Source of the DNA: Pyrenophora tritici-repentis
Lineage: Eukaryota > Ascomycota > Dothideomycetes > Pleosporales > Pleosporaceae
Length of the DNA: 64,000 nucleotides
Direction of reading: 5' to 3'
NCBI RefSeq assembly: GCF_003171515.1
Contig: NC_089390.1
Span: forward strand, 4,898,001-4,962,000
Shown here: positions 1 through 64,000 of the stretch, piece by piece
Numbering within the stretch: the first letter of the stretch is position 1
How the letters are laid out: every line of letters starts with the position of its first letter
Position numbers and translations under genes: made by a program
The notes under the pieces: generated by a model
Told to the model about the DNA's origin: nothing
Seen by the model: the letters and a program-made list of their open reading frames with translations, nothing else
Database searches by the model: none

Positions 1-2605
1 AGCCTGACGCGCCCTTTACCCTTCCGGACTGGGTCCTGGCTCTGAGCGAGAATGAGCGAAGTGGTAAGTGTGCGCCTTGTGTGTGTCCAGAGAGTGGAGC
101 TTGCGCTAACATGGTGATACAGAATTCGCGTATGCCATTCTGCGCTCCCTACGGACATCATCAATCGCCGGCATCGTCCAAAAGCTGAATCCACTCCTGC
201 ATCTCGATCCCGTCATACACCTTCCACCCGAAATCACTTTCCAGATACTCTCGTATCTCGATCCCGAAACATTGTTACGCGCATCGACCCTGTCTCGATC
301 GTGGAGGGAGCGGGTACTCGACAGCCCCCTGTGGAAGCTGCTCTTCAGGCTAGAAGGCTGGAACTCCAACTTTCCCCAAGTTCGCGCATATGAAGAGGCC
401 CAGCGGCAGAAGCGCGCTGAATTTAGAGAGAAGGAGCGCAAGACGCGGCATAGAGCATCCGAAGACACCGATTACGGCAAGCCATCCCACAAGAAGCGCG
501 TGCGGGAACGACCGCTATTCGGTGACGGACAAGCACTAGAGAACAGCATAGACAGCACATTAGAGCCGCTCTCCATCAATAGCTCATCAGGAAGTGCCTG
601 GGATGAGCAACATGGCGCAGTCGAGGCTGACAGCCCTTCCGTCAAGTCGGAGGATAAGATGGAGGGTATCTCCTTCCACGGTGCATCGCCCCTAGCCTCA
701 CCTACCGAGATCGGGCGTCGTGAAAGAAGGCCGGGTGTCCCCAGCCTGCCTGACGAGACATCGTTCACGACCACATCAGGCGAAGCAAGTGGTCCTCCAA
801 TACACCCCTCGCTTTTGCTCCCCGGACCAGACGCTAAGATCAACTGGCAATACCTTTACAAGCAAAAGAGACGATTAGAAGACAACTGGAGCACCGGACG
901 CTACACAAATTTCCAACTTCCACACCCAAATCACCCTGAAGAGGCTCATACCGAGTGCGTGTATACTATACAGTACTCGGGGAAGTACCTGGTCAGTGGC
1001 AGCCGCGACAAGACCATCCGGGTCTGGGATCTCGACACTCTCCGCTTAGTTCACAAGCCGCTCGTTGGCCACTCGGCTTCCGTCTTGTGCTTGCAATTTG
1101 ATGAGCGCCCTGAGCAAAACATTGTTGTCTCTGGTGGTAGTGATTGCAGAGTCATTCTCTGGAATTTCAAAACGGGACGCATCATCAAGGAGATTGAGAA
1201 AGCACATTCCGAGTCTGTTCTGAATCTGAGGTTTGACGATCGCTATCTGGTTACCTGCTCAAAAGACAAGACTATCAAAGTATGGAATCGCAAAGAGATG
1301 ATGCCGACAGACGACACCTACCCATCTTCGACCATGAAGTCGGGTGCCCGATTCCCTTCCTACATAATCAACATGCAAGAACATGTTGAGAGCCAACACC
1401 TGCACTTCAAGCCACTTCTTCCATACAGCCTTATAATGACCTTGGAGGGCCACGGTGCCGCTGTGAATGCAATTCAAATTCTCGATGGACAGATCGTGTC
1501 AGCATCGGGGGATAGGAGCGTCAAATGCTGGGACGTTCGAACAGGCGCATGTACTCGGACATTTTCAGGTCACACCAAAGGTATTGCTTGTGTCCAATTC
1601 GATGGACGCCGCATCGTCAGTGGAAGTTCAGACGAAAGTGTACGCATATTCGACCGAGCTACGGGGGCAGAAGTCGCTTGTTTGAATGGGCATAGTAATC
1701 TTGTGCGCACTGTACAAGCCCAGTTTGGTGATCTCCCTGGTAATGAGGAAGAGCTTGAAGCTGAAGCACGTGCTGTTGATCGAGACTACTTTGAAGCGCA
1801 AGCAAAAGGCCTGGTATCCACCCAAGGTCTAAGCAGGGCGGAGCGGCGCGCTCGTAACGCTGGCTCCCGTGACCCATCCAAAGTCTTCGCCTATGGAGCT
1901 AAGCTACCACCTGGTGGTGGAGGCACCAAGTGGGCGCGCATCGTTTCTGGGTCTTATGATGAGACAGTCATCATCTGGAAAAGGGGACCCGACGGATCTT
2001 GGGAGAAGTCTCAAACACTATTACAGAACGACGCGGTCCGAGCTGCTGGTGGACGACCTAGGAGGCCTGTTGTACAAGCTGCAGCCAATGCAAACCCGGC
2101 TGGCGTCCAAAACAACCAACAGGCAACTGCTCAAGGTCCTGCGCAACAGAATCACTTCCAGGCGTTGGCGCAACAGGCCCAAGCCCAGGCCCAAGCCGCT
2201 CAGAATCTAGCACAGCAAGCCCACGCCCTTCACGTTGCCTCACAAACAACGCACGGCACGACAATCAACGGTGTTCCTACAAACGCAGCAGGGAACAACG
2301 CAGCCGTTCATCCCACGATTGCTCCTCCCGTCACTCACGGTGCTGCTGCACAACAAGCTCCAGCACCCGCGGCTGCGACCAATGCCGCCCCACACCACCA
2401 TCATCATCACCATCACCACCATCCGCCGCATCCACTCGCACCTCCTGTGAATACGAACGGAACTAATTCTCGGGTTTTCAAACTACAGTTTGATGCGCGT
2501 AGGATCATTTGCTGCAGCCAGGATCCCACGATTGTCGGCTGGGATTTTGCCAATGGCGATCGGGATATCATCGTCGCTAGCCAGTTCTTCGGCGACTCTT
2601 ATTAG
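1..2605 (+). CDS. F-box/WD40-repeat protein, probable SCF ubiquitin-ligase substrate receptor (5' partial)
   Basis: The frame is open from the left edge, so the start lies outside the window. Exon 1 ends at 63, a 59-base GT-AG intron covers 64-122, and the second exon runs to a TAA at 2605. Exon 2 begins with an F-box (LPPEITFQILSYLDPETLL), followed by a charged linker and about seven WD40 blades with recurring GHS/GHT starts and W-D or W-N ends (for example VSGGSDCRVILWNFKTG and VSASGDRSVKCWDVRTG). The fifth and last blades are separated by long inserts, one a Gln/Ala-rich stretch ending in ten consecutive His (near 2394-2423). F-box plus WD40 architecture is that of Cdc4/Met30/beta-TrCP receptors: the F-box binds Skp1 and the propeller binds phosphorylated targets. 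The inserts and the His tract are unusual for Met30 or Cdc4, so I do not assign an orthologue. Confidence 0.88.
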
Positions 2606-4864
2606 GCTATTCGGCTTCCAGACATGCATGGTTGTCGGACTACTGACGACGGAGATATGTACCTTAACCTGACAGGCCTATCACCTTCTAACACGCCTTC
2701 CTTTACTTCCCGGCATGTTCGATTTCGTCAGTTCTGCTCCGGGGGCTTTGAGCTATTTTTGTCTTCCTTCGGCATTTCTAGATTCTTGTTGATCTTTCTC
2801 TTCTGTACAGCATACATGGACAAAGGGGCATTGCGGAGCTGAGGCGGCAACGGTATTTATCACAGAATTCCTGCGCATTTAAGTGCATGGTTTCTTTCTT
2901 CTCTCTCTTGCATCCAAGATTCATGCATTCACGACGTAGGACCATCTGTATTACCATATCAACCTTTCACTTGAGACTTGAAATGTTAATTTGTCACTCT
3001 TCCTGCTTGCTGAACTCGCGTCATAAGCTTCCGTTTGAAGCTTGTTTGTTAAGCGTGGTCCAGTGGACGGCCGTGTTCCGTTCCAGCGGCCTTGGGACTC
3101 CCGGTAGCCGTAGGTTATGGCTTTAAAGGAGTTAAGAATGGATGGTCGGACGACTTTTAGGCAACGGTAGCCTTATAGGCACTCTTGACAAGAGGTGAAT
3201 ACTGTGATATCTTCCATGTGTTGCTCCATAAACACAGCTCATTTTCCGGAGGTAAGATGCTGATTCGAAGAGTAAGTGACTGAGAACCTTTACCCAATTC
3301 ATGTGTGTGAATCTTCCTCATGAAGACCAGGTCATTATCGCCCAGGACGGTACATAAGTACAGTACGTAGGTAAATACGAAGAAGTGCCGAAATGGCCGA
3401 CTCCGATCGGATCACGGGTGTTTTCTTCACTCCACTATTCCGAACAGTATCTCCGCAGCGTTAGTGCTAAGGATTACAAAGCCGAGAAGTGAAAGACGCA
3501 CATTATTCTGCGGAAAGATGGTGAATTAGATAGTCATCCGGGCGGCAGCGCGTGCGAGTTGAGGTAGTACACGCAACACGATGACGATGTGAGATTTGCG
3601 ATATACGGGCCGGGATCACGGATGGCACAGATGACACACAGGTCCGCCCCAACGTTGGCTTACTGTAACTTAAGGCTTTACCTGGCTACTTGCTTACACT
3701 GATCTTTTTTGTGGCTCAACAACCACTACTCCGCTAACTACCTAGGTACGTGAGGTGAAGTGCGGAGAAAGTCAGTCTCAGGGGCTGAAAATTGCGGAAG
3801 CGTTGTTCTGAGATGGGAACCGGAGCTACTGTATAGTTAGGGCTGAAGCAGCCTCGCCAACGTCGCGGAACGGAACCAGCAGCATCCGCCGTGCACCACA
3901 CACCACACACCAACAAGTTCCAAGACCACCACCACCACCACGTGAGCGCCAACCCGAAATGGATACTCAGGCCGAATGCCAAACGCCACGCAGCTTTGTG
4001 GATAAGATCTGCCCTTGGCAGGATTCCACCCTTGCCTGCTCCAGAAATCCAAGGTTTCGTCCGTCGGGTATCTTCGCTCGAGGGGGTCTGGAAATTTGTT
4101 CTTTGCACTGTTTGGTGGGTAGCAGCTGACCAGGTGTTTGATACTGGCAATGGCGGTATGTAAGCTGATGAAAGACAAGAATGACGTCAACACTACGAAT
4201 GCTTTGTTCCTCTTTAGCTAGTTGGCCAACTGAATGGACTGGGTGAGTGGTCGGACGAACCCGCGCGGATATTAGCATCCCACAGCTCGTCTATACATCC
4301 CAAGTCCCAAGATTGTGGTTGTCGGGGATGAGTTTAGGATTGTATGCGTCACGACGCGTCGCAACGCCGCGCATCCTCAGAGCCGCATCAGGAGTACGGC
4401 CGTTTTGTGTAGCTCCGACCGCTACCACCATGGCAGTTGAATGTATCCAAACAATGAGTAGGAGTGTGGTTGGATTCGGCCAAAATGAGTCGAGATGTAG
4501 GTATTCGTAGTCCCCCTGGTCTGATTGGCGGGGGAACATTCTGGATGGTGTCTGCGCCGCATCCGAAGCACACCACTTCCCGCTTTTGGGTCCACCGAGC
4601 CCCGGGCACCCAGCCTATCCGTCTCCGGTAGCACCTGCCAAGCGCTGAGTCGACCGTCCGCTGGACCAAAATGCTCTACTGCCGTCGCCCAGGCAGTGCT
4701 CATTAGCTGCTCGCACATTTACCATTATCTACCTGTTTCCCCCTACCTTGCATTGTTTTTCTTGTTCTCTCCATTTACCCGTTATACCACCTAATATTTG
4801 TACCTTGTGTTTATATCTTTTCATTGACTAGCGGTGGCCATCAAGTGGCGATATATCGCCCAAT
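2606..4864. other. Intergenic region, 3' of F-box gene and promoter of ABC transporter
   Basis: No reading frame here shows a recognisable domain or a sensible splice structure. It contains a short CAC repeat near 3925-3942 and several CCTAGGTA-type palindromic bits. TTTATATC near 4811-4818 could be a TATA-like element for the transporter. I saw no exact TCCGCGGA-type pleiotropic drug-response element. Confidence 0.6.
4847..4860. promoter_or_regulatory. Perfect 14-bp palindrome just before the ABC transporter start
   Basis: GGCGATATATCGCC reads the same on both strands and ends four bases before the ATG at 4865. It would lie in the 5' untranslated leader, where it could be a dimeric protein-binding site or an RNA hairpin. 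The sequence is certain; the function is a guess. Confidence 0.4.
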
Positions 4865-7800
4865 ATGAGTGCCGGCAACTTTGCCTCCCCAGAGATAGTC
4901 AAAACGCCACAGCACAACGGCAGCGATCATCATACAGACACAGAATCAGGTGCATCGACAATTGCAGCTGTGGAAGGTACACCAAGGGAACACCATCTCG
5001 ACGACCGCAAAGATGGGTCATACAATACCTCTGAAGCCGACGAGATCGCCGAAATTGCAAGGCGGGAAGAGGCCGTCCACCAACTCGCACGACGGTTGAC
5101 GTCACAAAGTCAGCAATCCTCAGGAAATCAGAATCCGTTTAATGCGGCCCTCAATTCGGCTCTAGATCCTCATGGGGAGAACTTTAACGCTCGTGCCTGG
5201 ACCAGGGCCATGCTTAACCTGCAGATGAACGACGAGAACGCCGCTCCCCCTCGAACAGCTGGTGTTTGTTTCCATGACTTGAATGTCTACGGGTTCGGTA
5301 CCGACACAGATTACCAGAAGACTGTTGGCAATATTTGGCTGGACGTAGTCGGCATGGTCAAGTCGTTCACTGGTGACAAAGGCCGCAAGATCGACATCTT
5401 GCAGAAATGCGATGGGCTGGTTGAATCTGGCGAGATGTTGGTCGTTCTTGGACCGCCCGGATCTGGTTGTTCGACCTTTTTGAAGACCATCACGGGAGAG
5501 ACGCATGGTTTCTTCATCGATGAAAATTCGGCGATCAACTACCAAGGTATGTATTCGTCACTTCGATTACGTTGCAACTCATCTTGCTGACTATGAACAG
5601 GCATCAGTCCGGAGCTCATGCACCACAACTACCGTGGTGAAGCCATCTACACAGCTGAAGTCGATGTCCATTTCCCGGCCATGACGGTTGGAGAAACTCT
5701 CTACTTCGCTGCTCTGGCTCGCCGGCCACGAATCATTCCAGGCGGTGTCACCAAGGAGCAGTACGCTGCACACCAGCGCGATGTCATCATGGCCCTGTTC
5801 GGAATATCTCACACTATCAATACTCGTGTGGGTAACGACTTCATCCGCGGTGTCTCTGGTGGAGAGCGTAAGCGTGTTACTATTGCCGAAGCCTCTCTTA
5901 GCAGAGCACCACTACAAGCATGGGACAACTCTACGCGTGGTCTGGACTCTGCAAACGCCATCGAGTTTTGCAAAACTCTCCGAATGGAAACGGAAATTAA
6001 CGGCACCACTGCCTGTGTCGCAATTTACCAGGCACCCCAAGGAGCCTATGATCTCTTCGATAAGGTCCTTGTGCTCTATGAAGGTCGTCAGATATACTTT
6101 GGCAAGACGTCCGAGGCTAAGAGCTACTTTGTCAACATGGGCTTCGAATGCCCCAGTCGCCAGACTGACGCCGACTTTTTGACGTCCATGACTAGTGCTT
6201 TGGAGCGTGTCGTTCGACCTGGCTTCGAGGACCGCGTTCCTCGCACGCCAGATGAGTTCGCAAAGCGATGGTTGGAGTCTGCCGACCGAGCTGCTCTGCT
6301 ACAAGACATTGCAGCCTATGAGCAAAAGTACCCTATCGGTGGCGAGGCCTCTGAGCGCTTCAAGGAGTCCCGAAATCTACAGAAGGCGAAGGGCATGCGC
6401 GAGAAGTCGCCATATACCCTTTCATACGCACAACAAATCACTCTCTGCCTGTGGCGAAGCTTCGTCCGTTTGAAGGCTGACCCAAGCATTACTATCATCC
6501 AGCTCGTATTCAACATGATCATGGCTCTCATCATCGCTTCCGTCTTTTACAACCTCCAGGAGACCACAATAAGTTTCTTCTCCCGATCCGCCCTACTGTT
6601 TTTCGCCATCCTGATGAACGCCTTCGGTTCCGCCCTCGAGATCCTGACACTCTATGCCCAACGATCCATCGTGGAGAAACACTCACGCTATGCACTGTAC
6701 CACCCGTCAGCCGAAGCCTTTGCTAGTATGCTGATGGATATGCCTTATAAGATTTGCAACGCTTTGTCCTTCAATATGGTCTTGTACTTTATGACGAACC
6801 TACGACGAGAGCCCGGAAACTTCTTCTTCTTCGTCTTACTCTCATTTACGCTCACGCTTACCATGTCCATGCTGTTTCGATCCATGGCCGCCTTGTCCCG
6901 CTCTCTTGTACAAGCCCTGGCGCCTGCCGGTATCCTTATGCTGGGTCTCGTCATGTACACTGGTTTTGCCATACCTCCCAGCTACATGTTGGGATGGTCC
7001 AAGTGGATGCGCTGGATCAACCCCGTCGCCTATGGTTTCGAATCGCTCATGGTCAACGAGTTTTCCGGCCGGCAATTCCGCTGCAACACCTTTGTTCCTT
7101 CTGGTCCTGGATTCGAGAGTATCACTGGTCTTGGGCGCGCTTGTAATGCTATTGGATCTGTTCCCGGACAGCCCTATGTTTCGGGAGATGCCTACATCAA
7201 CTCTTCCTTCAACTACCACGCAAAGAACAAGTGGCGCAACTTCGGCCTACTCTGGGTTTTCATGTTCGGTTTGATGCTTGTGTACCTCACTGGTACTGAA
7301 TACATCACTGCAAAGAAGTCCAAGGGTGAAGTTCTTGTGTTCCGTCGTGGTCACAAGCTTTCCGCATCCAAGAGCAAGCCCCAAGATGATCTAGAGGCAG
7401 CTCCTGCTGGACGCAACGTTGTTGCACAGAACAGTTCAGACGAAATCGCCATCATTGACCGCCAGACCGCCATATTCCAATGGGAGAATGTATGCTATGA
7501 TATCAAGATCAAGAACGAGCATCGTCGCATCCTTGACCATGTCGATGGATGGGTCAAGCCGGGTACGTTGACTGCGCTTATGGGTGTATCCGGTGCTGGA
7601 AAAACGACTCTTCTGGATTGCTTGGCTACGCGGACGACCATGGGTGTCATTACCGGTGAGATGTTGGTTGATGGCAAGCCCCGTGATGGTTCTTTCCAGC
7701 GCAAGACAGGTATGACTTTCCCCAGTTTCCATAATTTCCTTTCTTTCGTCGTTGCTTCTCGCCACGTTCAAATGCTGGCCGAAATACATGACGATTGTGT

Positions 7801-9755
7801 GGGTCTCATCAACTTTATATACTGACTGACTGTTTAGGTTACGCCCAACAACAAGATCTTCATCTCAGCACTACGACCGTTCGTGAGGCCCTGATCTTCT
7901 CAGCCGTACTCCGCCAACCAGCACACGTCCCTCGTCAAGAGAAACTCGATTACGTAGATGAAGTTATCAAGCTTTTGGAAATGGAAGAGTATGCCGATGC
8001 TGTTGTTGGTGTACCTGGTGAAGGCCTCAACGTTGAACAGCGAAAGCGTCTTACCATTGGTGTTGAGTTGGCCGCTAAGCCTGCTCTTCTTCTCTTCTTG
8101 GATGAACCTACATCTGGACTCGATTCGCAGACATCTTGGGCTATTCTAGATCTCCTCGACAAGTTGAAGAAAAATGGCCAAGCTATCCTTTGCACCATCC
8201 ATCAGCCTAGCTCCATGTTGTTCCAGCGCTTCGACCGTCTTCTCTTCCTGGCCAAGGGTGGACGCACTGTCTACTACGGAGATGTTGGCGAGAACTCGCA
8301 AATTCTAGTAGACTACTTTGTGCGCAATGGAGGTCCTCCTTGCCCCCCCTCCGCAAATCCCGCTGAGTGGATGTTGGAAGTCATTGGTGCTGCTCCCGGA
8401 TCGCACACAGAAATCGATTGGCCTCAAGTATGGCGCGACTCACCTGAGAAGGCTGAGGTCAAGCGTCATCTCGCTGAACTCAAGAATACACTCAGGCAGA
8501 CGAAATCTCTGGAGCGTACCGTGTCTAACCAGGAACGCGACAAAGCCGCCTACCGAGAGTTTGCAGCACCCTTTTTGGTGCAAATGCGAGAGACATTGGT
8601 CCGTGTCTTCCAGCAATATTGGCGAACTCCGACGTACCTCTACTCCAAGTTGTTCCTTTGTGGGGTCTCAGCCGCCTATATTGGGTTTTCGCTCTTCCAA
8701 ATGCCCAACACGCAAACGGGCATGCAGAATCAGATGTTCGGTATATTCATGTTGTTGACCATCTTTGGTCAAATGCTCCAACAAATGATGCCTCATTTCG
8801 TTACACAGCGAGCCTTGTACGAAGTTCGTGAGCGACCTAGTAAGGCCTACTCTTGGAAGGCTTTTATGCTTTCCAACATCATCGTTGAGATTCCCTGGAA
8901 CGCTCTCATGGCTGTTGTCATCTACTTCTGCTGGTACTACCCGATCGGCCTCTACAAAAACGCCCAGCCCACCGACGAAGTCGCCTACCGTGGTTTCCAA
9001 TTCTTCCTGATGGTGCTGATGTTCCTGCTCTTCACCTCGACATTCTCGTCCATGGTCATCGCTGGTATGGAAACGGCCGAGGCTGGCGGTAACATTGCGC
9101 AATTGGTCTTTTCGCTTTGCCTCATCTTCTGCGGCGTACTGGCTCAACCTGGAACTTTCCCCAAATTCTGGATCTTCATGTACCGTGTTTCGCCTTTCAC
9201 GTACATGGTCTCTGGCTTACTGTCGTCCGGTCTGGCCAACAACGTTGTCAATTGCGCACAGAATGAGCTTATCCGCTTCGAACCACCCCAAGGCACCACT
9301 TGCGGCGATTATATGTCGCCTTACATCGCTACCAATGGAGGCAAGCTATCCAACCCCAACGCCACGAACGACTGCAGATTTTGCACCATCGCAACCACCA
9401 ACAAGTTCCTGGCAAATATCTCATCAAGCTATTCTGATTATTGGCGCAACTTTGGGTAAGCCAAGTCCACGCTCACTCATTGCCTGTATAACATTGCTAA
9501 CTCACGTACAGTATCCTCTGGGTATATGTTGTCTTCAATATCATCATGGCTCTGGTGCTCTACTGGCTCGTCCGCATGCCCAAGCCCAAGAAGGAGGAGG
9601 AGACGCCTGTCGGAAACGGTGCGGGCGAACTCGACGGACCCTCGCACTCTGCTTCTGGGGCACAGGCGGAGAAGAATGACAATGATCCTGCTCGTTACGC
9701 TTCCATCACCGGCACCCACACACCAGTTTCCAAGGAGCTAACGGAGAAGTTGTGA
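4865..9755 (+). CDS. PDR-type ABC transporter (ABCG full transporter, pleiotropic drug resistance)
   Basis: Four exons (4865-5546, 5601-7709, 7838-9455, 9512-9755) join in frame to 1550 residues, the usual size for Pdr5/Cdr1-like pumps. The order is NBD-TMD-NBD-TMD. NBD1 (about residue 194) has the degenerate Walker [11 protein letters not shown] with Cys in place of Lys, the signature VSGGERKR (about 311) and the Walker B-like [13 protein letters not shown]2 has a canonical Walker [10 protein letters not shown] (about 887), the divergent signature LNVEQRKR (about 994) and Walker [13 protein letters not shown]. This asymmetry, with one catalytic and one structural site, is diagnostic of fungal PDR transporters. 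Each half ends in six predicted membrane helices, with an extracellular loop between helices 5 and 6 (residues about 700-760 and 1370-1440, Cys-rich in the second). The third intron cuts into the last membrane helix. The likely role is plasma-membrane ATP-driven export of azoles, plant defence compounds or own metabolites; the substrate is not predictable. Confidence 0.96.
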
Positions 9756-10948
9756 GCGATGGCTCCTCTTTGATCTTTGATTTTATAGCGATTTACGTTT
9801 TGTTTTCTTCTTATCGCCTCGCTCCATCTGCTATCAGGCATTTGGCTGTTTGATTTAATGATTTGCATCAAGACGATAGATCTTTATCACTTGCACTCGT
9901 ACGCTCAAATATCGAGCTACCTCCTTATGAAGCTACAAAAAGCTGCTAGAATGTATAACTTACGACTCCTCAAATCAGCTTTGGTTCAAGTATGATTTTG
10001 GCACGTGATTTCATCGTGACTTGAATGTTTCCCTCAACCACTACATGTACCGCCATCAGGTCTGATACTCTGAGTCATACACGAGGTATGACCGCAAACA
10101 CCCCCAAAGTTCCACGCAGACGCCCCGTCACACCTCCCATTCACTGTGCACACCCATCAGCAACGCACATGCGCAACCACTCCCACCAACCACCATCCAC
10201 TGCCCTCACCACCACACTAGCCTTCCTACCGCAATAGGCAACTTTTCACAAGAACCGTCCATCACTGCAACGCCTCTCTTTGACTGGAACTTTGGGAGGC
10301 GTTCGCAAGATGCCACATTGGGTAAGTTGTTGGCACACGCATTGATTGCTGGTGCCCCTTTGTGCCCCTCTAGCCCCAGCTGCGCTGTAGACGGACAGAC
10401 GTGGCTGATCCATTTTGGGCAGGTTTGGAATGACTGTTGATTCCTGGTGCATGAGTTGACGGGCACGTGAGCGGGCTGGAGGGTGTGACAGTTGCTGGAT
10501 AAGGTAAATGCTAGGAGGGGTGTCGATGACGGTGTGGATGGTGCCAGGCTTGCGTTGACACGCGCTGGTGCGTCGGCAGTCTCTCTGTTATCCCAGATCC
10601 TTCAAATGTGCCTACACTAAACACCATGCTATCCATACTCCAACCAGACATGTATTCTATAGACTGTCCTGTGTGTATCTCGATAAGTGTCGTGCGCTCA
10701 AGACTATGTCTGGAGGAAAGAAGCTTGTGACGTCGTCCTTTGTCCGCGTGCGCTTAGGAAACTGCGCGAGTCATACGCCGGACCCACTGAGTATCTCGTA
10801 TCCCACCTTGCAACACCGCTCTTCTTCTTCACAAATACCTGCATCTCATCGCCACATCTTGCGTTTCTTTCTGTTTTCCATCGTCTCAGTTACATAACCT
10901 AGCGTTGTTGTTTTTCGTCTTCTTCTTCCACCTGTTTTTGAGAACGCC
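9756..10948. other. Intergenic region between ABC transporter and MOT1-type transporter
   Basis: No supported gene. The 5' half is AT-richer (probable 3' untranslated region and terminator of the transporter). The last 150 bases are pyrimidine-rich (TCTTCTTC and similar), as expected for a fungal transcription-start region upstream of 10949. Confidence 0.55.
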
Positions 10949-12346
10949 ATGCCGTTCGTTGCAAATACCGTTTTGCGTCTGCGCAGTGCGTATAGGCACA
11001 ATGCCAAAACTATCAGATCTCAACCGCTCGCCGAGCTGTCGGGCTCGTTGGGAGATCTGGGAACCTTATTACCGCTCATGACTGCACTTGTGCTTACAAA
11101 CTCTATTTCTTTACCGTCGACGTTGCTCTTCACGGGTGCGGCAAATGTCTTGACTGGTATCGCCTTCGGAATCCCTCTACCAGTCCAACCTATGAAAGCT
11201 GTCGCGGCAGTTGCCATCGCACGCAAGTTCACCTTGGAAGAGAATGCTGCAGCTGGGCTTGTTGTTGCGGCACTAGTAGGACTCTTCAGCGTAACAGGAT
11301 TGATCGAGTGGGCAAATCGCGTTACGCCTGTTCCAGTTGTCAAGGGCACTCAAGTCGGAGCCGGGCTTTCGCTTTGTTTGAGTGCTGGGTCAAAGATGCT
11401 TCTGCCGCTGACGTGGACGGGGCCCTGGTGGGGCGACAACCTACTTTGGGCCATCGCGGCTGCTCTGCTACTGTTGTGCACGTTCGCCTTCCCTCGCATG
11501 CCATACGCTTTGATTGTATTCACAGTGGGCATCATCTTATCCTTTGCATCGCCATCCACTGCTCATGACCCAGTGCTACATGATGCTATTCCTGTGCTTC
11601 ATCCTTCTGGAAGCGACTTCCTCAAAGCAACGACAACAGCATCTCTAGGCCAACTCCCGCTCACATTGCTCAACTCGGTCATCGCAGCCTCAGCGTTGGC
11701 CTCTGATCTTCTTCCCTCTCCGCCCCACCCAACTGCCCCGACAGTTACCGATCTTGGTATCTCGGTTGCCGCTATCAACTTGGTAGGCTGCTGGTTTGGA
11801 GCCATGCCTGCCTGTCATGGTTCAGGCGGACTTGCAGGCCAATACCGATTTGGTGCTCGCAGCGGGTCCAGTATCATCTTCTTGGGATCCATCAAGTTCC
11901 TACTTGGCCTCATGGCATTCTGGAACTCCTCCGCTATCGTCGATGTGTTGGGAAACATTCCAAAGTCACTCCTCGGTGTTCTCGTTCTCGCTGCAGGTAT
12001 CGAACTCGCCAAAGTAGGCGAGAGTATTAATACTGATGCTCGCGACCTGCGTGTCCTGGATAGAGAACATGCTTGGGATGGGAAGAGAGTGAAGGAGTTG
12101 GATGAAAGACAGAAGAGGGAGCGATGGATGGTCATGCTGGTTACTGTTGCCGTGATTCTCACGTTCAAGAATGATGGAGTAGGCTTCATTGCGGGATTGG
12201 TCTGGCACTGGGGCTATGAAGCTGCGGGGCGCATCGAGGAGTGGAGAGACGAACGGGCTGAGAGGTCGACGTGGAGGACTGCGGTACATGGTAGAGAAGA
12301 GACAGCTGGGTTGTTGGCGCACGAGGAAAGTGATACCCTTGCTTGA
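10949..12346 (+). CDS. MOT1-type molybdate transporter (SulP-related)
   Basis: An uninterrupted frame of 465 residues starts ATGCCG at 10949. It carries the two hallmark MOT1 motifs: LSGSLGDLGTLLPLMTAL (residues about 29-46) and GIPLPVQPMKAVAAVAIA (about 73-90), followed by repeated hydrophobic spans consistent with about ten membrane helices. The C-terminal half repeats the pattern (ACHGSGGLAGQYRFGARSG), as in the inverted-repeat SulP fold. MOT1 proteins take up molybdate with high affinity for molybdenum-cofactor enzymes such as nitrate reductase, at the plasma, vacuolar or mitochondrial membrane. There is no STAS domain, which fits MOT1 rather than a sulfate permease. The tail after residue 425 is hydrophilic and charged. 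No other molybdenum-cofactor gene is nearby. Confidence 0.9.
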   Translation: MPFVANTVLRLRSAYRHNAKTIRSQPLAELSGSLGDLGTLLPLMTALVLTNSISLPSTLLFTGAANVLTGIAFGIPLPVQPMKAVAAVAIARKFTLEENAAAGLVVAALVGLFSVTGLIEWANRVTPVPVVKGTQVGAGLSLCLSAGSKMLLPLTWTGPWWGDNLLWAIAAALLLLCTFAFPRMPYALIVFTVGIILSFASPSTAHDPVLHDAIPVLHPSGSDFLKATTTASLGQLPLTLLNSVIAASALASDLLPSPPHPTAPTVTDLGISVAAINLVGCWFGAMPACHGSGGLAGQYRFGARSGSSIIFLGSIKFLLGLMAFWNSSAIVDVLGNIPKSLLGVLVLAAGIELAKVGESINTDARDLRVLDREHAWDGKRVKELDERQKRERWMVMLVTVAVILTFKNDGVGFIAGLVWHWGYEAAGRIEEWRDERAERSTWRTAVHGREETAGLLAHEESDTLA

Positions 12347-12688
12347 CCTACGACCGATTTGGCTTCTTGATCGATCAATTGCATAGCGAGGCGCTTGGTT
12401 AGATGAACTGGTTGCATTAATACTCGACGAGCAGCGTGCATGGCGCTACTATCAATTCCGTAGTATGATTTGAGAGCAAATAAACATATATTTGTACCTT
12501 GCTTGCCGATTTGCAGCTCGTCCACTTTGGCTGGATGCATAAGTGGGGCAACGTGGGGACGTGAAAGAGATGATGACACGAAACGTCACGCTAGTCCCCG
12601 CGTCGCGTCAGTCGCGTCGCCACCATTTTGGTAACTACGTAGGTAGAATTCCGTCGACTTATCGATTGATCCGTCCCATATACCAAAC
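12347..12688. other. Short intergenic region with promoter of the 12689 gene
   Basis: 342 bases holding the 3' untranslated region of the transporter and the upstream region of the next gene. A TAAATACATATAT-like AT stretch near 12480-12495 may be a polyadenylation region. Nothing else is evident. Confidence 0.5.
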
Positions 12689-15468
12689 ATGACGCCGCGC
12701 ACGCGCTCTGGCAACGGCGAAGCCGAACCCAAAGTCTACTATTCGAAGAAAGTGCCGCAGCAAGTACACTTTCCGCACAAACGCAAGACGGTGCGCCGAC
12801 GCACCTCGCCAGTTCAAGATGGGTCAGGGAAGCGCCAACTGGTCTTTGTGCCGGAGAAGATGAAGAAGCAAGGTACACCAAGAGTGGTTGGGGACTCGGA
12901 TGAGGAAAGCGAAGGGGGTCTGAAAGACGGGGATGTGTCAATTTCCCCCCAGGCAGACAAGGAACACAGCAAGACGAGAAAAAGGAAGAAGACGGGCAGA
13001 AATTGCGACAGTGAACCTTTGCAAGAAGATGGTAGTGAAAAGGATGAACCCGTTGGACCTGTGAAGAAGCGCCAACGGAAAGCCGCTGCCCCGAAGAACA
13101 ATCGGCGCTCGAGGCGTGTCCAACCCGACTCCAACGATGACAACGACGGATCGACCAAGCCTGATAGAGAACGTACGCTGAGAAGGCAGTCAACTATGAC
13201 ACAACTGGTAGAAGGACGGAAACCATTACCAGGCTCCGAGGGCCCCGACTTTAGGCCTGTAAAGCAGGGGCCGCGTCTGAGCTGGAGTGGGAAAGGCAAA
13301 GCAACTAAGGATGGGAAACAGCGGACGTTGACCCAAATGGTGTCTGGCATGCGTCCACTGGAGATCATGTCAGATGAGGATGTGGAGGATACGCTGAGCG
13401 ATGTTGAGGCCCAGGAGGCGGATAGCCATAATTATCGAGATGCGGTAGCGCGGCGGCTGGCGCAACAAGGGCTCTATCGGAATGATCACGGCGACGATGA
13501 AGAAGCTGGAGAGAACATGCAACCTGGTGTGGAAACGGAAGCCCAGGAGAATGAAGAAGTAGCAGACGCACAAGACGTACCTGAACTTGTAGTGCAGTCA
13601 GTCGAAGATGATACGAACGGAGAAGGTGAAGACAGCTACAAGCCAACCCAATTCATCGATGCTCCCATTACAACAGTAACACACCGGACAACGCGAGAAA
13701 GGGCGGTGGTACCAACCGTAAAGATCAGAGAAGCATCACATGTACAACAGAAGGCTGTCAGCTTCCGCAAAGCCCGATTCAGTCTTCTTTCTACCCCAGA
13801 GAAGCGACGTGTCCGTGAGATACCATCGTCTCAATCGCCGGCTGACTCACCGCTATCAACACAATTTACGCCTCACAGGTTGCATCGGTCGCCACTGAAG
13901 AGATGTACAGGAAATGAGATCCAAGCACCAGAGACGCCGTCGAAACGTAAACAAGTCACTTTCAGGGTGCCATCCAAGACTCCTGTGCCGCCTCCTAGTC
14001 TGAGGAAATTTGAAAGCACAATCCAAGACTCCGAGGATGAAGATGAGGGGATTTTTGAGGATGATGCGTCATCAAGCGGGCGTTGTGTCGGTACTGAAAC
14101 GCAGGCAATGATCGATCAGATCGATCAAGCTTGTGCTGATGCAGTTGAGGAGAGTGAGGCTGAGGCTGGCCTATCGCCGGAACTGGATGAGGTATCTTTG
14201 CTGAGGAGTCTTAATGAGGCTTCCCCTGAACTTGGAGAGCCACAGACACAGTCGAGTGGCCGACAGCAGCGGACTGTCCCAGATGAAGATTCACACCCTC
14301 ATGCTGAGTTGATCAGCATCAAGCAAGAGCCTGTTGAAGATGTAGAGGTAGACGACCTAACAGCGTTACATGCTGCCCGATCGCAACCACCACACAAGGG
14401 ATCCATGGAAAGTTCTGCTACCATTGCTGCAGAAGCAGAGCTACCCACCTTTACGGAACAGCTTCACTCCACGCCGCCAATCGTCCAAGACACATGCCCA
14501 TCAACACCCATGGCAATTCCCGAAGATTCCTCAGACGAAGAATCCACACCCCAGCCAAGAAAACAACCCATCCAGTACCCCCCGCCAACCCAGGTTCAAC
14601 AATCCACAGATCTCGACGGCGAACTAATTCAAGTCCCGCGGTCCCCAACTCCTCGACGCTCCGAGACACAGGAATCCCAGACCAGCAAAGCAGAACAGCA
14701 AATCCAAAGCGAATGGTTCTCATACTCGCAATATGTACACAATGCTCGACCCCCCTCAATCCTTCAGCATGCAAGCCGCACCCGACGCGTTCAGCTACAA
14801 CGCAACACCGCGACCTCCACCCACCACTGCCTTGAACCCGCACCAAAACCAACACGCTCACCGACACACAGCCACTACCACCCACGCCGCCAGCCAAGCC
14901 ACCACAATTGACGAAATCACCCAGCGCACACCACGAAAGAACAACACAACCCAACATGTCTTAAGCACACACACAACACCACACCGCATCGCCAGCTCCC
15001 AACCCACCATTTCACCTATCAGACCTCCGCCGCTGTTCATACCGAGTAGTTTCCCCAGTCCAGAAAGAGCAGGCGTCGAGGGCTGGAGTAGTCCTGTGCT
15101 GGGGGGTGCGACACAGGGTGCAGGCGGTGGCGGGTATGGTAGGAGTAGTCAGTGGGGAGCGAGTTTGGAGGATTTTAGTATTCCGCTGCCGCCGCCGATG
15201 CCGTTGGTAGGGAGTAGTTGGGGTAGGGGCAACGGCAAGGTAAAGAAGGGGACGCGGAGGGGGAGGGGTTGTCATGGGGGATGGGTGTGGTCAGCCGGGG
15301 TGTGAGAGTTGTACGTTTGATGTGGATGACCTGCCGGTGGTGGGAAGGAGTGGGAGTATTGGGGTTAGGGGCAATGGCAAGGGCAAGGGCAAGGCGAGGG
15401 GGAGAAGGAGAGGTTGTGATGGGGACGGGTGTGGTCAGCCGGGGTGTGACAGCTGTGCGTTCTATTAG
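12689..15468 (+). CDS. Disordered, probably nuclear protein of unknown function, frame broken by two +1 homopolymer shifts
   Basis: The first frame gives 740 residues from ATG 12689 but ends in low-quality sequence. Good-looking sequence continues in the next frame after a C6 run (14750-14755), and again in the third frame after a G5 run (15276-15280), stopping at 15468. Ignoring one base at each run gives a coherent frame of 925 residues. The protein is low-complexity, rich in Lys/Arg clusters (KKRQRKAAAPKNNRR, KRKQVTF) and acidic Ser/Asp/Glu patches, which suggests a nuclear location. Two related short motifs, QSTMTQLVEG (about 169) and QRTLTQMVSG (about 211), recur; they resemble a weak PCNA-interaction box but lack the aromatic pair. 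The C-terminus is duplicated and carries GCGQPGCxSC Cys motifs. I recognise no domain. A short intron (GTACAC to TTCAG, 33 bases) would also bridge the first shift but is too short to be likely. Confidence 0.6.
15220..15465 (+). repeat. Imperfect tandem duplication at the C-terminus of the 12689 gene
   Basis: Copy 1 (about 15220-15318) and copy 2 (about 15361-15465) share a G-rich stretch (GGGGCAAYGGCAAGG) and the block GGTGTGGTCAGCCGGGGTGTGA. Each copy encodes an Arg/Gly/Lys-rich run followed by GDGCGQPGCxSCxF. Copy 1 has one more G than copy 2 at the aligned position, which is why its frame shifts. Confidence 0.7.
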
Positions 15469-16158
15469 GAATGATTTGTAGTACGCGGTATAGTAACAGT
15501 GAAGTAGTTTTATCAGCTTTCATGAATACATTCTCTATGTAATCTAAATACACTTACTGTCCTACCCTATCCCATTCTACAACTCTACACCATTAACCCT
15601 AGCCAACCTCCCCAGATTCAAAGCTAAATCATTAGTACAGCATCTAGCGGAAGATTAAGTCTCAAAACCAGAAAACGAGTTGCCCATGGCGCACCGTCAC
15701 TGTTTTGGAAATATCAAAAGAATACATGTATCCTTGCTTGTTTCTGTAGGTAGAGAAACACATCGGGCAGCCGGACTTGACGTCGGTGACGACTTCAAGT
15801 CCGGCTGCAAAGCCCGATATATATCTAGAAGAGAATAGAGTAAGGTAATGGGGTGTTGGTAGATGGGGATGTGAGGGAGCTTGTATGTAGAGTGCGGAGT
15901 TTTGATGGTTCGGCTAAGCGGGGTGGGGAGATGGGTGACTAAGCAGATAGATGCGCGCTAGCTGGAATGGGAGGGATAGGATAGGTTGGGATGACAGTGT
16001 CCAACTGCTCATAAGAAGAAGAGTTTCAGATTATGATTATGAGATTAGGACTGTTAAACTCTCTCTCTATCTATCTACTGATTAGGCACCCATTACAATA
16101 AGTCCACCCTCACAATCCACTGTCCCACTACGCCTTCCCTACCCCATCACACACATAC
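15469..16158. other. Intergenic region between convergent genes
   Basis: No coding potential. It holds the 3' ends of the two converging genes and the strong hairpin at 15762-15818; the remainder is G-rich, non-repetitive sequence. Confidence 0.55.
15762..15818. repeat. Long near-perfect inverted repeat (hairpin)
   Basis: The left arm ATCGGGCAGCCGGACTTGA (15762-15780) pairs with TCAAGTCCGGCTGC (15795-15808) and, after a three-base bulge, GCCCGAT (15812-15818). The loop itself contains CGTC/GACG, which can extend the stem. It lies between two convergent genes, so it could be a transcript-end hairpin, the remnant of a small inverted-repeat element, or a structured RNA. Confidence 0.6.
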
Positions 16159-17148
16159 CTAAATCCCCGTATTAACAATCGAATACGTAAATCCATTCTC
16201 CTTGATCACCAGCGCCTCCCCCGGCTGCTCTACATCACCCTCATCGCAATCCGTCCAAACCCCCTTAAACAGCGTCGCCGCCGAATACGCCGACAGATAC
16301 CCCTTCTGCCCCTTACTAACACTGAACCCCTCCTGGATACTTGTCGTCGTACTCTCCGTATACTCCATACCAAACGTAGTCTCGATGCTAAACAAGCCTT
16401 CGATGCCGCCGCCCGCGGTCAGCGAATAAGAGGTGGTGACAGATTTTTCCTCTTCGGAGCCGACGGTGATGGGACACCCGTCTTCGGTACCGTTGGTGCA
16501 GTCGACTATGTTGGAGATTTGGACACTTTCCGTGGTGGATGGCTGGGTGGATTCGACGCGGAAGCCACCGCATTTGGGTGTGCGCTTGGTTAGGTGGGAG
16601 GACGCGGGGAGGGCGCGGCGCGAGACGCCGCTGCCGCCGTGGGGGAAGGCGGAGAAGCTGCGGGCGGGACCGCCGATGTTGAATTCGACGCAGTTGCCAT
16701 TATCTGTGTAGGGTAATTTAGTTGGGTGTTCGCAGGACGAGTGTCACGACATACCGATCATCGTGGCAAAGGTAGCACCGTTGGGAGTGCATGTCTTGTC
16801 ATCCCTTGTGAAGACCATTTGCATCTGATCGAACGGACTGTCTTCGACTTTGGCCCAGAAGGGCGTTTCGGAAGGAAGCTCGATTGGGTTGCAACTGTAG
16901 TCACCTGGCTGGCCGTTGGCGACGTTATCGAACGTGTAGAGACACAGGCCATACATCCTATTGATGCAGTCTCTGTCGGAGTAGAAGCCCAGGTCTCCAA
17001 AGTAAACCTGTCCATCTTCGGTTGTGGGCCCGCAGTTTTCGGGTCCGGAGGTATCCTGGCGTTGCATGAGGGGGCTACGCATGGAAGGAGCGGCGGAAGC
17101 GAGGGTGGTGAGCACCGCGAGGCTGCTCAGGAATGCATGGGATGGCAT
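16159..17148 (-). CDS. Secreted Ser/Thr-rich protein of unknown function
   Basis: Two exons (17148-16755 and 16703-16159) joined across a 51-base intron give 312 residues. I choose the ATG at 17148 because it begins a clear signal peptide (MPSHAFLSSLAVLTTLASA); the longer frame to 17280 merely runs through the TATA region. The mature N-terminal part has paired Cys (ENCGPTTEDGQ, RDCINRMYGLCLY, YSCNP, KTCTPNG, NGNCVEF), suggesting disulfide bonds. The C-terminal 110 residues are alternating Ser/Thr/hydrophobic strands (SVTTSYSLTAGGGIEGLFS, TTFGMEYTESTTTS, then KGQKGYLSAYS and WTDCDEG). This pattern is seen in fungal secreted proteins that resemble aerolysin-type beta-strand domains. That resemblance is from memory of the pattern only, and pore formation is not claimed. 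Effector-like or cell-wall roles are equally possible. Confidence 0.8.
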
Positions 17149-19386
17149 GATGGATAGGAGGGTGACAATTGGTGTCTGAGGGGCGGCAGAGAGTGAATGA
17201 GTGACTTGAGAAATGGATTGAATGATGAAGAATAGATCAATGGGGTATATATGGGTATATATGGTATTCTGTACCTTCAATCTTTTGGTACGGATACCGT
17301 TGTTCCCGTTGATATGTTGAGACTTGCGGGTGCAAAGGGAGTCCTAGCTCGTGCATTCACACCACCATAGATACACTAAGTTCGAGAGATGGGGTACTGC
17401 AAGGCTTACATTACAAAAATGTATGGTTGCAAAAGAAGAGGAAAATAGCTTGTTTGTTCTAGCGGGGTCGTTCAGTGATAGCCCTCGAGGTTGCTGAGAT
17501 TCGTGTTCTACGACTCTTCTATTGGATCTCTAAATGCATATGAGAGTTAAGAGATAGAGTGATGAGGTCGTGGTCGATGTCTCCCCTCATTCATTGGCTT
17601 CAGTTTCCTCCATGGCTTCAAGAGCTTGTCCGAGGTTATTCTCAAGTTTGCTTTTGCAATGCAAAAAGTTTTAATACTCTGCATGCATATATCGGCCGAT
17701 TTCCACTAGTTATGATAAAGATGGTGTTTGTAGGGTCGGAGAGTTTACTGCCAACATTTTTCACATAGGACGATCAAGGCAGTTCGACCCGATACCAAGC
17801 TTCATTAACGGTATGGGAGAACTTGAGTCGGGCAAGTTCAGCCCTTAGGAAGCGGATCAGAATCTATCCGAAAGCTAGTGTACCGTTCGAGGTTCAAAAG
17901 AACAACAGTCAAGTGGTTTGACAGCACCGGTGCAGCAAAGTACTCCACCATAACCCCGGGTGATTGCTTATACTCGACACGCTATAGCTGCTATGTCGAT
18001 CAAACTGCTATCGTGAAGTATAATCAGGCCATTTTCAATGCATTTCTAGCCCCGCGCAAACACGCATGCCGCCGGTTGCACGAGCGTGCAGCAGGAAATA
18101 GGTACCGTGTTCAATGTTAATCCAGTATTTCCATATGACACACCTACTGGGTTGGACCATTTTGAACGCTACATCCATCTATGGGGAGTAGGAAGTGCCC
18201 AACGACGTGCGTGGGGTATGCTGATGCGTCTCGTGGAGTAGGCGAACCGGCAGTGACACTTTTGACGTTCTTCTGGTCAAAGCGAACATAAGTTCAGCAT
18301 GAGGTCCCAGCATCGCAGTCGTTAGTATAGGAAACTCCACATAATAGGCGTTCAGCAGCCCTCGCAGTCCCGACACTACTTGAGACACCAAAAAGCAAAC
18401 AGCGCCCGCGCACCTTGATCGCGGCTGAAGTTGCCGATCTGCACAGTAGATAAGTGTCTTTCGGGTCGGAAACATGATGGCTTTATCTTTTCGATAGTTT
18501 TGGGATTCATGGTCAGTATGCGTCTCCTTAGGTCACTTATTTTCTTGCTCTTTCACATTGGAAGGGCTGGTCACACAGCTTGATAGGGCTGATACTCATT
18601 ATTTGATGTTCCAATATATGAATCGTCCTCGTCCTTCGGCCCTCGGGCTGTGTCGTTAAGAAGCGGCCAAAATTTCTATCAAGCACCGACGCAATCACGC
18701 ACATACCTTTGTAAACCCGGGAGGGTCCACCCTGGTGCAGCTCCCGGACCATCGCTCCTGCCTCACCAGCATTGCGAGTTGATCCTCTAATGCAACCAGG
18801 CTCCAGATTTGATAGAAATAAGATGGCCAGCCATGTTCGCCATCTCATGCAACTACCGTCGGTTTCACCCCAGCCACATCAGCTTCAGCCACTATCAATG
18901 GTCCCGGAGAGGGAACCGGCACTAAAGGTACAGCGTGTAAACCAACCCCCTCATATGTACCCAAGACTTGGCAATCGACGGCGCGCGATATGCCGCAATC
19001 ATAGTGCATCCCGAGTAACCACCTCTATCTAAATCGGGGATCTAGCTCAACACATTCGATCATGTGATGACGCGTGAGCCAGACTAACCCAGTGACTAAA
19101 TACGGAAGGCTCCCTGTTGGACAGCGAAACATCTGATTCCAGACCTACACAGCGGGGGTATGACGTTGTTAGTTCTCCAACCTCTTTGGTGTAGCGCTAC
19201 GTAATCAAGGTGCATGTGTGCACCCGAGCATGCTGGGGCAACAAAGTGGAGTAAAAGCAGGATTTCGTTCATATTCCAATCACCTAGGACTTCTCGGTAT
19301 ATGTTTCTTGACATATTCATTGTACAAACCACTTCCGGTTCACTTCGCAACTCACTCTACACAACCTTCCGGATATAGCAGCCGCC
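17149..19386. other. Intergenic region between two divergent secreted-protein genes
   Basis: About 2.2 kb, the shared upstream region of the genes at 17148 (minus) and 19387 (plus). The short frames in it (up to about 100 codons) show no domain, signal peptide or splice logic. I see no transposon ends or tRNA-like sequence. Confidence 0.5.
17246..17262 (-). promoter_or_regulatory. Twin TATA-like boxes of the secreted-protein gene
   Basis: Two TATATA stretches (17246-17252 and 17256-17262) lie about 100-115 bases upstream of the minus-strand ATG at 17148, a usual position for a TATA element in an inducible fungal gene. Confidence 0.5.
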
Positions 19387-20393
19387 ATGAGGACTACCAC
19401 CTTTCTCCAAGCAACGCTCTTCGCTCTCTCCTCATTAGCACAAGACGACAGTCCCAGTCTGCCAACGATCGGTACCCTGAAACCAGGCATCGGAAACACG
19501 CCAGAAGCACTCCAAGTGAGCGAGAATGTCGGCCGGTATCCGGATGATACAGAATTGGTTACTTTTTCACGCACGTACAATGGCACACAAGAGGAATGGT
19601 CATGGCGGATCAACGTTACCAACGTCCCTGTGCCGAACGAAATCAACCAACTGGGTATGAAGGGGGCGGATTCGTCCGAAGGTCACCAAGTCGTCAATGT
19701 GCAGTGGCAGTTGGGATGGCCTAACGACAAGAACACCAGTTTGCAGCAGTACCTTGTCGAGAAGAATATGAAGGCATCGTTCGGCGCTATGATATCGAAC
19801 AAACCCATCAACATTACGAAGAAGTACGAAAACGACGACAATGGGGATTGCATGCCCCTGCTGGGTGAACAGTGTGTACAGTCGCTCACAGAGTCTGCGT
19901 CAAAAGGCGATGATATTCAATTCCAAGGGCTTGAGGGCTGCGCAGATTCCCTAGAACTCCAAGGCGACGGTGAAGTGCAGAGCGGTACCTCATGGGGTTA
20001 GACACTTCCATTCGCCCTAAAAGCTTGCATTAGCTAACAACGCATGTAGTCATTGACCCCGCAGGCCATATGTATTCGAACAGCTCCGACACCAGCACGT
20101 TGTTGTATCACAACGACACTTTGCTCTATCGGACCTCAGACATCGCGCCAAACTCGACTCAACATGCTCAAGCTCTGAGGGCCGTACAGATCTTTGTCAT
20201 GGGTTTCAAGTATGCAGATGGATTACCAGATGGTACGAGTAACGCTACTGTGTTGTGCCGGATCGTAAACCGGTCCACTTATGGCGCACTGGAGACACCT
20301 CCGAGGAGTGACGCCATTACGACCTTGCGTCTGTCTATGGGTATAGTCTGGGGTAGCGTCATTCTGAGCACTTTGGTTTCCATGTGGCAATAA
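19387..20393 (+). CDS. Secreted, N-glycosylated and possibly membrane- or GPI-anchored protein of unknown function
   Basis: Exon 1 (19387-19996) and exon 2 (20050-20393) are joined across a 53-base intron with a GCTAAC branch site, giving 317 residues. The N-terminus is a signal peptide (MRTTTFLQATLFALSSLA). The body has at least six N-glycosylation sequons (NGTQ, NVTN, NTSL, NITK, NSSD, NATV, NRST) and four to five Cys. The C-terminus ends in a hydrophobic stretch (MGIVWGSVILSTLVSMW) with almost no tail, as expected for a GPI-anchor signal or a single membrane anchor. No catalytic domain is recognisable. It converges on the dehydrogenase gene with only 76 bases between stop codons. Confidence 0.75.
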
Positions 20394-20469
20394 TGAGTGC
20401 GTATTAGATGCTTCTTTCCTATCCATCTTACCGACAATGTTTAATGGAGCGTTCAAAGCGTTCGCTTCT

Positions 20470-21461
20470 CTAGAATACCATGGCCCCACCGTCAGCAATA
20501 ATATCTGTTCCGTTGATGTATCGTCCTGCATTGCTACACAACAACACCAGTGGCCCAGTAAGCTCCCATGGATGACCCATGCGTCCCATCGGGTTCCTAT
20601 CGTTCCAGCTCTTGCGCGCTCTTATCAAGCCGTCGCCATCGTTGAGTATCGTGTCCATGTACCCTGGACTCAGGCAGTTAACCCGAATACCATAACTACT
20701 CCACTCTGCCGCCAAGCTCTTCGCCAAAGACAACAACGCTGTCTTGGAAGAGTTATACGCGCATTGTGGCTGTGGGTAGTTTGTGTGGTGCGCGGATATA
20801 CTGGCTGTGAATGTAATGCTTCCACCACTCCCCTGAGCGCGCAGCTGCTTAGCAACAGCTTGCGCGCAAAGGAAGGAACCTGTAAGGTTGATATCGTGTG
20901 TGCGTCGCCATTCATCGGCCGCCATCTCGATGGCGTGTGTACAGCCCACAACCCCCGCGAAACAGCAGAGCATCTCTACGCTGCCGAGGACCTTCACCGT
21001 GCTCTCTAATGCCGACGCAATCGCGTTCTCATCGCGGACGTCGACGGCTTCGGTGATTATACGTGCGTGCGGGAACTTGGAGTGTAGCGTCTTGACACTC
21101 TCAAAGGCTTGGTCAGGGTTCATGTCCCACAAAGCGAGACCGGTGGCACCGTGCTCGAGTAGGGCTTGGGCAGCTTCGAGTGCAAGTGTACCTGCACCGC
21201 CAGTGACTATATTCACTCCATTAGCTACATAGCTAGCGATGGATTGCATGCGACAGTAGGAGTGAGGCTTGTACCCTGTGCAGGCGTTCACGTACTGATC
21301 GCATTGCCCTTGACCTCGAACCTATACTGAGCTCTCTGTGCCGCAGAAAGGTCCTCTGGAGGAGGTCGGGGCGCAGTGAGGGGATTCTCTGCTGTCGACA
21401 GTGTCATTTCTGGCAACTGTCTGTTGACGAGCGCAGCGCGTTCATCTGCTTTGTCCGTCAT
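20470..21461 (-). CDS. Short-chain dehydrogenase/reductase (classical SDR, possibly polyol/ketose type)
   Basis: Exon 1 (21461-21296) and exon 2 (21206-20470) join across an 88-base intron to 300 residues. The splice creates the NAD(P)-binding motif ITGGAGTLA (residues 56-64), so the ATG inside the intron region, which opens a longer frame to 21291, is not the start. Further classical SDR marks are FAGVVG (cofactor-stabilising NAG position), a catalytic Ser in TASIS (about 191-193), YNSSK (Tyr206, Lys210), and NCLSPGYMDT after the active site. The acidic residue in LWDMN at the end of strand 2 suggests NAD preference. The roughly 55-residue N-terminal extension before the Rossmann fold is like that of fungal arabinitol/sorbitol-type dehydrogenases, but the substrate cannot be read from sequence. 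Confidence 0.9.
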
Positions 21462-22989
21462 TGTAGGCTAGGATGAAGGGTTATTGCTGTTTTGGTAGTA
21501 AGTTTAGCACGTATAGCCAAAAACCTCAACGTCTTTCCGATATGGAGCAATGCTTTTTAATCCATGATTTCGGACCACAGACGTCCGTGGTCACAGAAGC
21601 TTGGTGGAGCTCGTGGAGCTTGAGCATCACACGATGATACGCGACTTACCCCGCCCCCACCAGGTGTACTTTCACCCCTGTGGAGTTAGGGAAGGTTGGC
21701 CGAGCTCACATCCCCACGCCCTCATCATACTATATTCTCGTTGTTGGGTGACTACTATTATCGTAGCATACACACCTGTTTAGCTGATTAACCCCTCTTA
21801 AAAGCGCTTTTTGTTACTTTTTGGATAATGTGAGGACGTGTCTCCATCTTGACCTTTGGCAACATGCATGCCTGATACGTCGTCGATGAGAATGCATGTA
21901 TTTTCTTAGTTCTACTCATTTCATATAGACTGAGTGGGATACAATAGATTTACCTCGCGAGGGTGAACCAATTCACTTCGCACTTCACCGGTTGGGCTCG
22001 ATCTCAATGTCTGTTGCGAACCCAGCACGCCATGGACTATCACCACACCGCAGCAATTGCTGAATGACTACAGTGAATATCGGTTCCCAGAGCACATGAA
22101 CCCTCGCTATTTGTCCTTCAAGTCCATTTGAGCCCCTGACTCTACCTGGATCAATCACAATTCCAGCAATGAAAGATGCAACTGAAGCGACACCACCGAC
22201 CCTCCACCAAATGACCTCTTAAAAGCTATGCGTTCGAGTCGAGAGATCGCTATCATCGAACAGGGAGGTTGGAAGCACGAGCTGCGTTCCAAAAATAACA
22301 CGCTTTCTACACCTATCTCATTGAGCGTATGTGGCCTAATGATTCCACCGGCGACACCTGCGGAAAATCGATCTGTACATGGAAATTGAAAGCGACACGA
22401 ATACGAAAACAGCTGGAGTGAGGATGATGACGACAAAGACAAGGCCATGAAAGTTGAATCCGGAGCGTTGGGCACTTACCACCAAGGGTCGCCATCATGG
22501 GTCAATTGGAGAACGACCGGGTACATGGAACTTATGTGGACAGTCAGCTCCAGACTTCGCCACGAAGATCATGCTCTGCGTTCTTCTCGCCGTCTTGATC
22601 AACAGTGTGTGGATGCATAGAAAGGAGTCGCAAAGGCGGGCCACCTGCCATCACTGTCCACTCTGTGACGCATCGGGTATCTGATGGACGAAGCTAGTCA
22701 GAGAAAGGTTACGTGTTGCGTGGGGACATGAGGGTCTAGGGATATTAGGATCTTCGGCTTAGACATATGAACCTTCGATGTTGTGGATGTATTAGTATGC
22801 AAAGAAAATCTACAGTCCTTTCCTCTCGACCTACGTGCATGCTTCAATCATCGCTGTGCTCGCTTCTATCTAGTTCCAAAATAAAATTCGCACAATGGTA
22901 TCCCGTATCCAGAAACGCCCGCAATAGTAACTCAAGGAGAATCGACTGGGCTAGTCGCAAGCTGTCTATTTCTCTCTTCCAATAAACGT
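21462..22989. other. Intergenic region upstream of SDR, 3' of G-alpha-like gene
   Basis: 1.5 kb without a supported gene. A near-palindrome (GACCACAGACGTCCGTGGTC, 21572-21591) lies about 120 bases upstream of the SDR start and could be a regulator site. The remaining short frames have no recognisable content. Confidence 0.5.
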
Positions 22990-24918
22990 CTACCGTGTAC
23001 TCGATCCCATGCTGCCTTCGCCTGGCATAGGATCAAAAACTCTTAGTCGGTCGTTTTGTAGTTTCAGTTTCGAAAAACTTCTACTCCTACTTGGTCTCAA
23101 AATATGTGTGACGCTTTTGTTACTAGACGGCACACTCGATTCGGTAGCTGTGGTACCAGCACACGATCTCTCGGTTATCCCTTTCCGCTGCTGGATTTGC
23201 GTAATTGTAATCTTAAGCGCCTCGTACAGTTGCTTGTTATCGCTAGCGTCGAGATCGACCCAGAACGAGTAAATGGGTAATCCCTGGTGGTTCATGTTTT
23301 TGAACCGGCGGAGGATGTACTGGCGAGCCGAACTCTCTGGATCAGACTCATTGCATACGTAATCTGGGAACACCTTTTCCAAAGGCGAGTATGGCATCTT
23401 CCCCATGAAGCGGTTGAAGTTGTTAAGAATGAGTATTATGGATGATTCGGCGAAAACTGGTTCGTTGACCCAGCTTTCAAAGGCTGCTAGCTCATTGAGT
23501 AAGAGGGATTCGCCTGCTCGTTGTGAATTGGGCTTATCGTATAGAGACATGTCCACTGCGTAGATGAGCGATGTAGCGCCTTCCAATTGGTGAAACCAGC
23601 GTTCGCGGAAATGCTGGGGAACATATCCTTTGATATTGAATAGGTGGACATCTAGCTCGTCCCAATTGAAGCGCAGTTCCTTGATACCGCGCATGGATTG
23701 GTTGAGTCGTATGATGTCTGCCTCGATGGGAATATAGTCTTCCTCAGCGATGCGTGGTATCTCCTGTGCAAAGTACGGAGCATACTGCGGAAATTCGATC
23801 TCGAAATTCTTGACATAGATCCTGGCAAACTCGGAGCAAGACCAGATCCTAGTAATGGCCTTGACAACTTCAGGTGTGAAGTTCTCCGTGCCCGCATCCA
23901 GTTCGTTCAGTAAGATAGCGAAGTCTGGATTAAGCTCAGCAGGGAGTATGACACCAGTGTCTTTCAACAAAGTGGTGATGGAGTGAATCAGCGCGTAAAC
24001 AACTTGGTAGACTTGACAACGGTAATTCATGCGCTCCTCTGCGGAGTAATAACCCTCAGCGTATAGCACTTTTAGTTGATGCATGATGAGGTCTTTTCCA
24101 CTGTTGACGCCGCCTAGAAGAACTAGTTTTGTCTCGTGTTGAAGACTATCAGCTGCTCTTTGCAACGCACGGTCTATCGCTTCAGATCGGTCCGCTGCTG
24201 CGTATTGTTCGTATTCTTCGTCAGTAGGTGAGATCGCGCCTTCAAGGTCACTGCGCGAAGGTTTGATATGTAAGATGACTCTGAGCCACTGGACGAAACG
24301 CGACAATTGTGTGAGGCCTGTGATACAGCTACCATTCCATCTTGAGGACTGTGAAAGGGTTCTGAGGTTTGCTGCATCTTCCTTTCTGATCTGGCGACTC
24401 TTGTGCAGCAGGATTTTGCGCTGTGCTTGAGCGGTACTATGTGGCGTTAGATCACCACATTGAGACAGTACTTCAGTCACTCACCAGTTGCATGCCGCAA
24501 GCAACAACGTCACAGCATCGCTTTGTCGCTGGGCAACTGTCTGCAGTCGGTCCATGGTCCTACTAGCAAGTTTGTACTTCATCTTTGCAGCGCAATCGAC
24601 AGCCCCATGATCTGGATATCTAAGGCGCTCATTTAGGCAATCTGCATGTCGTACGAGTACTTCGCAAGAATGCGTCAGTAAATCCAAATCGGACAGTAGC
24701 TGCGGGTGCAGATCTTGAACGGCACAATTCAACCAGTCCTGGATGTTTCCGAGGTTGGATTTCAATGCCGTCAATTGGGCAATCAGATTCATCGCAGACG
24801 GGTTGCCATCTCTCCAGCGATTGTGAATCTGTCGTAAGCCGTCGATGTCCTTTCGTAGTCGATCTCGGAGTGTCCTGATGGCGCTAATTAGGGCAGAGAC
24901 CCCTTTCTCGTCAGACAT
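22990..24918 (-). CDS. G-protein alpha-subunit-like protein with fungal helical N-terminal domain, nucleotide-binding motifs degenerate
   Basis: Exon 1 (24918-24485) and exon 2 (24436-22990) join across a 48-base intron to 626 residues, against about 353 for a true G-alpha. Residues 1-150 form a helical domain (IQDWLNCAVQDLHPQLLSDL, then QRQSDAVTLLLAACNC across the splice) like that found at the N-terminus of many fungal STAND/NLR-type and G-alpha-like proteins. Residues about 245-580 follow the G-alpha fold (RERWFHQLEGATSLIYAVDMS matches the switch II/alpha2 region). However, all five G boxes are altered: the P-loop is GGVNSGKD (Ser/Thr after Lys lost), switch I is SMRGI, DxxGQ is NIKGY (catalytic Gln lost), NKxD is NNFN, and TCAT is WVDLDA. 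I infer a non-catalytic pseudo-GTPase. There is no N-terminal myristoylation signal, so it is unlikely to act in a classical heterotrimer. The tail is Ser/Arg-rich. Confidence 0.85.
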
Positions 24919-25732
24919 GTCTGTAGCGTCGCGTCGCGCGATTCTTGCTCGTGGATCAGACTGCGGTGGGCCGCATGAAAAGAAGAAACCTGACTGTTAG
25001 GAGTCGCTGCGATGGACGAGCAGCGCGCGAAACGCAACTCGAGACCGAGGTTGACACTTGCGGCTGGTTACCAACTGACAGGAACCGAAGCTCCTGGTCC
25101 GGTCCGTGGATTGCCTGCTGCTCCGAGAAGCACCGAGAAGATGCCGTGTGCGTGGGAAAGGCGATGAAGAGTGGCGATCCTCGACTATTGCGCAGCCAAC
25201 AGCGCGTGCTGGGGATGATATGCTTCCAACATTAGAGACACGATCGAACACAGGCCTAGATCCCTTGTTGAGTTGTAGAGTGTGATGCGAACGGCAGAAG
25301 GGGCATGTGCATGCAGGGACGCGTTGATCGTTAGTCGTAGCGTGGCAACCATGGCGTCGTCAAGAAATGGCGGCTAAATCTGTTCGGCAATGTCAATACG
25401 ACCAGCCTTGCTTGATTGCTGCATAGCTAATTCGTGAGTCACACTGCGCGCCTTATGCATTCTGAACAAGAGTCACATCACGTGTTGCCGTCCCTGCCAA
25501 CGTGACTGACAGCTTCCTCTTCCGACGAGTCGACGTGTGGCTAGTGCAACGCCACGAAGCGAGAAATCTGTCGTCATCACCCCCGTCACTCACTTACTTT
25601 CTAAACCGCCAGCAAACATGATAGCTATAAAGTCCGTCATGTCAACTAACATTCTTAATCTTTCCTACCCCATAACATTTCTGCCTTAATACTCAGCGTC
25701 ATCCTCGCGCTGAGAAAGGCGTTCCATACGCA
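24919..25732. promoter_or_regulatory. Divergent promoter region between G-alpha-like and F-box genes
   Basis: 814 bases separate divergent start codons. ATAGCTATAAAGT (25620-25632) contains a TATA-like box about 110 bases before the plus-strand start, and pyrimidine-rich sequence lies just before 25733. No other feature is seen. Confidence 0.5.
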
Positions 25733-27721
25733 ATGACAACCCTCGATACCTTACCAAATGAGATTCTTTCGCTAGTCACAAACCATCTCGAACGGCCGCG
25801 AGACTTACTTTACCTTTCTTTAGCTAGTCAGCGCTTGAATGAGTTTGCAAAACTTGACGGATGGAAAGCCCTGCTCAAAGGACGATTTGGGCTCGGTGGG
25901 CTGGATACAGACGCTCGTAATTCCGTCCATGGCTTAACAACACTATGTCGGAACTGGGATCGCAAAGGTTTCGTCGCCAGATACATTGATCCCACTGAAA
26001 AAATCATGAGCATGAACACATGGCAGCCTGAGCGGTGGAGAGGCCCGCAGGGCCAAACCATGGGATACCAACCTAGAATTGACAGCTATGAAGAGATTTA
26101 CGGAGCATGGGGGGAAAGAAGGGAAGTGCTTGCATGGTCTGCCGGCACACAGATTCTGCTCAGAACTAAAGAGACGGGCGCGAACATTGAAAAAATTAGA
26201 AGAAGAGAGGAAGGACTGGAGCAACCGTCTGATCAAACATGGGTTTATGATGCCTTTAAACACTTGAACACGTGGTTCACATACAAGATACCAGATAGCT
26301 TTGAAGGCCGAGACGACATCACAGATCTGAAGCTACTTCGACCACACCAGCGGGATCTGGCCAGCGAAGAAATGGTCTTTGGAACTGCGTCGGGCCAGCT
26401 ATCGCTGCTCAGTGTAAGCCCTGATTTTGCCGAAACCCGTGTTCAAAACTACGATACAAACAGGCGGCGCGTCAACAGTATCTCGATATCTTCGTCAGGC
26501 ATGCCAATGCTGGCTGCAGTACTCGCAGATTCATCACTCGCTATCTATCATATAAACCGCGACCGCTTCTCTGAGCATCCAATCGCGCCATCCTCGGAGG
26601 TCAAGAGAATCTCGAAAGACCCACCGTATGGTCGAATATGGTCTTGCGAGTTTTTGTCGGAAGATAGGGTTGTTATAGGATTAGGCCCTAACATAGCACC
26701 CATCGAGGTTTACCAGATTGGACCCGACGGACTACTCCCTCAGCCTCTTCGCAAGTTCAATATCACCGCCATTAATACAGCATCTCCGCGACCTAATTCG
26801 GTCTATCCCGTACTACCCATTCCGACCACAGCACAGGGTGGATCAGATGCAGGCAACACTTTCCTTTCTGGCGGTTACGATGGCATCATCAGACTGCACG
26901 ACATGCGCTCACTAAAAGCCTGCGAACCCATGTTCTGGGACCCAACAAACGACTCACCAGTATACTCGCTCGCTGCCCAAGGTCTCGAACGCATAGTATC
27001 AGGAGTATCCATGCACAGCATGATCAAAGTGTTCGACATGCGCATCTCCGGTTCCCACGCATACCACACCATCGCCTCGCCAACCAAACCCAAAGCTCCA
27101 ACCAAGTCCACCATTAACTCGACCAAAACACAAGCCTCAACCATCAGCGGCGGCTGGAATGTCTACCTCAACCCTCGCATCCCTCCACCCCGTAACGCCT
27201 ACCGGCACGACTACTCCCGGGTCCGCGACGACTCCCCCGTCTACAGTCTCTCAATCCCATCACCCACATCACAAAACCTCTACGCCGGCCTCGAAGGCGT
27301 GCTTGAAGCCCTCACCTTTCACGGCATCGCAGACCAGCACCCCGACTCCATGCTCTCGAACTCCATCGTCTACTATGACGGTGACGCCAAGAAAATCGAC
27401 CTGGCCGCTTCCTTCAACCCCAACCAAGACGTGCTCAATCTGGGAATGTACGAACAAGGCACCAAGGAGGGCCTGGGTATGCAGTTGTTGGTTCAAGGCG
27501 GTGTAGCGTCGCCGGCGATGGTTAGAGATAGGAAGAATGTGGCCGAGGGGAGGCATTTGGATGGAAATTGGTGGGATTTGAGAAAGGGGCCGAGGTGGAG
27601 TCGGGACCAACCTCCTCCACAGGCTCCGGGGGTGGTACTGAGAGGAGGGAGGAGAGGAGGAAGAGGAAGGAGGGGTAGAGGAGGAAGAGGAGGAAGAGGC
27701 GGAGGTGGAAGTACAGCTTAG
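25733..27721 (+). CDS. F-box protein with WD40-like propeller and RGG tail
   Basis: A single-exon frame of 662 residues. The N-terminus is an F-box (LPNEILSLVTNHLERPRDLL followed by LASQRLNEFA). The middle is built of weak beta-propeller blades, with recognisable ones at FLSGGYDGIIRLHDMRSL and ERIVSGVSMHSMIKVFDMRI; other blades are too diverged to count. The last 35 residues are a run of Arg-Gly-Gly (GGRRGGRGRRGRGGRGG), a typical RNA-binding and arginine-methylation tail that is rare on F-box proteins. The probable role is Skp1-dependent substrate recognition, perhaps in contact with RNA or RNP. The gene is intact and has no introns. The substrate is unknown. Confidence 0.82.
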   Translation: MTTLDTLPNEILSLVTNHLERPRDLLYLSLASQRLNEFAKLDGWKALLKGRFGLGGLDTDARNSVHGLTTLCRNWDRKGFVARYIDPTEKIMSMNTWQPERWRGPQGQTMGYQPRIDSYEEIYGAWGERREVLAWSAGTQILLRTKETGANIEKIRRREEGLEQPSDQTWVYDAFKHLNTWFTYKIPDSFEGRDDITDLKLLRPHQRDLASEEMVFGTASGQLSLLSVSPDFAETRVQNYDTNRRRVNSISISSSGMPMLAAVLADSSLAIYHINRDRFSEHPIAPSSEVKRISKDPPYGRIWSCEFLSEDRVVIGLGPNIAPIEVYQIGPDGLLPQPLRKFNITAINTASPRPNSVYPVLPIPTTAQGGSDAGNTFLSGGYDGIIRLHDMRSLKACEPMFWDPTNDSPVYSLAAQGLERIVSGVSMHSMIKVFDMRISGSHAYHTIASPTKPKAPTKSTINSTKTQASTISGGWNVYLNPRIPPPRNAYRHDYSRVRDDSPVYSLSIPSPTSQNLYAGLEGVLEALTFHGIADQHPDSMLSNSIVYYDGDAKKIDLAASFNPNQDVLNLGMYEQGTKEGLGMQLLVQGGVASPAMVRDRKNVAEGRHLDGNWWDLRKGPRWSRDQPPPQAPGVVLRGGRRGGRGRRGRGGRGGRGGGGSTA

Positions 27722-29552
27722 TGTAGAGCTGAACGTTTTTTTTATTGGTTAAGATGCGTTGTTACTTACTCTCGTATCGTTTATGAATGTGGAGATTACA
27801 ACGTCGTCGCCGTGCTAATAGTGTCTTTATTTAACGTACACAGTCTACATTAAGAAGGCAAAGGAAAACAAGAGCTGAGCTCTACTGTTTACAGCGAAAA
27901 AAGTATCTCGGACTGCTAGCTACGCACTCTTATCCATACTATCTATATTCGCGCTTAAGCTGAGCGCATACTCAATCCGCTTCTTTATTCCTCTCTTCCC
28001 TCCCATCTACCCACTCATCCGAAAACCCCAAGTTTAAATCCTCAGCTCTACTAACCCTATCTGCTCAACGTAACTGTTATACCAAGACAACCCTATAGCA
28101 AACTCGCTTATTCGCTCCTCCCTAGATAAACAGCACCCCTAGCCAGCATAGTGCGGGCGCCCTAACGATCACGCCACGCCGTTTATCTATCCCGTAACCC
28201 GTATACATCCCGCCCACCAGCCTCAGCTGAAAAGAAGAAAAAAAACTCTGCGATACTTGGACACGTCCATCCAAGAATCCAAGAACCCAAGAGCGATAGT
28301 CTACGGACCCACTTTCTCAGCTGAAACAGACATCGGGTTTAGCGCCATGAAGATTGGGGAATGTTAAACGGCGAACAGCGAAACGTTTTAAACGGCCAAG
28401 TTTGAGAAGCTTGGAAGGGTGGGTCTACGCAACGGTCTCGATTCCGCGTGGCTGAGCGCAGCCGTTAGCAATAGTCGCGTGGAGTCTTGATGCGCAAGCG
28501 ACTGTAGTTTGAGCGGCAGTGTTGCCTGCCTTGCGTAGCTCAAGATGTTGACTAGAGGAAGTGCGCCTAGCATCGAGGAGAGCTGGCTGGCTGACTGACT
28601 GAAATATACACCGAAAAAGACGCCGGTGGAGCAGGCAGCAGCAGCAATGTAACAGAAACGGGTACGGTTACATGCCACAACAATCCGCTCGGCTCGAGCT
28701 CGAGAGTTTGCAGGTGGATGAAAGGATGGATGAAATACATCATAGACCCCCCCAATGCAGAAAGAGGGAGCACCACCGCCGTCGGTGGGGGGAAAGTCCA
28801 GAGTCAGCTGACGTCAGAACCAAATCAGAGTTGCCCAGCGCAGCGCAGCACCGCATCCATCCAGCTCCGTAGCGTACGTACGTAAAACGCTCTCATCGGT
28901 AGTAGAAGGAAACCGAACACGACGTCGCGTGCCGAAATGCCGAAACTCTATATCGTGTGGTTCGGGACGGCTTGTGGTCCAGTAAAAGTCTTGGTTCCAA
29001 TCTGAGCATATGGGCAAAGTTAGACAGACCGCGTGGCCCCTCTTTCTCCCTACGTAAGCGAAGAACCTTGACACGGCGGATAGCCGTGATGCGGTGGTCG
29101 AACGTGACAATCCTTGCTTGGCGTAAGCTATGCGGGCTACCGCGGGCAGTGCAACGTGGAGACGAGGCCTCCTGGAAGGAGTAAGGTAACTATGTGGGAA
29201 GTGTGCTGGACAGCCAGCTGGCGATAAGTGAGATGGTGGCGTTAGATGGCGTAGGTGCGGCAGGTTCCAGCTGGATGTAACGATTGGCGGAAGCTTAACT
29301 TTCTATTCATTCATCAAGGTTTTGGTCTTGGTTGCTGCTTACTGTACTCGCTGATCTCGGTATGTGGGGAATTCTGCGCATAGGCTTGGCTGAGGCTGCT
29401 GGTCGAGCAAGCCATGGGCGTAGTTGATGGGTCTGTCTTCAGATGTAGACAGAGCGCTCAAAGAAAGTGGTTTCATGACCGATGAAATACTGCAAATTGT
29501 GTCAGCACACTCGCTGCTTACGCCCCGTGTACTGTCAGGTGAAGTGCAAACC
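27722..29552. other. Intergenic region between convergent genes
   Basis: 1.8 kb with no supported gene. The frame at 28388-28678 (minus) starts with a hydrophobic stretch but has no further support. Two blocks around 28220-28330 and 28380 are A-rich. The last part, near 29300-29550, may belong to an alternative last exon of the bZIP-like gene (see there). Confidence 0.5.
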
Positions 29553-30431
29553 TCAATGCGGTCCAGGGTGGTGTGCCTGATAGTAGGGCGAGGAGGTAGG
29601 CAAACTCACGTTAGGATTGTTGAGCTTCTGGTGTTGGAGCCCGTAGGAAGCGCCGTGATCATAGGCGGCAGTGTTGGCCAGGAATTGCTGGGTCTGGTGT
29701 GAAGGCGTATGCGCCCGCTCAAACACTGCTTGTGCTTGCGGGTGAACATATGGATACATTGGTGAGCGAGGTGCGGGCTGTGGAGTGTATTCTGGTGCTG
29801 GTGCCCATGTAGGTGTGTTGTTCCAGCCAACGCTTGCTGGTGTATGATGGGGGTAAATGGGCGCACTCCAATTTTGGGGATAGAGAGGATACGTTGGTGC
29901 CACCGTGGTGTTGTGTGTATTGAAAGTAGCGGTATTGGTTGCCAAGATAGGGTCCGGTGCAACTGTGCTGTTTGCGTGCACCGAACTGAAGTCACTGACG
30001 GACGGTGTAGGATAAGGTGACGAACTTGGTCCCGCGAACTCGTAGTCCGCTGAGATCGAGCGCGCGTAAACTTTGCGTGGCTCAGGTGAGAGCTCTGTTT
30101 CTTGCTGACCGTCCGAGTCGTCTTTGATCAACTGTTGGAGGTATTGTAGCTTTCGTTTGCGCTTCTCCCCTGTGTCAAGACGTATTAGAGGAGATTATAA
30201 TGAGTGATTGCAGTCAAGTGTCAACTCACTATAGTTTCGTGAAGCTATTCTGTTCTGCTGCTTTCTTATCTCGCTGTTTACCTTCTTCGGCTTCTTCCTT
30301 GGTTCCTCGTCTTCCCCGACTACGTTGGATCTTTGGCCTGTGCTTGAGGGGGACTGTGACAAGAGCGTGGTAGCAAGGGGGTTCATGATGCTAGTAGATG
30401 TAGTCGGGAGCCGGGAAAATGCGATGGACAT
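29553..30431 (-). CDS. bZIP-like transcription factor with short or absent leucine zipper
   Basis: Exon 1 (30431-30230) and exon 2 (30169-29553) join across a 60-base intron to 272 residues. The splice completes a bZIP basic region, QNRIASRNYREKRKRKL, whose invariant Asn and Arg are in the right places. It is followed by QYLQQLI and then sequence without heptad leucines, so dimerisation through a classical zipper is doubtful. The rest is Pro/Ser/Thr/Tyr/His-rich, as in fungal activation domains. The start could be Met1 (30431) or Met16 (30386). At AACGTGAGT (about 29610) a strong donor could splice to a TTTGCAG acceptor near 29490. That would replace the last 14 residues by a different 17-residue end stopping at 29439; which is right cannot be decided here. 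Confidence 0.72.
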
Positions 30432-32045
30432 GATGGAGATGTTGGCAACCGCTTCCTTATGAGCCGCCGATCAGTTTCTCGATGTGAACGGGCAGGGTTA
30501 CATTTGAGGAGAAACCGACCCCGGAATTTTTTCGCTAGCCGTAACCAGAGATCAGTATGGTTCTCTGCCGTGCTTTTCCTAGCTATTGCTGATTAAACAC
30601 GACAAGAATAGCAACAAGTGCAATAGCGGCGGGGGCAACCAAGGCACGACTTAATCCTGCAGCTGTCGACCCTGAGCTTAGTTTTGCCGCAAAGCAACAT
30701 AATGTGATCATCAAAAATCACAGCCCAGATGGCACTCCTCCTGTCTCTAAGCTGTTAGTCATGTTCGCGGGCCCTGTTTACACAGTAAATGCCAATGGCA
30801 ATGTCGCGTAGCCACTATATCAGTCAACCATCCGCGGTTACTTATTTCTCGATTAGATGCACTAGATGATTAATGTTGGCAATCAACTGACAGATTTATC
30901 TGTCATGTCCGATCCGAGCTTAGTCCGTGATGAATGGATGGACACGTGAGCAGGCGGAGTAATGTGAGGTGACACTGAGGCTCTCGCCATCGGCTCGGCA
31001 GCCGCGAGGCGGCTCTCGTGGCCATGACGAAAGAAAGCATGCGTCAGATGAGACAGTACAATGGAAAGCGTGACTCATGCACAGCTTAGAACGATGCGAA
31101 TCTGTTGAGCTGAATGGGGCTATGTCTGTGGCGGCCTGACGTCGTAAGGTGCTAGCCAATTGTAGCCGCAGCTAGATGATGCATAAGCAAGAAGGAACGC
31201 GTATCTCACCCCGCCTTTTGAACCACTGATGGAACTGATCTATGTTTAATTGCGTGGTTTCTATCGTGATACGGCATTCCACTCCGTCCTGTTACTCCCA
31301 GCTACCTTGGAATCAGACATTCAGACCGCCATCACCTCAGACATGCGCTTACGGTAAAGTACTGTGAGGTACTGCGAAAACAAAGTTTCTTGGTCTTTCT
31401 AGTCTGGGCGATATATGCTTCAAGGTCCAATAATACAATTTGATACGCCTGGCTGTTTCAAACACACCGCTCCTGTGTCTATTCCAGGTGGGTTATATCG
31501 AGAAAACATACGACGTACTGACGAAGCTCCTCAAACCTCTTCCGCTGTTCTTACGCAACTTTGACCGAGATTGGATGGAAAAAGCCATCATGGGTCGCTA
31601 CCGTGCTGATTTCGCAGGCACAGTTTCCCCTTCTCAATGTGCCCAGAAGACCTGGACATCCTACAATGCAGACCAGGAATAGCTTGGAATAATCTTGGAC
31701 ATGTACAGATAGCCACAAAAGAGTCGCTTGCAGAGTCTTATAATAAAATGAAAACAGTCAGCCTACCCTGAATATCCATGTCCCTGGATCTTGCAGCAGA
31801 AGACATGATAGTTCAGAAAACAAGACTCACATAGTGAGGAGATTGCCGTGGAACACAGGAAATACTCAATGCTCAATACAAGGAGCGAGTCAAAGTGGAC
31901 GAAGCCCAACATCACCCAACAGGAATATAACATCGGTCAAAGGATGACCCAAGGCAACACATATCCCATCAGCTATACCACATCTTCAGGGTCGCCTCTA
32001 CGAGCTTACTGCACATCTCAAGCCGCGACACACTACTAGTGACGC
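30432..32045. other. Intergenic region upstream of bZIP-like gene
   Basis: 1.6 kb with only short, featureless frames (the longest about 80 codons). No repeats or RNA genes were recognised. Confidence 0.5.
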
Positions 32046-33108
32046 TCAGGCATCTGATGTTGCCTTTTCAAGTAACTTGCCTGCCTAATGTCAGATTTAA
32101 TGCCTCATTTCAGCCCAAGACAAAGTAACTCACCTCATCAAGCACAGCTTGTAGTCTTCCCTCTTCGGCAACAACTTTCTTAACCGTGTCGCTGACATTA
32201 CCCTCCAACCCAACATTGCAGCCCCTAGGTAGCCACCTCAGTATATGGAAAGCATTGGCGTATACGCTCGTTGCGCCCGTCACTCTTCCATCATCTGGAA
32301 GACTAGCTTGTAGGATGATTTTGAATGTCTTGAGACCCCAACAGTAGCGTAAACCAAGGCGTACGAGATCTGCAAACCCATCGAGGATATCGTGGTGTGA
32401 GGGTATGGTAAGGACGACGTGTTTGATAAGGCTGCGGGAGCGCTGATGGAGTGTAGACAAGGTATGAATGCCGCTTGTCAGATTGAGAGTAAAGACATTG
32501 TCGCTATAGAGCACCTGGCGTGCTTCCTTGTATATCTGCTTGTCAAGCCTCAATATTTCCGGCACGATAGGGTCACTTAGTGGGTACCGTTCATATCCAG
32601 AGTTTTTGTGTCGCGTGAATTGGGGACCATGCGGGCGCGAAACCACAATACTCTGTTGCCACATCTGGTTCCCATCATATAGTTCATCACCCGGCAAGGC
32701 GCATACAAGCTCGTCAGGCTTCTCGGGGGCGCGGTCGGCATGCAGGCTGAGCGGCTCCTCACGCACGAGGGCCATGTGGTAGATGTGGACACGGAGTTCG
32801 GCAGGGAGTCGCATAAAGGGAAATGGCTTCTCTGACATGCTTTGGGTGTCAACAACAGGAGGAGGATTTGTGAGTTGTGACTCTGTCAAGGTGCTGCGTT
32901 CAGGCGTTAGGAGACCGCTTCGAGTGCAGGCAGTGGCGGGCCCGGCAACAGGAGGTTGGCCCTCGACTTTATCTTCGTTTGCTGAATGCTGCGTGCGCGA
33001 CCTCTTAAGTACCGTGTCCTCAATCTGGCATACAGGCTCGTCTTCGTCACTTGTTTCGCCTTGCCGCTTCCTCTTGCCGAGCATTGCGCGTGGGACTCGG
33101 GGTTCCAT
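32046..33108 (-). CDS. F-box-like / LPAELR-type protein of unknown function
   Basis: Exon 1 (33108-32134) and a short exon 2 (32084-32046), separated by a 49-base intron, give 337 residues. Without the splice the frame would read through the GTGAGT donor into VSYFVLG and stop; with it the end is AGKLLEKATSDA. Residues about 95-120 (PFPFMRLPAELRVHIYHMAL) are the LPxELRxxIY box common in fungal F-box-like and 2EXR proteins. It is followed at about 195-215 by the usual companion IPEILRLDKQIYKEA-type motif (here VPEILRLDKQIYKEARQVLY). The first 90 residues are charged and disordered with a nuclear-localisation-like KRKRQ. These proteins form a large, expanded fungal family; no substrate can be named. 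Confidence 0.75.
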
Positions 33109-34154
33109 CGTTTTGTATTCGGGTGCTATCCAATATTGTATGTTCGAATGTCGCGTTAGAACAGTAGCTGTTGCCGCAGTTTTGCCTGTCCGTTTGTGCG
33201 CAAACGTGACGCCGGTGGGTGCGGGCGACGCGTCGAGCCTGTGAAGTTTGCGTGATGTAAAATGGATAAAGGGTGAGGTTTAGCGACTCCGGACAGGGTT
33301 AAGGTCGACTCCAACTAGACAAGGCGCGTGGGTACCGATAGCAAAAATGTGTTTCGGCATAAACAAAAATGGTGTAAGGAGGGCACGAGCCGGAAACGGC
33401 GGGGGGACTTGGGTCCACGGGTTCCAAGTCGAGAGGTGGGCAAGTTGCGGGGTCAGACCATCGCAATAGCGCGTATGAATACCGGCTAGCACATCTGTCA
33501 TCAGCCAATACACATGACAATTGCGTCACGTGTCGTCATGAACATTATTCATGTAGGTGATAGAAAAATTCCTGGTGCACCTAGGTGACATAGAATACTG
33601 GACAGTGTGGGTAAGCACTTAATAGACGTGTTTGGCGACTACAGTGGCTTTCTTACACTAGTATGTCCCGTATTTTATGACACCCGAGTGGGTGGAAGAG
33701 AACTACGTGATTCAGATAATCCGAGTTTCATGACGTGGCAATACGATGAAACATGTACTTGTGGGCACGAAATCTCATGACCGCTGATTGAGCAGTGTAC
33801 ATATATTGTGGACGGACCAGAGAACTTCGTAAAAAGAAGTCATTACATTTGGCAAGTGGGGCATACTCTCTATGGAAAACACCAAGCATCACGATACCAA
33901 ATGACATGATCTTCGTCTGTTGAACAAGTGACATCGAACTGTATCTACAATAGCCGTCACAGACTCGCGTCTTGCATCTTTGCAATTCGCCTTGGTCGGG
34001 AAAGTAATAATAAGGGAATCAAAACGACTGCATACTCATCCACATCGTCCTCCACGCTCTACCCATCCACACTGACTTTGTGCCCATGAAGCCTTTGCCC
34101 AGACGGGGACGGACAAATGCAACAATCCTGGGCGGCCGGACGGCACTGGCTGCC
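33109..34154. other. Intergenic region upstream of F-box-like gene, 3' of epsin
   Basis: About 1 kb with no supported gene. TACACTAGTATG-like AT-rich sequence near 33650 and the 3' end of the epsin gene near 34100 are the only points of note. Confidence 0.5.
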
Positions 34155-36043
34155 TTATAAGTCTATTAAGTTGTTGCTACCAGGCTGTCGGTTTTGCTGC
34201 TGCTGTGGCTGCGCACCAAATGGATTGGCGCTGCCATAAGGATTGGCGCCGAAGTTGTTTGCTGGGCCTGTCTGGGCAGGCATAAGGCGGTTTTGCTGAG
34301 GCATCCCTGTAAACTGAGAGTTGAGGAAGGGATTGTTGCCTGTGGCATTTGCATTGACCCTGTTCAAGCCTGCACCAGCCGAGTTGACAAACGTTCCAGG
34401 TGCTGTATGCTGAGCGGGAATACGCATGTTTCCAACATTACCAAATGTATCCTGTCCCTCTCCTGTTGCGAGAAGCGCGTTAAGCCGAGCGGCGTTTGGA
34501 TCCATCTCCTTCTTGGGCTGTTGTGGCTGCGCTGTCTGCTGCGGTGAAAAGGCCGTTGGGGTGTTGAAAGACGTGTTGCTGAACTGCGGCTGCGCTGTCT
34601 TCTGTTCGCTCAACGTGTTCAGCGTTGGTTGCGTGAAGGTCTGAGTGGGCTGTGGTCGGTTGAAAGACTGGGCGAACGGGTTATTGGAGCCCGTCGGCTG
34701 TGGCATCAGAGACTCCTGAGGCTTGTTGTTACTGGCCCACGGGTTATGGCTACCAGGCTGGAGTGCATTTTGGTCTGGCTGCTGCTGCTGCTGTTGCTGA
34801 CCCATGTCCCCAAAACCTCCAAACTGACCATATGGGTTGTTGTTGAAGGCGGTCTGCTGGGGCTGCATGAATTGCTGGGGCTGTTGTTGCGGCTGGCCAA
34901 ACTGGTCGAAGCCCGGTTGCTGCTGCTGGAAGCCACCGTAACCGCCAAATCCGTTCTGGAAGCCCGTCTGCTGAGGTTGCATTCCAGTAGGCTGAGAGTA
35001 CGCGTTGTTGAGGAAACCGGTGTTTTGTGGCTGTTGCTGACTCTGGTCCACAAGGTTGCCAAACCAGTCCACCTGGCCTTGTTGCTGGTAGCCTTGGTTG
35101 TTGCCTGTGGGTTGGTATGCGGTTGGCTGCACGGTAGTCTCGCCGAATAGTAGGTCTGCGTTGGTCTGCTCGAGCTCCTTCCGGCGCAGCTCCTCCTCCT
35201 CCTTGCTCAGCTTGATGGCCTTTTCTAAGTCGTCGTCCGTCTCCTCGGCCCTTGACGTACGTTCCCGACGCTTCCTCTCTTCCTCTGCTTCGTTCTTGCT
35301 GGCCTCGAGCGCTAGCCTGAGCTCCAAGTCTTCTTCTTCGGTTCTGCGATTACGGCGCGGGTCGCCGTTTCGTGGATGCCTCCCATCGCCGTGATCCGGA
35401 ACACGATGTCCGCCTCCAGGGTACTCTTCGATGCCCGTCACTCGCGACTTCCACGATTTCCTGTCGGCTCGCTCGGCGCGCAATCTTTCTTCGTCGAGGA
35501 TGAGCGAAGTCAGCTCCTTGGCGGCCATGCGCACTGTACATACTTTAGCAACGTAAACTCTGGACGGGGTGAGATGCGCTTACCGTTTTGTCCGACGTCT
35601 CGGCCGTCTTCATCCGTATGCTGGAACTCGCGCAATGTCTTGATGATGTAGATGTTCTTGCGCGCCCATGTCACCACGAGCTCTGAGCCCTCGTGCAGAC
35701 AGTAGTCAAGCACCTTGAGCGACTTGAGGACGTGACGCCAGTTCTTTCCTCGGTCGTTGAGTCGCTTGTCGAGCATGTCCATGACCTGGTAGAAGTCGGT
35801 CGAGCTGAGTAGCCGTTAGCTTGGCGTCTGCAGCGACGGGTTCCATCGTACCTATTGAAGGTGATCTGGGCGATTTCAGCCATGTCTGATCCCACAGGTC
35901 CCCATGGGTCGTTACTGGTCGCTGCAATTGTCAGTTGCGCGCTACGTGGAGCTCTCGGGGCAATCCCTACCATTGCGGACCTTGACTTCGACCTGGGAAT
36001 AGCCCTTGGTCACGTTCTTGACCGATCTCGCGATTTTACTCAT
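34155..36043 (-). CDS. ent1: Epsin (ENTH-domain endocytic adaptor)
   Basis: Four exons (36043-35971, 35921-35852, 35804-35584, 35533-34155) with three short introns (49, 47 and 50 bases) give 580 residues. The ENTH domain (about 1-140) begins MSKIARSVKNV and contains YSQVEVKVRN, SNDPWGP, the phosphoinositide-binding helix region, and WRHVLKSLKVLDYCLHEGS. Two ubiquitin-interacting motifs follow at about 187-203 (EEEDLELRLALEASKNE) and 220-236 (DDDLEKAIKLSKEEEE). The long Gln-rich tail has Asn-Pro-Phe motifs (NNPFAQ, NNPFLN, ANPFGA) for EH-domain partners. It ends in LIDL, the terminal clathrin-binding motif of yeast Ent1/Ent2. The protein bends plasma membrane and recruits ubiquitinated cargo in clathrin-mediated endocytosis. 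Everything expected of the family is present. Confidence 0.96.
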
Positions 36044-37530
36044 ATTGGCGACGGGTCTGGAAGCTCCGTCTTTGTGGTGTCGTTGGGTCGGAGCTGGCGG
36101 CAGGCAAGGTCGCAAGAGGAGTGCTGCGGCTTGGGGGTGTTGCACTGGGCTAATGACGTTCCGCTTATCAGATGGCGCTCGAGCAATGTGCGGCGCAGCG
36201 ATTCCTACCCGACTAAACGCCCAGTGATTGTGAGATGGGGTAGTGTGGCAGTGTGGGTTGTGGCAAGCCGGGGTAAAATGGACATGCAGGAGAGTCGTGG
36301 ATAGACGTAATGCGAGGCTGGTGCGCTGATGACCACCTGCAGCACCAAGGGACAGGGCCGAGCGGCCGAATTCAAGGGTCAAAGCGCTACGACGTAATCC
36401 TGGGTAGGAACATAGTTGTGCATGTAAAATGGTTGAACGTGAACACGACAATAGTAAGCAACTCTGTCCTGTCCTGGCCTGGCCATTGCATTGACGTGGA
36501 CTGTTCTGATACGCTTTAGACGTCTGCAATTGCAAATGCCACAATCCGGAGCTGCGACGAGCTGACGAAGCTTGAGTCCCCTGGGCAGCAATTCTAGGGT
36601 ATATCAGGCAATGCTACCAGCACGCTGAGCCTAATCGAGCTGCCGATGGGCATAATCACGCCCCCTCAATGAAGTATAGCTGTACGATTCGCCATCAGTG
36701 TGCTACATCTATTCAAGTGGCCATCCATTGCGATGCAAGCCTTGGTCGCTGTCGTCCGTCGCACGGCATCTTTCTTTCCAGCTTCCACAAGCACAATCGA
36801 TACTGTGTTTGTGTTGAGAACCGTACTTGAGACCCAATTGCATCATTGAAACCTTTCAAGGTTGAAGGCCTTACAGTCGATACCGGAATCACAGACATTG
36901 CTTTGGATCACTCTTCATTACTTGTAATAACATTTTCTTCGCTCTACTTGTGCAGAATAATTGATCTAAAAGCGGATATAAATCCTTCATTAAGTACCAG
37001 TCTAGAGTTGCCTGCAGGTGAAAAAAAATCAAGGCCAACGATGCCGGGACGCCCCTGCCGGTCTTTTGTGTAAGGCACGCCCAACGCCTACTGTCCCGCA
37101 TTGAACTCCCAGCGGAAAACCGTATAGAAGTAAACCTTGGAAATGAGCCACCCGATAAAACCAAAATGGAAATGAGGAGAGACTCGCACAAAGGAAACGA
37201 ACTAAGTTGAAAATACAAAATGGACTCTGAGCGCTCAAAACCCTCAGACCCGTGGAATCCGCCATGCTACACCTAGAGGCTAACAATAACACGCCAACCA
37301 GCAAGAAGATTTTTGAGACACAGGGGTATAAGTCCTGCTTGCCGAAAACACCAGTGTAAAGGACTCGCATGTATTAGTTTTACAGATGGAACTGACAACC
37401 CATGGTGCCGCCCTGCATCGAGATTGTCTCGCCAGGCTCGTAGCAAGCCATCTGACTCTGCATCCAGACCCGCCCAGGCATTGCATCTGATGGGATACTA
37501 GGATGTGTTTATAGACCTAATAGAGAACGT
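36044..37530. other. Intergenic region: epsin promoter and 3' region of the C2H2 gene
   Basis: 1.5 kb without coding support. Several frames overlap the first epsin intron and leader but are shadows. Nothing repetitive was seen. Confidence 0.5.
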
Positions 37531-39073
<1,543 letters not shown>

Positions 39074-42000
39074 TCTTTCAAGAAGGGCGCTCCGCTAGGC
39101 GGCAGACGACAAGGGCACTAGAGGCCCGACGAGCAAAAGACGGGACGGTGCGCACCAGGTTTAGGTGGGAGCGGGCTTTTGGTTGGCCTCGCAGTCGCAG
39201 GCGCACTGTGATGATGGGATCGATCAACGACGCTGGAAAGGCAGTGGTGTTGGTGGTCCTTGTGGTAGGCGTCGAGAAGTCGATCAGACCGCGCTCAGGT
39301 CAATGCAGCGGTTGCACTAGATGGCGAGGTCAGTCTTGTGGGAGAACTGGCGTGGTGGCAACGAGCAGCTGGCAACAATAGAGGCAGTGGCGCGTAACAA
39401 ATTTGACGGTCTGGCAGTAACGCTGGCCACGTCTGACGAGTCGAAAAGGGGAGTGGAGCGGTGAGAAGGGCCTAATACGGGAGTGCGCGGGATGCACGGG
39501 GCGAATGCAAAGCGTGGGTAGAGCAGTACGTACCTGAGATAGATATAGGCTGGTGGAAGGTCGGGGCAGGGGATGGCGGTGATGGGGGGACGTGGTGTTG
39601 GAAAGTACTGCAGGTACTTCTTTCCTCGATGCGCGTAGTTGCCCAGAAAGTTGAAATGACGCTAGAGCCAATAGGGTGGGAGGTGGATCCCTCGTAGCGC
39701 TAGTCAACAAAAAGGGACCACGATGTGCAGGCAGATGCGCCGACGTCAAAGCGCCCGGAAGCCTGCACCAGATGTTGTCTTGAGCCCGCGACTGATGGAC
39801 AAGCCTATGCAGCCTGCCGTGGGAAGCGAGTGAAACGGCCAGCCAGAAGCAGTCTCACCGCACGAACGCTGTCTCTGCGCAAGTCGCAAGTCTCTGGCCT
39901 GGGCCGAGAAAGGAGCAGGGATGGCGGAGAGGGCCGAGGAAACCGCTGACCGCTGGCGGATTATTCTTTCTTGCACAAAGAGAGAGTCAAGGAGAGACCG
40001 GCAGAGTTGCTGGTACTGACTGGGTCCTGGTCCTGGTCCTTGTACGGTCCGGAAAGTTAACTCGGCAGGGGCAACACCGTGTCCGTTGGAATATGTAACG
40101 AGCCGGATGCGCGTGGTTGACCGACTAGTGACGTTGGTGACGTTCGACAAGGCTTTGGGCCGATGGGCTGATTAGATTGCTTTCGCCCAACAATATTGCA
40201 TCCACCGTCTCCCTACAGGCCGGCAAAAGAAACGAGGGGGTGTTAGAAGGGTTAGAAGGGGGGGTTGTTGTCCGCTGTTTCTCTTACTGTCAGTTCGGCT
40301 TCGGCTGACTGTGTGCATGGGAAATGGCGCGGCTTACCTGTCGCTGCGAGCTGGCCGTTGCTGTCTTCGGCAAGAATTGCTGGCGGGATCGCGGATCCAA
40401 ATCTCTAGGTTCGTAGTGCGGTCTCTGGTGTCAGCGATCTGTAGATGCTAGATAGAAGGCAAGCATCCCTCCGACTGCATGGAGCAGGGCACGTTCAAAT
40501 ACACATCATCAGTGCACACTGCATCGCGACGCAGCCAACTGTGGAGCAGCCCTATCCTTGCGCTCATCTCGCGCTCGCGACACTACAGCTTCACCATTAC
40601 CATTCGTGCTAGTATGCCGCTGCTAGCTGTCAAGGAGCTGGGGCAGTCCTGCGGCCATGTTTGAGGCGCATGTAGCGCCTCTTGTGCGTGCACAGATGAG
40701 GATCCACAACCCGGGCGGCGGCAGCACCTCCACCTGGGCAGCGCGCGACTTGGATCAATTGGCACCAACCAAAGGCGGCATCGCGACTTTGTTGCAATCA
40801 TGTATGGTAAGTACGTACAGTAATGGCAACGGCCAGCAATCGAGGGGGGGGGGGGGGGTGCCCTGCTCCCTGCTGCATGCCGCTCCAACTCCAATGCAAT
40901 CGCAACACCACCACGCAGACGACTCAGCGGTTCCTGGAGGCATGCTGGGATCCGCAGCATGGACCGCATTTGGAAGGCTCATCGAAGGCCGCTAGAAGGT
41001 GCAGAGGCACGGTGCATAAAACCTGTCTGGGACGTGCAGCAGGCGACAACTCTGGGTGCCGGCAGCGGGCCCCAGCATAATGCGGGTTTGAGACATGAGC
41101 AAAAAGAAAAGCATAACCAACATGTGTTGAATAACCAACGTATTGGTTCTATACACACCGTGCTGTTGGCGTGCCATTGGCGAAGCTTGTCGTTTTTCCC
41201 TCGAGGGTTGCGAGCCGCCCCTCTCTCTGCCTTGTCAGACACGACAGGCCCCCCTGAGTGCCACGGAATCATTCACCTGCATTTGGCTCGCGAACGCCAG
41301 GCCTGTCGCCTGGGTACGCTGGCATCCTCCACGCTCCTCCACCACGTGCCCGCATTGGCAACACGCCAGGAACACCTGCGTGAGTTCGTCAAAGAGCGTG
41401 CCCTCGTCGACGACGAGCCCGCTGTCAGGCAGGCGAAGACACGCCCAATGGCAGCACCCATCACCATCTCCACCTTCTCCTGTCCATCGGCGCGCGTTCC
41501 CCCTTAGCAGATTCAGCCACGTTGAATCGGTCGGTCACGTGGCCTCCCACCGACATTTGTCTTCTACTCGCATTCTTGCGGTGAAGGAGGTCCCGCATAT
41601 CTACAACTCTTTGAAGCCTGGCGCTCGGTATGCTTCCGCCAGATCCGTCTGTGCTCGCGCGTCTTCACTCAGGCCAAAGTATTTGCCGGACCCACTCCCA
41701 GCCTCATTGCGTTTCAATCACCTATCCACACACCCCTAAACAGTTGTGCACGACCAACTTGTCGGCACACGATGCCCTGCACTACTTTGGCTGCACACCA
41801 AGAAACCATAATCTCCAATTCCGGGGCGATCGGCATCCCGAAGCAGCTACCTTGTTTCTTCTTCCTCTTGAAGCTTCTTCTCCACAAACTGCATACAACC
41901 CTCACAGCCGATACAGACGTATACGCGTGTTTCATCGCTTCCAGAAGGCCTGCAATTCAAGGAGCTATTCTTGGTCTCCAGAAGCATGGGGCGCCTCAGA

Positions 42001-43027
42001 ATTCCTTGCGCTTTGTGCCATCACACGCAGACCACTGGCCCAGCGGTTGCGGCCCCAGCTCCCTTGACCAACGTTCCGGCGCAAGGATGACTTGTCGCAC
42101 CCCTGCAGCAAGCCTCACACACACCACCCGAGCGTTCTTCCAAGCAATTTCTAGAAGGCGAGTGCATTGGGCGTCTCACGGGGCGCTCTACTCGCCCACA
42201 CCCTGTCTTTTCCAGAAGATTACCCCTTTCGCTGACTTTTCTCTCCGGACACGAGCTTGGAGATAACGGTGCCCAAGGTCCAGCATGCCGTCATCTCTGT
42301 TGGTGCATGCCTTCTATCCGCCTGTCAAGCAGCCAGATTTCACCCTAAAATGGCCTGATCCAGTCAAACTACGACGAATCACAGCTGTGTGGTGACGGCG
42401 GGAGCGCGTACAAATCCGACTCGCTTAGAGCCGCATGAAACTGATACGGACAGTGTTCAGAATTCGGCCCTAAGCGTGTCGTGTGCTCCTGACCGGCCCT
42501 GCTTTACTGACCGGTACTTACCCATCGCTCCGAGAGACGCGCCCTTTTAGCCGACAACTTAATTGTGCAGCTGGAATACTGGACGCGTGACGCTGTTGAG
42601 CCGCCGGGTCTATGGCCACGGAGGAATCTCCCAGTGTGACAGCGCGTGTTCAACTTCTGGCCTGATCTATACGTTGATCCGGGGACTTGGGTCCAGGTCA
42701 ATGTCCCAGCCGCTGACGAGCATAGAGATTTGACGATCAATGCTTGCCGTTCCGCTGCGCGTTGCATACGGAGGTATGCGCGTCGTAGTACCAACCACGC
42801 CGCAGGAAGGTACGGAAACGCTGCAATGGCACCAGGTGTTCAGTGTGTGCTTATGTGATCAAAGGCACCCATTGACAGGGTAGATTTGATATACAGTAAG
42901 GATACGTGATAAATACGGTTCAGGGTCATGAGAACGCCGGGAGAAGAGTACAAAGAGAAGGAGAAGATTATTGATTCCCCACGCGTGCCCAACACGTAAG
43001 ATTGCAAATTCCTCAAGTGACAACATC
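39074..43027. other. Long upstream region of the C2H2 gene
   Basis: Almost 4 kb with only overlapping, domain-free frames on both strands. It probably holds the promoter and possibly a long spliced leader of the C2H2 regulator, plus the 3' region of the flavohaemoglobin gene. CT-rich stretches near 39700, a G15 run at 40844-40858 and A-rich stretches near 41090-41120 are the only compositional features. Confidence 0.5.
40844..40858 (+). repeat. Homopolymer run of 15 G
   Basis: Fifteen consecutive G in the C2H2 upstream region. It is a candidate quadruplex or slippage site and a place where read errors are likely. Confidence 0.85.
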
Positions 43028-44293
43028 CTAGACCCTCGGTACACCACCGGTCCCAAACAATTCCATCTTCACCCGCTCACTTGGTACGCCATAGCTTCTC
43101 AACTTGGCCTCTACGTCGAGCATGAACTGCGTGGGCCCGCAGCAGTAGTACTGCGTCTTGCTGTTGTCCGTGTGTAGGTACTTGCTATCGATTTGTTCTA
43201 GATTCACGCGTCCCTTGATGGAATAGTTATGGCCCTGAATTTCCCCTTCGATTGGATTCGACGAGTAGTACACGGTATGCACATTCTCGTTGCTTCTCGC
43301 GCATTGGTCGAAATGCTTCTTGAAAGCACGCGTCTTTGAGTTGCGTGCACCTTGTATCCAGGTAATTGGTCGAGAGGTCTTCTGCTTTGTTAAGGAGTTG
43401 AAGATGGATGTCAGAGCAGTAAGGCCTACACCTGTCGATATCAGGACAACAGGTGTATCTTGGTCGACTTCGCTAGCATCGAAGAAGAAGTCGCCAAATG
43501 GATGGGACACTCTTACAACGTCCCCTTCATTCCTCACCTCATGCAGTAGGTTCGAGATATATCCCGCCTGTGTCATGTACTTCGGCTCTCCAACCTCAAT
43601 TGCGGGTTCCCTCTTCACGCTGATTCTCAGATAACTCTTGCCTGGGGCATCACTCAAACTGTACTGTCGTGCCTGCCATACCCCACCATCCAGCTCGTCG
43701 ACGAAGACGTTGACAGAGATATATTGACCCGGCTTGAACATGGGCAGTTTGAGGTTGGCATCAACAGGCTCTAGGTAGAAGGAAGTGATTTCTTCGCTCT
43801 CTTTCTCTTTCTTGACAATCGTAAAATTCTTCCAGTCTGGCCAATATGAAGTCTCTTTGTACAAATCGTCCTCTTTCGCAATCATGATATTGGCCAGTTG
43901 CCAGTATGCCGCACCCCATACTTCTAATATGTCTGGTGTCGCGGCATTGCCCAACACAGTGCTCATGGTCTCCAAGAGATGCTTGCCGACGATATCATAC
44001 TGTTCAGGCCGGATGTACAAGCTGGCATGCTTATGGCAGATGAGCTCCACTGCTGGACTCAACTTTCCGAGGTCATCGATGTTGGCGGCATAAGCGTAGA
44101 GAGCTCCAGCGAGTGCTTGAGCTTGGTGTCCGGTCGCTTGATGAGTGTTGTTGAAGATATTTTGGAGTTCGGGATGTGCAGTGAGCATGTCCTCGTAGAA
44201 TCTTGTCGTAATAGCTGCGCCATATTCGGCAAGCACGGGGACCGTAGATTTAATCGTCTGTACTTGAGAGGGAGTCAGAGCGCTCATGTTCAA
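43028..44293 (-). CDS. yhb1: Flavohaemoglobin (nitric oxide dioxygenase)
   Basis: A single-exon frame of 421 residues, the normal length. The globin domain (1-145) has Tyr33 (B10 position, FYEDML), the distal region THQATGHQAQAL and the proximal haem His in CHKHASLYIRPEQY. The reductase half has the FAD-binding motif RQYSLSDAPG, GYISNLLHE, HPFGDFFFD, the NAD(P)-binding STGVGLTALTSIF, and the terminal YYCCGPTQFM and ELFGTG. It oxidises NO to nitrate using NAD(P)H and O2, protecting against nitrosative stress from hosts, bacteria or nitrate metabolism. There is no mitochondrial presequence, so it is predicted to be cytosolic. The start could be Met1 or Met3. Upstream, 44294-44300 onward is AT-rich. 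Confidence 0.97.
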   Translation of the reverse strand: MNMSALTPSQVQTIKSTVPVLAEYGAAITTRFYEDMLTAHPELQNIFNNTHQATGHQAQALAGALYAYAANIDDLGKLSPAVELICHKHASLYIRPEQYDIVGKHLLETMSTVLGNAATPDILEVWGAAYWQLANIMIAKEDDLYKETSYWPDWKNFTIVKKEKESEEITSFYLEPVDANLKLPMFKPGQYISVNVFVDELDGGVWQARQYSLSDAPGKSYLRISVKREPAIEVGEPKYMTQAGYISNLLHEVRNEGDVVRVSHPFGDFFFDASEVDQDTPVVLISTGVGLTALTSIFNSLTKQKTSRPITWIQGARNSKTRAFKKHFDQCARSNENVHTVYYSSNPIEGEIQGHNYSIKGRVNLEQIDSKYLHTDNSKTQYYCCGPTQFMLDVEAKLRSYGVPSERVKMELFGTGGVPRV

Positions 44294-46400
44294 TGTGATA
44301 TAGTGGTTTTTCGTTGTATTGTTTTGAGCGAGATTGGTTCACGGTTGTTGCAATACTACAATGAGTAGATATGTAAATCACTGATTATGCATATCCCCAC
44401 CACCTGAAGAAACCTCTAGTTATATATCCCCCCAGCCAACATCTCTCACTCTCCCGACATACCGTCCATGTTCCTGAAAGATCCGCAATACTCTGCATCT
44501 CCGCGGTGATGTTTCCCAAACAACCTTCCAAGGCCCACCACCACCCGCATCAAGAGAAAGAAAATCGGAAATAAGTGGTCGTACGACCTACACACCAAGG
44601 CTGAACAACATGTTTCCCAAAGCCAGTAAAGCCCATGTACCTAGGTAGTCGCGCATAAGACGTTGATTACGTTACGGCCCACGTGGTTTGCGATGCGTTT
44701 CTCCGCTACTTCCGCAGTGTGTGCGTGCGACCGCTGCTGGGCGGAACACGGATGTCATTCAGGAACAAGCGCGAACCCCGCGGGATGGGCCCGTTGACGG
44801 GTAGCGTTTGGGATTTTCCCTTGCCAGAACCGATCCAAATGCCGCGTGCTACCATGTGCCCGTGCAGCGTGATGGTGACGTGATGTATGGGAATCGCGTG
44901 TTTCTGGTATCATGGCTTGTCAATGTGTATGTGATATGGGGCCACGACATCATATGATGTAAACTTCATCAAGGTTGATTACTTTTTTATGTTAACGTTA
45001 TGCAAACTCTCTGAATAAGCAAAGTTGGCGTACTTTGGGTTGCTGAAATTAGATCAGCTGCTCGCGTTTGCTTTCTCGGTGACTAAGAGTCACGCCATTC
45101 AAGTAGTCAGCGGCGGTCGGAAATATTTGGTGTCGTTCGGCTTATCGGAATTTCCGGCTTCTTCCGATGGAACTCCGGGACTTACAGCTGCTGTCAGCAT
45201 CATCGATCGATGCAACCACAACATCTGGCGCGGTACTAATTTCACCTTCGTCGTCGGAATCCCGCAGATCCAGGAAACAAAGCCTAAGCCTTTTTGGCGT
45301 CTGCTTCGCCAAGCCAGTGATCTGCTGCACGAGGTGCACGCTGACCATGGTAATGTTTCCGAGATTCTGGGCAGCTGCTGGCGCTCCGATTTTAGCACCA
45401 AAGCCAGGCTTCGAAAGCGCGTTTCAGAGTCATTTGGATCGGGGGGCCCGGTATTGCGGTAACTTCATTTCCTGGTATTCGGCACAAGTCGTGGAGCGAG
45501 TTGTTCAAACTAGTACGCACATCTCATACACACCGCTTTCACCACAAAAGCCTCGTGCATCTCAACATCAACAAGGCAATTGACGGCGGTGACTCAAGTT
45601 TGTGTGTGCGTGGGCCCTTGTTGCGTTGTAAAGTATGCCCGACAGACCTCGGGAAGTTTACTATTGAACAACACACAAAATGACTCTCCTCTTCGGGAGT
45701 CCGCGCTAGTAAGGTGTACCCCATGGGGCGTCTCGAGTCAAAAAACCACCGACATGACTCCTCATGCCGGCTGACTGTATCCAACACAGGGTGTACAGTT
45801 CAGATTAAAATCCATGTCCGTGGCTCGATGAAATCTCACACAAATCTCACACTAGGAGAATAATCACAGTTCTTGCAGCCATTACCCTTGAAACTGCGAA
45901 GAAAATATGAGCGACTGCTAGCGACCAGGGTAAGCCGAGATGATGAGCCCCCCTCCACCCCACATCACAAAGCATAGCACAAGATTACGATGGTGATAAA
46001 GATCAACACGAATTTTGCTGACCATGACACCAAAATAGCAGCAGCAGTTCCCCCCCTGCTGACCTCGACGCCCCCGTATTAAGGCTTTCACTTACGACCG
46101 CCCTAGCCGAAACCATCACTAAGTGCCGAATTTAAATGTGCCGACGACCGCATTCGTATAAACTGCCTCAGTTGTCTGGTCGCCAAATTTACGGCGGTCC
46201 GATGGCGGCTGCGAGACTGCAAATGTGCTGTGAAATTGGCTACTGTGCAGGTGTGTCTGCAAGAAATGTTCCTTGTGGAAGGTGAAAAGCCGCTGTTTCA
46301 TATAAGGGGAAATGATCACGCGACTATGTAGCTCGAATTAGTCAAATACGATGGGGCACAGTATGCGGATTGGTTAATATTGCTTGGGGCCGAGTTTGGA
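44294..46400. other. Gene-free region upstream of flavohaemoglobin
   Basis: Part of an 8-kb stretch without convincing genes. The minus strand at about 45100-45420 has codon-like sequence without a clear start (see findings). Nothing else is recognisable. Confidence 0.5.
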
Positions 46401-46812
46401 GACGATCAAGTATGCTGGTGTGAAAGTTGAACTAAGGAAACCAGAGCACAATGTTGCTTTTATGCGGGTAATGACCAGGAAGCCGGAGACATGGTAGTAG
46501 AGAGGCGCGCTTTGAAAAATCGAATTGCTGGATAGTAGAGATTTTATAAGAAAACAAAAGCCGGTTGATCAAAAGTACAACATCAATAAAGTAAGAGGGT
46601 AATTGAAAAGGCAGGGGTTTCCAGCCAAAACAGCACATCAAGTTTTCATAGTTCATCTTTTGCAAACTCTTCCCACAACATCGGAAACTCGGTCTCTTCA
46701 TTTTAGTATAATCAACAGACAAGACCGCAACTCGGTCATCGAAGGTCAGGCTGAGAATTTAGAACGCAGAAACACACTGGTAGAAAGGTAGAGTACTGCC
46801 TCCAGCAAAGAA

Positions 46813-46825
46813 GATATTTTTATAG
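46813..46825 (-). promoter_or_regulatory. TATA-like box of promoter-like module 1
   Basis: On the minus strand the sequence reads CTATAAAAATATC, followed by TTCTTTGCTGGAGG. It is the weakest member of the series; no TAGCGC motif precedes it. Confidence 0.3.
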
Positions 46826-47285
46826 CCCCCTTGGCCACCATCATGCCCCAGTCCATGAGCCTCTCCTCACTCAATATTGTGTGTCAAAGTGGTGTTTTGA
46901 CACAACAAAACATTCCAAACATCGACCGGTTTCGCCGAATTTTTAGAAACGTACACCGCTCGACGACTCATTCACCTTCACCTTTGTCAATTTCATTTCG
47001 ATATCCCAGAATTTTACAAAGCGGCAACATCCAGGTTCAATTCCATGAGTTTAATAGAAATACATCAAGTTTTAATAAGAGGACACGAACAGCGACATTT
47101 CATGGTTTACTCCAATCTTTTTTAATTAAGAAAGTTTATAAAACTGGGTGTGTGTACAAGTTGATTTTCAAATAGAAGAGGGGGGAACGGCGAGGATAAA
47201 ACATACATGCCCAGCAGGAATTTTTGAATAAATGGCAGAAATTTCGTAGTAAGAGAAAGAAGGAAGAAGAGGATCCAGAGAGGAG

Positions 47286-47296
47286 GTATTTATACA
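47286..47296 (-). promoter_or_regulatory. TATA-like box of promoter-like module 2
   Basis: The minus strand reads TGTATAAATAC followed by a pyrimidine tract (CTCCTCTC, CTCTTCTTCCTTC) of about 45 bases, the usual layout of a fungal core promoter. Confidence 0.4.
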
Positions 47297-48187
47297 CAGA
47301 CCCATAGAGCCCGCAACAACCTCATTTGACAACACGTAAATTGGTTTAGTTATGAGACCAGGCATTATGTTTTTATAGTTTGCTACTCGTTGCTGCCCAT
47401 GGGCGTTGCCACGGGCTTTTTTTGTCTCGCCTCATACAGGCTCTAGAAGACCGTTTATTTATGTAAATTTTGGAACGGGGAAGGACTCACATATACAATA
47501 ACGATGTGGCTTTAGTATCTCATATTTATGGAAACATTATCTTTTAGTAAGTTTTGAGTTTGTGAATAAAGGCAGAAGAGAGAAAGAGGGCGGTCTTTCA
47601 TGCATCCACTCGAACGAGGTTTTAGAAACAGCAGAAGAACAAGGAAGCAAGGTCAATTACGTCAAGCTCGTGGATTTAGATATAGAGAGAGATTATGCAG
47701 GGGAACGCCATTCCATATAGTGAGTGTATTGGAACAAGGTCCCTCTAGTAGTATGACTACTATGGATAACCGAATGGGAGGAGGGACAAGGCGGGGTGGC
47801 TGCAACGTATTGTATTGACTATCGTGTTATTTGTCCTCCTCTCAGGCTGTTGTGGTGGATGCCATTGCCCACCGGGCAGTGCCTGCCACACCAGCACATC
47901 ATGTGACCCCCAAGCACCTTCTACCTGGACTGAACCCAGATATTCTCAACAGAGTGTATGTTTTTAAAAACAGAGAAGAGCCAGGAGGAGAGATATGTTA
48001 TCAAGCAAAGTGTTTTCATATATTTAGGGCAATATCTTCATATGTGAAGCTGCCATAAGGGAGTTTTTGTTTTCGAGGAAAGAGCTGTTGTGCGAAGAGG
48101 AGACATGAACGGGTCTGTTCCCGATTTGAGTAATCAAGTAGTAATTTTGTGAGAAGGATAGAGTGTGTAAAGAGTCGGGGAGAGGTG

Positions 48188-48213
48188 AATTTATACCCCA
48201 AGGGACCGCGCTA
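48188..48213 (-). promoter_or_regulatory. Promoter-like module 3: TAGCGC plus TATA-like box
   Basis: The minus strand has TAGCGC (48213-48208), 12 bases, then TATAAATT (ending at 48188) and CACCTCTCCCC. Confidence 0.4.
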
Positions 48214-48584
48214 GCAGTAGAGATTTTAGTAAGAAGCGAAAAGAGGAATCATCGGGTTTCTTGTGCTACGTTATTACCAGGCTCTTCGTGGCATATGTGC
48301 TGTTTATTGTAGTAGAATGGTTGGTCTCCATCGTACCATTTCTGCACTTTTTCCAAGAGACACGGAACGCCCGAAGAGATATTTTTACGCACCCAAGTCC
48401 CAGAAATGCCCACATGAGTCATGACTGCGGCGTCTTTTATAGATAACACCTGGAATAGAACTCCAAAGAGACATGAACTTCGTAAACGCGATCTTTGAAA
48501 GAAGAAAGGAGAAAAAGTCATTCAATTGCTGTATGCTACTTTCGATAAATACCGAAAGCGCATACGTTCTCCACCAACACAGTA

Positions 48585-48850
48585 TTTTTAGGTGCAGGAG
48601 AGGAGTTACATGCTCATTTTCTATTTCCATTTTAGTGAACACGCGGAAGCAGACACATGTCCAGTGGGCCAGCAATTTTAGAAGGAGGAGAAGGAAAGGG
48701 CATATTTCGTTCATAGTCTCATTTTAGGTAGAAGACGCAGAAGCGGACATATGTGTCAAGCTTCCGTAATTTTAGAGAAAGAGTAAAGGAGAGGTGCATA
48801 AGTGCCATTGGTACGCTATTTTAGAGGGACAGAGAAGAAAGAAGAAGGCA
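48585..48850 (+). repeat. Diverged tandem array, unit about 45-49 bp
   Basis: TTTT cores start at 48585, 48630, 48676, 48722, 48770 and 48819 (steps 45, 46, 46, 48, 49). Each core is TTTTAG followed by a purine-rich tract (GAAGGAGGAGAAGG, GAGAAAGAGTAAAGGAG and so on) and, in several units, a GACA(C/T)AT element. Similarity between units is in pattern and spacing more than in exact letters. Confidence 0.6.
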
Positions 48851-48952
48851 GAAGAAAGGATATTTGAAGTATGATGGGGTTTTTTCGCACATAGAGTTTT
48901 GGGTGAATATGAAGTATGTAAAGAAGAGAGAAGAGGAGGGAGGACGGCGTGT

Positions 48953-48966
48953 GGTATATATACACC
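48953..48966 (-). promoter_or_regulatory. TATA-like box of promoter-like module 4
   Basis: The minus strand reads GGTGTATATATACC, then a pyrimidine tract (CCTCCCTCCTCTTCTC). No clear TAGCGC precedes it. Confidence 0.4.
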
Positions 48967-49581
48967 AGAGAGGAGGCCAGTGCTTATGTCTAGGTGCCCT
49001 ACCGATTCTTGAATTCGGGAATGTTAGGTGCTCCAGGCATTCGAGCACTAGGTACGCATTTCTGATCTCACGCCTCTCATGTAGTTGACTAGTTGACCCT
49101 TTAGGTCATACCAATAGTTTTTGGATGTATGTAAGAGTAAAAGTTAGACCGGTAAAAGTTTTTGAAAAGCCCGGAGACGCAGAGACAGTCCATGAGCTGG
49201 GGGCTTCTGGATTTTGAGTCGAACATTCGATCTCCGACTTCAGGTTTTCAATGTTTTAGATATTCAGAAAGGTCGTTCATCCCGGGGAGTTTTTGTAATT
49301 TTTGAGAAGCTAGCGTCCGCCTCGTATACTAAGTATCTCCACAACTTTCAGCAAAACATCGATTGCTGACGAGTATCTTTGAAGAAATTCCCAGGAACAG
49401 TGATTTTAGAAAGTACCGGAAAAGACGAGCGACCATCATCACGTTCGTATGGGGGGGGGGGTTTGAGAAGACAGGGTAAAGAGAAAGCTCATCGGAACAC
49501 GACGACGGCGTTTTTGAGAAGAAAGTGCAGAAGTTTGTAATTCTGTGAGAGAAAGAAAGAAAGATAGTAGGCAGGAGGGGT

Positions 49582-49611
49582 GTTTATATACCCACACAAC
49601 GCCAAGCGCTA
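49582..49611 (-). promoter_or_regulatory. Promoter-like module 5: TAGCGC plus TATA-like box
   Basis: The minus strand has TAGCGC (49611-49606), then TTGGCGTTG and TATATAAA, followed by CACCCCTCCTGCC and a long TTTCTTTC tract. Confidence 0.45.
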
Positions 49612-49981
49612 GGACAAAAAACCTCGCCCTTTACTTTTAGAAATCCGGAAGGCCGGCAGAAGACATCCAGCATTGGTAAATCGATTTCGAACACACATGC
49701 CGCAGCAGTGTCATTTTTATATGCAGCAAACCCGAGAAACCCCACAGTCCATAGTATTCTTCATCTTCTGTTTTTAATTCCGTATTTTGTAGAAACTCTC
49801 TCTCCTCTCTCATACACAAGCGGTCAGTCTTTTTTCAACTCCGCATTGTTTCGGAACTATCACTCTTTTTTTCACATACACAAACGGTCAGTCTTTTTGA
49901 ATACCCAGATTGTTTAAAAGACTCGGCAGGGAAGACGCAGACAGATCATGTAGAACCCCTTTTATGGCTTTGGTCACACAC

Positions 49982-49997
49982 CATACACTGTATTATC
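49982..49997 (+). repeat. 5' target-site duplication of the SINE-like element
   Basis: CATACACTGTATTATC, identical to 50544-50559, ends exactly where the tRNA-like head begins. Confidence 0.85.
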
Positions 49998-50094
49998 GGG
50001 GGGATGGCGCAGTGGTAAAGCGCCTGGTATTCCTTTACCGCACTCCAAATTTGCAGTGTAGTAGAGGTCGAAGGTTCGAATCCTTCTCCTCTCA
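49998..50094 (+). other. tRNA-like head of the SINE (not a functional tRNA)
   Basis: Acceptor-like arms GGGGGGA and TCCTCTC pair fully (two G-T wobbles). D-like arm GCGC/GCGC and T arm GAAGG-TTCGAAT-CCTTC are good. The anticodon arm is not canonical: TGGTA/TACCG pair around a six-base loop (TTCCTT), followed by about 29 bases before the T arm. This looks like a degenerated tRNA or a fusion rather than an intron-bearing tRNA. Confidence 0.7.
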
Positions 50095-50543
50095 CCGCCA
50101 CTTGTGGCTTTACCAAAAAATATCGAACGGCTTACTCCAACTCGCAAATTTTCACCTACCCCTGCAAACCTAAGCGACAGGTTATAGCCGCAGTACACCC
50201 GAGCCACGCACTGCTACGACTACAAACACTACGCTAAGCTTGTTACAACCCTACGCCTCGTTCAAGATCCCATGGCTTTTTCCCCTTTGAGGTTTTTTCA
50301 GACTTAGGAACACGAGGAAAGCGTTGCAAAAAGAGATAGGTTGAAGAGAAGGAAAAACAGGCAGCTATAATAGGGTTTTACTTTCTCTCCTCCCCTGTAA
50401 TAGCTAGGACATGCCTAAACTACATTAGTCAAACATAACCAACGAACATCAAAGGAGAGATAAAAATAGCTAGAATGGCATCTGCCACCGTCCTACATAG
50501 TCTCTGACTGATAAAGGACGCTAATGGATTACATACATACATA
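49998..50543 (+). mobile_element. tRNA-derived SINE-like retroelement, apparently full length
   Basis: The element begins at the first base after a 16-bp duplication, with a tRNA-like head of 97 bases (49998-50094). A unique body follows to about 50530, then a TACA microsatellite tail, then the second copy of the duplication at 50544. The head carries an RNA polymerase III A box (TGGCGCAGTGG, 50005-50015) and a perfect B box (GGTTCGAATCC, 50073-50083). This layout is the textbook SINE structure, mobilised by a partner LINE. The body is richer in G+C than the surrounding DNA. A caution: TTTTT (50279 region) and TTTTTT (50294 region) lie inside the body and could end Pol III transcription early. 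It encodes no protein. I know of no named family that matches. Confidence 0.8.
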
Positions 50544-50549
50544 CATACA
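50531..50549 (+). repeat. ACAT/TACA microsatellite tail
   Basis: Four to five ACAT units at the 3' end of the SINE-like element, running into the target-site duplication. Confidence 0.85.
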
Positions 50550-50559
50550 CTGTATTATC
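50544..50559 (+). repeat. 3' target-site duplication of the SINE-like element
   Basis: CATACACTGTATTATC, a perfect copy of 49982-49997. Confidence 0.85.
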
Positions 50560-50611
50560 TCGTTTTTCTGAAAAAAGGGAGGAGACGGACATATTTTGGG
50601 CTTCTTCAAGG

Positions 50612-50985
50612 TTTTTAGAAATAGAAGGAGGAAAGGTACTCAGTGGATTTTATAAATAGGAGGGAAAGAGAGGAGACGGACATCACGTCTGTGTTGGGGC
50701 GATTTTAGAAAAAGAAGGGAGAAAGTAGAGAAACGCATATGTCCTTGAATCGGTAGGTTTTAAGAATAGAAGGGAGGAAGCGCAGAAACAGACATCGAGC
50801 GCATACCCGTAGATTTTCAAAAATAGAGGGAAGAGAGTGCAGAACACAAACATTCATAGTGCCCACCCGATTTTTAATAAATAGTAGGAAGAAAGAGCAG
50901 AGACACACACATCACAGTTTCCCATGTGTTTTTGGAAATAAACAGGAAGAAAATGTGGTAAAGAAGAGACAGAGAAAGTCCACAG
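50612..50985 (+). repeat. Diverged tandem array, unit about 55-58 bp
   Basis: T-run cores start at 50612, 50648, 50703, 50758, 50814, 50871 and 50929 (steps 36, 55, 55, 56, 57, 58). The unit is (A/G)TTTTAGAAATAGAAGGGAGG-like sequence, then CAGARAC and GACAT. On the minus strand three or four units translate in one frame as related 18-19-residue peptides (frame 50705-50908). Confidence 0.65.
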
Positions 50986-50991
50986 CAGGAG

Positions 50992-51017
50992 ATATTTATA
51001 CCCCAACGCCGGCGCTA
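50992..51017 (-). promoter_or_regulatory. Promoter-like module 6: TAGCGC plus TATA-like box
   Basis: The minus strand has TAGCGC (51017-51012), CGGCGTTGGGG, then TATAAATA and a pyrimidine-rich stretch. Shares GGCGTTG with module 5. Confidence 0.45.
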
Positions 51018-51379
51018 CCTTTCCTACATTCGTTAGTTCGCTGCTGATTTTTAATAAACTCTCTCAGCAGAAGCATGAGCTGTGTTCCTGTGTTGTTCGT
51101 TTTTTTCAATCAAGCGAAGCCGCCAGCTTCCAACTTGGCGGTTGATGGCAACGATCTTTTAAATTCTCTACAGCAACGACACATACACCCTCTACTCAGT
51201 ATTTTTTGAAAAGAGGTCACCACACTATATCGCTGAATGGCTGTAATTTTAGAAGGGACAAAAGGGGAAAGGCAGTCAAACTCATCACAGACTTCTGCCT
51301 CTCGTTTTAGACTTATACCATAGATTTTAGAAATGTGGGTGATGAGAAGAGAGAAGGAGTAAAGGCGGACGTAGAGGGG

Positions 51380-51398
51380 TTTATATACATCTGCGCTG
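51380..51398 (-). promoter_or_regulatory. Promoter-like module 7: CAGCGC plus TATA-like box
   Basis: The minus strand has CAGCGC (51398-51393), then AGATG and TATATAAA, followed by CCCCTCTACG and CTTTACTCCTTCTCTC. Confidence 0.4.
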
Positions 51399-51935
51399 AG
51401 GCTTGTCACGTGTTCAGTGTCTCACATCCGCCATCTCCAAGTCCCGTATGTCTCAAAAATTTACATGCTTCAAAATACCATGAAGAGCGTCATGTATGCG
51501 CACTCACACATCACGTGCCCCTCCCGCTCCCCAGAGGTATATGAACCCCCCATTCTAGCCCTCTCCCTTCCTCTCTCTCTTCTAACACATTACTATCATA
51601 AACTTTCCATGCTTTCTCTAAAACTATAGGATTCTCAGATGATGTGGAGGAGAGACTTTCCCGCTTCCCAATCTTTTCTAAAAACGAACAATTTTCGGCT
51701 CGATGGAGTTCTGTCCCTTTCCAGCTTTCCTAAAACCAAGAATGGAAAATTTGCATGTTCCGCCACATACCTCCCCTTTTTAAAAATAATGTTGTTGTGT
51801 TGAAAACCCCGGTTAAAAATTAAGGAAAATGTCTGTATGTGACGGATTTTGAAAAAAAAATAAGATCAACAAATGTATGGTTCCGTTCCCGTGGGAGGTG
51901 CTCAAAAAACTACTAAAAGCGGTGATTCTACTTCG

Positions 51936-52016
51936 CATGTGTGCCACGTGAGACACCACCCTCTCCATCTACCAAAAACAGAAGAAAAGCGCGTCATGTG
52001 CTGTACGTGAGACACC
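51936..52016 (+). repeat. Two-copy direct repeat, 59 bp apart
   Basis: CATGTG(N4)ACGTGAGACACC occurs at 51936-51957 and 51995-52016 (18 of 22 positions identical). The spacing is close to the unit length of the neighbouring array, so it is probably a further piece of it. Confidence 0.6.
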
Positions 52017-52128
52017 CACACAACACATATATCATGCAATTCTTCGCGCGTTCATTTATAAAACACTGAGAAAGGAAAGATGAAGGTGAAATATGGGGCG
52101 AAGGTGCGGTCGGGCGGGAGATGGAAGT

Positions 52129-52142
52129 GGTATTTATACACC
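52129..52142 (-). promoter_or_regulatory. TATA-like box of promoter-like module 8
   Basis: The minus strand reads GGTGTATAAATACC, then CACTTCCATCTCCCGCCC. It lies about 220 bases downstream of the RAT1 stop codon, reading in the same direction. Confidence 0.4.
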
Positions 52143-52359
52143 ATGACTTCCACTCGGACAAGAATCATCTTCACCAGATATCACATGTCCAGCAAAGCCC
52201 ACGGTCATGAAAAACAAGCAGTATGAACATAAGCGTACATTACATAGTTATCCTAAAACAGTTTTTTTCTGGTTGCATCTCCGAGTCCGTGATATCTTAC
52301 ATCTTACTTGGAAGAAACCCGTGCCTCGTGTTTTTCCCTTTCCTCATTGCCTTGCTAGT

Positions 52360-55300
52360 TTAGCGGTAGTCGTTGGCGTTGTACGTAGGCCTGTTGTTTT
52401 GGTATCCTCCTCCACCGCCACCACCACCACCACCACCACCGCCGCCGCGATATCCACCTCGTCCGCCTCTGCCGCCACGGCCACCTCTGTCGTCCCGTGG
52501 TGGGCGGTCGTTGTATGCGTTGTTGCCTTGGTATCCGCCGCCGCCACCACCTCCCCCACTTCGTCCAAGGATCTCATCAGCAGGGCGGTAGAACCGCTCA
52601 TCCCTTAAGGAGCTGTTGTTGGGAGCTTGACGTGGTGGGGGTGCACCGTGATGCTGCGTGTTGCCCATCCAACCTCCCCGCTGTCCACCCTGGGGAGGGA
52701 CAGGCGGGGGTCCGTAACCAGGAGCACTATGACCTTGCCAACCACCTAGGTTAGGTGGGGGTACCCATCCGGGGGGAGGTGGAGGGAAGAAGTTGCCGCC
52801 AGGAGGAGGAGCAAAATTGGCACCGGGGAATGGTGGTGGGAAGTTGTGTGGGGGTGGGGGACCGCCGTAACCTCCCTGGTTGCCATTGTATCCGCCACGG
52901 TTGTTATCCCAGCCACCACCACCAGCTCCACGGCCATTCTGGTAGCCTCCTCGACCTCCGCCGTTTTGGTTCTCGCGGCGATCGTTGTAGCCTCCACCTC
53001 CACCTCCTCGGCCACCACGGCCACGACCACGGAAACCACCGCGCTCATTGTTGCGGCGCACCGATTCGGCCTCGCCGGGTTGGAGAGCTGGCTTGGGGAG
53101 CTTGACGCCTTCGAGCAGGACAGACTTGTGGGCGCGGCTTGAGCTGATGCTTGGCATTTCGTAGTATACTCTGCATTGTTATTAGTAACGCACAAACACT
53201 TTCATTTCACAGGAACATACCTCATTGAACGGTCTTGGGTGATTTCAAAATCTGTTGTGCCGTCGGCGTCAAAAGGTGGCACAAGTTGACTGTCCATGAC
53301 AAACAAATCATGCGGCTCAATGTCTCCATGGAGCGCACGACTCTTCGCAGGGTCGATCTTGTGCTTTTGTTGACCCTTGCGGTACAGTGCCTTTTCCACA
53401 TCATCAAAGAGACCACTCTCTTGTGAGAACATGAGGGTCTCCTTTCCAAACTCGTTGCGCTTCCTCTCGTCGTCGGAAAGCTCTGGGTACTTGGTTGCCA
53501 TGGCCTCCAGTAGTCGCTTTTCGTCGATGAAGGGCAGAACGGCAACACCCTGCCAGGCAAACTTCTTGCCGTTGAGATCGATGGGGAAGTCTTCAGGATA
53601 GAAGTCGACAATGGAGCTGTTGGGATCCTCCATGAGTACACGGAATGGCTCTGGGATGGCGTGGTTCGATGCGGCGGGCAAAACTCCCATCAATTGTTCA
53701 TAAGGATGGAAGGGCACGCCTTTTTCAAACAGCTTACGGGGGTCCATGTCTTCGAGACCGACAAAGTCGGCGGCAAAAGGAGCGTAGTGGTGAGGGAAGT
53801 ACCAAGTCCATGAGGGGCAGCCTTGCATATAGTAGGCCAACACCCAGCAGAGTCCCTCGGCGTACTGACGTGCGACCTTGTTGCGAAAAGCAATGTCGTT
53901 CGGCGCAACGTGAAACTTTTGCTCGTAGTAGCGCTCCTCATAACCATCTTCCCAAAGCATGATGGTGTCTTCTGGCGGACTATCGTCCTTCTTCGGAGGC
54001 TGAGCAGCCTGGGTCGGTGATTGAGGAACGACTGGGGTATTGCGGCCAGGTGTGCCGTTGTCGAGATCGTCCACCTCATCTAGCTTGCGCTTTCCAAGAT
54101 GGACTGGTGTTTCCGTACCAGACGCAGATTCTGAAGCAGGCTCAGAGTCTGGTGTTGGCTCAGGCTCAGGCAGAGATGTGCCATCGGCCTTAGCCTTCAA
54201 CATCTCCTTGAGGCGGGCTGCCGCGCTCTTGTTGGATTGACTATCACGAGAGTGCATAATGTCTTTGTGTACATCACGCACTTCCTTTGATTGCGCATCC
54301 TTGGGATCGAAGAACACGATACCTGCACTGGTGTAGGTGTCGGTAGTCTCCTTGGCGCGCTTGAACCCAGGCGCTGAAACGCCGTCGTTGTCTGTACGTT
54401 GACGCTTGTGCGCATTGCTCTGGGCTTCACGTCGAGCCCTATTTGCTGCCTGGCGATCGGCAACTTCCTTTCGCTTCTTGAAAATACCAGCCTCTCTGCT
54501 GGCAAGGGCGGACATGATTTGTTGTACACGGCGCATATCGGGGTAGCCGTCTTTGGTCACATAGTCATCCATCTCAGCAGCGAGATCGCGCCAGATGCTG
54601 ATCAACAAGTCGATACCTTGATCTCGAATCTCAAGACTGGGCAAATGTGGCAGGAAATCGTTACCGACAAAGAAACACATAAAGACCCAGTCGTCGAGAG
54701 AGCGTTCTAAGTCATACTTGAATGTGCGTTTGGGCGTGTCCATTTCGACAGCCAGATACTCGCGCAGGACGTTGGTGTGCAACCAAATGTATGGTTTGAG
54801 TTGATGTTCAGATGTGGCCCACTCCTCAGCAGCTTCTTCTTCGGTAAGCTTCTTCTCGTCTTCGGGAAATTCACAGTTTGTTCGAATATGTCCTTTGCGG
54901 CCACAACGAGTGCAGACCTTGTCCTTGCCTGAGTCGTAGAAGACATCTTCTCGAAGGACTTTGAAATGGGGCTCATGGGTAGCAAGACTCAACATGATCA
55001 AGTCGGCGTCCAAGCCGTAGATGACGTGCGAAGTGTTGGGGTCATGTGTGGGCATAGCGCGCTGCGAGCGAATGAAGTTCATAATCTTGTGTTCTCCTTC
55101 ACCAGGCACAGATGCATCAGAGATGATGACTTTCATGTCCTTCCACGAGGGGTCGGTTGTGAACTTGTAAGCACACCAGTATTGAAGACTCTCGGCAAGA
55201 AGATGCATGAAAGGTGTACCGGGTGTAATTGCATTCGAGTCCCAAGTCTTCTCCACGACCTCCTCAAGCGTGTTGATGTCTTCGCCGCGACTTGCTTTTT

Positions 55301-55724
55301 GTGAGTTGAGTATCTTCTGGAACTCTGCACGTTCCTCATCCTTCTCTTTGGCTTCACGAGCGGCACGGAAACGTCGCGATCGCTGTTGGTTCATCTTGGC
55401 ACGTGGCGCAACACCGTCGACGGCCATGTAGAGCAGCTTGCGAGGGCGGACCATGCCGACAACGCGGTCAGTGTATTCAAAGATGGCCATCATCATATCA
55501 GCCTCAGTTTTGGGCGCAGGCTTGTCTTCAGGATGCGAACAAGGATGTACAATGCCGTTCATATCGAGATATAGGTTGTCGAACTCTTCGCCATTTGGGT
55601 TGGGTCCGGTACGATCTACGGGTATGACGGCATCGCCGACCTTTTTTGGCAATTCTTCTTGCACGGTAGATACGATCTTTGGGTATTTCTGGCTGAGCCA
55701 GCGGAACATGGCGGGGACACCCAT
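52360..55724 (-). CDS. rat1: 5'-3' exoribonuclease 2 (RAT1/XRN2)
   Basis: Exon 1 (55724-53221) and exon 2 (53170-52360) join across a 50-base intron with a TTACTAATAAC branch site, giving 1104 residues; the splice makes MRVYYEMPS, a conserved XRN2 segment. The N-terminal nuclease domain starts MGVPAMFRWLSQKYPKI and contains the acidic active-site elements (YLDMNGIVHPCSHPED, AVDGVAPRAKMNQQR, ISDASVPGEGEHKI, YGLDADLIMLSLATHEPH). A CCHC zinc knuckle (CTRCGRKGHIRTNC, about residue 266), often present in fungal Rat1, follows. The second conserved region runs to about 840. The last 240 residues are Arg-Gly-Gly and Pro/Gly-rich. Rat1 degrades 5'-monophosphorylated nuclear RNA, trims rRNA and snoRNA precursors, and drives torpedo termination of RNA polymerase II. 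The gene shares a promoter with USO1. Confidence 0.97.
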
Positions 55725-56338
55725 GATGGCGGTAGGCGCTCAGTGGCGCGCGCTGTGTAGGGTGTAGGGTCGGGTAGCTCGAAAACGGAAGCGGAAGGAC
55801 GTGTGATGGTGCTCTGGGACTTGTAGTAATATCGCGATGATGCTTTCAAAGATACAAAGACAACAACGGCGCTGTGACAGTTGATGCGCCGGTCAGAGAA
55901 AAGAGACTGCCTACGGGCAACAGATGGCGCTTCCTCCTCTTGCTTGCGCCTGCTGCGTTATTCAACGGCTGAGCGACGAGATTCAGCGTCGCAATCTCTT
56001 CCAGCGCGCCGTTAGCGAGTTGCACACGAAATCGATGGTGTTTGGTGAGAGAAGCAAGCTGGGACGAGCTGTGGAAACTTGAGCGACGCGCTCTTTGACA
56101 ATCGCGGCCGACCATGTGGAGCCGGCGTTTAACCGAACAAACCCCTGTCAGAGCCGCAGTCCGTGCTCGGAATTATACGTGGAACTCTGGCTGGACAACT
56201 CAAGACTCTCTTTGGTCAGGAACGGGACACTGCGCATGCACCTGGAAAAGACACGCAACCTCAATGGGAGCTTGCTGTATATATCGCTGAGAACTCGGAC
56301 CACGCCTGCCATGAAGTCATAGCCCACGAATTTCCAAG
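55725..56338. promoter_or_regulatory. Divergent promoter region of RAT1 and USO1
   Basis: 614 bases separate the two start codons. Both genes are housekeeping, so a shared, TATA-less, constitutive promoter is likely. No TATA box was seen near either start. Confidence 0.5.
56311..56322 (+). promoter_or_regulatory. Minimal upstream reading frame before USO1
   Basis: ATGAAGTCATAG, a three-codon frame, ends 16 bases before the USO1 start at 56339. If it is within the leader it would lower translation of the main frame. Confidence 0.5.
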
Positions 56339-59300
56339 ATGATGCGAGTTCTCGAGGCCAATGCGCCTCCCAAGCAGACAGCCACCGACACCATCAGCAC
56401 CCTGAGTGGCAGACTGACGAGCGCAACCCTCCTCGAAGACCGCCGCGCTGCTATTCTCGGCCTCCGCAGCTTTGCAAAAGAATACCCAGCTTCGGTTGCA
56501 TCTGGTGCTCTACGTGGGCTTATTGCTTCTCTCACGAAAGATGGAGAGGACGTGGACACGCTCAAGGTGGTGCTGGAGACACTGCTCATGCTCTTTCACC
56601 CAGACGAACAAAGTCCCGAAGCTTCAGAAGAAATAGAACTCTGGCTAGCAGATCAATTCTCACAAGTACGCGCCTCCCATTTTTATATCTGCTAGTGCTG
56701 AGCTTATGGTAGCGACAAGACAATATAACCCTCCTCGTCGACCTCCTAGAGAAGCCAGACTTCTACGCCCGTCTATACTCTTTGCAACTTATTCGCGCCA
56801 TATCCCAAGCGCGACCCCAAAGAACCCAGGAATGCGTACTCACCGCGCCCGGAGGCATCGAACGCCTCGTAGATACCCTTGACGACCCCCGCGATGCCGT
56901 TCGCAACGAAGCCCTTGTCGTACTCACCGAATTGTCGCGAACATCTCCCGAACTACAGAAGCTCTTCGTCTTCGAGGATGCCTTTACTAAGGTCTTCAAC
57001 ATGATACATGCCGATGGCGGCCTCACACAGGGCGGTATGGTGGTGCAAGACTGTCTGAATCTATTGGCTGCCCTCATACGCTCCAATGTGTCGAATCAGA
57101 CCAACATTAGGGAAATGGGACATGTTGCGCGGTTCGCGGCTCTCTTGCCAGGCGGCAAGAAACCGAAGAAGGCGCGCACGGCTGCAGAACAGGAAGATGA
57201 CTGGGTCAGTCCGCAAAGTGACAAAAACATCTGGGGGCTGTTGGCCATTATGCGCATGTTCCTAGTCAAAGGAAACCCAGGCACACTGCAAAATCAGAAT
57301 GTCTTCCAGCAGAACGGCCTCGTCCGTCAACTCCTGAACATCGCTTTTGATCCTGCCACAGCCATGCCCATCAAGATCGAGGCACTCAATACCTGTGCTG
57401 ACCTAATTAGAGGCAACGCTCGTCTACAAGAAGGATTTGCCCAGGAACAGGTCAGGCCAATAGTTGAATCCGCCACAAACGGTCTTGTCTCTCCCAACAG
57501 TGTGGCTTCGGTATACGTTATCGAAGCGCTCCTCAATCTCGTCCTCTCCCCAGCCCCAAATGAACTCTTTGACTTGCGTAATGCTGGATGCGAGTGCATC
57601 AAAGCCTACTTCTACAACCATGTACAGATCCAAGAACATTTCCTGAACCGAGCCATAGGAGGCCATGAAGGTGGTGACGAAACAGCAAATGCTCTGACCA
57701 TCCTCATGGGCGGACCACAAGTTCCTCCCACCGGCGACCCCTACAGAATCTGGTTCGCAGCCAATCTCATTTACCACCTCATCTTCGACGACTATCAAGC
57801 AAAGGAGACCTTGATGCAAGTCAAAGAAGGAGATGCCGAAAGCGGTGAAGAGGTCGTCACGTGCATACAGACTCTTACCGCAAATCTCATCGCAAGTCTA
57901 CAACTCGGTGAGGATGAACGCATATCAATCGCATATCTTATGCTTTTGCTAGGCTGGCTGTTTGAGGATGCTGCCGCAGTAGATGACTTTCTGGCCGAGG
58001 CGAGTAGCTTGCAAAGTTTGGTACAGGCCGTTTTGACACCTGGCGAAGATCGAGTCTTGATTCGCGGTCTCTGTGCAGCACTACTGGGTGTTGTGTACGA
58101 GTTCTCAACAAGGGACTCACCTGTGCCACGACGGGAGCTTCAACCGGTTCTGACATCAAAGCTCGGCCGCGACAAGTACCTCGACGCTATCACGGGACTT
58201 CGACATCATCCGCTTGTGCGCGACTTTGAGGTCCTCCCACGTAACAGTGGCAGTGGTGGCAGCTTGCCTGATGTCTTTTTCGATGAAGCTTTCATTGATT
58301 TCCTCAAGGATAACTTTAGTCGCTTATCTCGAGCGATCGACCGCAATCCCAACATAGAACAGCATCATTCGCATGATGGTGTTGACCGGGATGTAGTTGA
58401 TGCACTGCGCGGCGAAAGAGACGAGAAGGAGCAGACCATACAAGAGCTCAAGGCACAGTTGATGACCCTGGAACAGAAGATCGACCAGGAGCAGGCTGAG
58501 CATCGCAAAACTCAGCAATCAGCCGAAGAACAACGCAGCACACTCAAGCGTATCAACGATAAGCTACATGAGGATCTTGACAAAGAAGTCGCAAAAAGAG
58601 ACCGCGAGTTCCGACAGGCCATGTTAGAGACGGAGAACAGATATAACCTACAGATCGTGGCACTCAACAACAAGGTCCAACAAGCGAGCAAAGATGCCAA
58701 TCTTGCCGTCTCCAAGGTCCGGCAAGAATACGACGAACAGCTGCACGGTTCGAACAGGGCACGTGATGAGCTAGAGAAGCGACTGGCTGTTTCAGACAAA
58801 GCTCGTCAAGAGGCAGTGGCAACAATTCGTAGCCTAGAGGAAATGCTGCAACAAACGCGCATTGAAGTGGCTACCATTACGGAAACTCTAAGTAATGCAC
58901 AGTCACATGTACAGAACAGCGAGGCGCAGCTGAAGCAGCTTCAAGAAGAAAAAGAATCACAGATACAACTACTCAGAGAAGAGAAGGAAGCGCAACTCAA
59001 GCAGTCCAAATTGGAGAAGGATAATCTCCAGTCGACCATCGACAAACTCAAAGAAGAGGTCCAAGAGCTCAAGACAAAAGCGCAAGACCAGATATGGAAG
59101 GTCAAGGACGCAGAAGAGAAGCTGCGCAAAGCCGAAGCGGCAGCAGTCACCAAGTCGGCCAAAGAAAAGGCAATCACGGATCTCCAGGAGAAGCTACGTA
59201 AAGCGGTTGAGAGCGAGAAGGAAAAGACTACTGAGCTTGAGGATTTGATTTTGGTACTCAGTGATCTTGAGGAGAAGAGGAGCAAGGACAAGGTATGTTG

Positions 59301-59454
59301 GTGTCGTCTATGTTATTGAAGCCCATGCTAACGTTTATAGGAACGTCTCAAAGCCCTTGGAGAAGAGGTCTCCGATGACGAGGATGAAGACGACGAAGAT
59401 GATGAAGATGAAGAAGAAGAAGAAAATGACGATGAAGAGGAAGATGACAAGTAG
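56339..59454 (+). CDS. uso1: USO1/p115-type vesicle tethering factor
   Basis: Three exons (56339-56665, 56713-59292, 59341-59454) joined in phase 0 across 47- and 48-base introns give 1006 residues. The N-terminal globular head (1 to about 640) is armadillo-like, with conserved p115 segments such as LEDRRAAILGLRSFAK, RQDNITLLVDLLEKPDFYARLYSLQL and GLVRQLLNIAFDPATAMPIK. A long coiled coil follows (about 680-970; heptad-rich EELKAQ/EEK runs). The last 25 residues are almost entirely Asp/Glu (EDEDDEDDEDEEEEEN), the acidic tail that binds golgin partners in p115. The protein tethers ER-derived COPII vesicles to the Golgi downstream of Rab1/Ypt1. The start Met is doubled (MMRVLEANAPPKQT); either may be used. 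Confidence 0.96.
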
Positions 59455-60028
59455 GACATCGTTGCTCATACAGTCCTACCGTCGCCAGTGGTCAGCAAAG
59501 ATCTGATGCCAATAAATATCACATGGCCAAATATCTCAAACAGCCAACATACGTCTATCCACTTCTTAATCCTACATATCAAAGCTACACTAAGTACCTA
59601 TTGTGTCGACCAATATGGACCCTCCTCGCTCAAGCTCAGGAATGCAAAACCAACTCCCCATCTCGATCTCATTGTACTACCCACTATCCCACTTCCGTCA
59701 TCTTCCCCACAACGTGCCAACCTCACATTCTTGTGCAACCTCCCTAACCGACATGCGTCCTCAACAAAGCCTACCTCTCGCGCTGAAAACGGCAACCATC
59801 ACAACATCACGCAACAGCAAGCAGCGAAGAGCGCCCTGAACAAAGGACACAGAAAATGGTCGCAAGCAGTACTGCTGGATCCATCATGCTCGTCCATGCT
59901 TCAATGCGTAGTAGTGATACATATAGCCCAAGACAAGACCCCATTGACCCAAGCTCTTGAAGACAATTTGAGACAATTTCTCCCCTCCATCGAAGTGTTA
60001 GTTCTCGACCCAGTCACACTGCATCAAT
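59455..60028. other. Intergenic region upstream of secreted-protein gene
   Basis: 574 bases. A 271-codon frame that starts at 59488 and overlaps the next gene in another phase has no domain and is taken as a shadow. CT-rich sequence lies upstream of 60029. Confidence 0.5.
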
Positions 60029-60727
60029 ATGTTTCGAACTACCCTTTCCACCATTTTCCTCGCATTCCTCACCTCCTTCCCTCAGGTTGCCCGCGCCATA
60101 CATGCAGAAGATGTGAGCTGGGCCGTCTCCATCCTAAGCGATCTTCCCGTTACGTTAGCAACGCCGTTTTGCGAGACTTTCGTCGCGTTGTATGCGCCTA
60201 CAGGTGTTGGGGCTGGAGCGGGAGGAGCAGGTGGGGCTACAGTTACGGTTACAAGCACGGTTGCGCCGGAGTCTTGTGGGACGGTCGTATGTACTCTTTT
60301 TGAGATGTGAGATTGTATGATGGTACTGACGATTGCCCCTCAGACACCCACACCTACACCCCCTACCCCCGTAATTGTAACAACATACAGCACAACAACC
60401 ATAACCTACATCACCACCTCTACATTTTTCGTCGCTCCAGCTGCATCAGTAACTGGTGGCTACAAGAAACGCGACACTTGGTGTCCCAACGAAGGCGTGC
60501 TCTGTAGACTAGCGCAGTACGATTATCCCACTATTTGCGAAGCTTGTGAAGGGTTCTTGGGAAACTCTGGAGCCGTAACTGTCACGGTTACCGCGACGGC
60601 GACGACATGTGGAGCTGCAGCTGGAACGGAGGCAACGGGTGGTTATGGAGGCGGGTATGGCACTGATTACGGAGATAGATATGGAGACGATGGATACGAC
60701 ATCGTGCCAGCGTTTGGAGATGATTGA
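60029..60727 (+). CDS. Small secreted Thr/Gly/Tyr-rich protein of unknown function
   Basis: Exon 1 (60029-60286) and exon 2 (60344-60727) join in phase 0 across a 57-base intron to 213 residues. The N-terminus is a signal peptide (MFRTTLSTIFLAFLTSFPQV). Two Thr/Val-rich stretches (GGATVTVTSTVAPESCGTV, VTVTVTATATTC) and a Thr/Pro stretch flank a Cys-containing segment (WCPNEGVLCRLAQYDYPTI, ICEACEGF) following a KKR dibasic site that could be Kex2-cleaved. The tail is Gly/Tyr/Asp-rich. Low-complexity Thr repeats suggest O-glycosylation and a wall location. A continuation in the same frame after the TGA at 60725 has the same composition (see findings). Confidence 0.75.
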
Positions 60728-60863
60728 TACGACCAAGCACCCTACAACAGTGATGAGAATGGTGGATACTACTACTACGGGGACTATTAATTCTGTTTCC
60801 TCAAAAAGAAAAGCTTAGCTTAACATCACCCTTCTCTACTGATAATGATAATACCTAATCCCC

Positions 60864-61840
60864 TCACTCCTTCCCCCAACAATCCTTCAAAAACTCCTCC
60901 AAAATTCCCTCAAACCTACCCGAATCCTCCCAAAAAGGCGCATGTCCTAGCCCATCTAACTTGACACACTTGCCCCTCCAAAGCCTCCTCCACTTGATCT
61001 CATCTAAATACTCCAGGTTGACATACGGATCCAGACTCCCATTTACGACCGCAACAAGCGTATCCGTCTCCTCTACTACTCTTCTTTGATCCACACCCAT
61101 GGGCCCCTGTCCCTGTCCCTGTGGCTGAGGCTGTTCCAGCCCCTCCGTGCCCAACAAACACCCCGCTAGCACCATCCTCGCCCTACCATCAGCCCTCCTC
61201 CCATCTTCTAGCATGAAACCTTCTACAGCCTCCTCTTTTCCGCCGGCCATACAGTACCGCGCCCATTCTGCGACTTGCTCGTCAGTCCAACCGCCTAACC
61301 CGGTAACACCTAACCCGTCTCCGTCGCTGCCTTCGAACCGGAAGGCTTGGTTTATTTGCTCCCGTCCTAACGCTAGTGCAGACCCTAGGAGCATTAAGCC
61401 CCGGATCTTTATATCTATCTCACCTCCTTCTCCCCCCCTCATTCTTTTTCCCTTCTCCATCTTCTCCTATCCCCTTACCCCCCCGCGACAACAGCCCAAC
61501 CATCTCCACTCCTACCATCCCACCTAACCCCCCACCCCAGCACCACAACCTCCGTAACACGTAAATGCTGCAGTACATGTACGGCGAGGTCAGCGTAGCC
61601 GCGTGGACGATATGTATTCTGTGGATCGGGCGCGTTGGATGAGGAGCCGTGGCCGGGGAGGCAGAAGGTTATTAGGCGGTAGTGTTGCGTGAGTGTGGGG
61701 GAATCGAGGAGCGGGGTGAAGGGTTTGGAGGATGCGGAGGTGTCGTGGAGGAGGAGGATGGTTGGGGTGGTGGGAGAGGAGGGTTCGGTGGATATTATGC
61801 TTGTTAGGCCGTGAGGGGAGGAGAGGGTGAATGATGGCAT
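60864..61840 (-). pseudogene. Alpha/beta-hydrolase, frame broken by one +1 homopolymer shift
   Basis: Exon 1 (61840-61479) and exon 2 (61414-60864), joined across a 64-base intron (GTAAGG to GATAG), would give 303 residues if one G of a six-G run (61528-61533, minus sense) is ignored. As written the frame ends at 61475. The N-terminal part has the oxyanion/cap region TILLLHDTSASSKPFTPLL, RLITFCLPGHGSS. The nucleophile elbow after strand 5 reads LGWGLGGMVGVEM, where family members usually have Gly-x-Ser-x-Gly; the Ser position is Gly. The acid (GSLDPYVNLEYL) and the His (LDGLGHAPFWED) are present. It is either a sequencing error in a gene with a non-standard elbow, a non-catalytic hydrolase-like protein, or a decaying gene. 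Confidence 0.65.
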
Positions 61841-62691
61841 GATTGACGTGGTTGGGAGAGAGATTTTTACGGCTAGCTGGTTTGAAGACGGGTTGCGTGT
61901 AGGGTTGGTTTTGTAGTGTGGTTGAGATGTGAAAGCAAACTGAGTATAGTAGGTACGCCTGTTGTGTTACAGATAACAACCGGTTCACCCGTACAAACTT
62001 GACTGAGTAACGGAGTGCGTTGCGTTGTGTCGTCCAAACCCAAGTACCCTTTTACTTCTACACAGCAAAAAACAGGGAGTCATCCATACCGCGTCATCCC
62101 CATATAACCCCAATAAACCAGTTGACATGTATCTGACGTCGGCCGCATGCTCACCGCAGGGCACAAGCCACAAAGTGCAACCCTACCCAGAACAAGACGG
62201 CTGCGCCCAACCCAAAACATGTTCTAGAAATAACGTAGTTATGATAAACTTTGCCGCGCGTAGTGCGCGCCACCTCCTTGCAGCAGGATTGCGAAGTGAG
62301 GCCAAAGCAGGAATTAAGGGTGATCTGCATGGTTGGCTTCAGATTACGCTCGAGCATGCAGGGTCGACTAGCGGGGTAGGGGGCCGTTGGTATCCAATCA
62401 AGTGGTTGTGAGGGATGTCCCTGTTTATGGTCATGATGATGATAATGATGATGGCAGGCTAACTTAGGGGTTCTCTTCGATTGCGAAGTTGCTGTGTCGA
62501 TGTAATCTTTTGAAGTCTTTTGGGTGTGGTAGTTTTGGGTGCCTTGTTGGGTCGACTGTACCATGGTACTAGAGTTGGCATGATGACTGCCTGGACGGAA
62601 TAATTGAAGGAATCAAGTTTATTTCATATCGCCCCCAATCACAGGTCCGAGTGTCTTCATCAAGGTACTCAGTTGATTACCTAGGTAGGAG
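61841..62691. other. Intergenic region
   Basis: 851 bases between the damaged hydrolase (upstream side) and the 3' end of the glycosidase gene. The frame at 62151-62564 has no recognisable content. TGATGATGATAATGATGATGG (about 62432-62452) is a short imperfect microsatellite. Confidence 0.5.
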
Positions 62692-64000
62692 TCACAACGC
62701 CTTCTTCAACCCCTCCTGCCTCACAACCCAGGACCCATCCCTAGGAAACCCGGGCGTCTCATCCTCTCCACTCCCCTGCCAACCAACTACGCAATACGCA
62801 ACCGCAAACAAGAATCCCGCATTTCCAGGCAAGAACGGCGGCGGAGTACCCCCATCACCACCGCGAATAGCAAACCCCGCGTCGTCAAACCTCCATGTAT
62901 CAAACGCTGTCAAGTGGTATATCGCACGCTCTGGATTCCCTATTCGCGCATTATTGATGGCGAGGACGGGGCTGCCCCAGCCGCGGATCTTGTCATCACT
63001 CCATATCTCCCAGACTTTGTTCGCGGTGCGAAGGGCGACGGAGGGATCTACAGCGGGGGTTGGGGGCAGGATGCCTTGCATCATGATGAGGCTGCGGGGG
63101 TCGCTGGTGAGTTTTGAGTCATTCCACCAAGAGCTGTTGAGTCCTTCATAGACGGTATATAGGCCATCGTCTGCTCGAGGAGGTAGAGCTAGGTTCTGCG
63201 CGACGTGTGTCCATTTTTTAGGCACATATTGGTTGAGTCTGCGCTTCCATTGTGCGGCGGCGTCAAGACCGTAGCGCCAGTATGCTAGCTCGTATGCTAG
63301 GTTACGGGTAGAGTTTGGGGGAGTGTTTTCTGTGACGCCGTAGGTTGGGGGCCCGAGGTCGTACTTATTGGTTGTGGTGTTTAGGTTAGGGTAAGATGCC
63401 ATGTAGTCGGCTGTAGCGGTCAGGACCTTATCCCACTTCTCTAGTGTATTCACCGTGGGATTTGCTGCATAAGCTAGGTTTGCGAGGTAAAAAGGATGCG
63501 GTTGTTGCCATATGAGCTGGGCGTTGACGTCGCCGGGCGAGCTAACACCGGTCCACGGGTCTGTCATCTTCGGCCATCGAGCCCCTTCCCACCCCATGTA
63601 CTGCGCTCGAGCAAGTGAAGAGGGCAGAAGTGTCTCATAAAGTGCCGGGAAGACGTTGTCAAAGTACTTTTGCTTTCCCCATGTTGCCCAATGAGCGTTG
63701 TGCCAGATTACCATCTCCATATGAAACTTGCCATACCAACCATTGTTCATTAAACCGCTTTCCTGGGGTGACTGGCCTTCGGCTGCGCTGTTCACGCGGA
63801 CGTGATACTGCGACTGGATGATGCGGCGCTGGAGTTCGGTAGCGTTGAGATCGGAGGATGCAGTCAGGTCTACAAAACCGCCCTCTTCCCAGTACTCGTT
63901 CCATGCTTGTATATTGGTTCCCATGACTTCGGCAGGGAGTTGGGGTACGTATTGGTCTGGTGAAAAGTGGGCGGTGAATGCCATCGAAGAAGATTCCGAG
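62692..64000 (-). CDS. Six-hairpin glycosidase-like protein, GH65/ATHL1-related (5' part beyond window)
   Basis: The frame is open to the right edge (five codons precede the first Met at 63984 with no stop), so the start lies outside. 430+ residues are visible. The segment SPQESGLMNNGWYGKFHMEMVIWHNAHWATWGK matches the conserved catalytic-fold region of GH65-type acid-trehalase-like and glucosylgalactosyl-hydroxylysine glucosidases (ETGL..NSWYGKFH.EM..WH). The C-terminal part continues with the alpha-helical barrel pattern (NLAYELAYWRYGLDAAAQWKRR, WGSPVLAINNARIG). Six-hairpin enzymes cleave alpha-glucosidic bonds; whether this one is secreted cannot be told because the N-terminus is missing. 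The stop is TAG-type at 62692 and no intron is visible in this part. Confidence 0.85.
   Translation of the reverse strand, partial: SESSSMAFTAHFSPDQYVPQLPAEVMGTNIQAWNEYWEEGGFVDLTASSDLNATELQRRIIQSQYHVRVNSAAEGQSPQESGLMNNGWYGKFHMEMVIWHNAHWATWGKQKYFDNVFPALYETLLPSSLARAQYMGWEGARWPKMTDPWTGVSSPGDVNAQLIWQQPHPFYLANLAYAANPTVNTLEKWDKVLTATADYMASYPNLNTTTNKYDLGPPTYGVTENTPPNSTRNLAYELAYWRYGLDAAAQWKRRLNQYVPKKWTHVAQNLALPPRADDGLYTVYEGLNSSWWNDSKLTSDPRSLIMMQGILPPTPAVDPSVALRTANKVWEIWSDDKIRGWGSPVLAINNARIGNPERAIYHLTAFDTWRFDDAGFAIRGGDGGTPPPFLPGNAGFLFAVAYCVVGWQGSGEDETPGFPRDGSWVVRQEGLKKAL

Follow-up and report, generated by a model that had tools for sequence, protein, structure and literature searches.

A tRNA-derived SINE family of Pyrenophora tritici-repentis and its likely LINE partner

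In this study, a full-length tRNA-derived SINE of subfamily A was identified at 49998-50545 on the plus strand of the window, the 64,000-nucleotide stretch of Pyrenophora tritici-repentis DNA that was analysed. Very probably the element parasitises a resident LINE encoding endonuclease, reverse transcriptase (RT) and RNase H. We base this reading on the sequence, in which LINE and SINE have homologous 3' ends with compensatory base pairs, tails share bases with their targets, copies lie between individual duplications, some copies are 5'-truncated, and few or no differences separate one copy from another.

Results

Anatomy and boundaries of the element

An earlier note, made from the letters of the window, had described a full-length tRNA-derived SINE with an A box, an exact B box, a TACA tail and flanking repeats. 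Every part lies where it had been placed (Table 1), and the identification is borne out by the boxes, the match to a tRNA model, 44 copies of the head in the genome and the individual duplications. The A and B boxes, assigned by what we take to be the Pol III box consensus, lie within the tRNA-like head, as is characteristic of a SINE, and no ORF of at least 110 aa overlaps 49998-50543. The length of about 546 bp had been called unusual, which it is not, since fungal SINEs of 700 and 800 bp are named in the passages of PMC5063351 used here.

The sequence CATACACTGTATTATC is present at both 49982-49997 and 50544-50559 and had been taken as a perfect 16-bp target-site duplication. The two repeats are indeed identical, but their length is inflated by overlap with the tail: the opening bases continue the TACA repeat in register, and 9 bp (TGTATTATC) lie beyond it, so that the 16-bp duplication at face value was rejected. 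Since the longer version overlaps the tail repeat, a duplication of about 14 bp is the likelier reading; with a start at TA, seen in 11 of the 21 A and A' duplications, it would be the 14-bp TACACTGTATTATC. Its exact boundary inside the repeat is ambiguous.

Table 1. Parts of the SINE and their positions in the window
Feature	Position	Strand	Remark
Left target-site duplication, 14-bp reading	49984-49997	+	16-bp reading begins at 49982
tRNA-like head, four-arm cloverleaf	49998-50094	+	Rfam RF00005, 40.4 bits; fold
Pol III A box TGGCGCAGTGG	50005-50015	+	
Extended anticodon-arm hairpin	50032-50067	+	7-bp basal stem, paired in all of A, A' and B
Pol III B box GGTTCGAATCC, exact	50073-50083	+	
Central conserved core	50259-50317	+	A' vs B 88% in two overlapping 40-column windows
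T5 run in core	50277-50281	+	
T6 run in core	50293-50298	+	
LINE-derived 3' region	50401-50528	+	74% to LINE2 3' UTR, 129 aligned columns
3' hairpin 1 (UGGCA/UGCCA)	50476-50487	+	
3' stems 2 and 3 (CGUCCU/AGGACG around AGUC-UCU-GACU)	50489-50520	+	
TACA repeat tail	50530-50549	+	End overlaps right duplication
Right target-site duplication, 14-bp reading	50546-50559	+	16-bp reading begins at 50544

The element is intergenic. Its closest neighbours among ORFs of at least 250 aa lie at 43028-44293, presumably a flavohaemoglobin, and at 52360-53157 and 53202-55724, which we take to belong to a 5'-3' exoribonuclease. Directly downstream, at 50560-50900, a purine-rich motif seems by eye to return at intervals of some 60 bases (GGAGACGGACAT ... 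TTTTTAGAAATAGAAGG); no repeat was called there by Tandem Repeats Finder.

The tRNA-like head

The head of SINE A scored above the gathering score of 29 for the Rfam tRNA model (Table 1) and that of SINE B reached 46.1 bits, and for the SINE sequences searched all Rfam families besides tRNA fell far below their own gathering scores. ARAGORN, run at its defaults, reported no tRNA anywhere in the 64-kb window. The SINE A head adopts a cloverleaf fold whose anticodon arm is a long hairpin (9 of 200 shuffles were equally stable), and the fold of the SINE B head was matched by 2 of 200 shuffles. The non-canonical anticodon arm noted earlier is thus real, the extended hairpin measuring 36 nt in A and 26 nt in B; between A' and B its basal stem shows one two-sided change, from A-U to G-C, and all pairs remain standard. 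A tRNA-gene scan gave 62 matches from the best 63 of 1172 candidates scored, among which 21 were neither a SINE head nor on the mitochondrial contig, and none of the 20 of these tRNA genes that were compared was clearly closest as a parent.

Copies, subfamilies and age

The genome of 40.9 Mb in 41 contigs was searched with a 27-base head pattern in which three ambiguous positions absorb the differences between subfamilies and up to three mismatches are allowed. It gave 44 matches, all without mismatch, against none for the reversed control, which rules out a single-copy sequence or an artefact. Judged by their letters, these intact heads comprise 13 of A type, 9 of A' and 22 of B, the window copy belonging to A, A' being about 96% and B about 67% identical. 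A core pattern found 48 matches, all exact, again with no match for its control, and neither pattern picked up a moderately decayed copy within the reach of three mismatches, beyond which worse copies would escape.

Without their tails, the A bodies are identical in 11 of 11 copies over 532 bp, and the 10 A' bodies show 0 to 15 differences, with L029 as the outlier at 15. The B bodies differ by three single-base indels and by no substitution, a statement that holds for the 15 copies fetched from the 22; nine core-bearing B copies were left out, among them one with 98% identity to the B query, another split into pieces of 99% and 97%, and two more that are 5'-truncated, so that B is not perfectly uniform. 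Such near-identity implies recent spread and agrees with the young insertion proposed earlier, and the proposed search for many copies with different duplications likewise succeeded. Since two of the subfamilies stand 33% apart, each being nearly uniform, and no decayed heads were seen, a recent arrival in the lineage and a rapid loss of old copies are both compatible with the data. The near-identical copies should serve as presence/absence markers between isolates.

Copies of A or A' lie 1.4 to 3.8 kb from B copies in at least three places (L018, L020, and G000 C2:3633033 with C2:3636787). At L031:529-1242 a SINE copy is interrupted at base 228 by some 170 bp of other sequence, with TATACTCAATA on both outer sides.

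Target-site duplications and tail-target matching

Duplications and microhomology were counted in 38 of at least 48 known copies, with L031 (split) and L032 (a 113-bp end) excluded as broken. Exact target-site duplications of 12-17 bp, with a mean of 14.2, flank 35 of the 38 when up to two stray bases are allowed at the head junction. Outside the 35 are L029, whose 14-bp duplication was missed by the tail rule, L027, which has a 14-bp duplication and five extra bases before the head, and L045, whose duplication is imperfect. The extra bases of L027, TCTCA near 503, stand between the left duplication and the head and are possibly untemplated or a product of second-strand repair. Two copies truncated at the 5' end, L028 at position 62 and L030 at position 83, are both still flanked by duplications.

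A segmental repeat, or a DNA transposon with a chance tRNA-like stretch, would account for the dispersed copies and for nothing more. The tail repeats of variable length, the 5' truncation, the duplications of 12-17 bp in register with the tail and the 3' homology to a LINE all speak against such an origin, which we regard as extremely improbable.

Tail and target share 3.09 bases on average, against 0.34 when tails are set at random flank positions (maximum 0.83 in 2000 draws), which points to annealing-primed integration; microhomology is zero in three copies, all of them A' (3 of the 9 counted). Of the 35 duplications, 24 have the dinucleotide TA at offset 0 or 1 (7/12 in A, 4/9 in A', 13/14 in B), against a null mean of 4.3 and maximum of 13 in 5000 draws, and the other 11 lack it at these offsets. 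Among the 24, TA is preceded by C in 17 cases and by T in 5, and followed by C in 16. In subfamily B the C that precedes TA is part of the tail as well, so that tail pairing and endonuclease preference are confounded. The tails themselves differ, being TACA or, in B, ACT in the SINEs and AAT in the LINE, and each offers UA.

We propose, as a model that goes beyond these counts, that the SINE RNA would start at the internal Pol III promoter of the head and that the LINE protein would bind the shared 3' stems. The LINE endonuclease would prefer a bottom-strand nick at TA/R (the slash marking the nick), leaving an end ...TA-3', which may anneal to the UA-containing repeat at the 3' end of the RNA and prime cDNA synthesis; a second-strand cut 12-17 bp away would then give the duplication. 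The last three steps draw support from the sequences.

The LINE partner and the shared 3' end

Comparison of the 3' tail with resident LINEs, suggested in the earlier note, led to a partner with 3' homology and an endonuclease, RT and RNase H frame. A 20-base 3' motif gave 271 genome matches with up to three mismatches, against 10 for the reversed pattern, and the 30 loci cut out of this search comprise 12 SINEs and 18 LINE 3' ends. Of the 18 LINE ends, 17 carry an AAT-type tail (L104 has no tail), and 13 lose their similarity to the LINE within the 1.5 kb retrieved, a pattern expected from 5' truncation or rearrangement. Two subfamilies, LINE1 and LINE2, are about 81% identical in DNA. SINE A was aligned with the 3' end of LINE2 (Table 1); SINE B is 85% identical to LINE1 over 71 columns and 71% to LINE2 over 140. 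Even without the stems, the 73 nt at SINE 50403-50475 score 34.0 bits against the LINE 3' ends, the maximum of 200 mononucleotide shuffles being 28.3.

One LINE1 frame of 1311 aa carries endonuclease, RT and RNase H domains (Pfam), and their presence in one long frame, here seen in this one, is a trait of the Tad1 clade. Open LINE frames of 1302-1315 aa exist, and among the matches listed at least 15 frames of 1300 aa or more lie on C1-C10, 8 of LINE1/2 and 7 of LINE3, a lineage about 66% identical in protein. A LINE frame on contig C6 is 100% identical to the Pyrenophora tritici-repentis protein PtrM4_112750 over the 421-residue region searched, and the named close relatives of the LINE frame are hypothetical proteins or reverse transcriptases, mostly from ascomycetes.

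The 3' stem-loop has been retained by compensatory changes at two pairs across six sequence types, with stems set by hand because the MAFFT alignment shifted hairpin 1 of SINE B by one base. Pair 4 of stem 1 is C-G in LINE1, LINE2 and SINE B, A-U in SINE A and U-A in LINE3; at pair 1 of stem 2, both SINEs have C-G where every LINE compared has A-U; the inner stem AGUC/GACU is invariant across the sequence types compared. The fold of the 3' end was equalled by 1 of 200 shuffles for SINE A and by 0 of 200 for LINE1. The same 3' stems with an ACC inner loop were seen in L127 and L128, both LINE3.

Another RT source such as LINE3 might mobilise the copies, in which case the likeness to the LINE1/2 3' end would reflect ancestry only. 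LINE3 has frames of up to 1315 aa with many equal-scoring copies among the matches listed, its 3' fold is similar, and the GAUA after its inner stem is nearer to SINE A than the LINE1/2 counterpart is. However, the inner loop is UCU in the SINEs and LINE1/2 and ACC in LINE3, which favours LINE1/2 as the putative partner, and we hold mobilisation by another source to be very unlikely. The LINE's own integration is thinly documented, since clear duplications, of 15 and 13 bp, were found in 2 of the 13 LINE copies examined.

On C1-C10, 24 of 70 LINE-protein matches lie within 100 kb of contig ends, which make up 5% of the sequence (binomial p ~2e-14); this count was taken from the best 75 of 352 candidates scored, includes a few LINEs twice as pieces, and concerns contig ends that are not necessarily telomeres. 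SINE heads show no crowding near contig ends (2 of 44).

The conserved core and transcription

Between A' and B the bodies are 33-62% identical in 40-column windows outside a mid-body core of about 59 bp, which stands out against them (Table 1). In 39 of 39 fetched core-bearing copies this core holds a T5 run plus a run of T6, T7 or T8. These possible Pol III terminators were unexpected, and they count against the main explanation because Pol III might halt there, short of the LINE-derived end. Fungal Pol III presumably requires longer runs of T than its human counterpart. According to PMC8466645, T5 is an effective terminator of Pol III in human cells. If the fungal enzyme behaves like the human one, most transcripts would stop at about base 300 and lack the LINE-derived end, so that either read-through is sufficient, or the long RNA is a Pol II product, or the short RNA is important itself.

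The second of these possibilities amounts to an alternative in which the RNA that is copied is a full-length Pol II product, arising by read-through out of neighbouring genes or from some other promoter, the head and T runs give a separate Pol III RNA of about 300 nt, and the same LINE carries out integration. The presence of both T runs in all 39 copies, within the best-conserved stretch of the body, and the efficiency of T5 in human cells would suit this origin. On the other hand, the full-length copies examined begin at the first G of the head with at most one stray base (five in L027), which is what Pol III initiation predicts, whereas read-through RNA would carry flanking sequence; moreover, Pol III read-through may suffice if the fungal enzyme needs longer T runs. 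A Pol II origin thus seems unlikely to us, and transcription from the Pol III promoter of the head is the reading we prefer. With Pol III as the polymerase, the T-rich core might be a functional internal terminator, giving abundant head RNA of about 300 nt and rare read-through RNA that alone would carry the LINE-binding 3' end. We put this forward tentatively, as a rather unlikely idea; if true, the rate of transposition would be governed by termination efficiency, and a separate function for the short RNA is conceivable.

Discussion

Fungal SINEs that join a tRNA head to a LINE tail form an established kind, as the passages of PMC3747384 and PMC5063351 cited here make clear. As far as our searches show, the Pyrenophora SINE is a new family within that kind: a literature search limited to open-licence papers, without Repbase, found no paper on a SINE of Pyrenophora, and the word SINE is absent from the main text of the paper on the genome of isolate M4 (PMC5913888). 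To the established kind the present analysis adds a likely LINE partner, compensatory pairs, a measured matching of tail and target, and a core with T runs. One genome here combines the same LINE-type 3' structure with three tail repeats (AAT, TACA and ACT), which amounts to a natural experiment, and together with many near-identical SINEs and long LINE frames it makes two questions testable, namely whether pairing between tail and target determines where the element inserts, and how full-length RNA arises from a Pol III-type element despite internal T runs.

A conserved central domain is known from the CORE, V and Ceph SINEs and from HaSE1/2. The Pyrenophora core resembles these in being a conserved block amid diverging bodies, here known from two subfamilies of one genome.

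A 3' end common to the SINE and a LINE of the same genome, as found here, is one mark of stringent-type SINE/LINE pairs. The 3' hairpins of plant L1-clade SINEs and LINEs, as far as PMC3747384 is drawn on here, are alike in their compensatory stem, conserved 5'-UCU-3' loop and, presumably, stringent-type recognition; they belong to a different LINE clade, however, and the likeness of the loop may be chance. The UCU loop of the Pyrenophora SINE lies at 50503-50505.

Among fungi, the same portion of PMC3747384 pairs Mg-SINE with MgL/MGR583 in Magnaporthe and SINE2-1_BG with Tad1-24_BG in Blumeria, and by their table description these are likewise fungal tRNA SINEs with LINE-derived tails. In the passages of PMC5063351 cited here, AfuSINE2-1a of Aspergillus fumigatus is paired with the Tad1-type LINE I-1_AF / I-4_AO. 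The hairpin motif TCTCTGA does not occur in the main text of that paper, which prints AfuSINE2-1a. The Aspergillus element differs in being 370 bp long with at least four copies, and the AfuSINE2 heads are described there as having no cloverleaf fold, whereas the Pyrenophora heads fold as cloverleaves. The two nevertheless share a tRNA-related head, a 3' end resembling the 3' UTR of a Tad1-type LINE, a duplication (14 bp in AfuSINE2-1a) and, as read from the printed sequence, extra bases in the anticodon region, and the ACT repeat tail of AfuSINE2-1a is the tail type of Pyrenophora subfamily B.
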